From positions 62,001-126,000 of the forward strand of contig JAPKYZ010000101.1 in assembly GCA_026394055.1 (NCBI GenBank): a DNA stretch of 64,000 nucleotides. Direction: 5' to 3'. The notes under the pieces are model-generated. The model searched no databases and was not told the origin of the DNA. It saw only the letters and a list, made by a program, of their open reading frames with translations. This DNA comes from Acidobacteriota bacterium. GTDB taxonomy: Bacteria; Acidobacteriota; Terriglobia; Bryobacterales; Bryobacteraceae. The position numbers and the translations under genes are program-made. Below are positions 1 through 64,000 of this stretch, one piece after another (position 1 is the first letter of the stretch; the number at the start of each line of letters is the position of its first letter).

Positions 1-1682
1 TGCTCTACGGCACCTATATCCAGACCAAGCGTTATGACGACGGCGAGGCGATTCTCAAGTTAAAGTCGGGCAACAATCCCCGCAACCCGCTCTACATCCT
101 GCAGTTGGCCGCCCATTATTTGGCTGCCCAGAAGATGCCGGAAATGCAGTCCCAGTTGGATCGCATTACCACTAACCCCAAGGACTTCCCGAACGGCCGC
201 TCGCTGGTGGGGGACTTCTATTTCCGTGCCCGCTCACTGGACAAGGCCATTGAGCAGTACACGTTGGGCATGAACGAAACCAAGAGCGGCGACGACAAAT
301 TGGCGCTCCAAAAGCGTCAGGTGGAAGTTCTCGTGGCCCAGGGCAAGGTGGCCGAGGCCAGCAAAGTGGTGACTGAGATTCTCCAGGCCCACCCCAAGGA
401 CGACGATGGCATTGCGATGCGTGGCGCGCTGGCGCTGCGGTCCGGCACCAAGGAGACGATTCAGGCGGCCATCAATGATTTGCAGTCGGTGGTCTCGCGC
501 ACGCCCAACAACCACGTATTGCGCTTCAACTACGCCCGGGCGTTGATCGCCAAGGGCGAGCTGGACCAGGCCAAAGTGCAGCTGCTGGAATCGGTGAAGT
601 TGCGCCCGGACTACGTGCCGGCCCGCTTGGCACTGGCCCAGGTTTACGTCACCAAGGGCGACTTCCCGAACGCGCAGCAGATGGCGAATGAGATCCTTCA
701 GTACGACCCCAACAATCAGCCGGCGAAGCTGTTGCGATCGAGCGCGATGATCGGCCTGCGCCAATACGTCGAAGCGCGCCGGGAGTTGAAGGGCTTGCTG
801 GATGGCAATCCGCAGTTGACCGACGCCCAGTTCCAGCTGGGTATGGTGAATTTTAGCGAGGGCAAGTTCAAGGAAGCCGAGGGCATTTTCCGCAGGCTCT
901 ATGAGAGTGCCCCGAAGGACCCCCGCGGCTTGCTGGGCACCATTGAATCGCTGGCCCGCCAAAACCAGTACCCGGAAGCAATCAAGTTGATCACGGCGGA
1001 GCTGGAAAAGTCCCCTGATCGTACCGATCTGCGCTTGGCCTTGGCCAATACCGCGTTCATCGCCCGCAACTACGACCTGGCCATCCAGGAGTTGCAGGAG
1101 CTGATGGCCAAGGACCCCAAGAACACCAACTACATGCTGCGGTTGGGCGAATGCTACCGGCAAAAGGGCAACCTGGAACAGGCGATCGCCATCGTCCAGA
1201 AGGCCCAGGCCGCCGTACCCAACGATCCGGTGACGACGCTGCAGTTGGCGTTGCTTTACGACACCACCGGTGCCGCCGACCGCTCCCGTCCGCACTATGA
1301 GAAGGTTCTGGCGATTGAGCCCGACAATCCGATGGCGCTCAACAACCTGGCCTACATCATGGCGGAGCAGGGCACCAATCTGGACCAGGCCTTGACCATG
1401 GTGCAAAAGGCCAAGCAGAAGCTGCCAACCAACCCGGAAATCTCCGACACGATGGGCTGGATCTACATCAAGAAGAACCTGAGCGACAACGCGATCAGCA
1501 TCCTGCGGGAAATCACCACCAAGTATCCGGAGCGCGCGGTCTATCAGTATCACCTGGGCATGGCCTATTTTCAAAAGGGCGACAAGCCGCAAGCGAAGAA
1601 GATTCTGTTGGCCGCGCTGACCAAGAAGCCGGACAAGGGCGAAGAAGGCAAAATCAAGGAATTGATTGCCAAGTGCAACTAG
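1..1682 (+). CDS. TPR-repeat protein, 5' end missing
   Basis: The reading frame is open to the left edge of the window, so the true start lies outside it; the first usable internal start, a TTG at 105, is not the real one. The visible protein is an almost continuous array of tetratricopeptide repeats, with recurring patterns such as A-x-x-x-L and P-N-N/P-D-x-P at helix boundaries, ending in KCN. TPR arrays are protein-interaction scaffolds. The total length and any signal peptide or lipobox cannot be seen. A CAAX-protease-related gene lies two genes downstream, and long TPR proteins accompany exosortase/PEP-CTERM systems in other bacteria, but no exosortase is visible here, so that link is speculative. 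A long antisense frame over the same region is a shadow. Confidence 0.9.
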   Translation, partial: LYGTYIQTKRYDDGEAILKLKSGNNPRNPLYILQLAAHYLAAQKMPEMQSQLDRITTNPKDFPNGRSLVGDFYFRARSLDKAIEQYTLGMNETKSGDDKLALQKRQVEVLVAQGKVAEASKVVTEILQAHPKDDDGIAMRGALALRSGTKETIQAAINDLQSVVSRTPNNHVLRFNYARALIAKGELDQAKVQLLESVKLRPDYVPARLALAQVYVTKGDFPNAQQMANEILQYDPNNQPAKLLRSSAMIGLRQYVEARRELKGLLDGNPQLTDAQFQLGMVNFSEGKFKEAEGIFRRLYESAPKDPRGLLGTIESLARQNQYPEAIKLITAELEKSPDRTDLRLALANTAFIARNYDLAIQELQELMAKDPKNTNYMLRLGECYRQKGNLEQAIAIVQKAQAAVPNDPVTTLQLALLYDTTGAADRSRPHYEKVLAIEPDNPMALNNLAYIMAEQGTNLDQALTMVQKAKQKLPTNPEISDTMGWIYIKKNLSDNAISILREITTKYPERAVYQYHLGMAYFQKGDKPQAKKILLAALTKKPDKGEEGKIKELIAKCN

Positions 1683-1719
1683 AGCCCGCGCTCGCGTGCG
1701 CAATCAAACCTTGATGCCT

Positions 1720-1725
1720 TAGGCT
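1720..1725 (+). promoter_or_regulatory. Possible -10 box, leaderless start of the di-haem protein gene
   Basis: TAGGCT ends 6 bases before the GTG at 1732, and no Shine-Dalgarno is visible. This is one of the weaker members of the TANNNT-next-to-start pattern described in the findings. Confidence 0.35.
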
Positions 1726-1731
1726 AAAGTT

Positions 1732-4700
1732 GTGCGTTCACTGATCGGATTATTGGCGGTTTGCGCTTCCGCGCAGACAGTGTTGTGGGAAAAGCAGGCC
1801 CCGGTCCAATCCGGGGCCCTTGCTTTGCCGGGTCTTCGTGCCGGAGAGGTTTACCGGCTGGTGGTTTCGGTGGATCAGCCGGATCTGTTGGGTTCCGCGC
1901 GGTTTACGGCCGACCTCAACGGCGTGTCATCCAAAACCCTCCATCGCGGTGATGCCGATTTCTCGCTCACCTTCGCCGCCACCGCTCAGCCGGCGCTGCG
2001 ATTGACGCTGGAAGGCCAGCCAGCACGGCGAGGACGTTACTCGGTCCGGGTACTGCCCGTTCCGGGCGAGGCCACGCTGGTTGAGCGGGAGCCCAACAAC
2101 AGCTGGCAGCAGGCCAACCCGATCCGGCTGGGTGACCTGATCTCCGCCTCGGCCGACGATACGCCCTATGTCCCTTTGCCCGGTGCCGCTCGCTCCCTCG
2201 GCAATGAAGGGGTGGACTGGTACCGCGTCGAGTTCACGGGAGCGCCCAAGCTGGTCTTCTTTCAACTGGAGCTGATCGAGCGCGACAACATTCCGGTCGA
2301 CGTCTCCGTCTGGCGCGTCGTGAACGGCAAGGAAGTGCCCTACAGCGAAGGCGAGGACCCCGTGGCCCTGCCGCACGAGGTCCAGGCACTGCCCGGCAAC
2401 AAGTTCACCACCCGCATCCTGAAAGATCCCGGCGCCTACTACGTGCGCGTCGCCGCTAATCACCCCTCTTATCAGCTCCGCACCCGCGTCTACGATCCGC
2501 CGCCCTATGCCAAGCCCGAACTGGCAGTGCGGACCGCGCTCGACTTTCTGCTGGGCGCCGGTGATTCCTGGCATGCGAACACACCACGGCGCGGCGGCGT
2601 GTGGGATCGCGTGGCCAATGTCCACCAGGAGACGTCCCTCTGCGTCGCCTGCCACCCCACTCATTTCACCCAGCGGGCCGCGCTCTATGCCGCCCGCAAT
2701 GGCTATCCGGTCCACCAGCGGCAGCAGCTAGACTTTCTGGCGGAGCGGTTCTACAACAACCCCCGGCCGCTGTTCGGCTTTGAGCAGCCGCAGGCGGGTC
2801 GAGAAGCGGGCGCCGTGTGGGCCCGGGTGATCTCCGCCCCGGCCAACGTGCTGGGCCGCATGTCGCACTTGCTGGACCTTTACGAGAAGCAGGTGAGCGG
2901 CGTGCGTCGCGAGCCCTACCATGCCAGCATTCGCGAATTCCTGCACCTCTACTACAACGGCCGCACCAAGCTGCCACCCGATGAGACGAACGGCAATCTG
3001 CCGCTGGTGAGCGCGTATGAAGTGGCCTGGTATGCCTGGGAGGCAACGCACGATGCGACGCTGGAGCCGCTAATCGTGCAGGACTCGGGCATCAAGAACG
3101 TAATCGATCTCTGCTACCAGACTCAAGCTTTGGCCGCGATGGACCGGCAAAAGCACGCCGCCAAAATTGCCGCCAACGCCGAACGGCTGCTAAGCCTGCA
3201 GCGCGAATCCGGCCAATGGTCGATGAAGTTTGACCCAAAAGAAAAAGAGGTCGAGTTCCAGACCGGACACGTGCTGTGGGCACTGCACGCCGCGGGCATT
3301 CCGCGCGAGCATCCGCAAGTAACCAAAGGCCTCAACTACCTGCTGTCGCGCCAGCAACCCTGGGGCGGCTGGCTGGACCCGCTCCAGAGCTTTGAGAACT
3401 TCCGCACGCCATTCCGCGAAACCCAGATGGCCGTGCTCGCACTAAGCGCCTACTATCCCGGCGGCGAAAAGCAGCAGCCGGATGCGGTAACGCCCTTCGA
3501 TTTGCCCGCCGCGATTTCGCGTCTGGGCTCACCCAGCAAGATCGATCAGCGGCAGGCAGCCTTTGAGATCCGGCTCAACTACTCGCGCGATCCCAAGCTG
3601 CCATCGGCTCCGCTGCTGAAGGCGCTGGCGGGAACGGAACGCGAGAAGTGGGGCGCGACGCGCGTGTTCGCCACCCACTTCTCGGCCCTGGCGCAGCGCG
3701 CGGAGTTTGCGGACGCGCTGATCCGTTTGACCACTGACGCGTCGCCCGTGATCCGCATGCAGGCCATCAAGGGCCTGTGGCAGTTCTGGTTCTGGACCCC
3801 GTCGGCGGAGGTAAAGGGGCGCATCGAAGACGCTGTGCTCGCCGGACTAAAAGTGCCTCAGAACCCCTGGGTGGAGACCAATCTGCGGGAGGCGATCTAC
3901 AACCTGGCTGACGAGAACATCCGGTACCTCTACAACAACTGGGTGCCGTCGCTGGCCAACGCGGCCGACCAGGAGCGAGTGATCCGCGGCCGCCTGGCGA
4001 TTGAAGCGCGGCAAGCGGACAAGTTCGCTACGTTTCTTGAAAAAGAGAACGACGCCAATCGCAAGCGGCTGCTGGCCGCGCTCACGGAATTCCCGCTGCG
4101 CCGGGCGGACATCTACGACGAGAAGGCTGACCATACGGCGACGGCGCCCTTTGTCTACAACCGCATCGGCAACGACATCGAGCAGATCGTGTTTTTTGGC
4201 GACAGCGCCACGCGCTTCAGCCGGGCGCTGCTGCCCTTGATGGATTCGCCGGACCCGGAAATGAAGCGGCTGACGCAGGGCGCCGCGCTGATGGTGCGCG
4301 ATGCCAATTTCGGCGGCCCGGCCAAGATCTCAGGCACCCCTGGCCCGGAGCGGACGCAAGTGCTGGCCAAGCTGCCGCCGCCCCCGCCGCGGCCCAAAGC
4401 CACCACGACGGCGGAGGCGGGCAAGCCGGTGTTTCGCGGAGAGCGCCCGGATGAATCCTACTTCCGCGGCTACGTCCAGCCGATTCTGGAAGCGCGCGGC
4501 AAGGACGGCTACGCTTGCGTCCACTGCCACGCAACGCATACGATCTTCAACGGCACCCCGGCCACGGCCATGAACGTCGTCGATCTCGAAAACCCGGAGA
4601 ACAGCCTGATCCTACGCAAGCCCACGTCCTCCGCCGAAGAGGAAGGTACGCTGGCGGTGCAGAGCGGCGGAGCCAAGGTCTCGCACGGCGGCGGAGTCCG

Positions 4701-4764
4701 CTGGGAGAAAGGGAGCCCGGAGTATAACGCGATCCTGAACTGGATTCGTGGGGCCAAGCCATAA
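1732..4764 (+). CDS. Secreted protein with two CxxCH haem motifs and toroid/HEAT-like repeats
   Basis: This 1010-residue protein starts at GTG 1732 with a short hydrophobic leader ending near ASAQT, so export is likely. Residues of about 20-260 look like beta-rich pre-peptidase-type domains. A CVACH motif lies at 304-308. Residues of about 400-570 carry alpha-toroid-like repeats reminiscent of squalene/prenyl cyclases (GQWSMKF, WGGWLDP), without a clear catalytic DxDD. Helical HEAT-like repeats follow at about 600-780. A proline-rich linker leads to a C-terminal domain with CVHCH at 929-933, the usual place for a small cytochrome c module. I expect a periplasmic electron-transfer or binding protein, but the substrate is unknown. 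The CAAX-protease-like gene starts 19 bases after the stop and may be cotranscribed. Confidence 0.75.
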   Translation: MRSLIGLLAVCASAQTVLWEKQAPVQSGALALPGLRAGEVYRLVVSVDQPDLLGSARFTADLNGVSSKTLHRGDADFSLTFAATAQPALRLTLEGQPARRGRYSVRVLPVPGEATLVEREPNNSWQQANPIRLGDLISASADDTPYVPLPGAARSLGNEGVDWYRVEFTGAPKLVFFQLELIERDNIPVDVSVWRVVNGKEVPYSEGEDPVALPHEVQALPGNKFTTRILKDPGAYYVRVAANHPSYQLRTRVYDPPPYAKPELAVRTALDFLLGAGDSWHANTPRRGGVWDRVANVHQETSLCVACHPTHFTQRAALYAARNGYPVHQRQQLDFLAERFYNNPRPLFGFEQPQAGREAGAVWARVISAPANVLGRMSHLLDLYEKQVSGVRREPYHASIREFLHLYYNGRTKLPPDETNGNLPLVSAYEVAWYAWEATHDATLEPLIVQDSGIKNVIDLCYQTQALAAMDRQKHAAKIAANAERLLSLQRESGQWSMKFDPKEKEVEFQTGHVLWALHAAGIPREHPQVTKGLNYLLSRQQPWGGWLDPLQSFENFRTPFRETQMAVLALSAYYPGGEKQQPDAVTPFDLPAAISRLGSPSKIDQRQAAFEIRLNYSRDPKLPSAPLLKALAGTEREKWGATRVFATHFSALAQRAEFADALIRLTTDASPVIRMQAIKGLWQFWFWTPSAEVKGRIEDAVLAGLKVPQNPWVETNLREAIYNLADENIRYLYNNWVPSLANAADQERVIRGRLAIEARQADKFATFLEKENDANRKRLLAALTEFPLRRADIYDEKADHTATAPFVYNRIGNDIEQIVFFGDSATRFSRALLPLMDSPDPEMKRLTQGAALMVRDANFGGPAKISGTPGPERTQVLAKLPPPPPRPKATTTAEAGKPVFRGERPDESYFRGYVQPILEARGKDGYACVHCHATHTIFNGTPATAMNVVDLENPENSLILRKPTSSAEEEGTLAVQSGGAKVSHGGGVRWEKGSPEYNAILNWIRGAKP

Positions 4765-4783
4765 AGCAGGCCCGGCACACAAG

Positions 4784-5437
4784 ATGAAATCACCACACTT
4801 TCCTTACGTCGCACCCATGGTGCTGTTGCTAGCCTTTCTGCCGCTGCGCGGCCAGATCGGGCCGCTGGAATACCCACTGCAAGTGCTCGTGCTCTCGGCC
4901 TTCCTCTGGTGGGCCTCGCGCGATGTCATCAGCTTCAAGACCACGCACTTGTGGGCCAGCATCGCCATTGGCGCGGCGACGTTCTTCCTCTGGATCGCGC
5001 CCGACCTGCTGGTGCCCGGCTGGCGCGCGCACTGGCTGTTCTCGAACGCCTACGTCGGCCAACCCGGATCGACCGTGGCGCCCGAATGGCGCGGCGATTA
5101 TCTGGTACTGATCTCGCGCACCCTGAAAGCCACCGTGCTGGTGGCGATCATCGAGGAACTGTTCTGGCGGAACTGGATGATGCGCTGGCTGATCAAGCCG
5201 GACTTCCTGTCGGTGCCGCTAGGCACCTACGGCGCACAAGCGTTCTGGATTGTCGCGGCCATGTTCGCCATTGAGCACGGCTCCTACTGGGAAGTGGGTT
5301 TGGCCACGGGCATCATCTGGAACGCCTGGATGAACAAGACCAAGTCGATGGGCGACCTGATCGTCGTCCACGGCGTGACCAACTTCATGCTGAGCCTCTA
5401 CACCATCTTCTGGGGCCAGTGGCAGTATTGGAGTTAG
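4784..5437 (+). CDS. CAAX prenyl protease-related membrane protein (CPBP/PEP-CTERM type)
   Basis: The 217-residue product is mostly hydrophobic, with several membrane segments. It shows the three motifs of the CPBP/ABI glutamic-type intramembrane protease family: EELFWR (EExxxR), a histidine in AIEHGSYW, and HGVTN (HxxxN). The overall pattern resembles the subfamily annotated as CAAX prenyl protease-related protein of PEP-CTERM/exosortase genomes. I chose ATG 4784 because a frame extension to 4748 would overlap the upstream stop and add non-hydrophobic residues. It probably cleaves or processes membrane-associated peptides. No exosortase gene is visible in this window, so the partner is unknown. 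Confidence 0.8.
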   Translation: MKSPHFPYVAPMVLLLAFLPLRGQIGPLEYPLQVLVLSAFLWWASRDVISFKTTHLWASIAIGAATFFLWIAPDLLVPGWRAHWLFSNAYVGQPGSTVAPEWRGDYLVLISRTLKATVLVAIIEELFWRNWMMRWLIKPDFLSVPLGTYGAQAFWIVAAMFAIEHGSYWEVGLATGIIWNAWMNKTKSMGDLIVVHGVTNFMLSLYTIFWGQWQYWS

Positions 5438-5468
5438 GCGCCAGCTGTCTCTGGTTTGCACGCGGTTG

Positions 5469-5474
5469 TACAAT
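5469..5474 (+). promoter_or_regulatory. -10 box at a predicted leaderless start (Uma2 gene)
   Basis: TACAAT lies 8 bases before ATG 5483, which puts the expected transcript start on or within 2 bases of the start codon. No Shine-Dalgarno is present. Confidence 0.5.
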
Positions 5475-5482
5475 TTTTAGAG

Positions 5483-6055
5483 ATGGGCGCCTTACCCGTT
5501 ACCCGAATCTCGGTGGAAGAATACTTGGCCGCTGACCGCGTGGCGGAACTGCGCAGCGAGTATCACGACGGGGAAGTATTCCCCGTGGTCGCTGCTTCCT
5601 GGGCGCATTCTCTGCTGGCAGCCAACTTCACCACCGCGATGGGCGTGCAGTTGCGCAGTACTCCCTGCCGCGTCGCTGCAGCGCCGAGGGTGCGGGCCAC
5701 CGCCCGCAACTACGTCTATCCGGACTTGGCCGTCGTCTGTGGCCAGCCTAAGCTAGCAGATGCCCATGCGGACATCGTGTTGAACCCGCAGGTGATTGTG
5801 GAAGTGCTCTCACCGTCCACGGCGGACTTCGACTACGGCGGCAAGTTTGCGCTCTACCGGACGCTCGATTCACTTCAAGAATACATTCTCGTCTCCCAGG
5901 ACGCCTACCTGGTCGAAGTCTTCAGGCGTGTGGCGGAGAGCCAGTGGATGCTGTCGAGCTACCCTGGAATCGACGCCGTGGTGCCGGTTGAATGCCTGAG
6001 CATTTCGCTACCGCTGACGGAGATCTACGCCGGCGTTGCGATCCAGCCCGAATAG
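5483..6055 (+). CDS. Uma2 family (DUF820) putative endonuclease
   Basis: The 190-residue protein begins with ISVEEYLAAD and continues with SEYHDGEVF, YVYPDLAVVCG and VIVEVLSPST, the standard signature of the Uma2/DUF820 family, which has a PD-(D/E)xK-like fold. The conserved P-D in YPDLAV and E-V-L-S in VIVEVLSPST are the likely metal and catalytic positions. ATG 5483 is preferred over 5456 because the family N-terminus begins near PVTRISVEEYL and a -10 box sits just upstream. Uma2 genes are numerous in cyanobacteria, Bryobacterales and planctomycetes; their biological role is not established. A second, divergent member lies at 10034-10639. Confidence 0.85.
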   Translation: MGALPVTRISVEEYLAADRVAELRSEYHDGEVFPVVAASWAHSLLAANFTTAMGVQLRSTPCRVAAAPRVRATARNYVYPDLAVVCGQPKLADAHADIVLNPQVIVEVLSPSTADFDYGGKFALYRTLDSLQEYILVSQDAYLVEVFRRVAESQWMLSSYPGIDAVVPVECLSISLPLTEIYAGVAIQPE

Positions 6056-6075
6056 TCTCTCCGGCTGCTCCGCAC

Positions 6076-7038
6076 TCAATAGGCGTAAGGGTTGCGGTCG
6101 ATCGTTGTCTTGAACCTTGTCTGGTTGCAAATATACACGTCACCCGTGAAATAGATGCCGGGCTCCTTGATGGTTTGGGCAAAAGCGTAGGTGCGCTTCA
6201 ACATGGCCACGTCCATCTGTACCGGCGGCTCATCGGGCTGATACGTTGTGCCGCGCGGGTAGTCCTGGCCTTTGGTGGTGATCTCGATGTGGCAGCCGAC
6301 AATGTGCGCCACCAGGTGCGTGGCGGCGAACTCCACCAGCCGCTTCATGCTGGCCAGCCACATCCTGAAGTTGCCGACATAGCAGCGGCCACGGTAGAAG
6401 ACGTCGCCGGTAAATAGGATCTGGGTGTAAGTGTCGTAGTAGGCAAACTCGGAATCGATGTGGCCGGGGTTACCCCACACTAAGATCTTGCGCCCACCCA
6501 GGTCAAACTCCACTTGATCGGCCGGGTAGTTCTTCATGCCCCAGAAGGCCACCATCTCTTCGTGCGTCAGCCCCATCATGCGGGTCTTGGGCCGGTCGAT
6601 GAACTGGTTGATGGCGGCGAAGTGATCGCCATGAAGATGGCTGAAGGCGAGCACCAGCTCAATGTCCGGGGAGCGGCCGTTGGCCTTCGCCCATTGCGCA
6701 ATCACGCCGTCCACCACATCGCGCAGCGGCCACTCGTTGCGCGATGACGTGGAGCCCTGATCCAGCAGGATGGCGCGGTCGTTGCCGAAGTAGAGATACA
6801 TGAACGCGCCCTCGTAGTTGTAAGCTTTGTTCTCACGCATGATCACCGTGTGGGCGTTGTACCAGTGGACCTGCACGGGCGGGTCCGTGTTGTCGAGCAG
6901 TGAGGGCGAACCGTGGATCCACTTCGCTGGGAAGGTGCCTTTGGCGGGCAGGTTGGCGGTGAAGTCAATCGGGCGTGGCGCCGCCGACAGAAGGGCGGTG
7001 GCGAAGATCAAGGGGAGCAAGTGCTTGGCAGTTCTCAT
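6076..7038 (-). CDS. Secreted metallo-beta-lactamase-fold hydrolase (intact metal motif)
   Basis: The 320-residue protein has a signal peptide (hydrophobic residues 6-20, then APRP). The canonical HxHxDH signature is intact as HLHGDH at 134-139, and the other expected ligands are visible: the histidine in NPGHID, the aspartate in FTGD and the histidine in VGCHIE. It is therefore likely to bind two metals and hydrolyse an ester, lactone or amide in the periplasm; the substrate is unknown. ATG 7038 is preferred to GTG 7047 because AAGAGG is then spaced 8 bases away. It lies 12 bases downstream of a sister gene (7051-8046) that shares MREN, the FTGD segment and overall length, so the pair is a tandem duplication in one operon. 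Confidence 0.85.
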   Translation of the reverse strand: MRTAKHLLPLIFATALLSAAPRPIDFTANLPAKGTFPAKWIHGSPSLLDNTDPPVQVHWYNAHTVIMRENKAYNYEGAFMYLYFGNDRAILLDQGSTSSRNEWPLRDVVDGVIAQWAKANGRSPDIELVLAFSHLHGDHFAAINQFIDRPKTRMMGLTHEEMVAFWGMKNYPADQVEFDLGGRKILVWGNPGHIDSEFAYYDTYTQILFTGDVFYRGRCYVGNFRMWLASMKRLVEFAATHLVAHIVGCHIEITTKGQDYPRGTTYQPDEPPVQMDVAMLKRTYAFAQTIKEPGIYFTGDVYICNQTRFKTTIDRNPYAY

Positions 7039-7050
7039 GAAGTTCACCTC

Positions 7051-8046
7051 TTAACGCAAAACGGCCCGCGGAGTGGCGGGTGGCAGATCAGCGGGCCAGG
7101 GACCTTCTTCATCCGGGCTGACGCGGTTGAGCAGCAGGAAGTCGGCCCGGATGATGGCGGCGGGCTTGCCGACGATGGGCCGCGCGTGCTTTAGTGCTTC
7201 TCCGATGGCGTCCGCGTCCAGTTGAAGAAAATGCTCGTTCGGCTTGAAGTTGGTGTGGCGCAGGTAACAGACGCCCGCGACGGCAGTCATGTCGATATGG
7301 CCACCCAGCACCCACTGCAGCGGATGGTTCTGCGCGAAGGCGTTGAGCCGTTCAAGCGTTGCCACGTAGTCCGCGTCATTGCTGATCTGGATGCGGCCAG
7401 GGAACAACAGATCGCCGGTGAAGAGCAGGCCGGTCTGGCGGTCGTAGAACGCGACGCCGTCTTTGTGGGTGCCAGGAGCAGGCAACACCGTAATGGCGCG
7501 GCCGCCCAGGTCGATGGTGGCTTCTCCTTGGGGCCATTGAGCGAACGCATAGTGGGGCTTCATGCCCGCCAGATCGAGCGGGACCAGCGTGGTCTGCGGC
7601 CGGTCACGAAACTGGTTGACGCCCTGGTTCTGGGCGATGTCTTCACCGGAGGTGTGGGCCACGACAAGCGGGATCTGTTGCACCCCGCGCAGGCTGGCGA
7701 TGCGTCGCAAGATGCCGTCGACCGTGGCCCGCAGCGGGTAGTAGGACGCTTGCGGGGTGGCGCCGGTGTCGATCAGCAACGCCCGCTCCTGTCCGATCAG
7801 CAGGTACGTGAAGGGAGCCTCCCAGTACACCGCAATGTTCTCGCGCATGACGATGGTGTCCTGGTTGTAGGGCGCCACCTGAATGCGCGGATCACGATTG
7901 CGGGCCGCCGCCACGGAGCCGTGGATCCACTTGAACTTGAACGCTCCTGGAACAACGTTAGCTAAGCCAGCAGGCGCTTGCGCGTGGCCCGGAGAGGCCA
8001 GCACCATTGCCATAACCAGCCATGCCAGCGTGCGGTAACGACGCAT
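7051..8046 (-). CDS. Metallo-beta-lactamase-fold paralogue with degenerate metal motif
   Basis: This 331-residue exported protein (signal peptide ending near GHAQA) is a paralogue of the next gene downstream and aligns with it along most of its length. Where the sister has HLHGDH, this one reads HTSGED at 131-136: the first histidine is kept, but the second histidine and the Asp-His pair are replaced by Ser, Glu and Asp. The later ligands (PGTH, FTGD, GGHID) remain. Either it binds a single metal in an altered site or it has become a non-catalytic binding partner of the downstream enzyme. ATG 8046 is supported by GAGGAG nine bases upstream; a frame extension to 8217 runs through intergenic sequence. 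Confidence 0.82.
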   Translation of the reverse strand: MRRYRTLAWLVMAMVLASPGHAQAPAGLANVVPGAFKFKWIHGSVAAARNRDPRIQVAPYNQDTIVMRENIAVYWEAPFTYLLIGQERALLIDTGATPQASYYPLRATVDGILRRIASLRGVQQIPLVVAHTSGEDIAQNQGVNQFRDRPQTTLVPLDLAGMKPHYAFAQWPQGEATIDLGGRAITVLPAPGTHKDGVAFYDRQTGLLFTGDLLFPGRIQISNDADYVATLERLNAFAQNHPLQWVLGGHIDMTAVAGVCYLRHTNFKPNEHFLQLDADAIGEALKHARPIVGKPAAIIRADFLLLNRVSPDEEGPWPADLPPATPRAVLR

Positions 8047-8238
8047 CAGTTTCAACTCCTCGGTGGGGATAGCGGGACAGATACAGTGGCTCGGGGCGCA
8101 GTGGCCCTTCGTCAAAGCCGCGGGCGGAGCGGTGGAAAGGCGGCTAACAGGCAGGGAAAGCAGCCGGGAAATGGTCAGCAAGGACCAACGCGAATTATAG
8201 CGGATGTGGTCCGCCAACCCGTCAGCCGGACACTCTCC

Positions 8239-8270
8239 TCTGAGCCGCGCGGGTCAGCAAGCGGTCCTGT
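8239..8270 (+). repeat. Copy of a dispersed intergenic repeat (CTGAGCCGCG family)
   Basis: The core CTGAGCCGCGCGGGTCAGC followed by AAGCGG matches a segment at 38889-38922 with about three differences, and a more diverged copy lies inverted at 38829-38860. All three copies are intergenic. Confidence 0.6.
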
Positions 8271-8290
8271 GGGCCTTCGCAACAGTGTTG

Positions 8291-9958
8291 CTACTGCTGG
8301 CCGTAGCCCGGGCCGCGCACGATCCTGCCCGGCATCGCACCCGTATGTTTGCCTTGATCAATCACCGCAACGCCGTTGACGAAGACATACTCGACGCCCA
8401 CCGACACTTGGTGCGGCTTGTCGAACGTGGCGCGGTCAGCAATTGTGGCCGGGTCGAACACGACGACATCGGCCACCAGACCTTCGCGCAGCACGCCGCG
8501 ATCATGCAGGCTCAACCGCGTGGCGGTGGCGGAGGTCATCTTGCGGACCGCTTCTTCGAGCGGCATCACCTTTTCTTCCCGCACATACTTGCCCAGCAGA
8601 CGGGTAAAGTTGCCATAGGCCCGCGGGTGCGTCAGAGTGCCCGGCTTGTCGGGATTGGCTCCTTCGGCATCGCTGCCGAACTTCATCCACGGCTCCCGCA
8701 TCTGCATCTGCACGTTGTCCTCATCCATCAGGAAGAACACGGTGCCGATGCGCTGGCGTTCACTCAACACCAGATCCATCGCGGTCTCAATCCAGTCCTT
8801 GCCCATCATCTTGGCGACCTCCGCCAGACGCTTGCCCGCGTACGGCTGATTCTCCGGTTGGCGCAGGTCGAGCAGCAGGACGTTCTCGGCGCCGCCCAGC
8901 TCGCACAGGTTCTCCCAAGCCGAGGTCTGATGCGTGATTTCGGCGCGGATGGCCTTGCGCTTGGCCGGATCCTTCAAGTTGTCAAACAGGAAGCCGTCGG
9001 CGGAGGCGGATGGCGGAAAACACGCCGTCAGCCCGGTGCCACCGGCGACGTAGGTGTACATGTCGGCCTGCACATCTTCACCGCGCGCCCGGGCGGCATT
9101 GATCTTGGCGATCGCCTCGCGCATCTTGGGCCAGTTGCGCTTGCCGCCAGCCTTCAAGTGGTAGATCTCCACCGGCACACCGCCTTCACGGCCGATCCGG
9201 ATGGCTTCGTCAATGGCGGGCAGCAGTTGGTCGGCCTCGCTGCGCATGTGGGTGATGTAGACGCCGCCATAGGGCGCCATCGCCTGCGACAGAGCAATCA
9301 GCTCTTCAGTGGTGGCGTACTCGCCGGGCGGGTAGATCAAGGCCGTCGCCAAGCCGAACGCCCCGTCCTTCATCGCCTCCCGCACCAGTTGCTGCATCTG
9401 GGCGGTCTCAGCCGCAGTGGGCGAGCCTTGGGCCATGCCCTTCACATACATCCGGATAGTGGAGGCACCGACATAGCTGCCGAAATTCACGGACGAGCCA
9501 TGCTTCTCCATCGCCCGCAGCCATTCATCAAAGCCGCGCGGACCAGAGAACTCGATCTTGCCATCAGCGCCGCGCCCCAGCGTGGCCATACCGCTGACGG
9601 TCTTCTCATTCGCGGGGGCGTTGGTGGCCCCTTCGCCCATGATCTCGGTGGTGACGCCTTGGGTGACCTTGCTCATCACGCGGCCATCACCAGTCAGCAG
9701 CGCCGCGCGTGAGTGGCTTTGGATATCGATGAAGCCCGGCGCGATCACCTTGCCGCCCACATCAATGCGGCGGGTGGCGGGTGCATCTTTCAAGCGTCCG
9801 GCTGGAGCCATGCGCACGATCTTGCCGCCGGCGAGCGCGATATCGCCCCGGAACCACGCGGCCCCCGTGCCATCAACGATGCGCCCGTTGGTGAGCACCA
9901 CATCAAACGGAGCCTGGGCCAACCCGGCCAGCATCAGCGGAAGAGCGTACCAACACAT
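8291..9958 (-). CDS. N-acyl-D-amino-acid deacylase-like amidohydrolase
   Basis: The 555-residue protein has the layout of the D-aminoacylase/dihydroorotase amidohydrolase family: a beta-sandwich start (FDVVLTNGRIVDGTG), the GKVIAPGFID strand, THMRSE, YHLKAGG, a GSDA motif and a C-terminal ADVVVFDP strand. A short hydrophobic N-terminus suggests export. Two features are odd. The first metal motif, usually HxH, reads Q80-S-H82, and the segment that carries the bridging cysteine in classical D-aminoacylases (NCG) reads MGEG at 107-110. The active-site chemistry therefore differs from characterised enzymes. It lies upstream of the two metallo-beta-lactamase-fold genes on the same strand with a 244-base gap. 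A long opposite-strand frame (8204-9712) is a shadow. Confidence 0.8.
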   Translation of the reverse strand: MCWYALPLMLAGLAQAPFDVVLTNGRIVDGTGAAWFRGDIALAGGKIVRMAPAGRLKDAPATRRIDVGGKVIAPGFIDIQSHSRAALLTGDGRVMSKVTQGVTTEIMGEGATNAPANEKTVSGMATLGRGADGKIEFSGPRGFDEWLRAMEKHGSSVNFGSYVGASTIRMYVKGMAQGSPTAAETAQMQQLVREAMKDGAFGLATALIYPPGEYATTEELIALSQAMAPYGGVYITHMRSEADQLLPAIDEAIRIGREGGVPVEIYHLKAGGKRNWPKMREAIAKINAARARGEDVQADMYTYVAGGTGLTACFPPSASADGFLFDNLKDPAKRKAIRAEITHQTSAWENLCELGGAENVLLLDLRQPENQPYAGKRLAEVAKMMGKDWIETAMDLVLSERQRIGTVFFLMDEDNVQMQMREPWMKFGSDAEGANPDKPGTLTHPRAYGNFTRLLGKYVREEKVMPLEEAVRKMTSATATRLSLHDRGVLREGLVADVVVFDPATIADRATFDKPHQVSVGVEYVFVNGVAVIDQGKHTGAMPGRIVRGPGYGQQ

Positions 9959-10033
9959 GGATTCTATGGTGCGCCAATTCAGGCAGTGTGTCCACCGGCG
10001 GACGAGTGTCCTATTGGGCTTCTATTGACCAGG

Positions 10034-10639
10034 CTACTCGGCCAGGGGATCCCACACCGGCAGAAGATCCAGCACAAAACCCGCCACCGGCCCTTCGCCT
10101 TCCACCGAGGCCGCACCACCGCGGGTCTCCGCCTCAAAGCCGGGCCGATAGATCTCAACCGTGCGGGCGTCAGGGTCGATAAGCCAGCCCAGTTGAGCCC
10201 CATTGGCCAGCCACTCCACCATTTTCTCTCGCAGCGCCCGCGGCCGGTCCGACTGCGACCGTAGTTCGATCACAAAGTTCGGACACACGGGCCAGTAGCG
10301 GCTAAAGGCGGCCGGGTCCAGGTCTTTGATGCGGTGCTTAAAGATCCAGGCCGCGTCCGGCGACCTCCGGGCCGTGTTCGGCAGCAGCCATCCGGTGGAG
10401 GAGTCAAAGGCCACGCCACGCTTGTCCTGCCGGGCCCAGTTACTGAGTTGGCGGCTGATCTCGCTATTGCGGGCTCCGGTCCAGGTGTAGGTCTGCGGCA
10501 TGATGATCAGTTCACCAAGGGCGGATAGTTCCAGGTTCAGGTCGGGATGCTCGGTGCAAAGCTGCGCGAAGGCTTCGTCGGTCATGGGACCGACGGTGAG
10601 GATTGCGGGCAGATAGGCCTCATCAACCAGGAACGCCAT
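10034..10639 (-). CDS. Uma2 family putative endonuclease, second copy
   Basis: The 201-residue protein carries the family hallmarks: a variable N-terminal segment, then LSALGELIIMP, GWLLPN, SPDAAWI and FVIELRSQSD. The Asp of SPDAAW and the Glu of IELRS are the expected PD-(D/E)xK-like acidic positions, followed by a lysine in LREKM. ATG 10639 is chosen because it starts the family-like N-terminus and has a -10 box seven bases upstream; the frame extension to 10681 would pass through that box. It diverges from the acyl-CoA dehydrogenase gene. The function of this widespread family is not established. Confidence 0.85.
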   Translation of the reverse strand: MAFLVDEAYLPAILTVGPMTDEAFAQLCTEHPDLNLELSALGELIIMPQTYTWTGARNSEISRQLSNWARQDKRGVAFDSSTGWLLPNTARRSPDAAWIFKHRIKDLDPAAFSRYWPVCPNFVIELRSQSDRPRALREKMVEWLANGAQLGWLIDPDARTVEIYRPGFEAETRGGAASVEGEGPVAGFVLDLLPVWDPLAE

Positions 10640-10646
10640 GCCTAAT

Positions 10647-10652
10647 AGTATA
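10647..10652 (-). promoter_or_regulatory. -10 box at a predicted leaderless start (second Uma2 gene)
   Basis: TATACT on the minus strand ends 7 bases before ATG 10639, and no Shine-Dalgarno lies between. Transcription would start at the first codon. Confidence 0.55.
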
Positions 10653-10750
10653 AGGCCGCGAGTCTGCGATGCCCGGCCCACCCATCACGCCGGATGAGCT
10701 CAAACAACAACTCTACGCAATCATCGGCGGGGTGCGAAAATGTAGGCGGT

Positions 10751-11935
10751 ATGTCCACTGCCTCAGCCGATGTTGTGGCCGACGCCCCCGCGCGGCCGCT
10801 GACCTTGTTGTCAGAAGAGGAACAGATGTTCCAGGCCTCCGTGCGGCGCTTTGCCCGGGAGCAGATTGGGCCCCATGTCCGCAGCATGGACGAAGCGGGC
10901 CTGTTCCGGCCGGAGTTGCTCCAGCAGATGTTCGCGCTCGGCCTGATGGGCATCGATATTCCAGAAGAGTACGGCGGCCAGGGCGGCACCTTCTTCCAGA
11001 GCGTGCTGGCCGTGGAAGAGCTGGCAAAAGTGGACCCGGCGGCGGCGGTGATTGTCGATGTCCAGAACACGCTGGTGAACAATGCGATTCTGCGGTGGGC
11101 CACCGAAGAGCAGAAGCGGACCTATCTGCCGCGCCTGGCTTCGAATACGTTGGCCTCCTACGCGCTGAGCGAGGCAGGGGCAGGCTCGGACGCCTTCGCA
11201 CTCTCGACGCGAGCCGTCGACAAGGGCGACTACTGGTCACTCACCGGACGCAAGTTGTGGATCACCAACGCTCACGAGGCGGGGCTGTTTCTCGTGTTCG
11301 CCACCATCGACCCGGCACTGGGCTACAAGGGCATCACCTGCTTTCTAGTGGAGCGCGACTCTCCGGGCTTTGCCGTCGGCAAGAAGGAAGACAAGCTGGG
11401 CATTCGCGCGTCGTCCACCTGTGAGCTGATCTTGGACGATTGCCGCGTCCCGAAAGCCAACGTGATGGGCGAGGTGGGCAAGGGCTACAAGATCGCCATC
11501 GAGACCTTGAATGAAGGCCGCATCGCGATTGGCGGCCAGATGCTGGGCCTGGCTGCCGGGGCGCTCGATCACGCCGTGGCCTACGCCAAGCAGCGCAAGG
11601 CGTTCGGCAAAGTGATTGGCGAATTCCAGGGCGTGCAGTTTGAGATCGCGCAGATGGCGGTCGAGGTCGAAGCGGCGCGACTGCTGGTGTACAACGCGGC
11701 GCGGCTACGTGACGGCGGGCACGATTTCGTGTCGCAAGCCGCGATGGCCAAGTATTTCGCGTCGGACATCGCCGAAAAATGCGCCTCCCGGGCGATAGAA
11801 GTATTGGGAGGCGTCGGCTTCACCAAGGACTACCCGGTGGAAAAGCTGTATCGTGATGCCAAGATCGGACGTATCTATGAAGGGACGTCCAATATGCAGC
11901 GCGTCGTGATTGCCAAAGATCTGTTGAGCCGGTAA
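10751..11935 (+). CDS. Acyl-CoA dehydrogenase
   Basis: The 394-residue protein is a complete flavin-dependent acyl-CoA dehydrogenase: an N-terminal helical domain (LLSEEEQMFQASVRRFA), the signature YALSEAGAGSDAF, a middle beta domain with KLWITNA, the signature around QRKAFGKVIGEFQGVQ, and the C-terminal IYEGTSNMQRVVIA motif. The Glu in IYEGT is at the position of the catalytic base in short/medium-chain enzymes. It introduces the alpha-beta double bond in fatty or branched-chain acyl-CoA and passes electrons to ETF. ATG 10751 fits the family length better than 10694. A LolA-like gene starts 13 bases after its stop. Confidence 0.93.
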   Translation: MSTASADVVADAPARPLTLLSEEEQMFQASVRRFAREQIGPHVRSMDEAGLFRPELLQQMFALGLMGIDIPEEYGGQGGTFFQSVLAVEELAKVDPAAAVIVDVQNTLVNNAILRWATEEQKRTYLPRLASNTLASYALSEAGAGSDAFALSTRAVDKGDYWSLTGRKLWITNAHEAGLFLVFATIDPALGYKGITCFLVERDSPGFAVGKKEDKLGIRASSTCELILDDCRVPKANVMGEVGKGYKIAIETLNEGRIAIGGQMLGLAAGALDHAVAYAKQRKAFGKVIGEFQGVQFEIAQMAVEVEAARLLVYNAARLRDGGHDFVSQAAMAKYFASDIAEKCASRAIEVLGGVGFTKDYPVEKLYRDAKIGRIYEGTSNMQRVVIAKDLLSR

Positions 11936-11948
11936 GGAAAGATTGACC

Positions 11949-12713
11949 ATGATTTCTGCGATTCTGTTTACCCTGTCGTTGGCCCAGGCGGACCCTTCGC
12001 CGGCCGAGGTCGAGAAGATCATCGCCAACTTTGCCGCCAAGGAGTCGGAGTTCTCCCGGGCGCGCGAGAGCTACACCTACCGCCAGACCGCGCGCCTGGT
12101 CGAGATGGACCGCAACGGCCGCACCACTGGCCGCTGGGAGATGGTGTCGGACATCGTCTTCGACCCGAGCGGACGCCGCAACGAAAAGGTAGTCCGCAGC
12201 CCGGTACCCACACTGACGCAAATCTCGCTGTCGCCCGAAGACGAACAGGACATGCGCAGCGTCCAGCCGTTCGTGCTGACGACCAAGGACGTCGGCAACT
12301 ACCACGTACGCTACCTGGGCCGCGAAACGCTGGATGAGATCGGCTGCTTTGTGTTCGCCGTCAAGCCCAAGAAGATGGAAACCGGCCTGCGCTACTTTAC
12401 CGGCATGATCTGGGTGGACGACAAGGAACTGCAGATTGTGAAGACGTATGGCCGCGCGCGCGGAATTCTTGCGAAGAAGTCTGACCAGCAGTTCCCGAAG
12501 TTTGAGACCTACCGCGAACAGATCGATGGCAAATACTGGTTCCCCACCTACACCACGGCCAACGACATCCTGGTGTTCCAGGACAACACAGTGCCGATCA
12601 AGCAGACGATCAAGTACGAGGACTACAAGCAGTTCAAGAGCGACGTGAAGATCACCTTTGGCGACGAAGTACCGGCGGCGGCTCCGCCGTCTCCCGCCAA
12701 GCCCAAGCCGTAG
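11949..12713 (+). CDS. Secreted protein resembling outer-membrane lipoprotein-sorting (LolA-like) proteins
   Basis: The 254-residue protein starts with a short signal sequence (ISAILFTLSLAQA) and shows the beta-rich pattern of LolA-fold secreted proteins common in acidobacteria: YTYRQTARLVEMD, the FDPSGRRNEKVV turn, GRETLDEIGCFVFAVKP, FTGMIWVDDKELQIVKTYG and KYWFPTYT. Strand order resembles LolA/LolB/VioE-fold proteins, but no characterised function can be assigned. ATG 11949 is chosen over TTG 11943 because AAGGAAAG is correctly spaced. It follows the acyl-CoA dehydrogenase by 13 bases and is probably cotranscribed. The C-terminus is a proline-rich tail. Confidence 0.65.
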   Translation: MISAILFTLSLAQADPSPAEVEKIIANFAAKESEFSRARESYTYRQTARLVEMDRNGRTTGRWEMVSDIVFDPSGRRNEKVVRSPVPTLTQISLSPEDEQDMRSVQPFVLTTKDVGNYHVRYLGRETLDEIGCFVFAVKPKKMETGLRYFTGMIWVDDKELQIVKTYGRARGILAKKSDQQFPKFETYREQIDGKYWFPTYTTANDILVFQDNTVPIKQTIKYEDYKQFKSDVKITFGDEVPAAAPPSPAKPKP

Positions 12714-12717
12714 CAGC

Positions 12718-13338
12718 TTAGCGCGCTGGCGCGGGCTGTTTCAGCGCTCGGTACTCCACCTTCCGGATGCGTCCGGCGGAGTTGTAGGACATGAAGCCCA
12801 CCGGCGTGGTCAGCTTCGCTTCGCCCGGCCGCAGATCGATGCGCCGGCCGGTGATCACGACATCGATGACGGGTTTTTCGTCGATCCACGCCTGCAGCCG
12901 GTCATCGGTGACGCGCAGCCGGAAGCCGTACCAGCGGCCATTTTCGAAATTGAAGTAGGTGCGCGTCTCATTGTCCGCCGCATCCCAGCCATCGATGCTA
13001 GAGATGCCGACAATGTCGCCGCCCCAGCCTCCGGTGACGAGGGTGGCGAAGGACTCCTTTACCGGAAAAGTGAAGCTGGCAAAAAAGTCGTTCCCCTTCT
13101 CCCGCTGCGCCTCAAAGCGGACCTCATAGCCGGATGACGGAAAGGGTCCCGTGCGATGGACGCCCGTGAACGGCGCGCCCGGCGGCAGTGCGATGACGCC
13201 CTCGTTGACCACGGCGGCGCCATCGCCGCGGAACGCCACTTCCTGCCAGCCCGTCAGCGTCTGCCACTCACCGGTCTGTGCAGCCGAGGGCAAACAGACC
13301 AACAGGATGGCGGCGAGGTGAATGAAGCGTAGGGCCAT
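12718..13338 (-). CDS. Secreted DUF1080 (3-keto-disaccharide hydrolase-like) protein
   Basis: The 206-residue protein has a clear signal peptide (LAAILLVCLPSAAQ) and a single jelly-roll domain typical of DUF1080/PF06439: GWQEVAFRGDGAAVVNEGVIAL, YEVRFEAQ, GRWYGFRLRVTDDRLQAWIDEKPV and VGFMSYNSAG. These concanavalin-like domains bind or cleave glycans; the family is abundant in Acidobacteria and Planctomycetes. The catalytic residues are not obvious here, so it may be a binding protein. It converges with the LolA-like gene, the two stops being only a few bases apart. Confidence 0.75.
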   Translation of the reverse strand: MALRFIHLAAILLVCLPSAAQTGEWQTLTGWQEVAFRGDGAAVVNEGVIALPPGAPFTGVHRTGPFPSSGYEVRFEAQREKGNDFFASFTFPVKESFATLVTGGWGGDIVGISSIDGWDAADNETRTYFNFENGRWYGFRLRVTDDRLQAWIDEKPVIDVVITGRRIDLRPGEAKLTTPVGFMSYNSAGRIRKVEYRALKQPAPAR

Positions 13339-13411
13339 GGTGCCAGTGTGTGCCTAGTACTAAACCCAGGTCAAGGATCGGACATTGTTCTGGTCCTCTT
13401 TCGGGCCAGCT

Positions 13412-13420
13412 TGCTAGAAT
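13412..13420 (+). promoter_or_regulatory. Extended -10 promoter at a predicted leaderless start (methyltransferase)
   Basis: TGC-TAGAAT is a full extended -10 element ending 9 bases before ATG 13430. The transcript would begin 2-3 bases before the start codon. There is no Shine-Dalgarno and no good -35 box. Confidence 0.6.
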
Positions 13421-13429
13421 ACTGGTGCG

Positions 13430-14173
13430 ATGTGGACAGCCTTTCAGTATCGCCTGTTGCGAGCCATCTCCCCCGGAGGACCTACCGGGATGGATGGTGC
13501 CGCCTACATCAACAAATCCAAAATCAGGGTGTTGTTGGGCGACAAGCTGCTGGATGAGATCCAGGGGCAAACCGTGGTCGACTTCGGGTGTGGCGACGGC
13601 CACGAAGCAGTGGAACTGGCCAAGCACGGGGCGGCCCGCGTCATTGGCGTCGACATTCGCGAAAACGCGTTGGTCAACGCCCGCAAATTCGCCGAGCAGG
13701 AAGGGGTGGCGGACCGATGCTCGTTTGTCACCAAGCTCGCGGAGCCCGTCGACCGGATTGTCTCCCTCGATGCCTTCGAACACTTTTCCGACCCTGCGGG
13801 CATCCTGGAGTTGATGAGCACCCTACTCCGCCCCGGCGGCCGCGTAATCGCCAGCTTCGGCCCCACCTGGTACCACCCCTTGGGCGGGCACCTGTTTTCG
13901 GTATTCCCCTGGGCGCACCTGATCTTTTCGGAGAAGGCGTTGATCCGGTGGCGCAACGACCTCCGCAACGACGGCGCCACCCGCTTCCATGAAGTGGAAG
14001 GCGGACTGAATAGCATGACCATCGCCCGGTTCGAACGGCTGGTCAAAGAAAGTCCGCTGCAGCTGCAGCAGATCGAAACGGTCCCGATCCGTAAGCTGCG
14101 GCCCATCCATAACTCACTGACACGTGAGTTCACTAGCGCCTTGGTCCGCTGCCAACTCGTCAAGCCCGTTTAG
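13430..14173 (+). CDS. Class I SAM-dependent methyltransferase
   Basis: The 247-residue protein has a Rossmann methyltransferase core: motif I VVDFGCGDGHEAVELA (about residues 47-62), the acidic end of strand 2 in VIGVDIRE, a strand 4 segment DRIVSLDAFEHF and a following LLRPGGRVIASF. This is the layout of ubiquinone/UbiE-like (Methyltransf_11/23) enzymes acting on small molecules. The second half (GHLFSVFPWAHLIFSE) resembles membrane-associated methyltransferases of lipid or polyketide substrates, so the substrate cannot be specified. It is a stand-alone gene with its own promoter, converging with the phosphotransferase gene. Confidence 0.88.
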   Translation: MWTAFQYRLLRAISPGGPTGMDGAAYINKSKIRVLLGDKLLDEIQGQTVVDFGCGDGHEAVELAKHGAARVIGVDIRENALVNARKFAEQEGVADRCSFVTKLAEPVDRIVSLDAFEHFSDPAGILELMSTLLRPGGRVIASFGPTWYHPLGGHLFSVFPWAHLIFSEKALIRWRNDLRNDGATRFHEVEGGLNSMTIARFERLVKESPLQLQQIETVPIRKLRPIHNSLTREFTSALVRCQLVKPV

Positions 14174-14196
14174 CGGCTTCCGCGGGGGCTACGGCG

Positions 14197-15051
14197 TCAC
14201 GCCTCGTCAAGAAATTGCCGATAGGTGGCGATTTCAACGCGGCACTCGGGGCTCTCCGCGGCGTCATCGAGCGCGTCTTCAAGACGATCCCAGATCAGGC
14301 AGGCACGCAGAAAGCTACCCAAGAGCGCCCGGCCTTCCCGCCCATAGCCATCCAGCGCCGCAGGCACCAGCTCCCAGGGCACAGCGGCGAAGTCGAGCAC
14401 AGGGTCACCCCATCCGGCGTCGCCCCAATCGATCAGAGCTAGCAGGCGTGCCTCAGCGGTGCACATGATGTTCATCTGGTGCAGATCATTGTGGAGGAAG
14501 CAGGTTGCCGCGCTGCGCTGCTGCACCAGGGGGGCCAGCTCTGCGATGAGACGCTCCATTTGCCGGATGTCGGCGGGGGCCGCGTGGCCGGAGTCCGCCC
14601 AATGGCGCAATGCCGGCTCCAGGTCCATCTCCCGTCCAGGCTCATCCAGGTAGCCATCAGGATCCGGGCAAGCCGTCACTTGGGAATGAAGCTTGAAGAT
14701 CTCCTGACCGACTTGCCGCCACACTTCCTGCTGCGCCCGATCGTCGAACCCGGCCAGGCCCAGTGTTTCGCCGTGCACCCGCTCCCACAGCGAATAGGGC
14801 CGGTCGACCAGTGTCCTTGAATCGTCAAACGCAATCAGACGCGGACTCAGCACGCCTACGCGATAGGCCACCGGGGCCGCAACGGACTCCGTGCGGGCAT
14901 CAGGTAAGGCCTCTGGATGGTCCGTCGCCACCCGCAGAACCAGGTCCCGGGTCGCATAGATGCGATTGGCAATCCCCGTGGCGGATAGAGGCTCCCAGGG
15001 TCCACTGACGCCATGGCGGCGCAGAATCTCATCAACCGGATCAGTGATCAT
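14197..15051 (-). CDS. Aminoglycoside phosphotransferase (APH) family kinase-like protein
   Basis: The 284-residue protein shows the APH/choline-kinase catalytic loop HNDLHQMNIM (His-x-Asp with downstream Asn) and the metal-binding IDWGDAGWGDP. The N-lobe strand LVLRVATDHPEA carries the likely nucleotide-binding arginine or lysine region. Family members phosphorylate aminoglycosides, macrolides, homoserine or other small alcohols. No resistance specificity is implied by the sequence, and it sits among housekeeping genes rather than in a mobile cassette. The start at 15051 has only a weak ribosome-binding site. Confidence 0.85.
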   Translation of the reverse strand: MITDPVDEILRRHGVSGPWEPLSATGIANRIYATRDLVLRVATDHPEALPDARTESVAAPVAYRVGVLSPRLIAFDDSRTLVDRPYSLWERVHGETLGLAGFDDRAQQEVWRQVGQEIFKLHSQVTACPDPDGYLDEPGREMDLEPALRHWADSGHAAPADIRQMERLIAELAPLVQQRSAATCFLHNDLHQMNIMCTAEARLLALIDWGDAGWGDPVLDFAAVPWELVPAALDGYGREGRALLGSFLRACLIWDRLEDALDDAAESPECRVEIATYRQFLDEA

Positions 15052-15161
15052 CTTTCGTATCCCATGAGGGCGGGCACCAGTCCGGCCCCATTCTCATGAT
15101 CACCAGTTGCCGCGGGTTGACGCAATGCCCCGCACTTCTGGGGAGCCAGATGCCGGAACGG

Positions 15162-16697
15162 CTACCAGGCGGTGGGGGTGGCCTTGGGTTGCGAAACCGG
15201 CTCGACGCCCGCGGCCAGCATCACCTCTTGCAAAGCGGCGATGGTGGGCGGCGAAGGCTTGTAGTTGCCAAACCGGTAGCCTTCCGCGATCCGCAGCGGC
15301 GTCCAGCCCGATTTATTGGGGCGGTTCCAGATCTTGATGTCCGCACCCTTCTGCGCCAGCAGCTTTACGGCGAGAGGATGATTCCGGTAGGCGGCGCCGT
15401 GCATGGCAGTTTCGCCATTCTTGTCCACCGCGTTGATGTCGACGCCCAGATCGATGGCTACTTGCAGTGCTTCCACAATCTCGCTCTCGGTGCCGGCATC
15501 CTCGCCGGGTGAGCGGGTACCCAAGCCAGCGGCCACGATGATGGCGTTGGCGCCGTCGGCCGTGGGAATCTTCGGGTCCGCCCCGAGTGCCGCCAGCGTG
15601 CGCATCAGCTCGGCATCACCGGCCCGGGCGGCCATCACAAACGGCGTAGCACCCAGCGTGTTGAGACTGGTCAACCCCAAGCCGACGCGCTTGGTCATGC
15701 GGCTGTTGAGATCAGCGCCCTTGGACGCGAACTTCTTTACCAACTCAATGCTGGTGAGGTTGCCGGAGCCATCGGGCGCCGGGTCGTTATCGCCCAAGCC
15801 GGGCTTCCGGACGATGGTGAGCACGTGGAGCGCGGTGTAGCCCGGGCCATTGGCGTTGGGGTCAGCCCCGGCGTCGAGCAGGGCGGCCGCCAGCTCAAAA
15901 TGCGCGTTCAGAACCGCCAGGATCAGTGCGCTGGAGCCTGCGCGGGCACCACGCGACGGCGGCTTCTTGCCCGCTGCGAGTACGATCGTATCGTTGACGT
16001 CGGCCCCGGCCTTCAACAGCGCCTTCACGGCCTCAATGCGGCCCTCACGCACAGCGAACAGCAGAGCGTTGTAGCCGGAATCGAGACGCACCTTCAGATC
16101 GGCACCGGCTTTCAGCAGTGCCTCAATGGTCTGCGCATGGCCTTCCGCCGCCGCCCACATCAGCGCCGTCTGCCCGCGGCCTTCAGTGGCGTTGACGGCA
16201 GCTCCACGCTTAAGCAGAGCCTGCACCGCCTCCACCCGGCCCGTGCGCGCGGCAATCATGAGCGGTGTCTCTCCGCCGGGCAACCGAGCTTCGCGGTCCG
16301 CACCTTCGTTCAGCAGCAGCTCCACCATCGGCGCACTGCCATTGGTGCAGGCCAGCGACAAAGCGGTGACCCCGTAACGATTGGCGGCCTTCACCTCGGC
16401 ACCGGCCTCAATCAAGACGCGCGCTAAACGGAGGTCGTCCCGTTGCGCGGCCCAGTGCAGAGCGGTGGTGCCATTGGGTTGCGCCTGATTGACGTTTACC
16501 CGCCCCGCGAGCATCGCCTCGACGGCAGTGCGATCGCCGCGTTGTGCAGCATCGGCAATCGGCGCATCAGCTGCGGCGGCCAAGGTGACGGCGGCGAGAG
16601 TGAGCGCAAGAAGCCAGACGGGGCGCGGCGAAAGCAGGGGAAGGCTCCGCTCCATTCTGTCGCGGCTCGGTGCGAGGCAATTTCGGGTGGGGGTCAT
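15162..16697 (-). CDS. Exported ankyrin-repeat protein
   Basis: The 511-residue protein begins with a hydrophobic export signal (residues of about 25-44, ending near AAAADAP) and then consists of about ten ankyrin repeats with the usual G-x-TALHWAA, GADVN, GETPLMIAAR and GHAQTIEALLKAGAD units. Two repeats are lengthened by inserts. Ankyrin arrays bind protein partners. It starts 12 bases after the stop of the DUF1552 gene, itself 12 bases behind the DUF1592 cytochrome gene, so the three are almost surely cotranscribed and the ankyrin protein may be a periplasmic partner of the other two. This three-gene order recurs in Solibacter-like genomes as I recall, but I cannot check it here. Confidence 0.88.
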   Translation of the reverse strand: MTPTRNCLAPSRDRMERSLPLLSPRPVWLLALTLAAVTLAAAADAPIADAAQRGDRTAVEAMLAGRVNVNQAQPNGTTALHWAAQRDDLRLARVLIEAGAEVKAANRYGVTALSLACTNGSAPMVELLLNEGADREARLPGGETPLMIAARTGRVEAVQALLKRGAAVNATEGRGQTALMWAAAEGHAQTIEALLKAGADLKVRLDSGYNALLFAVREGRIEAVKALLKAGADVNDTIVLAAGKKPPSRGARAGSSALILAVLNAHFELAAALLDAGADPNANGPGYTALHVLTIVRKPGLGDNDPAPDGSGNLTSIELVKKFASKGADLNSRMTKRVGLGLTSLNTLGATPFVMAARAGDAELMRTLAALGADPKIPTADGANAIIVAAGLGTRSPGEDAGTESEIVEALQVAIDLGVDINAVDKNGETAMHGAAYRNHPLAVKLLAQKGADIKIWNRPNKSGWTPLRIAEGYRFGNYKPSPPTIAALQEVMLAAGVEPVSQPKATPTAW

Positions 16698-16709
16698 CGG
16701 AGCCCTAAG

Positions 16710-18044
16710 CTAGAGCGCCAGCGGCTCCAGCAACTCCTTCACCTTGCCCTTGCTGTCAGCAAACGAGTCGATCTTGACGCCCGCTTTTTCCAGCAGCGTC
16801 AGATGCAGGTTCGCCAGCGGCGTCGGCTCTTTGTAGTGGATGTGGCGGCCACCCTTCACCCGTTCACCACCAGCCACCAGGATCGGCAGATTGACGTGGT
16901 CATGGATGTCGGCATTGCTCATGCCACTGCCGTAGAGATAGACCGTGTGGTCCAGCAGGTTGCCGTCGCCATCGGGCGTGGCCTTCAGCTTCTTCAAGAA
17001 CTCCGCGAACAGCGACACGTGATAGGCGTTGATCTTGGCCACCTTGGCCAGCTTTTCCGGATCGCCCGCGTTGTGCGTCAACGGGTGATGCGCCTCGGTG
17101 ACGCCCGCTTCCGGGTACGTACGAGTGCTGGTTTCACGCGCCAGCTGGAAGGTGATGACGCGGGTGACGTCGCCCTGGAAAGCGAGCACCTGCAGGTCGA
17201 ACATCAGGCGCGCGTGATCGCCATACGCGGCGGGGACTCCGACCGGGCGGTCAAGATCCGGCAGCTGCGATTCGGCCGATTGCGATTCCGCCTTCTGGAT
17301 ACGCCGCTCCACTTCGCGAACGGTGTCGAGATACTCCTTGACGCGCGAGCGGTCCGCCGCGCCCAGCTTGTTCTGCAGGCGGGCGATGTCCTCGCGCACC
17401 CAATCAAGGAGGCTCGCCTCTTTCTTGAGTTCTGCGCGACGCTCCTGTGCGCTGCCGCCGTCACCGAACAGCCGCTCAAACGCCATCCGCGGATGCGCCT
17501 CAGCGGGTAGCGGCGTGGTGGGGGAAGACCAGGAGAGATTGTTCTGGTAGACGCACGCGTAGCCGTTGTCGCACTGGCCGACCGTGTGCAGCAGATCCAT
17601 GGCCAGCTCCAGCGACGGCAGCCGCGTGGCCTGGCCGATGTTCTGCGCAGCCACTTGATCGGCGGTGGTGCCCAGATAGTAGTCCGTGCTTTCGGTCCAC
17701 TTGGAGGTGGCGGCGCTTAAGAAGGCGGCGTTTGAAGTGGCGTGCGTGCCGGGGTAGGCGTTCTTGAGTTCCAGGTTGCCGATGACGGTGAGCTGGTCGA
17801 TCACTGGCGCCAGCGATTGCAGTGAGGGCGAGAGCTGCGTCAAGTCCTTGCCGGGTGGGGTCCACTGCGGCATGTGCGCGCCCATGGGCATGTAGACATA
17901 GCCCAGCCGCTTCACCGGCTTCACGGGCGACGCCGCCAGCGCCGTCATAGATGGCATCATGGCGTCGAGCAATGGCAGCGCGAGAGTCGCGCCAGCGCCA
18001 CGCAACAGCATCCGCCGCGGCAATGCCTTCTTGGTAATGAACAT
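16710..18044 (-). CDS. DUF1552 family protein with Tat signal
   Basis: The 444-residue protein opens with a twin-arginine-like leader (LPRRMLLRGAGATLALPLL), then the DUF1552 pattern: KRLGYVYMPMGAHMPQWTP, the long middle helix region with REVERRIQKAE, RLMFDLQVLAFQGDVTRVITF, and the closing YLYGSGMSNADIHDHVNLPILVAGG. The end resembles the alkaline-phosphatase/sulfatase-like DUF1501 superfamily. DUF1552 genes nearly always follow a DUF1587/1592/1588/1585 cytochrome gene in Planctomycetes and Acidobacteria, and do so here with a 12-base gap. GGGAGG precedes the start. The function is unknown; the protein is probably folded in the cytoplasm and exported. Confidence 0.9.
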   Translation of the reverse strand: MFITKKALPRRMLLRGAGATLALPLLDAMMPSMTALAASPVKPVKRLGYVYMPMGAHMPQWTPPGKDLTQLSPSLQSLAPVIDQLTVIGNLELKNAYPGTHATSNAAFLSAATSKWTESTDYYLGTTADQVAAQNIGQATRLPSLELAMDLLHTVGQCDNGYACVYQNNLSWSSPTTPLPAEAHPRMAFERLFGDGGSAQERRAELKKEASLLDWVREDIARLQNKLGAADRSRVKEYLDTVREVERRIQKAESQSAESQLPDLDRPVGVPAAYGDHARLMFDLQVLAFQGDVTRVITFQLARETSTRTYPEAGVTEAHHPLTHNAGDPEKLAKVAKINAYHVSLFAEFLKKLKATPDGDGNLLDHTVYLYGSGMSNADIHDHVNLPILVAGGERVKGGRHIHYKEPTPLANLHLTLLEKAGVKIDSFADSKGKVKELLEPLAL

Positions 18045-18056
18045 ACTTACCTCCCG

Positions 18057-20408
18057 CTACAAACTACGCCGCATCTGAAATGGGGCACTCCGGACCACGC
18101 CTAAGATGAACGACGAGAACCGGTAGTCTTCCGCCGCACTCTGCCGCAACACCTGCCGGATAGCAGGAGCATCATAGGTCTCAACACCCCGGCCCAGCGC
18201 GTACGTAAGTAGCTTTTCGGCCAATGCCGACGAAAACATGTCCGGCCGCGCAAGGAGCGCTTGCTGCAATCCGCCAACCCCTACAAATTTACTCCCATCC
18301 GGCAGCCCGCCGGAGGCGTCGATCCGCACCGCGTCTTCGGTCGTGCGCCAGCGGCCCACGGCATCGTAGTTCTCCATCGAAAAGCCAACCGGGTCCATCA
18401 ACTGGTGGCAGCCAAAACAGGCCGGATTCTTACGGTGCTCCGCCAGGCGATCCCGCATGGTCAGCGGCTTGCCGCTGCTGGCTTTTTCGCCCAGCGCGGG
18501 CACGGCGGGCGGCGGCGGTGGCGGCGGCACGCCCAGGATGTTCTCGAGAATCCACTTGCCACGCAGCACCGGCGAGGTCCGGGTGGCGTAGCTGGTGACG
18601 GTGAGGATGCTGCCGTGCCGCAGCAAGCCGCCGCGCTGCGAATCGGGGGCAAGCTCAACGCGGCGGAAGTGGCTGCCGTAGACGTAGGGGATGCCGTAGT
18701 GCTTGGCCAGCCGCTCATTCAGGAACGTGTAGTTGGCGCGCAGCAGGTCCAGCACGCTGCGGTCCTCCGCCATGATGCTCTCAAAGAACAGCTCCGTTTC
18801 GCGGCGGAAAGACTGGCGCAGATTGTCATCAAACCCGGCAAACAGGCGCATGTCAGGCAGGATCGAATTCAGGTTGCGCAGATAGAGCCACTGCCCGGCA
18901 AAGTTGCTCGCGAGCTGACGGGACCGTGGGTCCGCGAGTAGCCGCCGCGCCTGACGCTCCAGCACCTCGGGCTTGGCGAGATCACCTCGCACCGCCGCGT
19001 CCAGCAGTTCATCGTCCGGGATGCTGCTCCACAAGAAGAACGAGAGCCGGGAGGCGAGTTCGAGATTGCTGACGCGGTAAGACTGGCCGGGCGCGACGCC
19101 GTCGGGGTCCCGCTCCACCCGGAAGATGAACTCCGGGCTCACCAGCACGGCTCGGACAGCCATCTCGATGGCGTTGTCGAAATCACCCTCCGGGCGCGCC
19201 TGCCGGAAGAACTTCAGCGGAACCGCCACGTCCGTGTCGGTGACCGGGCGCCGATAGGCGCGGCGGGCGAACGTGGACAGGATCTTCGCGGCACAAGCCT
19301 CTTCCTGCCCTTGATTGGCCGGACGGCAGACGAACAGGCGCGCGCGGCTGGGCGTCTCCCCGGCCCCTTTGGCCTCATACGGCCCGTTGATCGACACCTG
19401 GTAGAGTGCCGGCTGTGGGCGCGGGTGGCGGTCCATGTTGAAGAACGCCTGGTAGGGTTGGCGCTCCGTTTCCTGGAGCGCGGAGGTCTGCTTGGGGAAG
19501 GCGACGCTCACCGTATGCGGCCCGGCCTTGATGGCCAGCCGCGCGCGCAGATGTTGATCGGACTGGCTATGGTCCTTGCCCGGCGGTGGCGGCTCCACCG
19601 TGAACAGCGCCACCCGTTCGCCATCGAGCATCAGTTCCACCTGGTGCTTCGCGGTCAGGCCTTCGACATGCTCATTACGATCGCGCTGGAGCCTCAACAG
19701 GATCTCGTACTCAGCGTCCACTGGGAACGTGTGTTGCACCACCGCTCCACCACGCGTGCCCAGCGGCAGATCTTCAAAATGATCTTCCTGCGTGAGATCG
19801 GGAACAAGCGTCACCGTGTCCCCACCGGGGGCCTTCGGCGCGATGCCGATCGCCAACCGGCTGATGCGCCGCGCAGCCGCCAAGTACCGCTCGAGCAGCG
19901 TGGGCGACAGCGTCCCCACCGTCACGTTGTCAAAACCATGGCTCGCATCATCCGCGGGCAGCAGCGAGGAGACATCGACATCCAGCGCCAACAGATCGCG
20001 AATGGCGTTGCGATACTCCGTGCGGTTCAGCCGCCGGAAGGTATCGGTGCGCCCCGGATTGGGGCTGGCCGCCGCCTGCGCATCGAGCGTCTTTTCGAGG
20101 CCGGCCTGCAGTGTCTGATACGTCTGCTCATCCGGCCGCGGCAGCCCAGCGGGCGGCATCGAGCGGCCGCGCAGCCGCTTCACGACTTTCTCCCACGCCT
20201 CAGGATGTTGTCCGACCTGGGCGTTCAAGACACTATCGAGCGCCAGATTGGCCGCCTTCGACTGCGCGTTGTGACAGCCCAGGCAGTAGCGCTGAATCGC
20301 CGCCTTACCGGGCACACCGCCGCCAGCAGGGGTCGCAGTCTGGGCCGCCAGTGCCAGCGGACAGGCCAGAGCGCACACAACTCCCCAAGTTCTGATCGTG
20401 CGGCTCAT
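18057..20408 (-). CDS. Planctomycete-type cytochrome with DUF1587/1592/1588/1585 domains
   Basis: The 783-residue protein has a signal peptide (residues of about 8-24), a CLGCH haem motif near residue 42, then the fixed series of domains of this family: DUF1587 (FRRLNRTEYRNAIRDLL), DUF1595 (FARRAYRRPVTDTD), DUF1592 (SFFLWSSIPDDELLDAA), DUF1588 (YTFLNERLAKHYG; GILTVTS-like segment) and DUF1585, which includes a second CFGCH motif followed by MDPVGFSMENYDAVGRWR. These are periplasmic c-type cytochromes of unknown reaction. It heads the operon with DUF1552 and ankyrin genes. Its promoter box TATAGT lies 7 bases before the ATG. Confidence 0.92.
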   Translation of the reverse strand: MSRTIRTWGVVCALACPLALAAQTATPAGGGVPGKAAIQRYCLGCHNAQSKAANLALDSVLNAQVGQHPEAWEKVVKRLRGRSMPPAGLPRPDEQTYQTLQAGLEKTLDAQAAASPNPGRTDTFRRLNRTEYRNAIRDLLALDVDVSSLLPADDASHGFDNVTVGTLSPTLLERYLAAARRISRLAIGIAPKAPGGDTVTLVPDLTQEDHFEDLPLGTRGGAVVQHTFPVDAEYEILLRLQRDRNEHVEGLTAKHQVELMLDGERVALFTVEPPPPGKDHSQSDQHLRARLAIKAGPHTVSVAFPKQTSALQETERQPYQAFFNMDRHPRPQPALYQVSINGPYEAKGAGETPSRARLFVCRPANQGQEEACAAKILSTFARRAYRRPVTDTDVAVPLKFFRQARPEGDFDNAIEMAVRAVLVSPEFIFRVERDPDGVAPGQSYRVSNLELASRLSFFLWSSIPDDELLDAAVRGDLAKPEVLERQARRLLADPRSRQLASNFAGQWLYLRNLNSILPDMRLFAGFDDNLRQSFRRETELFFESIMAEDRSVLDLLRANYTFLNERLAKHYGIPYVYGSHFRRVELAPDSQRGGLLRHGSILTVTSYATRTSPVLRGKWILENILGVPPPPPPPAVPALGEKASSGKPLTMRDRLAEHRKNPACFGCHQLMDPVGFSMENYDAVGRWRTTEDAVRIDASGGLPDGSKFVGVGGLQQALLARPDMFSSALAEKLLTYALGRGVETYDAPAIRQVLRQSAAEDYRFSSFILGVVRSAPFQMRRSL

Positions 20409-20415
20409 GAAGAGG

Positions 20416-20445
20416 ACTATATTGCGTTTGCGGGGCGGGTGGCAA
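20416..20445 (-). promoter_or_regulatory. Promoter with -35 and -10 at a predicted leaderless start (DUF1592 operon)
   Basis: On the minus strand TTGCCA (20445-20440), an 18-base spacer and TATAGT (20421-20416) form a good promoter. The -10 ends 7 bases before ATG 20408, so transcription should start on the start codon. No Shine-Dalgarno is present. Confidence 0.65.
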
Positions 20446-20468
20446 GGGCGATGGCGCCGTGCTGCCCG

Positions 20469-20819
20469 TCAGACTGGCAGGAAACCCACTTGACCGATCC
20501 ACTCCTGGGCATCGGTGGCCAGCCACACCAGCAATAGTTCGTCGATCGCCGTACCGATTTCGAGGTCCTGCGAAAGAATGATCAGGCCCGGACTGGCTTG
20601 CCTGTCGACCAGGCTTGAAAAGTGGCGAGGCATTGTCTTCCGGTCATGGGAGACCAGGATGCGTCCCAAGCCAGAAGCGACCCGAAGCACTTCACTATCT
20701 GGCAGGCCGATCACGCCACCCTCGATGGCGCTGAGAAAGTCAACAGCTGGCTCCCGCCGTCTCAACCCGACCAGAATCTTATGATTCAAGTCCGCATCGG
20801 CCAAAAAACATGGCCTCAT
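20469..20819 (-). CDS. DUF5615 PIN-like toxin
   Basis: The 116-residue protein has the DUF5615/Mut7-C PIN-like signature: FLADADLNHKIL at the N-terminus and GRILVSHDRKTMPRHF in the middle, giving the acidic cluster expected for a metal-dependent RNase. The start overlaps the DUF433 stop by ATGA, the standard toxin-antitoxin arrangement with the antitoxin first. It is probably the toxin of a type II pair. It lies directly downstream of the DUF433 gene and transcribes toward the DUF1592 operon. Confidence 0.82.
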   Translation of the reverse strand: MRPCFLADADLNHKILVGLRRREPAVDFLSAIEGGVIGLPDSEVLRVASGLGRILVSHDRKTMPRHFSSLVDRQASPGLIILSQDLEIGTAIDELLLVWLATDAQEWIGQVGFLPV

Positions 20820-21133
20820 CGGCTGGGAGTGGAAAGGATGCTTCGCGCCGCTGCGAGCTTGGCATAGAGAGCGGCGTGATTCTGCCGCGACTTTTGCCGG
20901 AGAGCTTCAAATTCTTGCCGCTCGCGGGTCAAGTAATCGTCGATCAACTCTTGATTCGCGATGTAGTAGGCGAGAGCCCCAAAAACCTGATCCAGACGAA
21001 GGGCCGGAAAAGACTCGGCAATGCCCTCTGGCGACTCACCACGGAGGTAGGCGCAGACCACGGAGTCGAGCGAAACCCGACTTCCTTCAACAAAGAAGCC
21101 ACCGTCGCGCTGCTCGACGTAGTTGTTGACCAT
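20816..21133 (-). CDS. DUF433 family antitoxin
   Basis: The 105-residue protein carries the DUF433 winged-helix-like core: YVEQRDGGFFVEGSRVSLDSVVCAYLRGESPEGIAESFP, the phrase typical of this family, followed by a helical C-terminal tail (TRERQEFEALRQKSRQ) that should bind and mask the toxin. ATG 21133 is the natural start; the frame extension to 21286 overlaps the hspR reading frame and is not family-like. Its stop overlaps the toxin start by four bases, implying translational coupling. It likely represses its own promoter. Confidence 0.85.
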   Translation of the reverse strand: MVNNYVEQRDGGFFVEGSRVSLDSVVCAYLRGESPEGIAESFPALRLDQVFGALAYYIANQELIDDYLTRERQEFEALRQKSRQNHAALYAKLAAARSILSTPSR

Positions 21134-21167
21134 TGGTTGTGCCCTGACTACAGGATACGCCGTGCCC

Positions 21168-21581
21168 TCAGGCGCGCGTCTTGCGAGTCGGCCGCGGCTC
21201 ATCATCCATGCTGACGGATCGCGCCACCGGGATGAGAGCGTTCGAAGGCGGGTCGTGCCGGACGATGATGCGGGAGGAGAGTTCATGGTTCAAGGTGGAC
21301 ATGAATTCTTCGATCTGCTTCTGCATCGCTTCCATGCGCTCCCGCATGTTGAGGATGATTTCGACTCCCGCCAGATTGACGCCCATCTCCCGCGTCAGCT
21401 TCAGGATCACTTCCAGGCGCACCAGATCTTCGTCGGTATAGAGACGTGTATTGCCGTCGCTGCGGGAGGGCTTCAGCAAGCCTTCACGCTCATAAAGACG
21501 CAGCGTTTGCGGATGGATCTCGTACTGCTCGGAAACTGCCGAGATCATGTACGCCGCTTTTTGACGCTTTCGGGTGGCCAT
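21168..21581 (-). CDS. hspR: MerR-family heat-shock repressor HspR
   Basis: The 137-residue protein has an N-terminal MerR-type winged helix-turn-helix (AYMISAVSEQYEIHPQTLRLYEREGLLKPSR with NTRLYTDEDL) and a helical region (MRERMEAMQKQIEEF) for dimerisation. The ISAVSE and HPQTLRLYE phrases and the short dnaK/dnaJ-linked location identify HspR, which represses chaperone genes and is released under heat stress, using DnaK as corepressor in actinobacteria. ATG 21581 removes a 29-residue frame extension. A GxxExxY gene on the other strand separates it from dnaJ, so it now has its own promoter. The C-terminal tail is basic and serine-rich. Confidence 0.88.
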   Translation of the reverse strand: MATRKRQKAAYMISAVSEQYEIHPQTLRLYEREGLLKPSRSDGNTRLYTDEDLVRLEVILKLTREMGVNLAGVEIILNMRERMEAMQKQIEEFMSTLNHELSSRIIVRHDPPSNALIPVARSVSMDDEPRPTRKTRA

Positions 21582-21598
21582 ACTCTCTCTACTCTTTG

Positions 21599-21604
21599 AT
21601 TCTA
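21599..21604 (-). promoter_or_regulatory. -10 box of hspR
   Basis: TAGAAT on the minus strand ends 17 bases before ATG 21581. This leaves a leader of about 10 bases that includes AGAGAG as a possible ribosome site. Confidence 0.45.
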
Positions 21605-21643
21605 GTGGATGCGCGGAAGTGCTGGGGCACTGAAAGGCGAAGG

Positions 21644-21673
21644 ATCCCGCAAAGACGCCAAGACGCAAAGGGA
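21644..21673 (+). repeat. Left flanking repeat of the GxxExxY gene
   Basis: ATCCCGCAAAGACGCCAAG followed by ACGCAAAGGGA recurs with two mismatches exactly 510 bases downstream at 22154-22183. CGCAAAGACGCAAAG-type repeats are a familiar flank of GxxExxY genes. Confidence 0.8.
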
Positions 21674-21752
21674 CCAGACTGGTCCCGACGATGAATCGGT
21701 CAAGTGCTTTCTGCTTCGCCTAAGATGTTTCTGGAAGGAAGGGCGTGAACTA

Positions 21753-22151
21753 TTGACCGAGAACGCTTTGGCCAAGGAAATCGTCGACGCCGCTTTTCGG
21801 ATCCACACGACATTGGGCCCCGGCCTACTGGAATCGGTATACGAGACGGTTCTCGCGCTTGAAATGGACCGCCGTGGACTGCGGACGGTCCGGCAGCAGC
21901 CTGTGCCGGTGATCTATGAGGGAGCGAAGATTGACGCCGGCTTTCGGGCGGATTTGATCGTTGAGGACAAGGTGATCGTGGAGATCAAGTCAGTTGAATC
22001 ATTGGCCCCCGTGCACAAGAAACAGTTGAGAACCTACCTGCGCCTAGCCAACAAGCGTCTGGGCCCACTCATCAACTTCAACGTCGCACTAATCAAAGAC
22101 GGCATCGCACGAGTGGTGAATGAACTGGAAGACGAAGTTCCCGTGGGATGA
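21753..22151 (+). CDS. GxxExxY family protein (PD-(D/E)xK nuclease-like)
   Basis: The 132-residue protein contains the naming motif in GPGLLESVYE and the PD-(D/E)xK-type core DAGFRADLIVEDKVIVEIKS, where Asp and the Glu-x-Lys are the expected catalytic residues. It belongs to PF13366-like proteins, whose role is unknown. I chose TTG 21753, since the frame upstream (to 21609) translates the flanking repeat and is not protein-like; GAAGGAAGGG lies about 10 bases before it. It sits between hspR and dnaJ, on the opposite strand, bounded by direct repeats and followed by an inverted one, which suggests it arrived as a small mobile unit. Confidence 0.82.
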   Translation: MTENALAKEIVDAAFRIHTTLGPGLLESVYETVLALEMDRRGLRTVRQQPVPVIYEGAKIDAGFRADLIVEDKVIVEIKSVESLAPVHKKQLRTYLRLANKRLGPLINFNVALIKDGIARVVNELEDEVPVG

Positions 22152-22153
22152 TA

Positions 22154-22183
22154 ATCCCGCAAAGAGGTCAAGACGCAAAGGGA
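22154..22183 (+). repeat. Right flanking repeat of the GxxExxY gene
   Basis: This is a direct copy of 21644-21673 with two substitutions in 30 bases. It begins immediately after the gene's stop codon. Confidence 0.8.
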
Positions 22184-22275
22184 ACAAGGCTACTAAAACA
22201 TGTTCCAGTCAGTAGGTTCGTGATTTGCGCTCGAGATGGAGCTCTTGCGGGACGGGCGTACTCGGACTTGGTAAA

Positions 22276-22292
22276 GAACACCCAGTGTGTTC
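22276..22292 (-). terminator. Short hairpin downstream of dnaJ
   Basis: GAACAC, five bases and GTGTTC form a perfect 6-bp stem about 40 bases beyond the dnaJ stop. There is no T-tract, so terminator activity is uncertain. Confidence 0.3.
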
Positions 22293-22298
22293 ATCTTG

Positions 22299-22321
22299 GC
22301 GCCTTTGCATCTTTGCGGGAA
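22299..22321 (-). repeat. Third, inverted copy of the GxxExxY-associated repeat
   Basis: Read on the minus strand it gives TTCCCGCAAAGATGCAAAGG followed by CGC. It has the same CCCGCAAAG and GCAAAGG blocks as the two direct copies, but is shorter in the middle. Confidence 0.65.
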
Positions 22322-22331
22322 CCAACGCGCT

Positions 22332-23498
22332 CTACAGATTCGCAAACAGCTTCGCCCGCGGGTCCTCGGGGCTAGCCTTGGCGAGTTCCCGGAGCAACTC
22401 GCGCACGCGCTCATCCGCCGTATCCGGCGGCTGCAGGAACACTTCCACGATCTGATCGCCACGGCTGTTCTTGCGGGCGTTGGCGACGCCTTTTTCGCGG
22501 AGGCGGAACTTTTGGCCGTTCTGGGTGCCTTGCGGAATTTTCAGCAGGGCGCGGCCGTCGATGGTGGGCACTTCGATCTTGGTGCCTAGGCCTGCTTCTG
22601 AGATCGTGATCGGCACGCGGATCTCGATGTTGTCGCCTTCGCGCTGGAAGAACTCGTGCGGTTGCACGCGGACGGTGATGTAGAGATCTCCCGCCGGGCC
22701 GCCGTGGGAGCCGGCGTTGCCCTTGGCCGCCACGCGCATGCGGGCACCGGACTGGACACCGGCCGGGATGCGCACTTCCACCGAATCCGGCTTCGAGGTG
22801 CGGCCTTCGCCACGGCAGGCAAAGCAGATGTTCGAGGTCTTGCCTTTGCCGTTGCAGCGCGGACACCGGATGGTGAACCGCATCGCCCCCACCATCTGTT
22901 CCACATTGCCTGTGCCCTTGCATTCCGGGCAATTGGTGGTGCCGGTGGACGCCGAACCGGAGCCGCGGCAATCGGCGCACGTCTCCTGCCGGTTGATGTT
23001 CACGCGGACTTGCGTGCCTTTGATGGATTGCCAGAAATCGATGTCGAGCGCGTATTCCAGATCCGGGCCGCGTTCGGGGGCCTGCGAGGCTGGGCCTTCG
23101 CCGCCGCGGAAGAACTGGCTGAACAGGTCCTTGAAGTTGGTCCCGCTGCCCGCTCCTGCACCCGCCCCGCCAGCCGCGCCGCCCGCTCCACTGCGGACGA
23201 AGCTGTCGAAATCGAAGCCGTCAAAATTGAAGCCGGCCCCGCCTGGGTATTGGCCAGGTTGAGGGCCGGCTTTGTCAGAGTAGAACCCGACCTGGTCAAA
23301 CATCTGGCGCTTCTTTGAATCCGAGAGGACGTCATACGCCTCCTGGACCTTCTTAAAGTGCTCTTCTGCTGACTTGTCGCCGGGGTTCAAATCCGGGTGA
23401 TACTTGCGGGCCAGACGGCGATAGGCTTTACGGATTTCATCTTCGGTGGCTCCGCGAGCGACGCCCAAAGTGCCGTAATAGTCCTGTTGAGAGGCCAT
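22332..23498 (-). CDS. dnaJ: Chaperone protein DnaJ
   Basis: The 388-residue protein is a full-length type I J-protein. It has a J domain with HPD at 34-36, a Gly/Ala/Phe-rich linker (about 75-125), and a zinc-binding region with four CxxCxGxG motifs ([32 protein letters not shown]), then the C-terminal substrate-binding beta domains. It delivers unfolded clients to DnaK and stimulates its ATPase. It lies 58 bases downstream of dnaK on the same strand and is probably cotranscribed. The usual grpE is not present in the cluster. Confidence 0.96.
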
Positions 23499-23556
23499 GC
23501 CTAAAGTCCGATGCTCCTATCGCCATCTAGCGCCGGGCGCTGAAAAGTAGCCCAGC

Positions 23557-25470
23557 TTACTTCTTATCGTCCACGTCCACGAATTCGGCGTCGACGACGT
23601 TGTCCTTCTTGGGCTCCTGCGGACCCGCCCCGTTGGCGGCACCTTCCGTCGGACCCGCACCCGGAGTAGACGATGCTTTGTACATCGCTTCAGCCAACTT
23701 GTGGCTGGCCTGGGTGAGGTTGTCGGTGGCCTTGTTGATGGCTTCCACCGTACCGGCCACCATTACATCGCGCAGTTCCTTGATCGAGGCTTCCACCTTG
23801 GTGGCTTCCTCTTCGCCGATCTTCTCGCGGTGATCCTTCAACATCTTCTCGACGTTGTAGATCATGGCGTCGGCCTTGTTGCGAGCGTCGATCTCGTCGC
23901 GCTTGCGGCGGTCTTCGGCGGCGTGCGCCTCGGCGTCCTTGGACATCTTCTCCACTTCTTCCTTCGACAGGCCGGAAGAGGAGGTGATGGTGATCTTCTG
24001 TTCGTTGTTGGTGGCGCGATCCTTGGCGGTGACATTCATGATGCCGTTGGCATCGATGTCAAAGATCACTTCGATCTGCGGCACGCCACGCGGGGCCGGG
24101 GGAATCCCGGTCAACTGGAACACGCCCAGCATCCGGTTGTCCTTCGCCATGGAGCGTTCGCCCTGGAAGATCTTGATGTCCACCGACGGCTGCGAATCGG
24201 CAGCGGTCGAGAAGACTTCGCTCTTCTTGGTCGGGATGGTGGTGTTGCGGTCGATCAGCTTGGTGAACACACCGCCCAGCGTCTCAATGCCCAGCGACAG
24301 CGGGGTCACGTCCAGCAGCAGCACGTCCTTCACTTCGCCGCCCAACACACCGCCCTGGACTGCGGCGCCGATGGCCACCACTTCGTCCGGGTTGACGCTG
24401 CGGTTCGGCTCCTTGCCAAACAGGTCGCGCACGATCTCTTGCACGCGGGGGATACGCGTTGACCCGCCCACCAGCACCACTTCATCGATCTGCGAGGGGC
24501 TCATGCCGGCATCGGCCAGGGCCTGTTTGCAGGGGCCGGCGGACTTTTGCAGGATCTCTTCGATCATCAGCTCAAACCGCTTGCGCGTGAGCTGCTTCAC
24601 CAAGTGCTTGGGGCCGGTGGCCGTGTCGCCGTAGATGAACGGCAGGTTGATCTCGGTCTCAAAGGCGTTGGAGAGTTCGATCTTCGCCTTCTCAGCGGAT
24701 TCGCGCAGGCGCTGCAGGGCCATCTTGTCCTTCGAGAGGTCGATGCCTTCTTCCTGCTTGAATTCGGTGATCAACCAGTCGACAATCCGCTGGTCGATGT
24801 TGTCACCGCCCAGGTGGGTGTCGCCGTTGGTGGACTTCACTTCGACGACGCCGTCGCCCACTTCCAGGATCGAGATGTCGAACGTACCGCCGCCGAAGTC
24901 ATAGACGGCGATCGTCTGGTCCTTCTTCTTGTCCAGGCCATAGGCCAGCGCGGCGGCCGTCGGCTCATTGATGATGCGCTTTACTTCGAGGCCGGCAATC
25001 TGGCCCGCGTCCTTGGTGGCCTGCCGCTGGGCGTCGTTGAAGTAAGCCGGAACGGTGATCACGGCTTCGGTCACCTTGCCGCCCAGGTAGGCTTCCGCCG
25101 CCTGCTTCAGCTTCTTCAGGATCAACGCCGAAATCTCGGGCGGGGAGTAGAGCTTGCCGTTGATGTCGACGCGGGCGTCGCCATTGTCGCCACCCACCAC
25201 TTTGTACGGCACCAGCTTCATCTCTTCGGAGACTTCGTTCTGGCGGCGGCCCATGAAGCGCTTGATCGAATAGATGGTGTTTTCCGGGTTCGTCACGGCC
25301 TGGCGCTTGGCCACCGTACCCACCAACTGGTCACCACTCTTGGCGAAACCCACGACGGACGGCGTGGTCCGGCCACCCTCCTGGTTTGCAATGACGACCG
25401 GCTGGCCGCCTTCCATGACGGACACGACAGAGTTGGTCGTGCCGAGGTCGATTCCGATGATCTTGCTCAT
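23557..25470 (-). CDS. dnaK: Chaperone protein DnaK (Hsp70)
   Basis: The 637-residue protein opens with [19 protein letters not shown], the phosphate-1 loop of the actin-like ATPase domain, and contains [26 protein letters not shown] and [10 protein letters not shown] in order, then the beta-sandwich substrate domain ([14 protein letters not shown]) and a lid ending in [12 protein letters not shown]. It refolds and disaggregates proteins with DnaJ and GrpE. ATG 25470 begins [10 protein letters not shown]; the frame extension to 25548 runs through the promoter. A textbook promoter lies upstream (25492-25520). HspR is the likely repressor. Confidence 0.98.
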
Positions 25471-25491
25471 AATATGATCCTGCTCGTCACC

Positions 25492-25520
25492 AGTATCAAA
25501 TATTAGCGTCTCCTTGTCAA
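25492..25520 (-). promoter_or_regulatory. dnaK promoter
   Basis: On the minus strand TTGACA (25520-25515), a 17-base spacer and GATACT (25497-25492) match the housekeeping sigma consensus. Unlike most genes here, dnaK has a leader of about 15 bases with AGGA. A complete HspR HAIR palindrome was not found; only one half-like ACTCAAT lies at about 25537-25543. Confidence 0.7.
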
Positions 25521-25579
25521 CATTTTGGGCCAAAGATTGAGTCCCCACATTTGCCTTATCCCTCGCACACGTCCAGCGG

Positions 25580-25585
25580 TATGAT
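25580..25585 (+). promoter_or_regulatory. -10 box at a predicted leaderless start (modA-like gene)
   Basis: TATGAT ends 7 bases before ATG 25593. The two earlier ATGs (25581, 25584) overlap the box itself, so 25593 is the likelier start. Confidence 0.5.
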
Positions 25586-25592
25586 GGTGAAC

Positions 25593-26375
25593 ATGGGCTG
25601 CCGTATCCTTCCGCTCCTCCTGGCTGCGTTCATTTCATTAGACTTAACGGCGTGGGCACAGAAGACCCCCAAGTCGGCCGCTGAGATCCCGGCGCTGCTG
25701 GTAGCGGCTGCGTCCGATATGGCTCCGCTGGAGGCACCGCTCAAAGAAGCCTTTAAGGACGCCACCCTCACCTTCACCTTTGGGGCAAGCGGCATGCTGG
25801 CCCGTCAGATTGATGCCGGGGCTCCGTTTGATGTCTTCCTGTCGGCCAATGAGGCGCTGATGCTGGATTTGGTGAGCAAGGGCAAGGTTGAATCGAACGA
25901 TGTCCAGATTTTCGCCACCGGACGGCTGGCACTGTGGTCAAAGTCCGGAGCGATCCAGAACTTTGACGATTTCGCCAAGTTTCAGAAATTGAAGATCGCC
26001 ATCGCCAACCCGCAGCACGCACCCTACGGCTTGGCCGCCCAGCAATCGCTGAAGCGGTTCGGGATCTGGGAGCGGTACCAGCCCTCAATTGTGCTGGCCG
26101 AGAATGTCCGGCAGGCGTTTCAGTTTGCCGAAAGCGGCAATGTGGACGTCGCGCTGACGGCGTGGTCACTGGTGCATGACAAGGGCGGCATCCTGGTTCC
26201 CGCCGAAGCCCACGCCCCAATCCGGCAAGTAGGAGCCGAAATCCGGCGATCGAAGCAACGCAAGGCCGCGCGGAAGCTGGTCGAGTTCCTGATGTCGCCC
26301 GAGGGGCGGAAGCTGCTGACCGGCCATGGTCTATTTGTCAGCGCCTACCGGCCGAGTTTGAATTTGAAGAAATAG
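25593..26375 (+). CDS. modA: Molybdate ABC transporter substrate-binding protein (ModA-like)
   Basis: The 260-residue protein has a signal peptide ending near TAWAQ and the periplasmic binding-protein pattern of Mod[56 protein letters not shown] and a late segment around SPEGRKLL. The early serine (AASDM) and GASG would contact the oxyanion. Family members bind molybdate or tungstate. No modB or modC follows, so it either uses a transporter encoded elsewhere or is an orphan binding protein. ATG 25593 is preferred because of the adjacent -10 box. It diverges from dnaK. Confidence 0.85.
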
Positions 26376-26452
26376 CGTTCGCCTCAAGTGCGGGCAAGTG
26401 GGAAAACGCCTCCAGCCGTCCCAAGAAATAAGATACCACTGATATCTGATGG

Positions 26453-26473
26453 TTAATGCTTCCGAAACATTAA
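26453..26473 (+). terminator. Weak hairpin downstream of the ModA-like gene
   Basis: TTAATG, nine bases and CATTAA form a 6-bp AT-rich stem 78 bases past the stop, with no T-tract. The rest of the 277-base gap holds only a possible -10 TATACT at 26601-26606 for the next operon. Confidence 0.25.
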
Positions 26474-26652
26474 ACCCATTGACTGGAGATGAACGCCGCA
26501 CAATCAAACCACATAAGGAGGAATCATCTTACTCAAGAAGAATTTTCCCATGAGGTCTTTCCTGCAATGAGCCAAGAGAAGCGTCCTCGTGCGATGCGGT
26601 TATACTGCCACAAACATTGTCAGAGCCTGAATACATCGGTTCGGAGGTAAAC

Positions 26653-27153
26653 GTGTCCATTTTTCATGCACTTTCTGGCCTCATGCTCCTAACCTGGGCA
26701 ACTTTGGCTAACGCACAAACATTGTCGCCAACTCCACCGCCAGGCGATCCCGAAACCACCGCTATTTTCCTTCGGGTCCACGCTTCGTTACTCGACGACA
26801 TTGACGCGCTTTCAGCGCGAAACACCGCCGCTGCGCAAGCGGCATACAAAGAGTTGGCGGAAAGAATCGGAGTAAAGGCCGCCACGCTTCCGAAACTGCA
26901 AACCGCTCATCGGCGGCTCCAAGGTGACGTGGGAAAGCTTGATCAGGAGATACTCGCTTACCTTCACAACCGGGCTGCTCAGCTGACGACTGTGGATGCC
27001 ACTGTGCTGAGAAAGTTCGAGCAGCAACGCCAGGAATCTATCCAGGCCGCCGTTCGCGGGCTGGAGGCCGATTTGGGAAGCGACTGGATCGTCATCAAAC
27101 AATACGTCGACACGACATTCCGCCACTATATCAAGAGGAGCACCCTGCAATGA
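26653..27153 (+). CDS. Small secreted helical protein, first gene of an AT-richer operon
   Basis: The 166-residue product starts at GTG 26653, five bases after GGAGG, with a signal peptide (LSGLMLLTWATLANAQ). The mature part is predicted mostly helical: FLRVHASLLDDIDAL, AAYKELAERIGV, RRLQGDVGKLDQEILAYL and KFEQQRQESIQAAVRGLEAD. I recognise no family. The stop overlaps the next start by ATGA, so the two are translationally coupled. Codon use is visibly more AT-rich than in neighbours. It may form a helical dimer or interact with the 401-residue product of the next gene; this is inference from order only. Confidence 0.7.
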   Translation: MSIFHALSGLMLLTWATLANAQTLSPTPPPGDPETTAIFLRVHASLLDDIDALSARNTAAAQAAYKELAERIGVKAATLPKLQTAHRRLQGDVGKLDQEILAYLHNRAAQLTTVDATVLRKFEQQRQESIQAAVRGLEADLGSDWIVIKQYVDTTFRHYIKRSTLQ

Positions 27154-28355
27154 TCTTGCAATTCGTTTCGTTCTTATTTGTTTTTGTGTTTTGCGCGGAA
27201 GCAACAATTGCGCAATGCACATCTAGTGACACTGTCATTTATGGTGTCTATTATCCGATAACGCGGTTAGACGGAAACAACGTATGGGGATATTCTGAGA
27301 CAACCATTGTGGGATCCTATCGGAACTATTGGCGGCCCTACATCACCGGCTATATGTCGCGCAATGGTAGCCAAATTGGCAGCCCGGTTGGCGAGCTCGG
27401 CCCAGGATCGAATGGAGGTACGCAATCTGTGACGATGACGCCCACTCTTTCGGTTTGGGGGCCAGGTACCTACTCGATGCGCGCCTTTCATCGCGCCTTC
27501 AACTGGGTTTGCGGTTATTGGGTACCGCCCTATTCTAATGGTTGGGACGGAAATTCCTATTCCTCACCCAATCTAACCGTTGAAAGACCGGTCATCTCGC
27601 GGACCGTAGTGCCGTACTTTTTGGGGCCCGGGGTTGTGTCCAGCAATGACTACTCAAGTCAGACGCAGATGAGCGTTAACTCCAAAGGCGCGCCTGAAAC
27701 TCCCCAGTGGAGGTTTGAGTCGGGCTCGACATACGGCACCTTGAACTGTACGAATTGCGCTTCCCCCATCTATCAGGCAACGGCTCCTGGCTCGTCGTGT
27801 GGCGCATATAATGTTGTGCTAAAGGCCAGCTTCAACGGCTTCGATTCCGAGGCTTTCTATATTGATAATCAGTCGCCAAACTTGCTTCAGTATGTTCGAA
27901 CGGATCACTACATACCGCCGCAGGGTGGATGGCAGTCTGAAGTGTTCTATCGGGTGCAGAGCGGGTGCAATATTCAGATGACGAATGTTCAGGCTAACGA
28001 GGTCTTCTTGAGTTGGAGCCAATTCAATGGATCCAATTGGGATGCACCGCTGGAGGCCACAGGGTTTTCGAATTTGGCGTTCGACAGCGGCACAGGAAGC
28101 TGGCTTCTTCGAGATATTCTCTATGAAGTGCCGGTGGTTGGAAAAACACCGCAACCGATGAATGCCGGCACGAATGGATTGAGTATAGCTCAACAGTGGT
28201 TAATGACGCAGCACTTGCAAAAATGGCGGATAGGTTCGACTGACAATGGCGGGTCAATAGTAGGCGGACCACGTCAAGGCAACGATGCGACCGCTAAGGG
28301 AGTTGTCGTTGGTTCCAATCCGCACTATCACTATATCGATCACGGCTCACATTGA
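27150..28355 (+). CDS. Secreted protein of unknown function, cysteine- and aromatic-rich
   Basis: The 401-residue protein has a signal peptide (FVSFLFVFVFCAEATIAQ) and a beta-rich mature part containing YSETTIVGSYRNYWRPYITG, WGPGTYSMRAFHRAFNWVCGYW, a LNCTNCASP segment and PGSSCGAYNVVLKASFNG. The pattern suggests extracellular immunoglobulin-like domains held by disulfides, and the C-terminus ends in an His-rich HYHYIDHGSH tail, a possible metal-binding end. No known family is recognised. It overlaps the preceding small gene by four bases and is followed 13 bases later by the HEAT-repeat protein, with GGAGG between. Confidence 0.75.
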   Translation: MILQFVSFLFVFVFCAEATIAQCTSSDTVIYGVYYPITRLDGNNVWGYSETTIVGSYRNYWRPYITGYMSRNGSQIGSPVGELGPGSNGGTQSVTMTPTLSVWGPGTYSMRAFHRAFNWVCGYWVPPYSNGWDGNSYSSPNLTVERPVISRTVVPYFLGPGVVSSNDYSSQTQMSVNSKGAPETPQWRFESGSTYGTLNCTNCASPIYQATAPGSSCGAYNVVLKASFNGFDSEAFYIDNQSPNLLQYVRTDHYIPPQGGWQSEVFYRVQSGCNIQMTNVQANEVFLSWSQFNGSNWDAPLEATGFSNLAFDSGTGSWLLRDILYEVPVVGKTPQPMNAGTNGLSIAQQWLMTQHLQKWRIGSTDNGGSIVGGPRQGNDATAKGVVVGSNPHYHYIDHGSH

Positions 28356-28368
28356 CGGAGGTATATAT

Positions 28369-29502
28369 ATGCAAACAAATACTCACACACTGCTGCGGGT
28401 CATCATTCTCGTAGTGATGTGCACCTTTTTGTCAGCTGCCTCTTCGGTCCCAAACTTGACGGCGGCGTCCGATGTAATTGTAGTTGCAAGGATAGTCGGC
28501 GGCAACAATACACAGCAATCTCGCGAACTTAGCTTTATCGTTGATCATGTACTGAAGGGCGATCTGCGGCCGGGCGTACTGGTCCGCGCTGCTGTTGTGG
28601 CGGCTGCCGGTCGGGCCCAAGCCCTTCTGCCCCCCACATTGGAAGCTGGCTTAGTCTTTCTAAAGCGGGTCAACGATGGGTCTTTCAGTGTGTTGTCTGC
28701 GGAGAGTGGAGAGTTGGGTTTGCGTGATGCATATCTGCCTCTTTTGCCGGGGCAGCCCGCGTTTTCTAATCCGAATAGCTCGCCCTTGGAAGCAGTGCAT
28801 CAAATACTTGTGAGCTCCATCGAGCGAGGATCAACGGATGAGCAATACTTGAAGAGAGTCGTCCCGAAGCTCTCACCAACCCATTCCCCCTTTGCAACAA
28901 TGGCACTTCGACGATGGTCTGAAAGCTCCTCCACGCAGCTACGGCTATTGGCCATAGGATCTCTAGTTGGTACAGGGGACGGGCAGGCGGTAATCGCGTT
29001 AAGAGCGGATCTCATGACTTCCTCGTCGGCGCCGCTAGCCCGGGCTACGGCGGGCAGTCTTCATGCCTTCCGGAATCCTGATCCACAGGCAGTAGCCGCG
29101 CTGGGCGATATTGCACGCTCGTCAAGGCAGTCGAAAGAGGTTCAGGAGGCGGTTGCGGCTGCCCTGCAAAATGTTCACACCCGCGAATCGCTGCCAGCGC
29201 TGTATTCTCTGCTAGATAGTCCGCATGCGTCGGTAAGGCAAACCGCGATTGCAGGACTCAGCGCCTTCGCGTTGCAAATGCGGATCCCAAAAGACTCGGC
29301 GGATGCGATGGAGGCTTTGGATGAAGTCTTGAATCCTGGCAGACGGCGGAAGTTGCCCGCGGCGGACGCTCCTTTTGACACCGAAGAAGTTCGGCAGTTC
29401 GCCCATTTTGGGCCATTTGTCAGCCCGGCCGATGAAGCCCGGACCAGCACATTCTGGAAAAACTGGTGCGCGGTTAACTTCGGCCTGACTGGGGCCCCCT
29501 GA
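28369..29502 (+). CDS. Secreted HEAT-repeat protein
   Basis: The 377-residue protein starts at ATG 28369, seven bases after GGAGG (28357-28361), with an export signal (VIILVVMCTFLSAASS). Residues of about 25-130 form a beta-rich domain (DVIVVARIVGG, FIVDHVLKGDLRPG); residues of about 150-340 are HEAT-type helical repeats (LRLLAIGSLVGTGDGQAV, VQEAVAAALQNV, ASVRQTAIAGLSAF). HEAT repeats bind proteins. It is the third gene of the AT-richer operon and ends just before a Gfo/Idh gene. I cannot assign a function. Confidence 0.78.
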   Translation: MQTNTHTLLRVIILVVMCTFLSAASSVPNLTAASDVIVVARIVGGNNTQQSRELSFIVDHVLKGDLRPGVLVRAAVVAAAGRAQALLPPTLEAGLVFLKRVNDGSFSVLSAESGELGLRDAYLPLLPGQPAFSNPNSSPLEAVHQILVSSIERGSTDEQYLKRVVPKLSPTHSPFATMALRRWSESSSTQLRLLAIGSLVGTGDGQAVIALRADLMTSSSAPLARATAGSLHAFRNPDPQAVAALGDIARSSRQSKEVQEAVAAALQNVHTRESLPALYSLLDSPHASVRQTAIAGLSAFALQMRIPKDSADAMEALDEVLNPGRRRKLPAADAPFDTEEVRQFAHFGPFVSPADEARTSTFWKNWCAVNFGLTGAP

Positions 29503-29550
29503 CAATGGCGGGTGGCGCACCAGACGCCACCCCAGGCCCCCACGGGCAGC

Positions 29551-29556
29551 TATGAT
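29551..29556 (+). promoter_or_regulatory. -10 box at a predicted leaderless start (Gfo/Idh gene)
   Basis: TATGAT ends 6 bases before ATG 29563. This selects that start over the upstream frame extension to 29512, and no Shine-Dalgarno is present. Confidence 0.55.
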
Positions 29557-29562
29557 GGGGCC

Positions 29563-30666
29563 ATGGACACGACACGCCGGGCGATCCTGGCCTCCGGCGC
29601 GGCTTGGCTGCCGCAGCTCAACTCGACTCTGGGGGCGCAGGAGAAGCCCTTGCGCTTTGGCCTGGCGGGCCTAGTGCATGGCCACGCCTCCGGCTTCCTG
29701 CGCGGCTTGGCCAATCGCACTGATGTCGAACTGGCCGGCGTGTTTGACCCGGACCCGGCGTTACACAAGAAGTACTCGAGCCTATTCAAGCTGGAAAAGA
29801 CCCCCTTCTTCACCGACTTGGGCAAGATGCTGGATGAGACCAAGCCGGAAGCGGTGGGCGCCTTCACCAGCACACTGGAGCATCCGGTGGTGGTGCGCGA
29901 ATGCACCAAACGCAAGATCCCGATGATGATGGAGAAGCCGCTGGCCGTCTCGAACGAACATGCCCGCGAGATCGCCAAACTGTCGCGCGAATCCGGGACG
30001 CCCGTCATCGTGAACTACGAAACCACCTGGTACCGCAGCCACGGCGCGCTGTGGAATCTGGTGAAGCAGCAGAAGTTTGCCGGCGAGATCCGGAAGATGG
30101 TGGCGATGGACGGCCACCAGGGGCCGAAGGAAATCGGCACCGGCCCGGAGTTCTTCAACTGGCTAACCGACCCGGTGAAGAACGGCGCCGGCGCCCTGTT
30201 TGATTTTGGCTGCTACGGCGCCAACCTCTGCACCTGGCTGATGGACAACGCCCGGCCCTTGTCCGTCACCGCCCGCGTCCAGCAGATGAAGCCCCACATC
30301 TATTCGAAGGTGGATGACGAAGCCAACATCATCGTCGAGTATCCCAAGGCCGTGGGCCTGATCGAAGGCTCCTGGAACTGGCCCTACGGCCGCAAGGACT
30401 TTGAGGTCTACACCGAGAGCGGCTGTGCCCACGCCATCGGCGGCAACGTGCTCCGCGTGCGCCGCCCGAAGGCGAAGGACGAGGAAGTGCTCACGCCAGA
30501 CCCGCTGGCCCCCGCCGAGCGTGACCCCATCTCCTACCTGGCCGCCATCGTCCGCGGCACGCTGAAGCCGGGCGGTTTGTCGTCGCTTGAGAACAACCTG
30601 ATCGCGACTGAGATTCTGGTGGCGGCCCGGGAGTCGGCCAAGAGCGGGCTGACAGTGAAGTTGTAG
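29563..30666 (+). CDS. Gfo/Idh/MocA family oxidoreductase with Tat signal
   Basis: The 367-residue protein begins with a twin-arginine leader (TTRRAILASGAAWL) and then a Rossmann domain (LRFGLAGLVHGHASGFLRG, where the usual GxGxxG is altered to GLVHGH). EKPLA, the family's catalytic lysine motif, is present in MMEKPLAVS, followed by the beta domain. Family members are NAD(P)-dependent sugar or inositol dehydrogenases; Tat-exported versions are common in Bryobacterales and probably act on periplasmic sugars. The unusual nucleotide loop is notable. It stands alone, with a 7-bp hairpin at its stop. Confidence 0.88.
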   Translation: MDTTRRAILASGAAWLPQLNSTLGAQEKPLRFGLAGLVHGHASGFLRGLANRTDVELAGVFDPDPALHKKYSSLFKLEKTPFFTDLGKMLDETKPEAVGAFTSTLEHPVVVRECTKRKIPMMMEKPLAVSNEHAREIAKLSRESGTPVIVNYETTWYRSHGALWNLVKQQKFAGEIRKMVAMDGHQGPKEIGTGPEFFNWLTDPVKNGAGALFDFGCYGANLCTWLMDNARPLSVTARVQQMKPHIYSKVDDEANIIVEYPKAVGLIEGSWNWPYGRKDFEVYTESGCAHAIGGNVLRVRRPKAKDEEVLTPDPLAPAERDPISYLAAIVRGTLKPGGLSSLENNLIATEILVAARESAKSGLTVKL

Positions 30667-30685
30667 CCTTCGGTCTTTGGCTACA
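30662..30685. terminator. Hairpin between convergent genes
   Basis: TGTAGCC, ten bases and GGCTACA form a perfect 7-bp stem that includes the Gfo/Idh stop codon. It lies between convergent genes and could end both transcripts. Neither strand has a T-tract. Confidence 0.4.
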
Positions 30686-30701
30686 CAAAGGCGTCGGCGA
30701 A

Positions 30702-31124
30702 CTAGTCGGCTGGACGACTGCGGCGGTCCAGTAATTGGACGTATTGAGATGGCGTGATCACCCGGGTACGTTCCCAGATCACCGGGAAGTGACGGATGTT
30801 TCGAGTGATGAGCAAATCCGCGTTGGCGGCCTGCGCAAGTTCAAGAACCATGTCGTCGTTGGGATCAGGCGATACCTGGAGTTTCACTTCCGGCTCGACG
30901 AATTCGGCTTGTACCGCAATGACGTACAAAAGCCCCTCGATTTCCTTGGGCGGCAGACGGAATTTGGGCCGGTAGAGAACCTCGCGATACTCGTTCCAGA
31001 GGGGTGTACTGAGACAGAACTGTCTTTCCAGGCGGATGTCCGGAATGAGGATCTTCCAGACCGGACTGGTGGCCGCCAAAGCGGCACTAACCACAACGTT
31101 TGTGTCGAGGACGACCCTCGTCAA
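30702..31124 (-). CDS. PIN-domain toxin (TIGR00305-like)
   Basis: The 140-residue protein has the PIN fold acidic residues in order: VVLDTNVVVSA, LWNEYREVL, DPNDDMVLELA and NADLLITRN. Length and phrases match the putative toxin family with a PIN domain that cleaves RNA in a Mg-dependent way. Its start overlaps the stop of the upstream 67-residue gene by ATGA. It is therefore probably a type II toxin with the antitoxin gene first. Confidence 0.85.
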   Translation of the reverse strand: MTRVVLDTNVVVSAALAATSPVWKILIPDIRLERQFCLSTPLWNEYREVLYRPKFRLPPKEIEGLLYVIAVQAEFVEPEVKLQVSPDPNDDMVLELAQAANADLLITRNIRHFPVIWERTRVITPSQYVQLLDRRSRPAD

Positions 31125-31324
31125 GCCGCTTTTCTCGGACGCTTCGCCGACCGGCCGCTTTGGCGAACGGCCTTGATTTCCGCGTTGACCTCGGCCAGGG
31201 TGGCAGCGCGAGCGCCTCGCGCGCGAATGGCCGCCCTAACGCCCTCGGCTACCGCGAGAATAGTGTGATTACCCGATGCTTCGCCGGCGACCTGCGGCAC
31301 GATCTGCTTGGCAACACGAGCCAT
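31121..31324 (-). CDS. Putative antitoxin for the PIN toxin
   Basis: The 67-residue protein has no recognisable family. It is rich in Ala and Arg with a helical middle (GVRAAIRARGARAATLAEVNAEIKAVRQ) and a basic tail (SGRSAKRPRKAA). Its antitoxin role is inferred from position: it precedes the PIN gene with a four-base overlap and starts from a leaderless-type promoter. Short, Ala/Arg-rich antitoxins are common with TIGR00305 toxins. Confidence 0.6.
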   Translation of the reverse strand: MARVAKQIVPQVAGEASGNHTILAVAEGVRAAIRARGARAATLAEVNAEIKAVRQSGRSAKRPRKAA

Positions 31325-31331
31325 TAGCTCA

Positions 31332-31337
31332 AGAATA
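31332..31337 (-). promoter_or_regulatory. -10 box at a predicted leaderless start (PIN pair)
   Basis: TATTCT on the minus strand ends 7 bases before ATG 31324. It lies three bases past the end of xerC. Confidence 0.5.
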
Positions 31338-31339
31338 CC

Positions 31340-32251
31340 TTACGCCTTCGGGTGCGCCTTGTCATACACCTGGATCAGCCCCTCCAGCGACACCTGCGTG
31401 TACTTCTGCGTGGTCGACAGCAGGGAGTGGCCGAGCAGTTCCTGGATTGTCCGCAAGTCCGCTCCAGCCGACAGCAGGTGCGTGGCGAAGGCGTGGCGGA
31501 GGGTGTGGGGGTGGATGGAGGAGTCGCCTTCCAGCATCCGGGCGTAGAGCGCGATGATGCCGCGCGCGCCGCGGTCGGTGAGGCGGCCGCCGCGGTGGTT
31601 GACGAGCAGCGGCGCGTGGCCCGCCAAGATCACCGGCGGGCGGACTTCGAGATAGGCGGCCAGAGCAGTGGCGGCGCCGCCACTGAACGGCACGATCCGT
31701 TCCTTCTTACCCTTCCCTCGGACGCGGAGCCAGCCGTCACGCTGGTCGATGTCAGCCAGATTCAGACCCACCAGCTCACTAATGCGCAGACCCGCGCCGT
31801 AGAGCAGCTCAAAGATCAGCCGGTCCCGTTCCGGGTGTGGGCGGGGCAGCTTTTGCGAGGCGACGCCGTCGATCAGCCGGTTGGTCTGCTCTTCGCTGGG
31901 CACCTTCGGCAGGCGTTGCGGCACCTTCGGGGTGCGCAACAACTTGGCTGGGTTCAGCTCCACTTGGCCGCGGCGCAGCAGGAACTGGAACCAACTGCGG
32001 ATGCAAGCCACTTTGCGGCGAATCGAAACGGCGGCCAGGCCGCGATCATGCAGTTCACCCAACCATTCCCGCAGCAGCAGCAGATCAATCGCGGTAACCG
32101 CCGGCTCATTTCCGCCGCGGCCCAGGTATTCGACAAATTGCGCCAGATCCGCGCCGTAGTTGCGCAGCGTATGCGGCGATACGTTCTCGCGCGCACGCTC
32201 CGCCAGATACTCGTGCGTCCAATCAGCCAGCGTGGGTGAGGAGGTGGGCAT
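31340..32251 (-). CDS. xerC: Tyrosine recombinase XerC
   Basis: The 303-residue protein has an N-terminal SAM-like domain (LADWTHEYLAERARENVSPHTLRNYGADL) and a catalytic domain with the Arg in the GAGLRISEL region, HTLRHAFATHLL (His-x-x-Arg), a later GHSLLSTTQKYT with the catalytic Tyr, and the closing LIQVYDKAHPKA, typical of chromosomal XerC/CodV. It resolves chromosome dimers at dif. It follows trmFO with a 29-base overlap, the same pair found in Firmicutes. It is a housekeeping recombinase, not evidence of an integrated element. Confidence 0.93.
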   Translation of the reverse strand: MPTSSPTLADWTHEYLAERARENVSPHTLRNYGADLAQFVEYLGRGGNEPAVTAIDLLLLREWLGELHDRGLAAVSIRRKVACIRSWFQFLLRRGQVELNPAKLLRTPKVPQRLPKVPSEEQTNRLIDGVASQKLPRPHPERDRLIFELLYGAGLRISELVGLNLADIDQRDGWLRVRGKGKKERIVPFSGGAATALAAYLEVRPPVILAGHAPLLVNHRGGRLTDRGARGIIALYARMLEGDSSIHPHTLRHAFATHLLSAGADLRTIQELLGHSLLSTTQKYTQVSLEGLIQVYDKAHPKA

Positions 32252-33533
32252 CCATGCTCTCGATGGCGCGGCGGCAGACAGCGGCGTGTCGTGCTTGCTT
32301 ATCTTTCTTGAAGCCCTCTACCTTGGGCAGCAGGTCGAAGGTGATGTTGGCCGGTTGATAGTGATTGGGGTCTGCGTGGGCGACGTAGTGGCACAGTGAC
32401 CCAATGGCGGTGTCGCGCGGAAAGGCTTCGCCCGTGATCAAGTGATGCGCGGCGGCCAAGCCGGTGGCGATCGATTCGACATAGCCTTCCACGCCGCAGA
32501 CCTGCCCGGCAAAGTAGAGCCGCGGGTCCGCCTTCATGCGCAGCGCTTCGTCGAGCAGCGTCGGCCCGTTGATGTAGGTATTGCGGTGGATCTGGCCGTA
32601 GCGGAGAAATTCGGCTTGTTCGAGCCCCGGGATCAGCCGGAAGATCCGCTGCTGTTCGCCGAAGCGCAGGTGGTTCTGGAAGCCCACCAGGTTGTAGCTA
32701 TCCGAGCGCACGTTCTCCTTGCGCAGCTGCACCACCGCCCAAGGGCGGCGTCCGGTGCGCGGGTCGGTTAAGCCCATCGGCTTCATCGGACCAAAGCGCA
32801 GCGTCTCGCGGCCGCGGCGCGCCAGCTCTTCCACCGGCAGGCAGGCCTCAAAGAACGGGCACGAGGGCTGATCGTCCGGGATATGCGCCGGGACGCTATC
32901 GCCTGCGACCAGGGCGTCGAGGAACCGCTCGTACTCTACTTTGTTGAACGGACAGTTGAGGTAGTCGTCCGTGCCGTCGAGCGATTTGCCATATCGTGAT
33001 GCCGCGAAAGCAATGCTCAGGTCAATCGATTCGGCATCGACGATCGGGCTGATGGCGTCATAAAAGAAAAGCCGATCGCTGCCCGTACGGCGGCCGATAT
33101 CGGCGGCCAGCGCGTCACTGGTCAGCGGTCCGCTGGCGACGATCACCGTGCCTGATTCCGGTAACGCCGTCACCTCTTCGCGCCGAAGCGTAATGCGCGG
33201 GTGGCTTTCGATCGCACGGGAGACGCCTTCGGCAAACGTCACGCGGTCCACCGTCAGTGCGTGACCCGCCGGAACGCGCGCCTCCGCCGCCACCTTCAGC
33301 AGCATGGAGCCCATGCGGCGCAGCTCCTGCTTGAGCAGCCACGGCGCGGTGTTCTCGCTTTCACTCTTGAGTGAATTGGAGCAGACCAGCTCCGCCAGCC
33401 GGTCCGTCTGGTGTGCCGCGGTCGACCGCTGCGGCCGCATCTCATAAAGCGTCACATCCCGCCCGGACTCCGCCAACTGCCAAGCCGCTTCACAGCCGGC
33501 CAACCCGCCACCGATCACTGAAACTGGTTCCAC
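32223..33533 (-). CDS. trmFO: Methylenetetrahydrofolate-tRNA-(uracil-5-)-methyltransferase TrmFO
   Basis: The 436-residue protein begins [21 protein letters not shown], the FAD-binding GxGxxG, followed by [22 protein letters not shown] and further TrmFO signatures ([26 protein letters not shown]-like). TrmFO makes ribothymidine at position 54 of tRNA with methylene-THF and FAD. The start is GTG 33533; the long frame extension to 33836 crosses the divergent HNH gene. Length matches the family. It is translated ahead of xerC with a 29-base overlap. Confidence 0.95.
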   Translation of the reverse strand: [436 protein letters not shown]

Positions 33534-33572
33534 GCTTCTTCTATGATTGCTGATTCCCGGGATACCAGGGGT

Positions 33573-33578
33573 TATGAT
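33573..33578 (+). promoter_or_regulatory. Possible -10 box of the HNH gene
   Basis: TATGAT ends 9 bases before ATG 33588, one of the leaderless-type pairs. An alternative start at ATG 33543 would place the box inside the coding region. Confidence 0.4.
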
Positions 33579-33587
33579 GCCTTCAGG

Positions 33588-34160
33588 ATGGAGATCCGTA
33601 CGGTTGGAGAGTTGCTGCACTGGTCGTATGCCAACCTCGTAATGGCTCATGCGGCGGTAGCGGCCAAGCGCCTGAAGTATGGCCGGACACAGTTCATCAT
33701 TCGAGCGCGTCTCTATGCCGGGCTGAACAAGGGCACGATGAGTATCGGCCCGCTGGCGGATGATGAGCGGCTGAAGATGGTACTGCCCCAGGCCTGCTGT
33801 TACTGCGAGGATCGGCAACATCTTGCCGCCGACCACCTGATCGCCACCAAGCGCGGCGGAGCCAACTGTGGCGACAATCTTGTCTGGGCCTGCCGAAGCT
33901 GCAATAGCTCCAAAGGGGCTTCGGATGCGCTAAAATAGCGGGCGAAGCGGAATCAGTTCCCGCCGCTATTGGTACTGAGGCGTTACCTGAAAATCGCGCT
34001 CGAGATCAGCGGTAAAGAAGGCATCATGGGTGTTCCGGTGGAGGAAGCCGGAGGTACGCAGTTTTCGCTGTCTGCGATTCCCCGGCAGTATCCGGCGCCC
34101 GATCAGCTGAAGCTATGGATTACTCCAATTGGACTTCAGCAATCTCGCGACGACGACTAG
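33588..34160 (+). pseudogene. HNH endonuclease-like gene interrupted by an in-frame amber codon
   Basis: The first part (33588-33938) encodes an HNH nuclease domain: CCYCEDRQHLAADHLIA, then GGANCGDNLVWACRSCNSSKG, with the CxxC pairs, the DH dyad and the Asn all intact. A TAG at 33936-33938 ends it after DALK. The same frame then continues without further stops as RAKRNQFPPLLVLRRYLKIA and on to 34160, which reads like the natural C-terminus, including basic-aromatic FPPLLVLRRYLK. A single TGG to TAG change would explain this. It is either a recent pseudogene, a truncated but active nuclease, or an amber read-through case. Confidence 0.75.
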
Positions 34161-34183
34161 CGGAACAACTGTCCAGGCTTCGA

Positions 34184-34504
34184 CTACCCCTGCCCCGCCT
34201 CTCCAAGAGTAATTGGCACCTCGACCCCGTCCGCGAATCGAGCCGCCAGTACCAGTTCTCCGTTCATCGCCTCAATGAACTTCTTGAGTGTGCCGATATA
34301 CAGTTCGCTGCGGCGCTCCATCTTTGAAACCTCGGCCTGGCTGACTCCCAACAACTCGGCCACGGCCTCCTGGGTTAGCCCGCGAGCCTTTCGAAGCTCC
34401 GCGAGATGGAGTTCGCCGGACAAACCGCTCGCCTCGGCCTCAATGCGAGTCCGTACCTCCGGCTTCATCTGCGCCTTGATTTCCGCCCAAGTGTGTCGCT
34501 TCAT
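34184..34504 (-). CDS. XRE-family antitoxin (HigA-like)
   Basis: The 106-residue protein has a helix-turn-helix domain LRKARGLTQEAVAELLGVSQ followed by AEVSKMERRSELYIGTLKKF, the signature of HigA-type antitoxins, and a C-terminal strand pair (GELVLAARFADGVEVPI). It starts within a four-base ATGA overlap with the toxin gene; as in HigBA, the toxin gene comes first. It should bind the palindrome next to the promoter at 34870-34885 and repress the pair. Confidence 0.88.
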   Translation of the reverse strand: MKRHTWAEIKAQMKPEVRTRIEAEASGLSGELHLAELRKARGLTQEAVAELLGVSQAEVSKMERRSELYIGTLKKFIEAMNGELVLAARFADGVEVPITLGEAGQG

Positions 34505-34860
34505 CGCCTTCCTTCTTTCTCAATTTCGCGGAGGTAGTCATCGTACCGGTCTTCCGCCAGCGGCACGTTCTCGTCGTACCATCGGCTGCTCCCGGTCTTA
34601 TCCCCGCCCAGCAGCAAAATGGCCGTCCGGCGCGGGTCGAACGCGTAGAGAACGCGGTACGGTCGACCGCGATGCTGAATTCGTAGTTCCCGCATTTGCC
34701 GATGACGCGATCCGATGATCCCGGACGAGTAGGGAAACGGTAGCGCCGGGCCGTGTTCGACCAGTAGTTCGACGACTCGGCCAACATCCACCTGTTCGTC
34801 GTCACTGAGGGCGAGAAACCAGGAGGCAAATTCGTCTACGCCTTCGACTTGCCAAGCCAC
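34501..34860 (-). CDS. RelE/HigB-like toxin (phage-derived Gp49-like family)
   Basis: The 119-residue protein shows the RelE-superfamily Gp49-like signature: SSGIIGSRHRQMRELRIQHRGRPYRVLYAFDPRRTAILLLGGDKTG. The conserved Arg-rich strand and the Tyr/Arg of PYRVLY are in the expected catalytic places for ribosome-dependent mRNA cleavage. It begins with GTG 34860, 6 bases after a CATACT -10 box. It is followed by the XRE antitoxin with a four-base overlap. Confidence 0.9.
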   Translation of the reverse strand: MAWQVEGVDEFASWFLALSDDEQVDVGRVVELLVEHGPALPFPYSSGIIGSRHRQMRELRIQHRGRPYRVLYAFDPRRTAILLLGGDKTGSSRWYDENVPLAEDRYDDYLREIEKEGRR

Positions 34861-34866
34861 GACTCA

Positions 34867-34885
34867 AGTATGCCATAAAAGGCAT
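34867..34885 (-). promoter_or_regulatory. Promoter and palindromic operator of the HigBA-like pair
   Basis: The -10 box CATACT (34872-34867) ends 6 bases before GTG 34860. Overlapping it, ATGCC, six bases and GGCAT (34870-34885) form a perfect inverted repeat, a plausible site for repression by the XRE protein. Confidence 0.5.
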
Positions 34886-34948
34886 TATGCTTTGCGGGTT
34901 ATGGTGATGCGTGGATTGATCCACTGATGCGACACTGTGGGGAAGCCT

Positions 34949-36490
34949 ATGCGGAATATCCTTGTTCTTCTCGCCTGCCTGCCGCTTGTCTCAGCGGAAA
35001 CTCTGCCTCGCTTTACTGACCCGGACCGGAAGGCCAAGCTGATGGCGGCCATGCCGGAAGTGGTGAAGGTGTTTGAGAAGTTCGCCGCCGATCGCGCCGT
35101 TACCGGCATGGCCTATGGCGTGGTCATTGATGGTGAGCTGGTGCTGGCCAAAGGCGTGGGCGTGAAGGACCGGACGAGCAACGCTCCGGTGACCGCGGAC
35201 ACCGTGTTCCGCATCGCCTCCATGACCAAGAGCTTTACCGCGCTGGCCATCTTGAAGCTGCGGGATCAGGGCAAGCTGTCGCTGGAAGATCCGGTGTCGA
35301 AGTACGTCCCGGAGATCGGCCAGCTGAAGTATCCCAGCAGCGACACGGCTCCACTGCGGGTGCGGCAGCTGTTGACCCACGGCGCGGGCTTCCCGGAAGA
35401 CAACCCCTGGGGCGACCAGCAACTGGGCCAGACCGACGCGGAGATGACGGCCTGGCTAAAGAAGGGCATCCCTTTTTCGACTCCGCCCGACACGGCTTAC
35501 GAGTACTCCAACTACGGCTTCGGCCTGCTGGGCCGCATCGTCGCCAAGGCCTCCGGCAAGCCCTACGACGAGTATCTGCAGAAAGAGATTCTCGAACCGT
35601 TGGGCATGAAGGCGTCGACGCTGCACCCCTCCCGCATCCCGGCGAGCGTGGCCGCGGTCGGTTATCGCAAGACGGGCGATATCTACAGTGTCGAGCCCTC
35701 GCTGCCGCACGGAGCCTTTGGCGCGATGGGCGGCTTGGCTGTTTCGGCGAAAGATTTGGGTAAGTATGTCGCCTATCAATTGGCCGCCTTCCCCCCGCGC
35801 GATGGCACCGACTCCGACCCCGTGCGCCGCAGTTCGCAGCGTGAAATGCAGCACCCATGGCGGCCCGCGGGCCTCCGCGCCACTGGTTCGCCCCTCACCG
35901 TCCGCACCTCTGCCTATGGCTATGGCCTGAACATCTCCCGCACTTGCACCATCGCCCATATTGTGGGCCACGGCGGCGGTTTGCCGGGCTTTGGCAGCTA
36001 CATGATGTGGCTGCCCGAATACGGCATCGGCTTCATCGGCATGACCAACCTCACCTACACCGCACCGACGGCGGCAATGGAACAAGCCATCGAAGTGCTT
36101 TCCAAGACCGGCGCACTGGAGCCGCGCGAGCTGCCGCCGTCGCCCGAGTTGATCGGAATGCGCGAATCGATCTGGAACCTCTGGAAGAACTGGGACGAAG
36201 GCGCGCTAAAGAAAGTCGGCGCCATGAACCTCCTGCTCGACACCCCCGCCCCGGCCCGCAAGACGGCAATGGAAGCGCTGCAGAAGGAAGTCGGCGCCTG
36301 CTCCACAGCGGGCCCGGTGCTGCCTGAAAACCTGCTCCGCGGCAAGTTCCGCTTGACCTGTGAGCGTGGCGCGGTAGACGTGACGTTCACGCTCGCCCCC
36401 ACCATGCCACCCAGCCTGCAAGCGTTGCGCTTTGCGAAGGCCGATAGCAGCGTGGCTCTAGTTGCGGTGCCGCCGGCCTGCCGGCCTTAG
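34949..36490 (+). CDS. Secreted serine hydrolase, beta-lactamase class C family
   Basis: The 513-residue protein has a signal peptide (ILVLLACLPLVSA) and the class C/DD-peptidase pattern: SMTK (FRIASMTKSFTAL), YSN (YEYSNYGFGLLG) and a third motif HGGG in VGHGGGLPGFG. The C-terminal region beyond about residue 380 is an extra beta-rich domain found in acidobacterial homologues. Family members include beta-lactamases, esterases and D-peptidases, so antibiotic resistance is not implied. ATG 34949 with GGGGAAG upstream is chosen over GTG 34937. Confidence 0.88.
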   Translation: MRNILVLLACLPLVSAETLPRFTDPDRKAKLMAAMPEVVKVFEKFAADRAVTGMAYGVVIDGELVLAKGVGVKDRTSNAPVTADTVFRIASMTKSFTALAILKLRDQGKLSLEDPVSKYVPEIGQLKYPSSDTAPLRVRQLLTHGAGFPEDNPWGDQQLGQTDAEMTAWLKKGIPFSTPPDTAYEYSNYGFGLLGRIVAKASGKPYDEYLQKEILEPLGMKASTLHPSRIPASVAAVGYRKTGDIYSVEPSLPHGAFGAMGGLAVSAKDLGKYVAYQLAAFPPRDGTDSDPVRRSSQREMQHPWRPAGLRATGSPLTVRTSAYGYGLNISRTCTIAHIVGHGGGLPGFGSYMMWLPEYGIGFIGMTNLTYTAPTAAMEQAIEVLSKTGALEPRELPPSPELIGMRESIWNLWKNWDEGALKKVGAMNLLLDTPAPARKTAMEALQKEVGACSTAGPVLPENLLRGKFRLTCERGAVDVTFTLAPTMPPSLQALRFAKADSSVALVAVPPACRP

Positions 36491-36554
36491 CGTAAGATTG
36501 CTGGCAGCAGATCGTAAAGGCTGACTCGCGAGAGACTCGGCGCCAAGGAAACTG

Positions 36555-37865
36555 ATGCCACGCGGCAACGACTTTAGACGCGATCAACGGCAGGAACATC
36601 GAAATCAGCTTCGATTGGCCCGCATGCGCTTCGATGCCTTCCGCCGCCAAATTGTGCCGCGAATGGACCCGGAAGCGGCTCGGCGGGAAAGGCAGGAAGA
36701 GGAGCGCGAGCGTCAGGCTGAATTGGAGCGGCTGGAGCTCGAGCAACAGAGCGCGGCCGAAGCCGCCCGCCGGGAGGAGGAGGAAGAACGGCAGCTCCAG
36801 GCAGAAGAAGAGGCGGCCCAGCGGGAAGAGACGGATCGGATCGCACGCGAAGCCGAAGCCCGGCGCATTGAGATGCAGGAGCGGGCGCGGCGGCAGCAGG
36901 AGAAGCAGGCGCGGAGGGCGCTAGCGCAGGCGCAAGCGCTCGCCCACCAGCAGCAGGTCCAGCTTCAGCAGGCAGAACAAGAGCGGCGGCGTGTGGCGGC
37001 GGAGTTGCTGGCCTCACAGGAGGAAGCGGCGGACAACGCCCTGCCGGGACTGATCGGGGATTTGCAGGCGGGTCTTCCGGCCTTGAGAAACCGGTGCGGC
37101 ACCCTGGAACGGCGGGCCAGTACGGTGGTCCGCGCGCTCACCGGCACGACGTCTCCCGACCTGTTGCCACTGCAACAGGACATCGTGTTGATCGTGGCGG
37201 TGGCGGCGCGCTGCAACACCAACTTGCAATCCACCAACCAGGAGATCCTCCGGCCTCGAACCTGCGCCCTCAGCCAGCGTGCCACCATCACCATTGCCGT
37301 CCACGCCACTCTTGCCGGCCATCGGCAAGTGCTGACCGCCGACACTGTCAGCATCATCGCCATCGACGGACGCGTGGCCACCGCCGAAGCCAGTTATGCC
37401 GATGGCGTGGCGAAGATGCTGGCTTATCCCAACCTGAACCTGAACGTGGACGAGATCGCGCACCCGCTGGGTGTCATCCGGACACTTTCGAACGACGAGT
37501 TAGCCCGCCTCAACACGAAACTGGCCGGGCACCGGGTCACCAGTTGGGTGACCAGTGGCATGCCGACGAGCCGAGGTTGGTCAGCGGGCACGCGACGGCG
37601 GATTCCGGCGGGTCTGGAATACTTCCCTTACCCGCCCAGTTCCGAAGTCTTTCACGATTGGGTGTATGAGGATAAGCCGGACCACGGACAACCCGCCGCC
37701 ACCATGAGGCAGCTATTGGACCCCAATTCCAATACCCGGCGGGTCATCACCGTCGACGAAGAACTACAAACCGGCGGCCGGCGAATCCTGACGTCGCGAA
37801 ACTCGCTGATGAAGGTGATCGTGGCTGCCGATGGTACGCTGATCACTTTCTATTGGAAGAGATAG
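36555..37865 (+). CDS. Coiled-coil protein with unknown C-terminal domain
   Basis: The 436-residue protein has a highly charged N-terminus, a very long Glu/Arg/Gln/Ala coiled coil over about residues 40-165, a helical middle part (LIGDLQAGLPALRNRCGTLERR) and a compact C-terminal domain from about residue 270 that includes DEIAHPLGVIRTL, PSSEVFHDWVYEDKPDHG, VDEELQTGGRRIL and a terminal FYWKR. AAGGA precedes ATG by six bases. No family is recognised. A coiled coil feeding into a small basic/aromatic terminal domain is a layout seen in scaffold and polymorphic-toxin proteins, but I have no positive evidence for either. Confidence 0.7.
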   Translation: MPRGNDFRRDQRQEHRNQLRLARMRFDAFRRQIVPRMDPEAARRERQEEERERQAELERLELEQQSAAEAARREEEEERQLQAEEEAAQREETDRIAREAEARRIEMQERARRQQEKQARRALAQAQALAHQQQVQLQQAEQERRRVAAELLASQEEAADNALPGLIGDLQAGLPALRNRCGTLERRASTVVRALTGTTSPDLLPLQQDIVLIVAVAARCNTNLQSTNQEILRPRTCALSQRATITIAVHATLAGHRQVLTADTVSIIAIDGRVATAEASYADGVAKMLAYPNLNLNVDEIAHPLGVIRTLSNDELARLNTKLAGHRVTSWVTSGMPTSRGWSAGTRRRIPAGLEYFPYPPSSEVFHDWVYEDKPDHGQPAATMRQLLDPNSNTRRVITVDEELQTGGRRILTSRNSLMKVIVAADGTLITFYWKR

Positions 37866-37956
37866 TCGTTGACGGCTGCGCACGCCTCGCCGTCACTTGC
37901 GCCAGTAGGCCGGCCGCAGAAAGATGACGGTGGCAGTGCTAGACTCCACCAAAGAG

Positions 37957-38805
37957 ATGACTCGACGAACGTTCGCTGGAGCCAGTGCCTCCACCGCGCT
38001 GGCGATGGCCCAAGCCGGGCCGCTGACCGCACAACAAGTGCTGGACCGGATCAAGGCGAACCTCGGTGTCCCGTGGCGGGAGGCCACCGTCGACACCATC
38101 AAGACGGCGAACCCGCAACAGACCGTCACGGGCATTGCCACGTCATTCACGTCCACCATGGACGTGCTGCGAAAGGCGTCGTCGAAGGGTCTCAACATGG
38201 TGATCGTCCACGAGCCGACCTTTTACAATCACGAGGACAAGCGGGAGGACCTGGCCGGTGCCGTGTTTACCGCGAAGGCGGCCTTCCTGGAAAAAAACGG
38301 CCTGGTGGTCCTTCGCTTCCACGACCATTGGCATGCCCGGAGGCCGGATGGAATTCTGGTGGGCATGGTGAGCGAGCTGGGATGGGAGAAGTTCGCTGAC
38401 CCGGCCAACCCGCGGCGGTTCGTGTTTCCGCCCGCGTCTTTGGAGACCGTCGCCGCGCGCCTCGCCCAGCGGCTAGACGTCAAGACCATGCGTGTGATTG
38501 GCGACCGCAAGCTGGAGGTGCGCAACGTGATTCTGGCGCCAGGCTATGCCAGCTTGCCGGGCGTGATGCGGACCCTGGAGCGCGACGATGTCGATGCCCT
38601 GGTGATCGGCGAAGCGCGGGAATGGGAGGGCGTGGAATACGCCCGCGATGCCGTGGCGTTGGGGAAGAAGAAAGCGCTGATCATTGTGGGGCACTCCATG
38701 TCCGAAGACGGTGGTATGAAGGAGTGCGCCAAGTGGCTGACGAGCTTCATCCCGGAAGTGCCCGTCGAGTTTATCGCCTCGGGTGAGCCTTACTGGCGCC
38801 CTTAG
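37957..38805 (+). CDS. NIF3-like protein with twin-arginine leader
   Basis: The 282-residue protein begins with a Tat-like leader (TRRTFAGASASTALAMAQA) and then a NIF3/YbgI (PF01784) fold: TVTGIATSFTSTMDVLRKA, NMVIVHEPTFYN, LVVLRFHDHWHA, VEVRNVILAPG-like and VIGEAREWEGVEYARDA. The His in VHEP, HDHWH and Glu positions are the expected dinuclear metal ligands. NIF3 proteins are normally cytoplasmic; an exported one is unusual. ATG 37957 is preferred to 37924, whose extra 11 residues would precede the RR motif; a TGC-TAGACT box lies 11 bases upstream. Confidence 0.8.
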   Translation: MTRRTFAGASASTALAMAQAGPLTAQQVLDRIKANLGVPWREATVDTIKTANPQQTVTGIATSFTSTMDVLRKASSKGLNMVIVHEPTFYNHEDKREDLAGAVFTAKAAFLEKNGLVVLRFHDHWHARRPDGILVGMVSELGWEKFADPANPRRFVFPPASLETVAARLAQRLDVKTMRVIGDRKLEVRNVILAPGYASLPGVMRTLERDDVDALVIGEAREWEGVEYARDAVALGKKKALIIVGHSMSEDGGMKECAKWLTSFIPEVPVEFIASGEPYWRP

Positions 38806-38828
38806 TCCCGCTGCGGAGAAAGGGTTGT

Positions 38829-38860
38829 GCCAGACCACTCCCTCACGGTCGTGGCTCTGT
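38829..38860 (-). repeat. Inverted copy of the CTGAGCCGCG-family repeat
   Basis: Read on the minus strand it gives ACAGAGCCACGACCGTGAGG then GAGTGGTCTGGC. It aligns with the copy at 38889-38922 in the opposite orientation, so the two could fold into a cruciform. Confidence 0.5.
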
Positions 38861-38888
38861 AATCTAATGCAAATAAGCGTACGGTTTT

Positions 38889-38922
38889 ACTGAGCCGCGC
38901 GCGTCAGTAAGCGGGTTCTGGC
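38889..38922 (+). repeat. Copy of the dispersed CTGAGCCGCG-family repeat
   Basis: ACTGAGCCGCGCGCGTCAGT followed by AAGCGGGTTCTGGC resembles the copy at 8239-8270. It lies in the gap between the NIF3-like and sialidase-like genes. Confidence 0.6.
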
Positions 38923-38963
38923 CTTTTTCCGCAGCCTGCTACATCCCGCTGCGGCGACGAGCG

Positions 38964-40055
38964 TTAGCGGCGGACGCCGCTTCGGAACTTCTCCACCCGG
39001 TGGAAGGTCATAAAGTTCGCGTCATGCCCGCGGGGGACGCCGCCTTCGTCGTCGTCAAAGGCAGTGCGGGAGGCCACCACCAGGTCTTCGCCGTCGAACT
39101 GCCAGTCGACATACTGGAACGCGTGCTTTAGCGGGTCCGGATGCGAAAGCACGGTGCGATGGATGGTCCAGGTCTCGAGGTCCGGCGAGGACATCAGCAC
39201 CAGCGTGTTGCGGACGGAGGCGGGGTCCTTGGCGGATTGGGGGAACTCGGGCAACGCGGGGTTGGATAGCGTCCAGTAGCGCTTGCTTTTCTTGTCCCAG
39301 CGGATGGTGAACTTTTTGGCGCCGCCGGGGAAGTCGATCAGGCGGTCGAAATTCAGTTGGGCACCGTCCACACGAGCAATCGCTGCCTTCTCCAAGTTGT
39401 GCACCCGCAGGATGTCCAGCAGGCGGCCTTGGCGGTCCACCACCACATTGCCTTCCAGCCACGTCGCACCCACGCCGGCTTTCTCCGCCGGATAGGCAAG
39501 GCGGCTGGTGAGCTGCCAACTGTGGGGGTCCATCAAGTCAGCCTTCTTGGGGGCCGAGATGACGAACGCCTCAAAGCCGCCCCACTTGCCTTGCGGGTGG
39601 AACTCCATCGCGCGCCACAGACGGCCTCGATGCTCAATGATCGGGACCGGGGCGGTGTGATAGCCGGTCTCGGTGTGTAGCAGCGAAGGCGCACTCCAGG
39701 TGCGGCCGCCGTCCAAGGACTTGCGGATGACGATGCGCCCGTATTCGTAGGTGGTGCCCATCAAATAGAGCGCGCCGCGGTGGACGAACAGGTTGGACCA
39801 GAACTGATCGTTGAACTCAACGGTCCTGGTCCAGGTGAGGCCGCGGTCGGTTGAGCGGAAGACGCGGGAGACCGCGGACGTAGATTGAGTGGACCCGGCA
39901 CCGAAAAAATCATGCGACGCCGCATAGCTGCCATCGGGAAGAATGACGATTGAAGGGGAGCCGATATATTGCCGCGTGGGCGCCGGGTGATGGTCGATGA
40001 CGACACCGGGTGGCGGCGCGGCTGCAAGGATCAAAGCAAACAGGACAGAGGGCAT
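38964..40055 (-). CDS. Secreted sialidase/BNR-repeat family protein
   Basis: The 363-residue protein has a short signal peptide (LFALILAAAPPP) and a six-bladed propeller pattern with Asp-box units RSTDRGLTW and KSLDGGRTW, and PSIVILPDGSYAASHDFF. The family includes exo-alpha-sialidases and other glycan-binding propellers; the arginine triad of true sialidases is not clear. In Bryobacterales such proteins usually stand alone in carbohydrate-use genomes. Its start is supported by TAGAGT 8 bases before the ATG. Confidence 0.8.
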   Translation of the reverse strand: MPSVLFALILAAAPPPGVVIDHHPAPTRQYIGSPSIVILPDGSYAASHDFFGAGSTQSTSAVSRVFRSTDRGLTWTRTVEFNDQFWSNLFVHRGALYLMGTTYEYGRIVIRKSLDGGRTWSAPSLLHTETGYHTAPVPIIEHRGRLWRAMEFHPQGKWGGFEAFVISAPKKADLMDPHSWQLTSRLAYPAEKAGVGATWLEGNVVVDRQGRLLDILRVHNLEKAAIARVDGAQLNFDRLIDFPGGAKKFTIRWDKKSKRYWTLSNPALPEFPQSAKDPASVRNTLVLMSSPDLETWTIHRTVLSHPDPLKHAFQYVDWQFDGEDLVVASRTAFDDDEGGVPRGHDANFMTFHRVEKFRSGVRR

Positions 40056-40063
40056 CTTTCGTC

Positions 40064-40069
40064 ACTCTA
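40064..40069 (-). promoter_or_regulatory. -10 box at a predicted leaderless start (sialidase-like gene)
   Basis: TAGAGT on the minus strand ends 8 bases before ATG 40055. TTGACA occurs only 5 bases further up, too close to act as its -35. Confidence 0.45.
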
Positions 40070-40174
40070 GTCCATGTCAAGTGGCCCCCGCCAGCGCAAT
40101 GACTGACGCCGAAACGCAGGCAATCGATTCATGAGTTTGCCGGCCAGTACAGGCTGAGATCGGTGACCGCGCGC

Positions 40175-41209
40175 CTACCAAGCGAGCGCGTTCATCTTGT
40201 CCAGAATCAACTGCGGAGTGGCTTTGCCACTGGTGACCCGGTCCCGCAGTTTCTGGGCGAGCTGCAGCTTGGCGGTGTTCATTCCGTTCAGCAGGCGGAT
40301 GGCCGCGTTCTGTTCCAGCCGCTGCTTCCGCAAACCCGGAAGCCGCCGCGAGCGCGCCCCCAGGGCCAGGTTCAGGTCATCCACGATCATCTCGGCGTAA
40401 CCCCTCAACCGCGCCTGGGCCACGGCCGTACTGGCCAGAATGTACCCAGCCCATTCGTTGTTGGGGTCCAAGACGGCCAACGTGCTGTTGAGCTGCGTCT
40501 GGATGGACGCTCCTGTTTCGATGGGGTCAAGCCCGATGGGGCGCAGCTTGCCGTTGCCGTCCTCGGTGAGAATCACGTTGCCAATGTTCACCAGCGCCTT
40601 GTAGTTGCCGTTCGCACCGGTCATGTAGCCGCCCGTGCTGTCCCAAATGCCGGGGTGAAAGCGGTCGGAGTTTCCGCTAAAGGCATCGGCCACGACAATC
40701 GCCCCCAGCGCCTCCAGTCCTCCCGGCGCGTTGAGAGCGGCCGCAAATTTCTTCACTGGACCTTTGTCACGATGAGCCGCCTGAAAAGCGTTATGGGCAT
40801 CATCCAGCGAGGTGAAGCCCTGCTCCGGCGCCATTTTGGTCCATTGGCCGGGGGCATTCATCATCTGGTTGAAATAGAGCTCGTCGGGCTTGGCTTGATC
40901 CGCAATGCCAACCCGCAGGTTATCGGCAACTTCCTGGAGCCGGTCCGCGATCCAGTCACGGATCTCGGTCACTTCCTGCGGATCCAAGGGGACGATCTTC
41001 ACCGCCGGGTCCACCGCCCGCATCACGGTGTTGCTGAACTTCACGACGGAAGCATCCACGCTGGGGCTGGTTTCGTGCTTCACCACCACCTTGTCCCCTC
41101 TCCAGCCCACCAGCAGAAACACCGGCCGCTGTGCCGTTGGGATCTTCTTCAAGCCGGCGATGGAGCTGTAAAGGATTTTGTTGCGTACGTCCAGGTCAGC
41201 TAAAGGCAT
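40175..41209 (-). CDS. Possible PI3/4-kinase-fold (kinase-like) protein
   Basis: The 344-residue protein belongs to no family I can name with certainty. It shows kinase-like landmarks in order: a strand with a lysine (VVVKH, K44), a central block with D182-R183 in SGNSDR, an N211 in VNIGNVIL, and IGLDPIETG with D228. The spacing D-R, N, then hydrophobic-x-x-D is like the catalytic and metal loops of phosphatidylinositol 3/4-kinases. No DFG or HRD is present. The C-terminal 100 residues are helical. ATG 41209 has GGAGGA seven bases upstream; a frame extension to 41266 precedes it. Confidence 0.55.
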   Translation of the reverse strand: MPLADLDVRNKILYSSIAGLKKIPTAQRPVFLLVGWRGDKVVVKHETSPSVDASVVKFSNTVMRAVDPAVKIVPLDPQEVTEIRDWIADRLQEVADNLRVGIADQAKPDELYFNQMMNAPGQWTKMAPEQGFTSLDDAHNAFQAAHRDKGPVKKFAAALNAPGGLEALGAIVVADAFSGNSDRFHPGIWDSTGGYMTGANGNYKALVNIGNVILTEDGNGKLRPIGLDPIETGASIQTQLNSTLAVLDPNNEWAGYILASTAVAQARLRGYAEMIVDDLNLALGARSRRLPGLRKQRLEQNAAIRLLNGMNTAKLQLAQKLRDRVTSGKATPQLILDKMNALAW

Positions 41210-41266
41210 TGAGGGTCCTCCGTTGTGGGTCACGGCACCTTCTGAGGTGCTTGATTTTCGGGTCAT

Positions 41267-41272
41267 AGTATC
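41267..41272 (-). promoter_or_regulatory. Possible -10 box of the kinase-like gene
   Basis: GATACT on the minus strand would start a leader of about 50 bases that carries GGAGGA before ATG 41209. The remaining gap up to 41440 contains a tandem GCATCACCAG pair (41295-41314) and nothing else recognisable. Confidence 0.35.
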
Positions 41273-41427
41273 AAGCGTTCCCAGCCCTCAAAATGCATCA
41301 CCAGGCATCACCAGGGCTCCGCCCGGCCCGGCTTGATCGAGCCTCGCCGAGCGCTTGACATCCGGGCCACGGCCGCCATTTGTCGGGGGTGGCGCACTCT
41401 GCCCGAAACTTTCTCGGAAACCTAGCA

Positions 41428-41433
41428 TAGAAT
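41428..41433 (+). promoter_or_regulatory. -10 box at a predicted leaderless start (second Gfo/Idh gene)
   Basis: TAGAAT ends 7 bases before ATG 41441; no Shine-Dalgarno is present. Confidence 0.55.
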
Positions 41434-41440
41434 CTAACTT

Positions 41441-42658
41441 ATGCCCGGAACCACGACGTCCAGCTTTCCTCTTTCCCGCCGCCAGATGGTGAAGTCCACC
41501 GCGATGGCGATGACGGCCGCCTCCTATTCGCGCGTCTATGGCGCCAATGACAAAGTGCAGCTGGGCGTCATCGGCGTCGGCAATCGCGGCACGGGCGTCA
41601 TGGGAACGTTCCAGCAGTCGGGGCGCATCGATGTGAAGGCGGTGTGCGACGTCTATGCCAAAAACGTCGACGCGGCTCTCACCAAGGCACCGGGCGCGAA
41701 AGGCTTCAAGGAGCATCAGGAGCTGCTGGCCATGAAGGGCATCGACGCGGTGCTGATCGCCACGCCGGACCACTGGCACTCCCGCATCGCCATCGACGCG
41801 CTGAACGCCAAGCTGGATGTCTATGTCGAAAAGCCGCTCACGCTCACCATTGAGGAAGGCCCCGGCATCGTCAAAGCCGCGCGCGTGAACGAGCGGATCT
41901 GCCAGGTGGGCATGCAGCAGCGCTCCGGCAGCCACTACTTGCGGGCCAAGGAAGAGTACATGAAGTCCGGCAAGCTGGGCAAGATCACCATGGCGCGGAC
42001 GTGGTGGCATGGCAATGGCTTCCACTTGCGCAAAGCGCCGACGGAGTTGATGCAGCAGCCGTCGAACCTCGATTGGTCACGCTTCCTGGGTCCGGTGAAG
42101 TGGCGCGACTACGACCCGCAGCAGTATTGGAACTTCCGCGCCTATCTCGATTTCGGCGGCGGGCAGGTGACGGACCTGTTCACGCACTGGATCGATGTGG
42201 TCCACATGTTCATGGACCAGGACAACCCCACCTCCGCCGTGGCCGCGGGCGGCGTTTATTTTGCCAAAGACGGCCGCACCGCCCCGGACACGATCAACGT
42301 GCTGCTGGAATACCCCAACGACTGGCTGGCGACCTTTGAAGCCACCCTCGCCCCCGGCATCACTGGCGCCGGCATCGAGATGTGCGGCACCGAAGGCAAG
42401 CTCTACATTGACCGGTCGCGCTACGTCTACACGCCCAAGGGCCGCAACGCCGTCCCTGTCGAAGTAAAGGCCGAACGCGAGCAGACCATCGAACACGTCG
42501 CCAACTTCCTTGATTGCGTCAAGAGCCGCAAGCGCCCCAACGGCGACGTCTACATCGGCCACCGCAGCGCCCAAGCCTCGCACCTGGGCAACATCGCCTA
42601 CGTGCAGAAGCGCCGCCTGAAGTTTGATGCGGATCGCGAAGAGATTCTGCCGCTCTAG
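41441..42658 (+). CDS. Gfo/Idh/MocA family oxidoreductase, Tat-exported
   Basis: The 405-residue protein has a twin-arginine leader (SRRQMVKSTAMAMTAASY) followed by the Rossmann motif VQLGVIGVGNRGTG, EKPLT with the catalytic lysine (VYVEKPLTLT), QVGMQQRS and a C-terminal beta domain with FGGGQVTDLFTHWIDVVH. It is a typical periplasmic NAD(P)-dependent sugar or inositol dehydrogenase of the acidobacterial/planctomycete type. It differs from the first Gfo/Idh gene in having an intact GxGxxG. A TPR-like gene follows after 45 bases. Confidence 0.92.
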   Translation: MPGTTTSSFPLSRRQMVKSTAMAMTAASYSRVYGANDKVQLGVIGVGNRGTGVMGTFQQSGRIDVKAVCDVYAKNVDAALTKAPGAKGFKEHQELLAMKGIDAVLIATPDHWHSRIAIDALNAKLDVYVEKPLTLTIEEGPGIVKAARVNERICQVGMQQRSGSHYLRAKEEYMKSGKLGKITMARTWWHGNGFHLRKAPTELMQQPSNLDWSRFLGPVKWRDYDPQQYWNFRAYLDFGGGQVTDLFTHWIDVVHMFMDQDNPTSAVAAGGVYFAKDGRTAPDTINVLLEYPNDWLATFEATLAPGITGAGIEMCGTEGKLYIDRSRYVYTPKGRNAVPVEVKAEREQTIEHVANFLDCVKSRKRPNGDVYIGHRSAQASHLGNIAYVQKRRLKFDADREEILPL

Positions 42659-42703
42659 CGGAAACCGGGAATAAGCAGGCCCGGTGGCGGGATCTTCCGA
42701 GGA

Positions 42704-43198
42704 ATGAATCCTACGTTGCGAAGCTTGCTGGCGCATGGGCGCGGCTATCTCGTGTTGATCGCGCTGACCCTGGCTCCCGCCCGGGCGGAGGTGTTCAGCC
42801 TGAAGTTTGAGCGGCTGAACGGCGCGCTGGCCATGTTGAGCTCCACTGACCGGCAGACGGTGGACAATGCCATTGCGCTGATCAAGCGGGGTGATCACAA
42901 CCTGGCATTGATCGAACTGAACAGCGTCGCCAAGGCCAATCCCACCAGTGCGGGCGTGCGCGTGCTCACCGCCTACGCGCTGCTCAACCTCGGCAATACG
43001 CTGGGCGCCTTCAAGGAAGCCAAGACGGCGGAGAGCGTGGGGCATGATAGCTACATCTGCTCCTTCTTGGGCCGGGTGGCGTATCTGGTGGGCGACGTGC
43101 GGGCCTGCAAGCGGGAGATCAAGCATGTGCGGGCGGCGGGTGACCCGGACGGCGAGGCGGCCGCCCTGGAGCAGGAGCTGGCCGCTAAGCGGCGGTAG
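42704..43198 (+). CDS. Small secreted TPR-like protein
   Basis: The 164-residue protein has a hydrophobic leader (YLVLIALTLAPARAE) and about two TPR-like units: AIALIKRGDHNLALIELNSVAKANPTSAG and VLTAYALLNLGNTLGAFKEAKTAE. It has no recognised catalytic motif. It may be an accessory or anchoring protein; its neighbours give no clear hint. It converges with the BLUF gene with only two bases between their stops. Confidence 0.7.
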   Translation: MNPTLRSLLAHGRGYLVLIALTLAPARAEVFSLKFERLNGALAMLSSTDRQTVDNAIALIKRGDHNLALIELNSVAKANPTSAGVRVLTAYALLNLGNTLGAFKEAKTAESVGHDSYICSFLGRVAYLVGDVRACKREIKHVRAAGDPDGEAAALEQELAAKRR

Positions 43199-43200
43199 CG

Positions 43201-43554
43201 TTAGTTCAGCAGCTCATCCAAGGTGCGGTGGCCGGGCAGTTCTCCGCCTGCCAGACGGTAGAAGCCCATCGTCCAGTCGTCAAACTCGCGTTTTTGGGCT
43301 TCGCCTTCCCACAGGACCACGCATTCTTTGTGGCGGGCGTCGCTCTCAATGGAGCCGTAGTAAAGCAGCCGCACGGCTTCTTCCGGGCCTTCCAGCACCT
43401 GGAGAAACGAGTTGTCCCGGTAGACCAGCGCTCCCGTCACGCCGAGCGACTCGTTCCGGTCTCGGGCCTTACTCAGCAGAGTGGTCAGTTCCTCTTCGCG
43501 CATGGGCGTCGAGGCGGTGCTGGTGTAGACCAGCCGGAATATGGAATCAGGCAT
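43201..43554 (-). CDS. BLUF-domain blue-light sensor
   Basis: The 117-residue protein is a stand-alone BLUF domain. The key residues are in place: Tyr10 (RLVYTSTAS), Asn34 (RDRNESLGVTGALVY), Gln52 (FLQVLEG) and Trp94/Met96 (DWTMGF). BLUF domains bind FAD and switch the hydrogen bonding of the Gln on blue light. No output domain is fused, so it must act by protein contact. ATG 43554 removes a nine-residue frame extension. It converges with the TPR-like gene and lies downstream of the DinB gene on the same strand. Confidence 0.92.
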   Translation of the reverse strand: MPDSIFRLVYTSTASTPMREEELTTLLSKARDRNESLGVTGALVYRDNSFLQVLEGPEEAVRLLYYGSIESDARHKECVVLWEGEAQKREFDDWTMGFYRLAGGELPGHRTLDELLN

Positions 43555-43612
43555 AAGACAGGGCCTGGATGCTCCCCCCATGACCGTCTAATCGGGTTTT
43601 CCTTCGATTGCT

Positions 43613-44194
43613 TTAGGCGCGGGTGATCAACGCCTGGGGCGCGGCGGCCTGCGCCAGTGTCCGCTCGGCCTGCCAGAGGTGCCGGCGGTGGTGGGCCACC
43701 ATGATCTTCAGACCGGCCCAGAGGGAGTAGTGGATGCGGGGATTGAACGGCGACACCAGCCGCGGCCGGTCCACCGCAAACCCTTCCAACGACAGGACAA
43801 ACGCCGCCAGACGAGCCGAGTGATCTTGAAATTGCGCGCGCACCTGCTCGGCAAACTGCGTGGTGGGCTGCGTCGTAGGCTCGAAGGCCGGAGGGGTCTT
43901 GATCTTCTGGCGATAGGGCGGCTCGATAAACCACAACAGCAGCCGCTCGAGCAAGCTCAGGCGGAATGGCTCGCCCGCCGAAGGCATCGCCTGGACCGCC
44001 TGCCAGGCCCGTTCCAACCCGGGCCAGAACGCCGCGGCTGTCACGTTGAGATGGGCCAGGCAATCGACCGCAGGCCACCCGCCCGAGGCCGGCCGCGGAG
44101 TCCAGGCCGCGGCAGGATACTGGTCGGCCAGCCGCTTGGCCCAAAGCGCGGCGGCGTCGAACTCGGAGGCCAGGGCCGTCAGTGACGTGTGCAT
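43613..44194 (-). CDS. DinB superfamily protein
   Basis: The 193-residue protein is a four-helix DinB/YfiT-type protein: residues such as His in DCLAHLN and the pair AHHRRHLWQ are the expected metal ligands. The family includes thiol-dependent S-transferases and metal-binding proteins. It starts at ATG 44194, 9 bases after the nearest of three tandem -10 boxes, and lies upstream of the BLUF gene with a 58-base gap, so the two may share a transcript. Confidence 0.82.
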   Translation of the reverse strand: MHTSLTALASEFDAAALWAKRLADQYPAAAWTPRPASGGWPAVDCLAHLNVTAAAFWPGLERAWQAVQAMPSAGEPFRLSLLERLLLWFIEPPYRQKIKTPPAFEPTTQPTTQFAEQVRAQFQDHSARLAAFVLSLEGFAVDRPRLVSPFNPRIHYSLWAGLKIMVAHHRRHLWQAERTLAQAAAPQALITRA

Positions 44195-44202
44195 GCTGAC
44201 GC

Positions 44203-44247
44203 CATTCTACTGTGCGGCATTCTACTGTGCGGCATTCTACTGTGCTG
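44203..44247 (-). promoter_or_regulatory. Three tandem 15-base repeats, each with a -10 box
   Basis: The plus-strand unit CATTCTACTGTGCGG occurs three times (44203, 44218, 44233; the third ends CTG). On the minus strand each contains TAGAAT. The proximal TAGAAT (44209-44204) ends 9 bases before ATG 44194. A degenerate fourth copy follows. Confidence 0.75.
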
Positions 44248-44302
44248 CCGTAGTTCTACCGTGTGCTCGATGTCATGGAGCGGGGGGCGAACCGGGGCTG
44301 CG

Positions 44303-45805
44303 CTACTGGGTTTCCTGGTACTCGCCAAAGACGATGCGCAGACGGTCTGAAATTTCGCCCACCGTCACCAGGGAGGCCGCGCAGTCGAGAATGTGCGGCA
44401 TCAAGTTGTCCGTGCCCCGGGCAGCGGCTTCGAGAGCGGTGAGGCGTTCGGCGACGGTCGCGGCGCTGCGGGAGGCCCGCACTTCGCGCAGGCGGGCCAC
44501 CTGGCGGCGCTCGAGCTCCGGGTCTACCCGGAAGGTGGGGATCTTGGCGGCGTCGTCCTGGCGGAATTTGTTGACGCCCACGATGGTGATGTCGCCGCGC
44601 TCAATGCCGCGCTGGTAGTCGTAGGCGGCGTTCGTAATCTCGGCTTGGATGTAGCCGCGTTCGATGGCGGTCAGCGTGCCGCCCATCTCATCGATGTGCT
44701 TCAGATAGGCGCGCGCTTCGGTCTCGATCTGGTCCGTCATCGCCTCAATGCATTCGGCGCCGCCCAGCGGGTCCACGGTGTTGGTGACCCCGGTCTCATG
44801 CGCGATGATCTGCTGCGTGCGGAGGGCGATGCAGGCGGATTCTTCCGTGGGCAGGCCCAGCGCCTCATCGCGCGAATTCGTGTGCAAGGACTGGGTGCCC
44901 CCCAGCACCGCGGCCAGCGCCTGCAAGGCCACGCGCACCACATTGACGTCCGGTTGCTGAGCGGTCAAGGTCGCCCCGGCGGTCTGCGTGTGGAAGCGCA
45001 GCATCCAGCTTTTAGGGTCGCGAGCGCCGAACCGCTCCCGCATCAGGTGCGCATAAAGCCGCCGGGCGGCGCGGAACTTGGCGATCTCTTCCAAGAAGTT
45101 GTTGTGGGCGTTAAAGAAGAAGCTGAGGCGCGGGGCGAACTGGTCGATGTCGAGGCCCACCGCCACTGCCGCCTCAATGTAGGCAATGGCGTTGGCCAGA
45201 GTGAAGGCCACTTCCTGCACGGCGGTCGAGCCCGCTTCGCGGATGTGATAGCCAGAGATGGAGATCGTGTTCCACTCCGGCACTTCGCGGCCAGCCCAGG
45301 CAAACAGATCCGTGATGATCCGCATCGCGGGGCGCGGCGGATAGATGTAGGTGCCGCGGGCGATGTACTCCTTCAGGATGTCGTTCTGGATGGTGCCTGA
45401 GAGCTTCTTGGAGTCCGCCCCCTGCTCCCGCGCCACCAGCACGTAGAGCGCCAGCAGAATGGAGGCGGTGGAGTTGATGGTCATCGACGTCGAGACCTTC
45501 TCCAGCTCAATCGAGTCAAACAGCACCCGCATGTCGGCCAGGGAGCAGATGGAGACGCCCACCTTGCCCACTTCACCCAGCGCCAGCGGATGATCGGAAT
45601 CCATGCCCATCTGGGTGGGGAGATCGAAGGCGACGCTCAAGCCGGTGGTGCCTTGCGAGAGCAGGTAGCGATACCGGCGGTTCGATTCTTCGGCCGTGCC
45701 AAACCCGGCGTACTGCCGCATGGTCCACAGCCGCGTGCGGTACATGTCTTTGTAGATGCCGCGGGTGTAGGGAAACTGGCCGGCCGGCGGGAGGGTTTGG
45801 CTCAT
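44303..45805 (-). CDS. Acyl-CoA mutase large subunit (methylmalonyl-CoA mutase-like)
   Basis: The 500-residue protein corresponds to the catalytic TIM-barrel domain of cobalamin-dependent mutases, without the B12-binding domain. Signatures include [57 protein letters not shown] and [12 protein letters not shown]. The Tyr in RQYAG and Arg in PAMRII correspond to residues that favour methylmalonyl-CoA, so the enzyme may interconvert succinyl- and methylmalonyl-CoA; other acyl-CoA mutases are possible. A separate small B12-binding subunit gene must be elsewhere. An 87-residue membrane protein gene lies 21 bases upstream. Confidence 0.9.
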
Positions 45806-45826
45806 AGTGAGTCTATCGGCGGGCCA

Positions 45827-46090
45827 CTACTGCCGGTTGATCTTGCGAGCGCGCAAAAATGACGTGATTCCGAAGAACGCCATAGTGAGCGCGAAAAAGC
45901 CGGCCATGATCACGCGTCCCATGGAATCCGCGCTGCCGCCTCCGGTCTGCCAAGCGCGGAAGGCGGAGCCGCCCGCCACCACGGCGAACACCAGGAAGGC
46001 GAACCCGATCATCTCGTTCCACAGCACCCGGAGCGGCTTCACCACACCCGGAACCACAGTCTTTACAAACTTCCCGGCAGCGTCAAGCAT
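45827..46090 (-). CDS. Small membrane protein
   Basis: The 87-residue protein has two predicted membrane helices (residues of about 27-46 and 59-78: MIGFAFLVFAVVAGGS and VIMAGFFALTMAFFGI) separated by a short polar loop, and a basic C-terminal tail (RARKINRQ). No family is recognised. It lies 21 bases upstream of the acyl-CoA mutase gene and may be cotranscribed. Confidence 0.65.
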   Translation of the reverse strand: MLDAAGKFVKTVVPGVVKPLRVLWNEMIGFAFLVFAVVAGGSAFRAWQTGGGSADSMGRVIMAGFFALTMAFFGITSFLRARKINRQ

Positions 46091-46303
46091 AAGAAATCAA
46101 AAATCGGACCAGACAGAATCGGCCAGCCTAGGGAATTCCCTCCCCGGCACCGATATCTATACTGTACGCGAATCAGGTTCTTGCAACCAGATCGGTTGGC
46201 GGGACATCGACAGGTTAGGAGCATACGAGACCGGGAAAATGCCGCGCCAGCCACTGGACAGCGATGTTATTCTTGGGTTGAGCCTTCAGGAAGAGGCATA
46301 CAG

Positions 46304-46597
46304 TTGGACGAACGCCTTAAAGATTTGATGCAAGAGCTAGGCAATGCGATCAACGAGTCGCTGTCTGACTCAGACCGGATCGCCAGCGCTATTGGCGAAA
46401 TCAAGCGTGCGGGGTACGATGTTTTCCTCGTGCTGGAAGCCACGATCGGCTTTAACAAGCGGGAGACCACTGACGACGATGAACCCGTCACCCAAGAGGA
46501 GACGACGTTCAAATCCGCCGGCCGTTTCAAGTGGACTTCGCAGGATCACAAGTTCCTGAAAGCACTCAAGATCGCCGCCGACGAAGATCTCCGCTAA
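46304..46597 (+). CDS. Small hypothetical protein
   Basis: The 97-residue protein starts at TTG 46304, seven bases after AGGAAGAGG. It has a helical first half (DERLKDLMQELGNAINESL, SDSDRIASAIGEIKRAGY) and a strand-rich end with DVFLVLEATIGF and KFLKALKIAADEDLR. No known family is recognised. A longer frame to 46181 has no start with a ribosome site. It is convergent with the GlcG-like gene, whose stop lies 57 bases beyond its own. Confidence 0.55.
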   Translation: MDERLKDLMQELGNAINESLSDSDRIASAIGEIKRAGYDVFLVLEATIGFNKRETTDDDEPVTQEETTFKSAGRFKWTSQDHKFLKALKIAADEDLR

Positions 46598-46653
46598 CCT
46601 TTCGGGGCTAGCCTGGCTCCATCGTCCGACCCGCCGCCACCAACTGCGGGTGA

Positions 46654-47115
46654 CTATTTCCCGAGCAGTGCGTTGATGGCTACCTGCCCAATCGCTTCAT
46701 CCACTTCGGAAGGGGCGCCGCTGACCCCGATGGCGCCAATGGTCTGGCCATCCACCTGGATCGGTAGTCCGCCCTGGTTCGGGAAAGCGTCCGGGAAAGC
46801 CAATACCTGCAGATTGCCGCTGGCCAGCTGATCCGCCGCCGCCTTCGAAGGCCGCCGGAAGAAGGCCGAATGCCGGGCTTTCTTTTGGGCGAACTGGATG
46901 GTATTCAGGCCCGCGCCATCGGCCTTCTGCAGAAAAAGCACGTTGCCGCTGTCGTCAACAATGCAGATCGTCACCTGGACGCTGCGCTTCTGGGCTTCGC
47001 CTTCGGCGGCGGCCACCATCGTCTTGATGGCGGCGAGATTCAGGGTCTTTTTGGTAGGGAGATCGGCGGCGTTCATCGTCAGGACCAGCAGCGAAACAAG
47101 CGTCAGCTTGAACAT
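46654..47115 (-). CDS. Exported GlcG/HbpS-family protein
   Basis: The 153-residue protein has a signal peptide (LTLVSLLVLTMNAA) and a GlcG/HbpS (DUF336, PF03928) domain: KTMVAAAEGEAQKRSVQVTICIVDDSGNVLFLQKADGA, FPNQGGLPIQVDGQTIGAIGVSG and DEAIGQVAINAL. Members bind haem or degrade glycolate-linked substrates; function varies. ATG 47115 is chosen with a TAGTAT box seven bases upstream. It diverges from the FliA-type sigma gene. Confidence 0.85.
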   Translation of the reverse strand: MFKLTLVSLLVLTMNAADLPTKKTLNLAAIKTMVAAAEGEAQKRSVQVTICIVDDSGNVLFLQKADGAGLNTIQFAQKKARHSAFFRRPSKAAADQLASGNLQVLAFPDAFPNQGGLPIQVDGQTIGAIGVSGAPSEVDEAIGQVAINALLGK

Positions 47116-47122
47116 GGCAATG

Positions 47123-47128
47123 ATACTA
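47123..47128 (-). promoter_or_regulatory. -10 box at a predicted leaderless start (GlcG-like gene)
   Basis: TAGTAT on the minus strand ends 7 bases before ATG 47115. Confidence 0.5.
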
Positions 47129-47338
47129 CCAGCGCCTTCGCGGCGGTGACAACAATTGTGCGATCGGCAAGAGTTTGCCACCACCACCAGGTGCTACTGT
47201 GTACCGAATCGAAACACGTGTGCCGAAACGGAGCAGCAGTTCTGTTATGGTACCTCCGGTACTACCATTACTTTCTTCGCTAAGGATAATCCTGGCAGTC
47301 TCTTAAGGTATTTTTAAGCGTTTGGCTACCGCATTGCT

Positions 47339-47344
47339 TATAGA
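47339..47344 (+). promoter_or_regulatory. -10-like box before the sigma-factor start
   Basis: TATAGA ends 6 bases before ATG 47351. The divergent gap also carries an imperfect palindrome at 47247-47268 (ATGGTA...TACCAT). Confidence 0.4.
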
Positions 47345-47350
47345 GTGCAT

Positions 47351-48133
47351 ATGTCAATGAGCGCAGCCACTGCAAGAGCGCGTACGCCAGAGCCTGAAAT
47401 CGGGCAGCCCACCACGGAGGAACGCGACCAGGTAGTACTAGAACACCTACCCCTGGTGCGTGCCATCGCCACCCGTGTTCATGACAATCTACCCGTCCAC
47501 GTAGATGTCGATGATCTCGTCCACGCCGGCATCATGGGTCTATTTGACGCCGCCACCAAGTACAATCCGGACAAGAAAGTTGCCTTCTCCGCCTATGCCA
47601 AACACCGCATCAAGGGCGCCATTCTCGACAGCCTCCGCCAGGCCGACTGGGCCTCGCGCGATCTCCGCCGCCGGCACAAGCAGGTAGAACAGATCACCCG
47701 CGACCTGGCCTCCACGCTGCACCGCAACCCCACCGAAGAAGAGATCGCCGCCAAGATGGGCGTCGATGTCACCCGCTGGCGCCAGATGGTGCTGGATCTC
47801 CGCAATGTGGGCTTGGTCTCGGCCTCCACCCGCGCCCAGGAGCAGGAAGATCTCCCGGCCCCGGACTTCCCCGCCAACCCCGATCTCCAGCCGGACCGCA
47901 TGTGCGTCCACGAGCAGTTGCGGGACCGCCTGGGCGTCGCCATGCAGTGTCTGCCGGAGCGCTACCAGATGGTGGTGAACCTCTACTACACCAACGAGAT
48001 GACCATGAAAGAGATCGGGCACGTGCTGGGGATTAACGAAAGCCGGGTTTCGCAAATCCACAAAGCGGCGCTCGAGAAGATGCATTGCGCGCTTCAGCAA
48101 TCGGGCGTGCAGTCCAGCGCAGCGTTTGCCTGA
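47351..48133 (+). CDS. FliA/WhiG-type sigma-70 family factor
   Basis: The 260-residue protein has sigma regions 2, 3 and 4: DDLVHAGIMGLFDAATKYNP and FSAYAKHRIKGAILDSLRQADWASR for region 2, LHRNPTEEEIAAKMGVDVTRW for region 3 and VNLYYTNEMTMKEIGHVLGINESRVSQIHKAAL for region 4. The region 3 and the ILDSLRQADWASR stretch are typical of the FliA/SigD/WhiG class. The start is one of three close ones (GTG 47345, ATG 47351, ATG 47357). No flagellar, chemotaxis or anti-sigma gene lies nearby, so its target regulon is unknown. Confidence 0.9.
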   Translation: MSMSAATARARTPEPEIGQPTTEERDQVVLEHLPLVRAIATRVHDNLPVHVDVDDLVHAGIMGLFDAATKYNPDKKVAFSAYAKHRIKGAILDSLRQADWASRDLRRRHKQVEQITRDLASTLHRNPTEEEIAAKMGVDVTRWRQMVLDLRNVGLVSASTRAQEQEDLPAPDFPANPDLQPDRMCVHEQLRDRLGVAMQCLPERYQMVVNLYYTNEMTMKEIGHVLGINESRVSQIHKAALEKMHCALQQSGVQSSAAFA

Positions 48134-48252
48134 CGCCAGCCATCGATCAGCTTGATTCCCCTAGTCACGCGCCGGCCAGCAGCCGCTGGACCCGTCGCCC
48201 GGGGGCTGGAAGTCACCGTCCGGCCCCCGCACTTCCTTTTCTAGGAACCGCT

Positions 48253-49980
48253 CTACTTGAAGTCGATCGTGTACGGCATGACGTGCATCATGCCTCCGCG
48301 AACCAGCGCCGGTTCCCACCCGGCCAGCCCATGGCCCTTCAGCCAGGCCCGCACTTCGCGATCCGCCACACTTTCGGTGGAGCGCGTCACGAACTTCGAC
48401 AGGAAGCTTTTGCGGGGCGGGTACGGCACCAGGCGGATGGACTCCTCCGGTGCCAGCTTGGCCTTGGCCTTCAGCAGTGAGATCGCCTTGTCCAGGCCGC
48501 CCAATTCATCCACCAGCTTGCGGTCCTTGCCTTGTGACCCTAACCACGCCCGGCCTTGCCCCAAGGCATCCACTTCATCCACGCGCATCTTGCGCGCGGT
48601 CGACACCCGCTGCAGAAAACCCTGATAGGTGGACATGATGCCTTCGCGCAGCTTCATGCGCGTGGCGTCGGACATGGGGCCGTAGTCGGAATCGATCAGC
48701 GCGTTGCGGCCCCGGGCAATGGAGTCTTTGGTGACCCCGATCTTGTCGTAGAGCCCCTTCAGATTGGGCTTGCCGTAGATGACGCCGATGGAGCCCGTAA
48801 TCGTGTTGGGGTAGGCGACAATCGGGTCACCCGTGGCCGCAATGTAGTAGCCGCCCGAGGCCGCGACATCGGACATCGAGATCACCACCGGCTTCTTGGC
48901 GCTCAGCAACTTCATCTCGCGGAGGATGTCATCGGAGGCAATGGCATCGCCGCCGGGAGAATCGATGCGCACAATTACGCCGCGCAATGACTCATCCTCG
49001 CGGGCGGTCCGCAGCGTCTTCACAAAGTCTTCCGACATGATCGCTTCGGATTCGCCGAAGCCGCCGGCATGGCCGCGCAGAATCGAGCCCGCCGCCACCA
49101 CCAAACCAAACCGGGGCCCCTTGCCGCGGCCGGCTTCCCGCGCATAGTCCCGCGCACCGATGGTGGCCACTTCGCCGCCGCCCAACTTCTTGCGCAGCTC
49201 ATCCCGGAACTGATCTTCGTAGACCAGCCCATCCACCAGCCCCAGCGCCAGCGCCTTCTGCCCCAGAAACGGACCGTCGTCCATCATGGCTCGAATTGCG
49301 TCCGGGCTCTTCTTGCGGCCTTCCGCGATGGCATTGATGATGGTGCCGTAGATGCCGTCCAGCATGGAGCCCAGCACTTCCCGTGTCTCCGGGCTCATCG
49401 CCGTGCGCCGGTAGGAGTCGCCGGCATCCTTAAACTTCCCGGCCGTCTCGATCTCCATCTGAACGCCCAGCTTGTCGAGCGTGCCTTTGTAGTAGGTCAG
49501 CTCCGCGCCCAGCCCCTTGACGTTGACCACGTCCTGTTCCGCCAGGTAGATCCGGTCGGCGGCGGTGGCCAGGTAGTACTCTCGCGCCCCAGGCGTGCGC
49601 AGCCAGCAGTAGACCGGCTTGCCGCTCTTTTTGAACTCCTTGATGGCGGACCGGAGCTCGTCCAGCTTCGCCCACCCGGCCCCAATGCCACGAGGAGCAA
49701 GCACCACGGCCCTAATCCGGGTATCGGTGGAGGCAGCGCGCAGGGCGCTCCACAACTCCTGCACCGTGATGGAGCTTTGGGCTTCGAGAAACGGCAGCGG
49801 CAGCTCATCGGGCGGCGCCTCCGCGATGCTACCTTCCAGCTTCAACCACAACGTAGAGTTGCTGGCGACCGCGGGAGTGGATTCGCTGGCGCCAAAGCGG
49901 ATGGCCGCGAAAATCAGCACGACACCCACGATGCCGGCCAATAACAGGCCGCAGAGTACGCCCACCAGAAACTTGCGCAT
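48253..49980 (-). CDS. sppA: Signal peptide peptidase SppA, 67-kDa type
   Basis: The 575-residue protein starts with a membrane anchor (LVGVLCGLLLAGIVGVVLIF) and has two ClpP-like halves. The predicted catalytic Lys is K184 in AGKFKDAGDS of the first half, and the Ser is S375 in DVAASGGYYIAA of the second, the split dyad of the 67-kDa family. It degrades residual signal peptides in the inner membrane. GAGG lies upstream of ATG 49980, and a strong hairpin lies at 50045-50073. Confidence 0.93.
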   Translation of the reverse strand: MRKFLVGVLCGLLLAGIVGVVLIFAAIRFGASESTPAVASNSTLWLKLEGSIAEAPPDELPLPFLEAQSSITVQELWSALRAASTDTRIRAVVLAPRGIGAGWAKLDELRSAIKEFKKSGKPVYCWLRTPGAREYYLATAADRIYLAEQDVVNVKGLGAELTYYKGTLDKLGVQMEIETAGKFKDAGDSYRRTAMSPETREVLGSMLDGIYGTIINAIAEGRKKSPDAIRAMMDDGPFLGQKALALGLVDGLVYEDQFRDELRKKLGGGEVATIGARDYAREAGRGKGPRFGLVVAAGSILRGHAGGFGESEAIMSEDFVKTLRTAREDESLRGVIVRIDSPGGDAIASDDILREMKLLSAKKPVVISMSDVAASGGYYIAATGDPIVAYPNTITGSIGVIYGKPNLKGLYDKIGVTKDSIARGRNALIDSDYGPMSDATRMKLREGIMSTYQGFLQRVSTARKMRVDEVDALGQGRAWLGSQGKDRKLVDELGGLDKAISLLKAKAKLAPEESIRLVPYPPRKSFLSKFVTRSTESVADREVRAWLKGHGLAGWEPALVRGGMMHVMPYTIDFK

Positions 49981-50044
49981 GGATCAGATTGCCTCGCTTC
50001 GATTGTCGCGCGAATCCGCCACCGCCCACCGGGAGCATGGGACG

Positions 50045-50073
50045 GAAGCACCTGTGCTGGCCAGCAGTGCTTC
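50045..50073. repeat. Hairpin 1 upstream of sppA
   Basis: GAAGCAC, CTG, the palindrome TGCTGGCCAGCA and GTGCTTC make a stem with a 7-bp outer arm and an inner 12-base palindrome. It lies in the divergent gap with sppA, 65 bases from its start. Confidence 0.55.
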
Positions 50074-50110
50074 ACCCAGAGAAACTTAAAAAAGGATTGC
50101 AACCGAGCGT

Positions 50111-50138
50111 GTGGCGCAGGCTTCAGTGCCTGGGCCAC
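50111..50138. repeat. Hairpin 2 between sppA and the orphan antitoxin
   Basis: GTGGCGCAGGC, six bases and GCCTGGGCCAC form an 11-bp stem with a single mismatch. This resembles REP-like palindromes. Nothing else is recognised in the 49981-50200 gap. Confidence 0.55.
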
Positions 50139-50187
50139 CTGGAATCCACGCTCTCTTGATATGGGCCGTTGCTTGACCCAGTCGGTC

Positions 50188-50193
50188 TAAACT
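50188..50193 (+). promoter_or_regulatory. -10 box at a predicted leaderless start (orphan antitoxin)
   Basis: TAAACT ends 7 bases before ATG 50201. Confidence 0.45.
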
Positions 50194-50200
50194 GAAAGCC

Positions 50201-50434
50201 ATGGCGACAGAGTTGCTAGAAAAAGCTTTCTCGGAGGCTGCGGAACTGCCCCCGGCCGCTCAAGACTGGCTGGCGCAGCGGCTGTTGGACGAGGTGCGCG
50301 CAGATCACAAGTGGGATGATCTGCTCGCTCAGCATCCTGAAGTGCTAGACCAGATCGAGACCGAAGCGAAGGCCGCACTCGCGAGTGTAGATGCCATGCC
50401 GCTCGATCTAACCAATGCGTTCCCTACTTCCTGA
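50201..50434 (+). CDS. Orphan antitoxin-like protein
   Basis: The 77-residue protein (MATELLEKAFSEAAELPPAA, then LAQRLLDEVRADHKWDDLLA) resembles short helical antitoxins that usually pair with a RelE toxin. The expected toxin gene is missing: the next ORF is an MFS transporter that overlaps the last 20 bases. The transporter may have replaced or displaced the toxin, or the pair partner is elsewhere. Confidence 0.6.
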   Translation: MATELLEKAFSEAAELPPAAQDWLAQRLLDEVRADHKWDDLLAQHPEVLDQIETEAKAALASVDAMPLDLTNAFPTS

Positions 50435-51683
50435 CCTCGGCCCACTGCGCGATTCGCGCGAATTCCGGCTGCTCTATGCCGGGCAGTTTGTTTCGAACTT
50501 TGGCTCGGCCATCAGCTATGTCGTGCTGCCGTTGCAGATGTATCAGCTGACCAAATCGCCCTTGATGGTGGGGCTGCTGGGCCTGGTCGAGTTTTTCCCG
50601 ATGGTGCTGCTGGCTTTTGTGAGCGGCGCGGTAGCTGACCGCTGGGACCGGCGGCGGCTGATTGTCATGGTGGAGGCGGGGCAGACCCTGTGCTGCCTCG
50701 CGCTGGTGGCCAACGCCTTTCAACCGCAGCCGGCGGTGTGGCCCTTGTGGCTGGTGGCCGGGCTGCTGGCCGGGTTGGGAGCGTTTCACCGGCCGGCCAT
50801 GGAAGCGATGACGCCGCAGCTGCTTACGCCGGAGCAGATGACCGGCGCCGCCAGCTGGAACTCGCTGCGCCACAACTTCGCCCACATCGCGGGGCCGGGC
50901 TTGGCCGGTGTGATCGCCAGCACTCTGGGCGCCGGTACGGCCTTTCTGCTCGATGGCGCGAGCTTTGTGTTCTCGATGGTGATGCTGCTGCGGATGCGTC
51001 CGCTGGGGCGGCCAGTCGGGGCCAACGAAGAGAATCTCACGTGGCACACTCTTCTCGAAGGCTGGCGCTATGCCCGCAAGCGGCAGGACTTGCTGGGCAC
51101 CTACCTGATCGACATGAACGCTATGTTCTTTGGCATGCCGAACGCCCTGTTTCCAGCGCTCGCCGAGCAGTGGGGCGCTCACACAGTGGGCTGGCTCTAC
51201 GCGGCGCCGTCGGTGGGTGCGTTGTTGGCGAGCCTCACCTCCGGCTGGGCGGGCAAGGTGCAGCGCCACGGGGTGGCCATCACGTTGGCCGCAGCCGGGT
51301 GGGGCTTGGCGATTGTGGGCTTTGGAGCAGCCGGGCCGCTGTGGCTGGCCTTACTCTTTCTGGCTCTCGCCGGAGCCTGCGACATGATCAGCGGCCTGTT
51401 CCGCATGACCATGTGGAACCAGACCATCCCGCAGCGCCTCCGCGGACGGACAGCGGCCATTGAGATGGTCAGCTATTTGAGCGGACCTTACCTGGGCAAT
51501 GCCGAAGCTGGCGTGGCTGCCCGAGCCTTCGGCCTGCGGAGCTCAGTCATGGCCGGCGGTGCCGCCTGCGTCGTGGGCTGCGCGGTGCTGGCGGCGTTGT
51601 TGCCGAAGTTCATCGCCTACCGCTCCACCGAAGGCGTCCAGAGGCGGGAGGCGGAAGAGGGCGGCTTGCAAACCCGGCAGTAA
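50415..51683 (+). CDS. MFS transporter (drug/siderophore exporter-like)
   Basis: The 422-residue protein has the MFS core: about 12 helices, the GxFVSNFGSAISYVVLPLQMY start and the loop 2-3 motif GAVADRWDRRRLIV. The MFS_3/enterobactin-exporter branch is suggested by the PxMEAMTPQLLTPEQMTGAASWNS-like region. Substrate is unknown. The start at ATG 50415 overlaps the antitoxin-like gene by 20 bases, so translation is likely coupled and there is no separate promoter. The C-terminus is charged (VQRREAEEGG). Confidence 0.88.
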   Translation: MRSLLPDLGPLRDSREFRLLYAGQFVSNFGSAISYVVLPLQMYQLTKSPLMVGLLGLVEFFPMVLLAFVSGAVADRWDRRRLIVMVEAGQTLCCLALVANAFQPQPAVWPLWLVAGLLAGLGAFHRPAMEAMTPQLLTPEQMTGAASWNSLRHNFAHIAGPGLAGVIASTLGAGTAFLLDGASFVFSMVMLLRMRPLGRPVGANEENLTWHTLLEGWRYARKRQDLLGTYLIDMNAMFFGMPNALFPALAEQWGAHTVGWLYAAPSVGALLASLTSGWAGKVQRHGVAITLAAAGWGLAIVGFGAAGPLWLALLFLALAGACDMISGLFRMTMWNQTIPQRLRGRTAAIEMVSYLSGPYLGNAEAGVAARAFGLRSSVMAGGAACVVGCAVLAALLPKFIAYRSTEGVQRREAEEGGLQTRQ

Positions 51684-51695
51684 AATGATATCGCC

Positions 51696-51726
51696 TGTGA
51701 TGTCACATCGCCGATGATGCTATATT
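51696..51726 (+). promoter_or_regulatory. Promoter and operator-like palindrome of a PIN toxin gene
   Basis: TGC-TATATT (-10 at 51721-51726) ends 9 bases before ATG 51736. TGTGA, two bases and TCACA (51696-51707) sit where the -35 box should be, a plausible autoregulatory site. Confidence 0.5.
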
Positions 51727-51735
51727 GACGATGGG

Positions 51736-52158
51736 ATGAGGCTTACGGTCGATACCGATGTGGTGGTCGCCGCCATGAGGAGTCCATCTGGAGCTTCGGC
51801 GGCTCTGCTGGCGCTCCTGCTGGAGCGGAAAGCATTCTGGCTCCTGAGCGTCGCGCTTGCGCTTGAGTATGAAGCTATCTGCATGTTGGCCGAACACCGC
51901 TTGGCAGCTCAGGCCAGCGAGGGTGAGGTTCGGAACCTCCTCGATGTGATTTTCGACGTTATTGTGCCTGTGCAGGTGCATTATCAATGGCGGCCTCAGT
52001 TGTCAGATGCAGCAGATGAGATGGTGTTGGAGGCGGCGGTGAACGGCCGTGCGGATGCCATCGTCACCTTCAATCGGGCGGACTTCAAGGACGCGCCGGG
52101 GCGGTTCGGTATTGCTCTATGGAAACCGGTGGATGCGCTGAGGGAGCTAAGAAAATGA
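51736..52158 (+). CDS. PIN-domain toxin, toxin-first pair
   Basis: The 140-residue protein matches the TIGR00305-type PIN toxin: LTVDTDVVVAAM, LEYEAI, DAADEMVLEAAVNGRADAIVTFNRADF, giving the acidic cluster and central TFN. It differs from the 30702-31124 PIN toxin in having its partner downstream. The next gene starts within the last four bases (ATGA). It probably cleaves RNA. Confidence 0.87.
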   Translation: MRLTVDTDVVVAAMRSPSGASAALLALLLERKAFWLLSVALALEYEAICMLAEHRLAAQASEGEVRNLLDVIFDVIVPVQVHYQWRPQLSDAADEMVLEAAVNGRADAIVTFNRADFKDAPGRFGIALWKPVDALRELRK

Positions 52159-52412
52159 CAACCAGAGTATCGACGTTCGCGCTGCGCCTGCCTAACTCGC
52201 TGAAGGCTGCGGTGGAGCGTATGGCGGAGGCAGACGGAACCAGCATGAACCAGTTTCTGGTGATGGCGGCAGCTGAGAAGCTCACCGCCATCCAGACAGC
52301 AGAGGCCTACTTTGCTGAGCGCCGGGGCCGGGGTAATGTCCATCAAGCGCTCGCGTTCTTGTCGCGCGTTGGGGGCGAGCCTCCCCGCGCGGATGATGCC
52401 CTGGAAGATTAG
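52155..52412 (+). CDS. Ribbon-helix-helix-like antitoxin
   Basis: The 85-residue protein reads TTRVSTFALRLPNSLKAAVERMAEADGTSMNQFLVMAAAEKL, the short strand-helix-helix pattern of Arc/CopG-type DNA-binding antitoxins, followed by a helical tail. ATG 52155 gives a four-base overlap with the toxin. A 52-residue MazE-like fragment follows 8 bases after its stop. Confidence 0.75.
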   Translation: MTTRVSTFALRLPNSLKAAVERMAEADGTSMNQFLVMAAAEKLTAIQTAEAYFAERRGRGNVHQALAFLSRVGGEPPRADDALED

Positions 52413-52420
52413 GGGCCCGT

Positions 52421-52579
52421 ATGACTGCGAATAACGGTGATGACTTGGCCTGGCCACCGCCTGCCCGTCCCGCGCGGACGGGTTGGGCGGAAGACGCTAT
52501 CGCCATCGCCGAAGCCGGGGATGACGAACTGGTGATGGGCGAATTCGGCAACACCGACGACGCCGAGCTCGTTTGGTGA
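52421..52579 (+). CDS. MazE-like antitoxin remnant (C-terminal part)
   Basis: The 52-residue product (MTANNGDDLAWPPPARP, then TGWAEDAIAIAEAGDDELVM and a Trp at the end) reads like the toxin-binding C-terminal half of MazE/AbrB antitoxins, where GWAE and GDDELL are typical. The N-terminal AbrB domain is absent and no toxin follows. It may be a decaying remnant or a small accessory gene of the PIN pair. Confidence 0.4.
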   Translation: MTANNGDDLAWPPPARPARTGWAEDAIAIAEAGDDELVMGEFGNTDDAELVW

Positions 52580-52601
52580 AGCCGGAAATCCGCCTCAGCC
52601 G

Positions 52602-53993
52602 CTAATCCGGCGGTAGCTTCAACAGCCAATCAAGCATCGCCGCCATCTCCGGCGGAGCAAACTTGTAGGGCGGCATCGTTGAGCCCGGAACCATCTTCTG
52701 CGGCTCGATGAAGTGCGCTTCCAACCACGCGCGATCGCGGCGGAACATAATGGCGTTCAAGGGCGGGCCTAACTTGCCGCCTTCGCCGTTGGCGACGTGG
52801 CAGGCCGTACAACCCGATTTCAAGTAGGTACGGGCGGCGAGCTTGGCGAACTCCGGTGCGGCGGCATCGGGCTTGATCAGTTCTTTGGGCGTCAGGTGCT
52901 GCCAGGGTTCCACTAGCGTTGCATCGTATTCGGACTGGGCGCTCTTGGGCGTACCCGCGACAGCCGCGTAGGTGAGCGAACCCCACGCCGCGGCGGCCAG
53001 CAGCACCAAGCTCACGGCGAAACCGCGCTGACGGACCATCACCATCTTGGAGCGGTCAATAAACGGTGCGGCAAATAGCGCGATGATCGCGAGCGTGGGC
53101 AGCACGATGGAGCCGATCATTTCCAGTGACCCCGGGAAGAGTTTCAGCAACTGGAACAGGAACAGGAAGTACCAGTCGGGGCGAGGAATGTAGCTGGTGT
53201 CGGTGGGGTCGGCCATGCGCTCTAGTGGCACTCGAGCGACAACGGCCAGCGTGTAGAGAATGGCGAAGTAGATAAAGATGGCCAGCGTGTCTTTGAAGAC
53301 TTGGCCGGGGTAAAACTTCTTCTTGGGCAGCGCTTCATCACCCGGCAGCGGAGCGACGCCATGGCGGCGGACCAAAAAGACATGGAGCAACATCAGTGCC
53401 ATCGTGGCGGGCGGCAGCAGCAGCACGTGGATGGCGTAGAAGCGGGCGAACGTCACTGACCCGATGGCTCCATCGACCACGCCCATCAGGCGAGCGATAT
53501 ACGGCCCAGCACCCGGAGCGGAGGCTGAAATCTGCGTGGCCACCACGGTGCCCCAATAGGCCCGGTTGTCCCACGGCAGCAGGTAGCCGGTGAGGCCATA
53601 GCCTAGCGTCATCAGCAGCAGCACGACGCCCACAATCCACGTCGCCTCGCGCGGCTTCTTGTAGCCGCCCCAGATGAACACCTGGATCATGTGGAGGGCG
53701 ACGATGACGATCATCAAGCTGGCGCCCCAGTGGTGCAGCTGGCGGATCAAGCGGCCGCCGGTGACTTCCATGACGATGTACTTCAGCGAATAGTAGGCCT
53801 CACCCGCCGTGGGCGCGTAGTTCAGCGCCAGCAGGATGCCGGTGACGGCCTGCACCAGAAAACCGAACATCGCAATCGACCCGAACACCTGATGCCAGCC
53901 GCTGGAGGCCGGGATGTCTTCATCGAGAAAGTGTTGGACGCCGGAGACAATGCCGGTGCGGTCGTCCAGCCATTCAAGCACGCCGCGGAGCAT
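52602..53993 (-). CDS. Cytochrome b fused to a C-terminal cytochrome c (bc-type complex)
   Basis: The 463-residue protein begins as a b6-type cytochrome b: b-haem ligand pairs H87/H101 and H189/H204 (14 and 15 apart, as in b6), followed by the Qo motif PDWY at 272-275, and further helices. A C-terminal cytochrome c domain has CTACH at 395-399 and a Met ligand near 441 (GSTMPPYKF). It takes electrons from quinol and passes them through a Rieske protein and its own haem c to a soluble acceptor. The Rieske gene lies immediately upstream, sharing one base. Confidence 0.93.
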   Translation of the reverse strand: MLRGVLEWLDDRTGIVSGVQHFLDEDIPASSGWHQVFGSIAMFGFLVQAVTGILLALNYAPTAGEAYYSLKYIVMEVTGGRLIRQLHHWGASLMIVIVALHMIQVFIWGGYKKPREATWIVGVVLLLMTLGYGLTGYLLPWDNRAYWGTVVATQISASAPGAGPYIARLMGVVDGAIGSVTFARFYAIHVLLLPPATMALMLLHVFLVRRHGVAPLPGDEALPKKKFYPGQVFKDTLAIFIYFAILYTLAVVARVPLERMADPTDTSYIPRPDWYFLFLFQLLKLFPGSLEMIGSIVLPTLAIIALFAAPFIDRSKMVMVRQRGFAVSLVLLAAAAWGSLTYAAVAGTPKSAQSEYDATLVEPWQHLTPKELIKPDAAAPEFAKLAARTYLKSGCTACHVANGEGGKLGPPLNAIMFRRDRAWLEAHFIEPQKMVPGSTMPPYKFAPPEMAAMLDWLLKLPPD

Positions 53994-54502
53994 CAGGCCT
54001 TCCCCCCGTTGGCGCCGGAGCTCTCGCTCGACACGACGCGCCCCACCTGCACCTTGCCGTTCACCACGCGCGATTCATACCGGTCCAGCGCGCGCGGCGC
54101 GGGTCCGGCCTGCACTTTGCCGTCAATCGAAAACGAGGAGGCATGGCAGGGGCAGGTGAACTCCTTCGATTCCTGCTTCCAGTGATAGGCACAGCCCAGG
54201 TGGGTGCACGCCGGGGCCAAGGCGAAGGCCTCAGTTTCGCCCGTCTTCACCACCCAGGCGGAGGTCTTCTCCGTCACCACCTTCCAGCCATCGACGCGCT
54301 TGCGGGAAAAGATGATCTCCGCAGGCTCGCCGGCAGGAAGCTTGGCCAAGTCGGCGACGTCGATCCACGTGGCGTCGTTCTTGGTTTTGGCGGGCGAAAA
54401 TAGATAGGTAAGTGCTGGCACACCCAGAGCGCCGGTGATCACTGCGCCGAGACCCTGAATGGCCAGAACCAGGAAGTTTCTCCGGTCCGGTCCTTGAAGC
54501 AT
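53993..54502 (-). CDS. Rieske iron-sulfur protein of a bc-type complex
   Basis: The 169-residue protein has a Tat-type leader (DRRNFLVLAIQGLGAVITG) that anchors it in the membrane, and the Rieske site CTHLGC (C99, H101, C104) and CPCHASSF (C117, C119, H120). C104 and C119 likely form the usual disulfide. It shuttles electrons from the Qo site to haem c. It is followed by the cytochrome b-c fusion, a minimal two-gene quinol oxidase module. A TAAGAT box is nine bases before the ATG. Confidence 0.95.
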   Translation of the reverse strand: MLQGPDRRNFLVLAIQGLGAVITGALGVPALTYLFSPAKTKNDATWIDVADLAKLPAGEPAEIIFSRKRVDGWKVVTEKTSAWVVKTGETEAFALAPACTHLGCAYHWKQESKEFTCPCHASSFSIDGKVQAGPAPRALDRYESRVVNGKVQVGRVVSSESSGANGGKA

Positions 54503-54511
54503 TGTGCGTTT

Positions 54512-54517
54512 ATCTTA
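54512..54517 (-). promoter_or_regulatory. -10 box at a predicted leaderless start (Rieske gene)
   Basis: TAAGAT on the minus strand ends 9 bases before ATG 54502. Confidence 0.45.
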
Positions 54518-54590
54518 CACCGGGGCGACCGGCTTGCCTAGTGAAAATATGCGTCATCACAAATGATTCATTTCCAGCAGTGCTTCCTGA

Positions 54591-57029
54591 TCAGACGGTC
54601 AAGATCCGGAGCAAGCTCTCGCGCAATACATCGCGCACGCCGGCGGGCACGGCGCCGCCCGAGTGCGTGAGATAAAAAACGTCCAGCGCCTTGTGCGCCT
54701 CGGTGTTCACCAGCACCACTTCGATATTGCAGCCCGCCTCAGAGACGGCGCGCGCCAAGTCGAACAGCAACCCCGGCCGGTCCTGAGCCACCACTTCCAG
54801 CAACGTCGCCCGCGAGGAGGCCGCGGTATCAAACCGGAGCGCGGGAGCCACCAGACCGCGACGGCTGGGGGGCAGCGGAGCGGGCCGGCCCTTTAGCCTT
54901 TTCGCCACCGACTCTTCGCCCCGCACGACGCGTTCAATCAACAGCCGCAGATCCGGCACTTCTTCCGGGTTCAGCTCCAGGCGGCGGCCGGGGTCGGAGA
55001 AGCGCAACATGTCGACGATGACGCCGTGGGCATTGCCCAACGCCTCGGCCTTCAGGATGTTCATGCCGAAGCTGGCGAGCGTTCCCGCCAGATCGGCAAA
55101 GAGCCCCTTGCGGTCCCGGCTGACCACCGTCAGCTGCCAGAAGCCGCCAGAGTGAACCATCTCCACCGCGGCTCCGGCCTCGCCTAACCGGGAGTACATC
55201 GCAAAGTGCAAGTCCACCTCGGCGGCGGAGTGCATACGCAGATAGCGCGTGGGGAAGCCTTCGAGAAAGCTGGCCTTCGCCGCGTCCACCGAAGGCTCAG
55301 GGAGAATGCGATCGGTGTCCAGCTCGCGGGTCAGCTCCTGGCTCAAGGCGCGATAGGCGCCCCACAGCTGGGCCATCCGCCAGGGCGTCATCGCGGTGGG
55401 GTTGACGCCGCTAATGTCGGCGAAGGTCAGCAGCGTCAGCAACTGCAGCCGCTCGATCGCGCCGATGCCCTGGGCGGCCCTGCGCGCCACTTCCGGGTCG
55501 TGGAGATCGCGCGTGGTCATCAAAATAGAGAGCGCGATGTGCTGATCCACCAGGTAGAGCACGGTGGCCGTCTCCACCTCGTCGGCGCCTAAGCGGGCCA
55601 ACACCTCCCGAGAGATGCGCGTCGATTCGGTGGCGTGTTCGCCCGTCCCGCCGCCCTTGCCGATGTCGTGCAACAGCAGCGCGATCCGCAGCAGGTAGAG
55701 ATCCGGCGTTTCGGCCAGCAGTTCGCGGAACCGGGTGCGGTCATCTTCCTTGGAATGGGCCAACTGCTCCAGGCTCTCGATCGTGACCAGCGTGTGCTCG
55801 TCCACCGTGTAGCGATGGTAAAAGTCGCGCGTCACCAGGCATTCAATGCGAGACCATTCCGGCAGAATCAACTTCAACAGGCCCGTCTCATGCATCATCC
55901 GCAGAGCCCGCGCCGCGTAGGGCAACGAGAGCAAGTTCTTCAAATCCTGCCAGAGGCCGAACTGCGGAATCGTGGCGCCACTGCGGACCAGTTCTAGCAA
56001 CCGCCGCTCCGTATCGGGGGCCAGCGCAAACCCGTGCCGCGCGACAAACTGCATCAGCCGCAGCGGCAGACGCAGGTCGCTGGCCAGCATTTGGGGGGAC
56101 CGCAGCAGCACCTTTTCGCGGCTCACGGTGAACTCAGAATTCGACAAACGGCTGCGCCAATCCAGGAACGACCGCAGCATGCCGCTGCCGGGCTCCTCGC
56201 TCTGCGCGATCACGCGCTTCACCTCGCGGTAGATCTCACGCGCGTGCCGGTAGTATTCGCGCATGCCGCCTTCCGGGTCAGGGAAGAGATCGTCCTGCGC
56301 GTGGTAGGTCAAGCGGTTGTCATCGCGCTTGATCCGCAGATGCAGCTTGGTCCGCAGGTCCGCCAGAAAGGCTCGGGCGGGCTTCAGCGATTCCAGGGCC
56401 TCTTCAAAGGCCGCGCCGCGGAGCCCGCCCAGCCATGAAATCAGATGCAGATCCCGAATGCCGCCCGGTGAATCCTTGACGTCTGGCTCCAGGTGATAGA
56501 TCGTGCTCTGGTACTTGGCGTGACGGGTTTCGGCCAGCCGCAACAGGTGCGTGGTCACGGGCCGCCGTTGCAGACGGATGAACTCCGGCAGCCGTTGGGC
56601 CAGGCGCTGATGCAGGGCCGCGCCGCCACACAGAAGGCGTTGCGACAGCAGGCTGATGGTGAGCTGGACATTCGCCGTGTCCAGCTGACAGCATTCGTCC
56701 ACCGTATGGACGGAGTGGCTCGGTTCCAGGCCGCTATCCCAAAGCTCGCGCAGAAAGTGGGCAATGGCGTCCCGTTCGGCCATCGCCTTTTCGGGTGATT
56801 CCACCAGCAGCAACAAGTCGATATCAGAATGCGGAAACAGCTCGCAGCGGCCAAACCCGCCCACCGCCAGCACGGCGATCTCGCTGCCGAAGGGCGTCAG
56901 CAGATGCTGTTCGGCCGCCGCCACCACCATGCCTTCCACGCGGGCGGCGCGGCCGGCCAGATCGCTCGGTATTGTCTGATCACTTCCGCTACTGGACAAT
57001 TCGGATCTCTCCGTCGTCAAAACGCTCAT
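54591..57029 (-). CDS. glnD: [Protein-PII] uridylyltransferase GlnD
   Basis: The 812-residue protein has the nucleotidyltransferase motif GGFGRCELFPHSDIDLLLL (near 57-75), a domain linker, an HD domain with LLHDIGKG and VDQHIALS, and two C-terminal ACT domains (LTVVSRDRKGLFADLAG and LLEVVAQDRPGLLFDLAR). It uridylylates and deuridylylates PII according to glutamine level, controlling nitrogen assimilation. Its length is somewhat below that of Escherichia coli GlnD. The start may be GTG 57032 or ATG 57029. It diverges from the antiporter gene. Confidence 0.93.
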   Translation of the reverse strand: MSVLTTERSELSSSGSDQTIPSDLAGRAARVEGMVVAAAEQHLLTPFGSEIAVLAVGGFGRCELFPHSDIDLLLLVESPEKAMAERDAIAHFLRELWDSGLEPSHSVHTVDECCQLDTANVQLTISLLSQRLLCGGAALHQRLAQRLPEFIRLQRRPVTTHLLRLAETRHAKYQSTIYHLEPDVKDSPGGIRDLHLISWLGGLRGAAFEEALESLKPARAFLADLRTKLHLRIKRDDNRLTYHAQDDLFPDPEGGMREYYRHAREIYREVKRVIAQSEEPGSGMLRSFLDWRSRLSNSEFTVSREKVLLRSPQMLASDLRLPLRLMQFVARHGFALAPDTERRLLELVRSGATIPQFGLWQDLKNLLSLPYAARALRMMHETGLLKLILPEWSRIECLVTRDFYHRYTVDEHTLVTIESLEQLAHSKEDDRTRFRELLAETPDLYLLRIALLLHDIGKGGGTGEHATESTRISREVLARLGADEVETATVLYLVDQHIALSILMTTRDLHDPEVARRAAQGIGAIERLQLLTLLTFADISGVNPTAMTPWRMAQLWGAYRALSQELTRELDTDRILPEPSVDAAKASFLEGFPTRYLRMHSAAEVDLHFAMYSRLGEAGAAVEMVHSGGFWQLTVVSRDRKGLFADLAGTLASFGMNILKAEALGNAHGVIVDMLRFSDPGRRLELNPEEVPDLRLLIERVVRGEESVAKRLKGRPAPLPPSRRGLVAPALRFDTAASSRATLLEVVAQDRPGLLFDLARAVSEAGCNIEVVLVNTEAHKALDVFYLTHSGGAVPAGVRDVLRESLLRILTV

Positions 57030-57205
57030 CACCTTTTGGGGAACTGGGTATGCCCGGGACCTCGAGCGGGGAGGACTTCACGCGCGCCGCCCGCCGCTTT
57101 GAGCATTCAACACAGAACCCACGGCGGGTCGCGCCGCGGTGGCAGGCCTTGCTTCGAATTGTAGCCGATTGCCACCGGATCAGGATGCTACGCTCAGGGT
57201 GATCC

Positions 57206-58399
57206 ATGCCTGACTTCGCCACCCTGGTGGGGTTCTTCGCCTCAAGCGAAGGCGCTTCCAACCTGCCGCTCCAGATGCTGATCATTTTTGGCGTGGCGAA
57301 GCTGTGCGGCGAAATCTGTGAGCGGCTGCGGGCCCCCGCCATTGCGGGCGAGATCATCGCCGGGATGTTGATCGGCCCGGGCCTGCTGAACTGGATCCAA
57401 CCCAGCGAGCTGATCCACTCGCTGGCGGACCTGGGCGTGATGTTCCTGCTGTTCCGCGTGGGCCTGGAAGTGCGGGCCTCGGAACTGGTGCGCGTGGGTG
57501 GCGTGGCGATGATGGCGGCCTTGGGTGGCGTCATCATGCCCTTCATCGCGGGCTACTTGATCATCATCCAACTGGGGCATTCGCAGATCGAGGCCGTGTT
57601 TGTGGGCGCGGCGATGGTGGCCACCAGTGTCGGCATCACCGCCCAAGTGCTGACCCAGCGCGGCTTGCTGAACCACCGCGCCAGCCGCATCATCCTGGTG
57701 GCGGCGGTGATCGATGACGTGCTGGGTTTGCTGATCCTGGCCGTCGTCTCCAGCCTCGCCAAGGGCGGCATCGACTATCTGCAGCTCAGCCTGACGGCCG
57801 CGCTCGCCATTGGCTTTGTGCTGTTGATCGTCTTCTGGGGCGTCGGCACGGCCACCCGGATCCTGCCGCTGGTGCGGTCGCATCTGCGGATGGCGGAGGC
57901 CGATTACGTGGTCGCCCTGGTACTCCTGTTTGGCTTAAGCGTGCTGGCCGTCTACGCGGGCGTCGCCGCGATCGTGGGCGCGTTTCTCGCCGGCATGGCG
58001 TTGGGTGAAAGCGCGGACCAGCGCGTGCACGAGCTCACCAGCGGCGCCGCCGAACTGCTGGTGCCCTTCTTCCTGGTGAACATCGGCCTTCAACTGGACC
58101 CGAAAGTCTTTCTCGATCCCGTCGCCCTGGTGCCCGCGCTGCTCATCTTCGTGGCGGCAGTCTTCTCAAAGCTCTTCGGCGCCGGCCTGGGCGCGTTTCG
58201 ATTGGGCCGCCGCGACGCTTTCAAAGTGGGCATCGGCATGATCCCGCGCGGCGAAGTGGGGATGGTGGTGGCGCAGATTGGTCTGTCGTTCGGTGTCGTG
58301 CCCCAGAACATCTACGCGGCGGTGGTCTTTATGTCGGTGATGACCACGATCGTGGCGCCGCCATTGCTGAAGTGGGCCTATCGAGACGCGCGTGCTTAG
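57206..58399 (+). CDS. Cation/proton antiporter, CPA2 (KefB/NapA-like) family
   Basis: The 397-residue protein has the CPA2 pattern of ten or more membrane helices, with RAPAIAGEIIAGMLIGPG early, GVMFLLFRVGLEVR and AVIDDVLGLLILAVV with the paired acidic residues of the ion-binding site, and a late GMIPRGEVGMVVAQIG. No TrkA-N or regulatory domain is fused. It probably exchanges Na+ or K+ for protons. AGGGTG lies upstream of ATG 57206. It diverges from glnD. Confidence 0.9.
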   Translation: MPDFATLVGFFASSEGASNLPLQMLIIFGVAKLCGEICERLRAPAIAGEIIAGMLIGPGLLNWIQPSELIHSLADLGVMFLLFRVGLEVRASELVRVGGVAMMAALGGVIMPFIAGYLIIIQLGHSQIEAVFVGAAMVATSVGITAQVLTQRGLLNHRASRIILVAAVIDDVLGLLILAVVSSLAKGGIDYLQLSLTAALAIGFVLLIVFWGVGTATRILPLVRSHLRMAEADYVVALVLLFGLSVLAVYAGVAAIVGAFLAGMALGESADQRVHELTSGAAELLVPFFLVNIGLQLDPKVFLDPVALVPALLIFVAAVFSKLFGAGLGAFRLGRRDAFKVGIGMIPRGEVGMVVAQIGLSFGVVPQNIYAAVVFMSVMTTIVAPPLLKWAYRDARA

Positions 58400-58412
58400 C
58401 GTCCCGCTAGGG

Positions 58413-59246
58413 TCACTTGGCCGCGGCCAGGTCCTTTTGCAACTGCCGGGCGCGGGTGCTCAAATTGCGAAGCTGCCGCAGGTCTTCTTCGGCCAGCGTG
58501 ACGGCGTTCTGGATGCGGGAGAGATCGTTGGGGCCTGACGCGGCGCCCGCGCCACGGTTCTCTAGTTGAAGTGAGAGCGTGCGCAGCGTGTCGGAGGCTT
58601 CGCGGTAACGGGTGGCCAGATTGGTGACCAACGTTTCCCGGCGGCGGGCGACGTCTTCTAAATCGTCGGTCAGTTTGCGCCACTTGGCGCTATTGCGGCT
58701 GGCTTCTTCCGCCTTGGTGGCGAGCGTTCGCTGCGCGGCTTCCAGCGTGGCCACGCGGGCATCCTTGCTTTCCGCCGCCTTCTGGAGCGCGGCCAACTGG
58801 CGGGCCGCCTCTTCTACCTTCTCCTTCAGCGCCACTTCGGCCGCCTGCGCCTGCTGATGGCGTTCCGCCGCCGCTTCCAGGCGCCGCTCCAGATCCTTGG
58901 TGGCGTCCCGCAGTGAGGCCAGGGTGGCTTCGGCGTGGCGCAACTGCTCATCCTTGGCATGCAGTTGCGCGGTCAACTCTTCATCATGATGCCGGACCGC
59001 GGCTACATCGGCAGCACTGGCACCGGGCCGCGCGGAGCCGCCGCCGGAGGCGAGCACGGGTTGGCCCAGCGCTTGTAGTTGCTGCTCCGCCGACGTGAGC
59101 CGCTGCTGCAGCGCGAGCTCCGCTTGCCGCAGCCGCTGCAGTTCTGCCGCATCCGCGCCGCTGCGTTGCGCCGCCTGCCACAGAAACCAGCCGCTCCCCG
59201 CCGTCACCGCCAGGGCCGCGCCCCAGCCCAACCATGCCCGGTTCAT
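58413..59246 (-). CDS. Membrane-anchored coiled-coil protein
   Basis: The 277-residue protein has one N-terminal membrane helix (WLGWGAALAVTAGSGWFLWQ) and then a long coiled coil (QRLRQAELALQQRLTSAEQQ, KDLERRLEAAAERH and others) with heptad Leu and Ala, ending in KDLAAAK. No catalytic motif is seen. ATG 59246 with AAGGGGGG is chosen over GTG 59258. It is the last gene of the esterase/TonB/VWA operon and may tether or space an envelope complex. Confidence 0.7.
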   Translation of the reverse strand: MNRAWLGWGAALAVTAGSGWFLWQAAQRSGADAAELQRLRQAELALQQRLTSAEQQLQALGQPVLASGGGSARPGASAADVAAVRHHDEELTAQLHAKDEQLRHAEATLASLRDATKDLERRLEAAAERHQQAQAAEVALKEKVEEAARQLAALQKAAESKDARVATLEAAQRTLATKAEEASRNSAKWRKLTDDLEDVARRRETLVTNLATRYREASDTLRTLSLQLENRGAGAASGPNDLSRIQNAVTLAEEDLRQLRNLSTRARQLQKDLAAAK

Positions 59247-59254
59247 GCCCCCCT

Positions 59255-60202
59255 TCACTCTTCGGAGCCTTTCTTCGAGCCGGGCTCCGGCACCCGCCGC
59301 CGCGGCCGGAACCGGACTTCGCGTTCCCCGGCCTCCACCGCCACGTCCAGGCGCTTGATCTTGGAGGGCCGGAACTCCACTTCGGCCGTGTACTGGGCGC
59401 TGATCTCGCCAAAGGCTTTCTCGATGGCCGCCGGGATCTCGGCCACCGAACGGCAGAATTCTCCCCCGCCGCCACTGGCGCGCACCAGATCGCTGAGGCC
59501 AGTCTGATAGGCCGTGTTCAGCCGGTCCCCCAGATACTGCAAGTGCACCAGTGACACCGGCGTCTCCCCGCGACTGAGCGAGGCCGAGAGCTGACGGATC
59601 CGCTCCTGGATCAGGCCCTCCGGAAAGCGGCGGCTCATGTCACCGGCGTCGCTCGAGTTCACCACCGGGTTGGTGTAGTCCTCGCGATACCGGGCCACGT
59701 TGCTATCGCTGATCCAGAGCGTGGCCACGCGCACCTGGGCCTTGGCGGCGATCGAGTCCGCCAGCTGCTGCGTGGCTTCGAGCGAATTCAATAGGCCCGG
59801 CCGCGCCGTCACCGTCAACGCCTGCAAGGCCGCCGCGATGCTTTCGCGCGAGGCGCCGGGCTCTTCGACAACGCGCAGATCATCGCCCGCCCGCAACAGA
59901 CCCACGCGCACCGATGGCGGCAACGCTTCGATCTGCTTGAGCAGTGTCTCTCGCGCCTGGTCCACCAGCGTCAGGTCTCCGGAGAAATCCACGGCAATCA
60001 ACAGCAGCAAGTCATCCCCCGGCTTCAACAGCCGCGCGACCTTCGCCGGAGCGCCGTTCAATTTCACCGTGACGTCCGTGGCCGCAACGGGCTCACCCAG
60101 GGCGCGGAACGGCACCCGCAGACGTGGCGTGCGCACCTCCGGCGGCGCAGCAAACGCAAAGCCGCTCGCCAGCAACCCGGCCATCACCCATCTCGTCCGC
60201 AT
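59255..60202 (-). CDS. Secreted VWA-like protein
   Basis: The 315-residue protein has a signal peptide (VMAGLLASGFAFAAPP) and a von Willebrand A-like core: LLLLIAVDFSGDLTLVDQ in the position of the DxSxS metal motif (here DFSGD), LLKQIEALPPSVRVGLLRAGDDL and a later VATLWISDSN. The family resembles the VWFA-related proteins common in Acidobacteria. The metal site is only partly conserved. It shares one base with the TonB receptor gene and its stop overlaps the coiled-coil gene, so it is part of one operon. Confidence 0.78.
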   Translation of the reverse strand: MRTRWVMAGLLASGFAFAAPPEVRTPRLRVPFRALGEPVAATDVTVKLNGAPAKVARLLKPGDDLLLLIAVDFSGDLTLVDQARETLLKQIEALPPSVRVGLLRAGDDLRVVEEPGASRESIAAALQALTVTARPGLLNSLEATQQLADSIAAKAQVRVATLWISDSNVARYREDYTNPVVNSSDAGDMSRRFPEGLIQERIRQLSASLSRGETPVSLVHLQYLGDRLNTAYQTGLSDLVRASGGGGEFCRSVAEIPAAIEKAFGEISAQYTAEVEFRPSKIKRLDVAVEAGEREVRFRPRRRVPEPGSKKGSEE

Positions 60203-62991
60203 CAGAAGCTATACCTTAAACCCAACTGGATCACGCGTCCACCACGAGAGCTAATGATACGCCCCGCGTTCACGTTCGGCGCCGAGGCCGTGCCGATGGT
60301 AGTGTCGGGGTCCGCCCAGTTGGCGTGGTTGATGAAGTTCAGGCCCACCATGCTGAACTCGACGCTCTTTTCGATGGAGAGTGAAATGCGCTTGTTCAAC
60401 GAGAGATCGTGATTCTGCGCACCCGGGCCACGCAGCGAAGGATGCGTGCGGGCCGCATCGCCCACCGTGAAATCGGCCGGTTGCGCAAAGGCATCGGGGT
60501 TAAACCAGCGCTCCGGCGTCTGCTCCGCCGCATGCGGATCGACGCCCGGCACCACGTCGACGTAGAGTGTATCCACCACGCGGCCCGTGTTGTTGAACTG
60601 CGGCCGCAAGGCCAGCGGCAGGCCACTCACGATGGTGGTGACGCCACTGACGGACCAGCCTTCGACGATATAGCGCCGCCAATCGGTCACCGGGAACAGC
60701 AGCCGGTTGGGGCCCATGGGGATCTCGTAGCTATAGGTCAGCGTCAACCGTTGCGGGTTGTTGCTGGAGGTCAAGGCCCACTCGTTGGACCGGTTGTAGT
60801 AGTCCTGGATGCCGTAGGGGCCGGAGTAGTTGTCCATCTGCTTGGACACTTCATAGGTGGTGGAGAGCACCAATCCAGAAGATGAGCGCTTCTCCAAACG
60901 CAGATAGCCCGCATCACGCTGATACCGGCCCTCCGGCCAGGAGCTGAAGATGTTGAAGCGCTGGTACTGCGGGTAAGGCCGCTGCGCCTGGTTGAACGCT
61001 TCGTCGTTCAGCTGATCCCGATACTCCAGCGCGCTTAACGGGATGGCATTCGGGTTCGACGCCGAATTGCCGAGCAGTAAGTTTCGCCCGTGCGCATGCC
61101 CCAGGCCCACGGTCAACAGCAATGAGCTGGGCAGCTCGCGTTCGAGCGATAGGCCGAACGATTGATAGGTGGGCTGCTTGCCCGTGCTCTCGACGAGATC
61201 GGCAATCGTATTGTTGGCCGACTCCGGCCGCAAATCGGGAAACGTCCGTCCACCCGGCGGTACGGTGGCGGTCAAGATCGCCGCCGGTTCCAGCTGCGGG
61301 TTTGGCGACACCCAGGCCGGGCTGCCGTTGAACGCCTGCGTGCCCCACTGCGATGAGTAGACCGGGATGGCCGAATAGGACCGCCCGTAGCTGGCCCGCA
61401 CCACGGTCCGCGTACCGCCCAGCGGGTTCCAAGCGATGCCCAGGCTGGGTTCGCCCTTGCACAGGAAGGGCTGGAAGGTCCGCCCCTGCCCGCCCACACC
61501 AGCCGCCACCAGCGCCCCCGGACGGCCGTTCTCCGGGTTGATCACATCCAGCGCCACGGTGGACTGGCGGTCATACTTTTCCTGCCGCGCGCCGCTCATC
61601 TCGAGCCCCAGCGAGAAGCTGAACACCAGGCCCTTCAACACTTCCCACTGATCACTCATGGCCAATGAATAGCGGCTGCGGCGGAAGTAGCTGGGGCTTT
61701 GCACGACGCTCTGTTCGGCAAACTCGGCCTGGCCCAGCAGAAAGCTGGCAAAGGCGTGTCCGGTATTGTTGATGCCGGGCAAGCTGGTCAAGCCGGAGCC
61801 GAAGCGGTAGCTGCCCTCGGGGTAGGTGGGCGAATAGATGTTCACCTGATCCCGGAACCAGCGCGCCGCCATCCGCAGCCGGTGTTGCCGCCAGCGCATC
61901 GAGTAGCCTTCGGCGATGGAAAACACCTGCCGCGCGCTCCGCAGTTCGGCGTTGGCCCGGCCCATGGGGAGATAGGCCCCCATCTTGTAGTTCGGGTAGA
62001 CGCGGCCGTTCACGGTCTCCGGCAGATTGGTGATCCGGTCGCTGGAGACGTCAATCGAGAGAGAGTTCAGCCGCTGGGGCGAGATGGTGAAAGTGTGCTC
62101 GATGCCGGCGCGCTCGCTCTGCCGGTCGCGCACGACGGGTCCGGGATTGGCGGCATTCAGAAACACCGGCGCCGCGCCGTCCAGGCCTTTGGAATGGCTG
62201 AAGGACCCGCCCAGCCGGTGGTGTTCGTCGACAGTATGGTCCAGGCGGCCGATGAAGCCATTGGCGCTATTCACTTCCGGCGAAAAGACAAAATAGTTGT
62301 TCCGGAAGAACGGCCCCGCCGTCGAGTTGGGCTCCGGATACAGCTGGGCGGCCGCCACGGCTTGGGGGTTCAGGCGGGAGACCGGAATCACGTTGCCCGG
62401 GAACGGGTTCCGCTGATACTGCAGATTGCTGGTGGTCAGCGGCTGGGTGGAGTTGTAGCCTGGGTTGGTTGCAGTGGACGCCGGGTCAAAGATGGGCAAC
62501 GGCTCACCGGCCGGGTCCACCACTTGTGACCAGTCACCAGTCCGCTCCGCCATCGTGGGGATGGTGTTCAGCGAGGAGCGTCCGGTCTTCTCCCGCATCC
62601 CTTCATAGGTAAGGCTGAAGAACGTGGTCCGGCCGCCGTCAAACAGTTTTGGAATCCAGACCGGACCGCTCAAATTGACGCCGAACTGGTTGCGCCGCAA
62701 GATGTTCTTCTTGCCGCCACGCTGCGCGACCTCATGCGGCACCGCGTCCAGAAAGTCGTTGCGGAAGTTCTCAAACAGCCGCCCATGCCAGCGGGACTTG
62801 CGGCTGGTCGAGGTCACCTGCGCGGCCACGCCCTCCACCATCCCCAGCCGCCGGCTCTGGACGCGAAACTCCTCAATGGCCTTTTGCATCTCCGGAGCAG
62901 AATCCCGAGGTGCGGTACCTGGCCGGGCCTGCGGGTCCGCCAGTGGCGAAAGCATGATCAGCGAAGTTGCCGCAAGCGCCAGTACACTCAT
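60202..62991 (-). CDS. TonB-dependent receptor, Oar-like, without the N-terminal regulatory domain
   Basis: The 929-residue protein is an outer-membrane receptor: a short signal, a plug domain (RLFENFRNDFLDAVPHEVAQ) and a long barrel, ending in VIQLGLRYSF with the C-terminal Phe of beta-barrel proteins. Acidobacterial Oar-type receptors are usually longer and start with a carboxypeptidase-regulatory-like domain; that domain is absent here. The substrate is unknown. It is flanked by the esterase upstream (6 bases) and the VWA gene downstream (1-base overlap). Confidence 0.85.
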   Translation of the reverse strand: MSVLALAATSLIMLSPLADPQARPGTAPRDSAPEMQKAIEEFRVQSRRLGMVEGVAAQVTSTSRKSRWHGRLFENFRNDFLDAVPHEVAQRGGKKNILRRNQFGVNLSGPVWIPKLFDGGRTTFFSLTYEGMREKTGRSSLNTIPTMAERTGDWSQVVDPAGEPLPIFDPASTATNPGYNSTQPLTTSNLQYQRNPFPGNVIPVSRLNPQAVAAAQLYPEPNSTAGPFFRNNYFVFSPEVNSANGFIGRLDHTVDEHHRLGGSFSHSKGLDGAAPVFLNAANPGPVVRDRQSERAGIEHTFTISPQRLNSLSIDVSSDRITNLPETVNGRVYPNYKMGAYLPMGRANAELRSARQVFSIAEGYSMRWRQHRLRMAARWFRDQVNIYSPTYPEGSYRFGSGLTSLPGINNTGHAFASFLLGQAEFAEQSVVQSPSYFRRSRYSLAMSDQWEVLKGLVFSFSLGLEMSGARQEKYDRQSTVALDVINPENGRPGALVAAGVGGQGRTFQPFLCKGEPSLGIAWNPLGGTRTVVRASYGRSYSAIPVYSSQWGTQAFNGSPAWVSPNPQLEPAAILTATVPPGGRTFPDLRPESANNTIADLVESTGKQPTYQSFGLSLERELPSSLLLTVGLGHAHGRNLLLGNSASNPNAIPLSALEYRDQLNDEAFNQAQRPYPQYQRFNIFSSWPEGRYQRDAGYLRLEKRSSSGLVLSTTYEVSKQMDNYSGPYGIQDYYNRSNEWALTSSNNPQRLTLTYSYEIPMGPNRLLFPVTDWRRYIVEGWSVSGVTTIVSGLPLALRPQFNNTGRVVDTLYVDVVPGVDPHAAEQTPERWFNPDAFAQPADFTVGDAARTHPSLRGPGAQNHDLSLNKRISLSIEKSVEFSMVGLNFINHANWADPDTTIGTASAPNVNAGRIISSRGGRVIQLGLRYSF

Positions 62992-62997
62992 CGCCGC

Positions 62998-63738
62998 TTA
63001 CCCAAACAGCTGCCCAAAGTACTCCGGCACGCATTTGCGCCACCACGGCCAGTCGTGCGTCACATCGTGACCCCAGACATCCAGCTGATGCGGAATGCCC
63101 TTGGCCGTGAGAATGTTCGACAGCTGCCGCGCGCGGTGGGGCGCCTCATATTGGCCTTGCCCGGTGAAGATGATGATCTTCTTGCCGCCGTGGCGCAGCA
63201 TTGGCAGATAGTAGTCGTCGTTCAAGCCGGCGACAAAGTCCACCGTGTTGTTGAAGTAGACATCGTCGTTGTAGTGGCCGTCCATGTAGCCGCGGATGTC
63301 GTAGCTGCCGGCGATCAGCATGACGCCGCTGAAGCGGTCCGGGTGTTTGAAGAACGTCATCGCCGCCAGTGTTGAACCCAGGCTGATGCCGAACAGCATC
63401 GGCTTTACATCGCCCCCGCCACAATCGCTGGAGATCAGCGGCAGCACTTCGTTGATCAGATAGCTGTCGTAGCGCTTCAGCCACTCGATCTTGTCCCACG
63501 GCGCCGTCGCGTCGTTCAGCAGGGCCTGTTTGTTGACGCTGTTGACGGCGTAGCCTTTGGCCCGGCCGTTCTCAAACCACCAGGAGATCGCGTCGATCAG
63601 CTGGAACCGCTCATACTCCAAATAGTCCGCGGCCGCGGTGGGCAGCATCAGCACGGGCGGGCCGTAGTGGCCATAGGCCACCAGGGGCATGTGCTGGAAC
63701 AACCGCTCACTATACCAACCGGTAATCTCTCGGCGCAT
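62998..63738 (-). CDS. Esterase-family alpha/beta hydrolase
   Basis: The 246-residue protein has an alpha/beta-hydrolase fold of the esterase-D/PHB-depolymerase-like type: GYPPVLMLPTAAADYLEY-like start, nucleophile elbow GISLGS (Ser in the G-x-S-x-G-like position), an Asp-containing loop and a late VWGHDVTHDWPWWR with the His. No signal peptide is visible. The substrate is unknown. It leads an operon with the TonB receptor, and a GATAAT box sits six bases before the ATG. Confidence 0.82.
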   Translation of the reverse strand: MRREITGWYSERLFQHMPLVAYGHYGPPVLMLPTAAADYLEYERFQLIDAISWWFENGRAKGYAVNSVNKQALLNDATAPWDKIEWLKRYDSYLINEVLPLISSDCGGGDVKPMLFGISLGSTLAAMTFFKHPDRFSGVMLIAGSYDIRGYMDGHYNDDVYFNNTVDFVAGLNDDYYLPMLRHGGKKIIIFTGQGQYEAPHRARQLSNILTAKGIPHQLDVWGHDVTHDWPWWRKCVPEYFGQLFG

Positions 63739-63744
63739 ACCTCA

Positions 63745-63750
63745 ATTATC
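63745..63750 (-). promoter_or_regulatory. -10 box at a predicted leaderless start (esterase operon)
   Basis: GATAAT on the minus strand ends 6 bases before ATG 63738. AGG lies too close to the ATG to be a normal ribosome site. Confidence 0.45.
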
Positions 63751-63819
63751 GCGCAGCCGCATGGGCGGCCCAGGAACAATGGGTTGGCGTGAAGTGTCTA
63801 ACCGGACGAGAGACCCAGG

Positions 63820-64000
63820 ATGCCACGCCTGTCTGCTGCCTCCAGTTCGCCGCCGTCCCATCACTGGTGGCCTCGCGTTGTGCCCCTGCTTTCACTGATG
63901 ATCACCTGGTGGGTGCTGGAGCTTTCCGGCTTGGCCTATCCGCTACGCGCAGTGGCCACGGCGAATCCATTCATCAGGGCGGGCCTCCTCTGCGGCCTAT
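63820..64000 (+). CDS. Partial membrane protein, 3' end outside the window
   Basis: An open frame starts at ATG 63820 and runs without a stop to the end of the window (60 codons). After a Ser/Pro-rich start it is hydrophobic (VVPLLSLMITWWVLELSGL, then AVATANPFIRAGLLCGL), suggesting at least two membrane segments. CCAGG lies directly upstream. No family can be named from this short part. It diverges from the esterase operon. Confidence 0.5.
   Translation, partial: MPRLSAASSSPPSHHWWPRVVPLLSLMITWWVLELSGLAYPLRAVATANPFIRAGLLCGL

What the first reader, a model, noticed from the sequence alone, without database searches (positions are those of the whole stretch)
26653..29502. AT-richer three-gene operon of unrecognised secreted proteins
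A small helical protein, a large cysteine/aromatic-rich protein with a His-rich tail, and a HEAT-repeat protein are closely linked (ATGA overlap, then 13 bases), each with a signal peptide. Base use is visibly unlike neighbours, suggesting transfer. None belongs to a family I recognise, so this may be an undescribed surface or secretion-linked complex.
Basis: partly seen in the sequence, partly recalled or inferred. Interest (0 to 1): 0.6.

Follow-up and report, generated by a model that had tools for sequence, protein, structure and literature searches.

The report
Polymorphic secreted effector with HEAT-repeat partner
Three linked genes in a soil acidobacterium belong to an apparently undescribed family of secreted-protein cassettes whose variable end and matching partner gene are exchanged as a block, the layout bacteria use for toxin-and-antidote pairs, although no toxic activity has been shown yet.

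Summary
The trio is real and exactly as described: a helical protein P1 (26653-27153), P2 (27150-28355, ATGA overlap) and, 13 bases on, a HEAT protein P3 (28369-29502). Its GC is 0.535, against a mean of 0.630 and a minimum of 0.592 for equal-length stretches of the window. Two same-genus genomes with 90-93% identical flanks lack it, with ~45-50 bp in its place.

P2 matches no library searched. Relatives are scattered through Acidobacteriota, and nearly every P2 relative is followed directly by a P3-like HEAT gene. The C-terminal half of P2 is the conserved part (…NE…NW…Y-x-D-H-G/A-x-H).

The decisive evidence comes from relatives. G099 (a single contig) carries P1-(P2-P3) followed by two P2-P3 modules whose P2 lacks a signal peptide while P3 keeps one. 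Blocks 97-99% identical flank unalignable ~1.6-kb cassettes (end of P2 plus most of P3). In a congener, P2 at the syntenic locus is ~85-90% identical to residue ~127 and then unrelated. Elsewhere the same slot holds a Peptidase_M23 domain with a different partner.

I conclude that P2-P3 most likely works as a polymorphic secreted effector with a cognate antidote, like the orphan modules of contact-dependent inhibition systems. Activity is untested.

The parts
26378..26652 (+). Left part of the inserted segment, untranslated leader of the trio
   Evidence: Absent from two same-genus genomes: BLASTN alignments with G110 stop at 26377 and with G070 at 26353, and both resume at 29551. No convincing sigma-70 promoter.
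26653..27153 (+). P1: small secreted helical protein (166 aa); relatives precede P2 in many loci, are fused to P3 in one genome and to a P2 N-domain in another
   Evidence: Translation; homologues in the same place in L003, L010, L013, L014, L015, L037, L044; fused to P3 in L073; related to the P1 of the swapped-C-terminus loci by hhalign, probability 94.5, E 7.7e-8
27150..28355 (+). P2: secreted beta-rich protein (401 aa): signal peptide 1-22, N-domain ~24-145, Ig-like ~147-243, conserved C-terminal domain 244-401
   Evidence: Translation; family alignments; no Pfam match in any of 8 members; AlphaFold model mainly beta but low confidence, pLDDT 42
27879..28352 (+). C-terminal domain of P2 with N283-E284, N296-W297, D322 and the tail Y395-x-D397-H398-G-x-H401; it lies in the exchanged part in relatives
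   Evidence: Column conservation over 28 aligned stretches: E284 20/21, W297 19/20, G384 20/21, H401 16/16; cassette breakpoints in G099
28369..29502 (+). P3: secreted protein (377 aa) with an N-terminal beta barrel (~36-108) and HEAT repeats (~139-370); proposed cognate antidote of P2
   Evidence: HEAT_2 E 1.1e-9; AlphaFold pLDDT 67 with strands 36-108 and helices 139-370; Foldseek best matches armadillo/alphaRep repeat proteins at E 2e-3; follows P2 in nearly all loci
29503..29550 (.). Right end of the inserted segment
   Evidence: Alignment with both sister genomes resumes at 29551

Best explanation
P2-P3 is a module of an undescribed polymorphic secreted effector/antidote system of Acidobacteriota. 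P2 is exported by its signal peptide; its N-terminal part presents or delivers a C-terminal domain that acts outside the cytoplasm (periplasm or envelope) of competing cells. P3, also exported, is the cognate HEAT-repeat protein that binds that C-terminal domain and protects the producer. P1 is a small helical escort or delivery factor that belongs to the constant half. Diversity arises because the end of P2 and most of P3 are exchanged as one block between homologous constant segments; extra modules, whose P2 lacks a signal peptide but whose P3 keeps one, are a silent reservoir of specificities and antidotes. Shown by sequence: export signals, gene order, coupled exchange of P2-end and P3, gain or loss between sister species, P2 decay with P3 kept. 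Inferred: toxicity, target, binding of P2 by P3, the role of P1.
For: 1) P2 is followed directly by a P3-like HEAT gene in almost every relative, including tandem modules; I found one clear exception, L124. 2) G099 (one contig): P1-P2-P3 followed by two P2-P3 modules. Constant blocks of 528-852 bp at 97-99% identity (end of P3, spacer, N-half of P2) alternate with ~1.6-kb cassettes (end of P2 and body of P3) with no BLASTN match; protein identity falls from 39-40/40 to ~14-18/38 at the same point in all three. P2-2 and P2-3 lack the signal peptide while the P3s keep one. L012 shows the same pattern (605 bp at 94%, then divergence). 3) At the syntenic locus in the same genus (G126), P2 is identical in 17-20 of each 20 residues from 21 to 120 and then unrelated. 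4) A search with the G099 P2 mostly hits residues 6-137 only: one N-domain carries many C-termini, one of them Peptidase_M23 (E 4.7e-14), with other partner genes, some RHS-repeat-like. 5) P2 is broken while P3 is open in eight modules (L012b, L013, L036, L039, L046, L047, the second copy in this genome, L070) and never the reverse; P3b behind a broken P2b is under purifying selection (dN/dS 0.19). 6) P2 and P3 distance matrices correlate (r 0.79, 0 of 5000 permutations). 7) Patchy, low GC, precise absence in sisters. 8) This layout is that of CDI orphan modules (PMC3150448), and HEAT proteins are among described immunity types (PMC3482391).
Against: No toxin domain is recognised in the C-terminal domain of the window P2, and within its own family that domain stays homologous (about 40% identical between modules) instead of being replaced by unrelated toxins. 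Whether the N-domain of the window P2 belongs to the polymorphic N-domain family is unresolved (hhalign probability 15); the link runs through the Ig/C-terminal profile (E about 1e-7 to 5e-9), P1 and HEAT matches. Most polymorphic-toxin immunity proteins are small and cytoplasmic, and P3 is neither. The 8:0 decay asymmetry is a small count, partly from draft genomes, and one locus (L070) was found through P3. P3 also exists without P2 (L071, L072, L073). The matrix correlation is not corrected for shared ancestry. No delivery machinery was identified.
Confidence: 0.6

Rival explanations
1. P2 is a cell-surface recognition or adhesion protein that varies its exposed C-terminal domain by cassette exchange (antigenic variation or kin recognition), and P3 with P1 are its dedicated periplasmic chaperones or its receptor.
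For: P2 is beta-rich with Ig-like parts; longer relatives carry Big_2 and other Ig-like domains. Coupled exchange of P2-end and P3 fits any specific binding pair. No toxin domain is recognised in the window P2.
Against: Retention of P3 behind broken or signal-less P2 is unexpected for a chaperone. An M23 peptidoglycan-peptidase domain occupies the same slot in one relative. P3 sits behind one P2 and does not act as a shared helper.
Confidence: 0.25
2. P2 is an extracellular enzyme (the conserved E, W, D and D-H-G-x-H residues would be its site) and P3 is its inhibitor or maturation factor, for nutrient use and not for competition.
For: Near-invariant E284, W297, D322 and the D-H-[GA]-x-H tail look catalytic or metal-binding.
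Against: Nutrient enzymes are not usually organised as tandem signal-less cassettes with an exchanged partner. In the most polymorphic array, G099, the tail motif is absent.
Confidence: 0.1
3. Ordinary accessory secreted proteins with no common function, linked by chance or by being carried on one transferred segment.
For: Low GC, patchy presence (18 of 399 class genomes), absence in sister species.
Against: The same gene order in unrelated families of the class, tandem P2-P3 units, coupled cassette breakpoints and P1-P3 and P1-P2 fusions are very unlikely by chance.
Confidence: 0.05

Closest known systems
Contact-dependent inhibition (CdiA-CT/CdiI) with orphan modules (PMC3150448)
   Same: Constant N-part and exchanged C-terminal part of the large gene; the partner gene directly downstream changes with it; downstream modules lack the export or start region while the partner stays expressible; some modules are disrupted by insertions
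   Different: No CdiB and no VENN motif seen; P2 is small (about 400 aa in the window); the partner is a large secreted HEAT protein, not a small cytoplasmic CdiI; a P1 gene precedes P2
Polymorphic toxin systems, including Imm-HEAT immunity proteins (PMC3482391)
   Same: Secreted modular protein with an adjacent partner gene; HEAT repeats are described among immunity proteins; C-terminal slot holds different domains in relatives, including Peptidase_M23
   Different: The window-type C-terminal domain is not a described toxin; P3 carries a signal peptide and an extra N-terminal beta domain
Designed armadillo and alphaRep repeat proteins (PDB; nearest folds of P3)
   Same: Repeat-helix binding scaffold
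   Different: Fold-level resemblance only (Foldseek E 2e-3, TM 0.3), no evolutionary statement

Membership tests
Polymorphic toxin / CDI-like system | Constant N-terminal part with exchanged C-terminal part at an orthologous locus | tested here: met
   G099 versus G126 at a syntenic locus: P2 alike to about residue 127, then unrelated; tandem modules in G099. Met in relatives; the window itself holds only one intact module.
Polymorphic toxin / CDI-like system | Partner gene immediately downstream that changes together with the C-terminal part | tested here: met
   Cassette in G099 spans the end of P2 and most of P3; different partners behind different C-termini
Polymorphic toxin / CDI-like system | Orphan modules without export or start region | tested here: met
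   G099 P2-2 and P2-3 lack the signal peptide, their P3s keep one. L040b P2 starts 4 bases after P3a and lacks the N-part.
Polymorphic toxin / CDI-like system | C-terminal domain is a toxin | tested here: inconclusive
   No known domain in the window P2; Peptidase_M23 in the same slot in L156. Toxicity needs an experiment.
Polymorphic toxin / CDI-like system | Partner specifically neutralises the toxin | not testable with these tools
   Needs co-expression and binding assays
CDI (CdiB/CdiA two-partner secretion) | CdiB transporter next to a large CdiA with haemagglutinin repeats and VENN motif | tested here: not met
   No such gene among the ORFs around the trio; P2 is 401 aa without VENN
HEAT-repeat proteins (P3) | HEAT repeats above the Pfam gathering score | tested here: met
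   HEAT_2 38.9 bits, cut-off 27.7; 9 of 10 family members match
Peptidase M23 (relative L156 only, not the window P2) | Pfam Peptidase_M23 match above cut-off | tested here: met
   52.8 bits, cut-off 28.7, residues 176-270 of 306

The most novel reading that the evidence does not exclude
A new superfamily of polymorphic secreted effectors native to Acidobacteriota, with its own small escort protein P1, a new C-terminal toxin fold ending in Y-x-D-H-G-x-H, and exported HEAT-repeat antidotes, delivered by a route not yet known.
Probability: 0.4. Interest if true: 0.8.

Novelty: new variant of a known kind. Interest (0 to 1): 0.62.

Why it matters
Acidobacteriota dominate many soils, yet how they compete with neighbours is hardly known. 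This gives a defined, small, testable gene pair, a whole family of cassettes with built-in specificity controls (three modules in one genome), and a new domain of unknown activity. If confirmed it adds an exported HEAT-repeat antidote to the known kinds of immunity protein.

Tried and rejected
Known families for P1 and P2: Pfam, NCBIfam, PHROGs, PADLOC and PDB sequence searches gave nothing. Structure of P2: AlphaFold with 6 sequences gave pLDDT 42, so I ran no fold search. Plasmids, phages and viral contigs: no P2 relative. First named-genome scan with P0002: nothing; with a tighter alignment, five loci, of which three are Bryobacterales MAGs and two MAGs named only as Acidobacteria. Direct homology of the window P2 N-domain with the polymorphic N-domain family: not shown. 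Transposon ends around the trio: repeats in the insert do not form paired ends. Low GC as proof of a foreign donor: rejected as sole evidence because most related units are also low in GC in their own genomes. Defence system: P3's weak PADLOC hits are generic HEAT similarity.

Full report
What is there. The window lies on contig C94 of a 5.38-Mb draft genome. Its family includes genomes whose P2 loci also turn up in public MAGs named Bryobacterales (Acidobacteriota). The three ORFs are at the stated coordinates with the stated overlaps. GC of 26378-29502 is 0.535, while 546 other stretches of that length in the window average 0.630 with a minimum of 0.592.

The trio is an insertion (or a clean loss in relatives). 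Upstream is a molybdate-binding-like protein gene (25551-26375), downstream an oxidoreductase gene (from about 29557); these names are my reading of the sequences. In two genomes of the same genus the same two genes, 97-98% identical at protein level, lie only about 45-50 bases apart. BLASTN of the flanks (90-93% identity) stops at 26353-26377 and resumes at 29551 in both. Both sisters lack P2. No paired terminal repeats mark the ends.

Families. P1 and P2 have no match in four profile libraries. P3 is a HEAT protein (HEAT_2 E 1.1e-9; 9 of 10 relatives match). The AlphaFold model of P3 (pLDDT 67) shows an N-terminal beta barrel (36-108) followed by repeat helices (139-370); the P2 model is too poor to use. 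The C-terminal part of P2 holds nearly invariant residues: E284 in 20 of 21 sequences, W297 in 19 of 20, G384 in 20 of 21 and the last histidine in 16 of 16.

Distribution and linkage. P2 relatives occur in 8 of 200 family genomes, 11 of 299 and 18 of 399 class genomes with better profiles and 3 of 396 phylum genomes. These are lower bounds because only a few candidates per genome are scored. In almost every P2 locus a HEAT gene of the P3 kind follows directly; the clear exception is L124, and in L123 the next gene is only HEAT-like by eye. P1 precedes P2 in a subset. P3 also occurs without P2 (L071, L072, L073), and in L073 P3 and P1 are one 518-aa protein. P2 and P3 distances correlate (r 0.79, 0 of 5000 permutations), without correction for common ancestry.

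Cassette exchange, the key evidence. In G099 (one contig) the order is P1, P2-1, P3-1, P2-2, P3-2, P2-3, P3-3. Self-comparison shows blocks of 528 to 852 bp at 97-99% identity covering the end of P3, the spacer and the N-half of P2, alternating with about 1.6-kb stretches with no BLASTN match covering the end of P2 and the body of P3. Protein identity between the P2 copies drops from 39-40 of 40 to 14-18 of about 38 at the same place. P2-2 and P2-3 start about 30 bases after the preceding P3 and have no signal peptide; the P3s examined keep one. L012 shows a 605-bp 94% identical P2 N-part followed by divergence. At the syntenic locus of a congener (G126) P2 is 17-20 of 20 identical per block from residue 21 to 120, and beyond about 130 it is unrelated; its P1 is 58% identical. 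A search with the G099 P2 in 237 family genomes mostly recovers only residues 6-137: one N-domain with many C-termini. One C-terminus is Peptidase_M23 (E 4.7e-14); some partner genes match RHS repeats. P1 of these loci and P1 of the window are related (hhalign probability 94.5, E 7.7e-8).

Decay. P2 is interrupted by frameshifts, stops or deletion while P3 is open in eight modules: L012b, L013, L036, L039, L046, L047, L070 and the second copy of this genome. That second copy seems split between contigs C28 and C41 by an insertion element; the transposase is my reading of contig-end sequence, and the joining of the contigs is inference. Both genes are broken in L038 (the same contig as L035), L121 and L122. 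Intact P2 with broken P3 was not seen. A sign test on 8:0 gives about 0.008, and on 7:0 without L070 about 0.016 (my arithmetic). P3b behind the broken P2b of L012 has dN/dS 0.19 against P3a.

Interpretation. Exchange of a C-terminal part together with the next gene, silent modules without the export region, and preferential survival of the second gene are what Poole et al. described for CDI orphan modules, including disruption by insertion elements (PMC3150448). HEAT repeats are among described immunity-protein types (PMC3482391). I therefore think P2 is a secreted effector and P3 its exported antidote. Toxicity, target, delivery and binding are inferred. The link from the window to the most polymorphic loci rests on the Ig/C-terminal profile of P2 (E about 1e-7 to 5e-9), on P1 and on HEAT matches; homology of the very N-terminal P2 domains was not shown. 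The main rival is a varying recognition or adhesion protein with a dedicated chaperone.

Verdict. It is a new variant of a known kind (polymorphic secreted effector with cognate partner), with a P2 domain not matched to any known family here.

Noticed in passing
window 28240-28254 and 29499-29513: The 15-mer CTGACAATGGCGGGT occurs only twice in the 5.38-Mb genome, both in the inserted segment: once inside a stretch of P2 that relatives lack, once at the P3 stop codon.
   Followed up: partly
L073:2734-4290 (G047): P3 and P1 fused in a single 518-aa protein, without P2 nearby; L074 has the same two parts separated by a transposase-like gene.
   Followed up: partly
L153:5496-6920 (G050): P1 and the P2 N-domain fused in one 474-aa protein with another C-terminus and a 228-aa gene without an obvious signal peptide downstream.
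   Followed up: partly
L151, L157, L160: Short P2-like proteins with the polymorphic N-domain followed by ~250-aa partners, two of them matching PF05593 RHS repeats, in L157 in tandem copies.
   Followed up: no
L071 and L073: Solo P3 genes lie next to large permeases that read like MacB/FtsX-type acidobacterial duplicated permeases (by eye).
   Followed up: no
window 30702-31124 and 33543-33938: ORFs that read like a PIN-domain toxin and an HNH endonuclease; not searched in any library.
   Followed up: no
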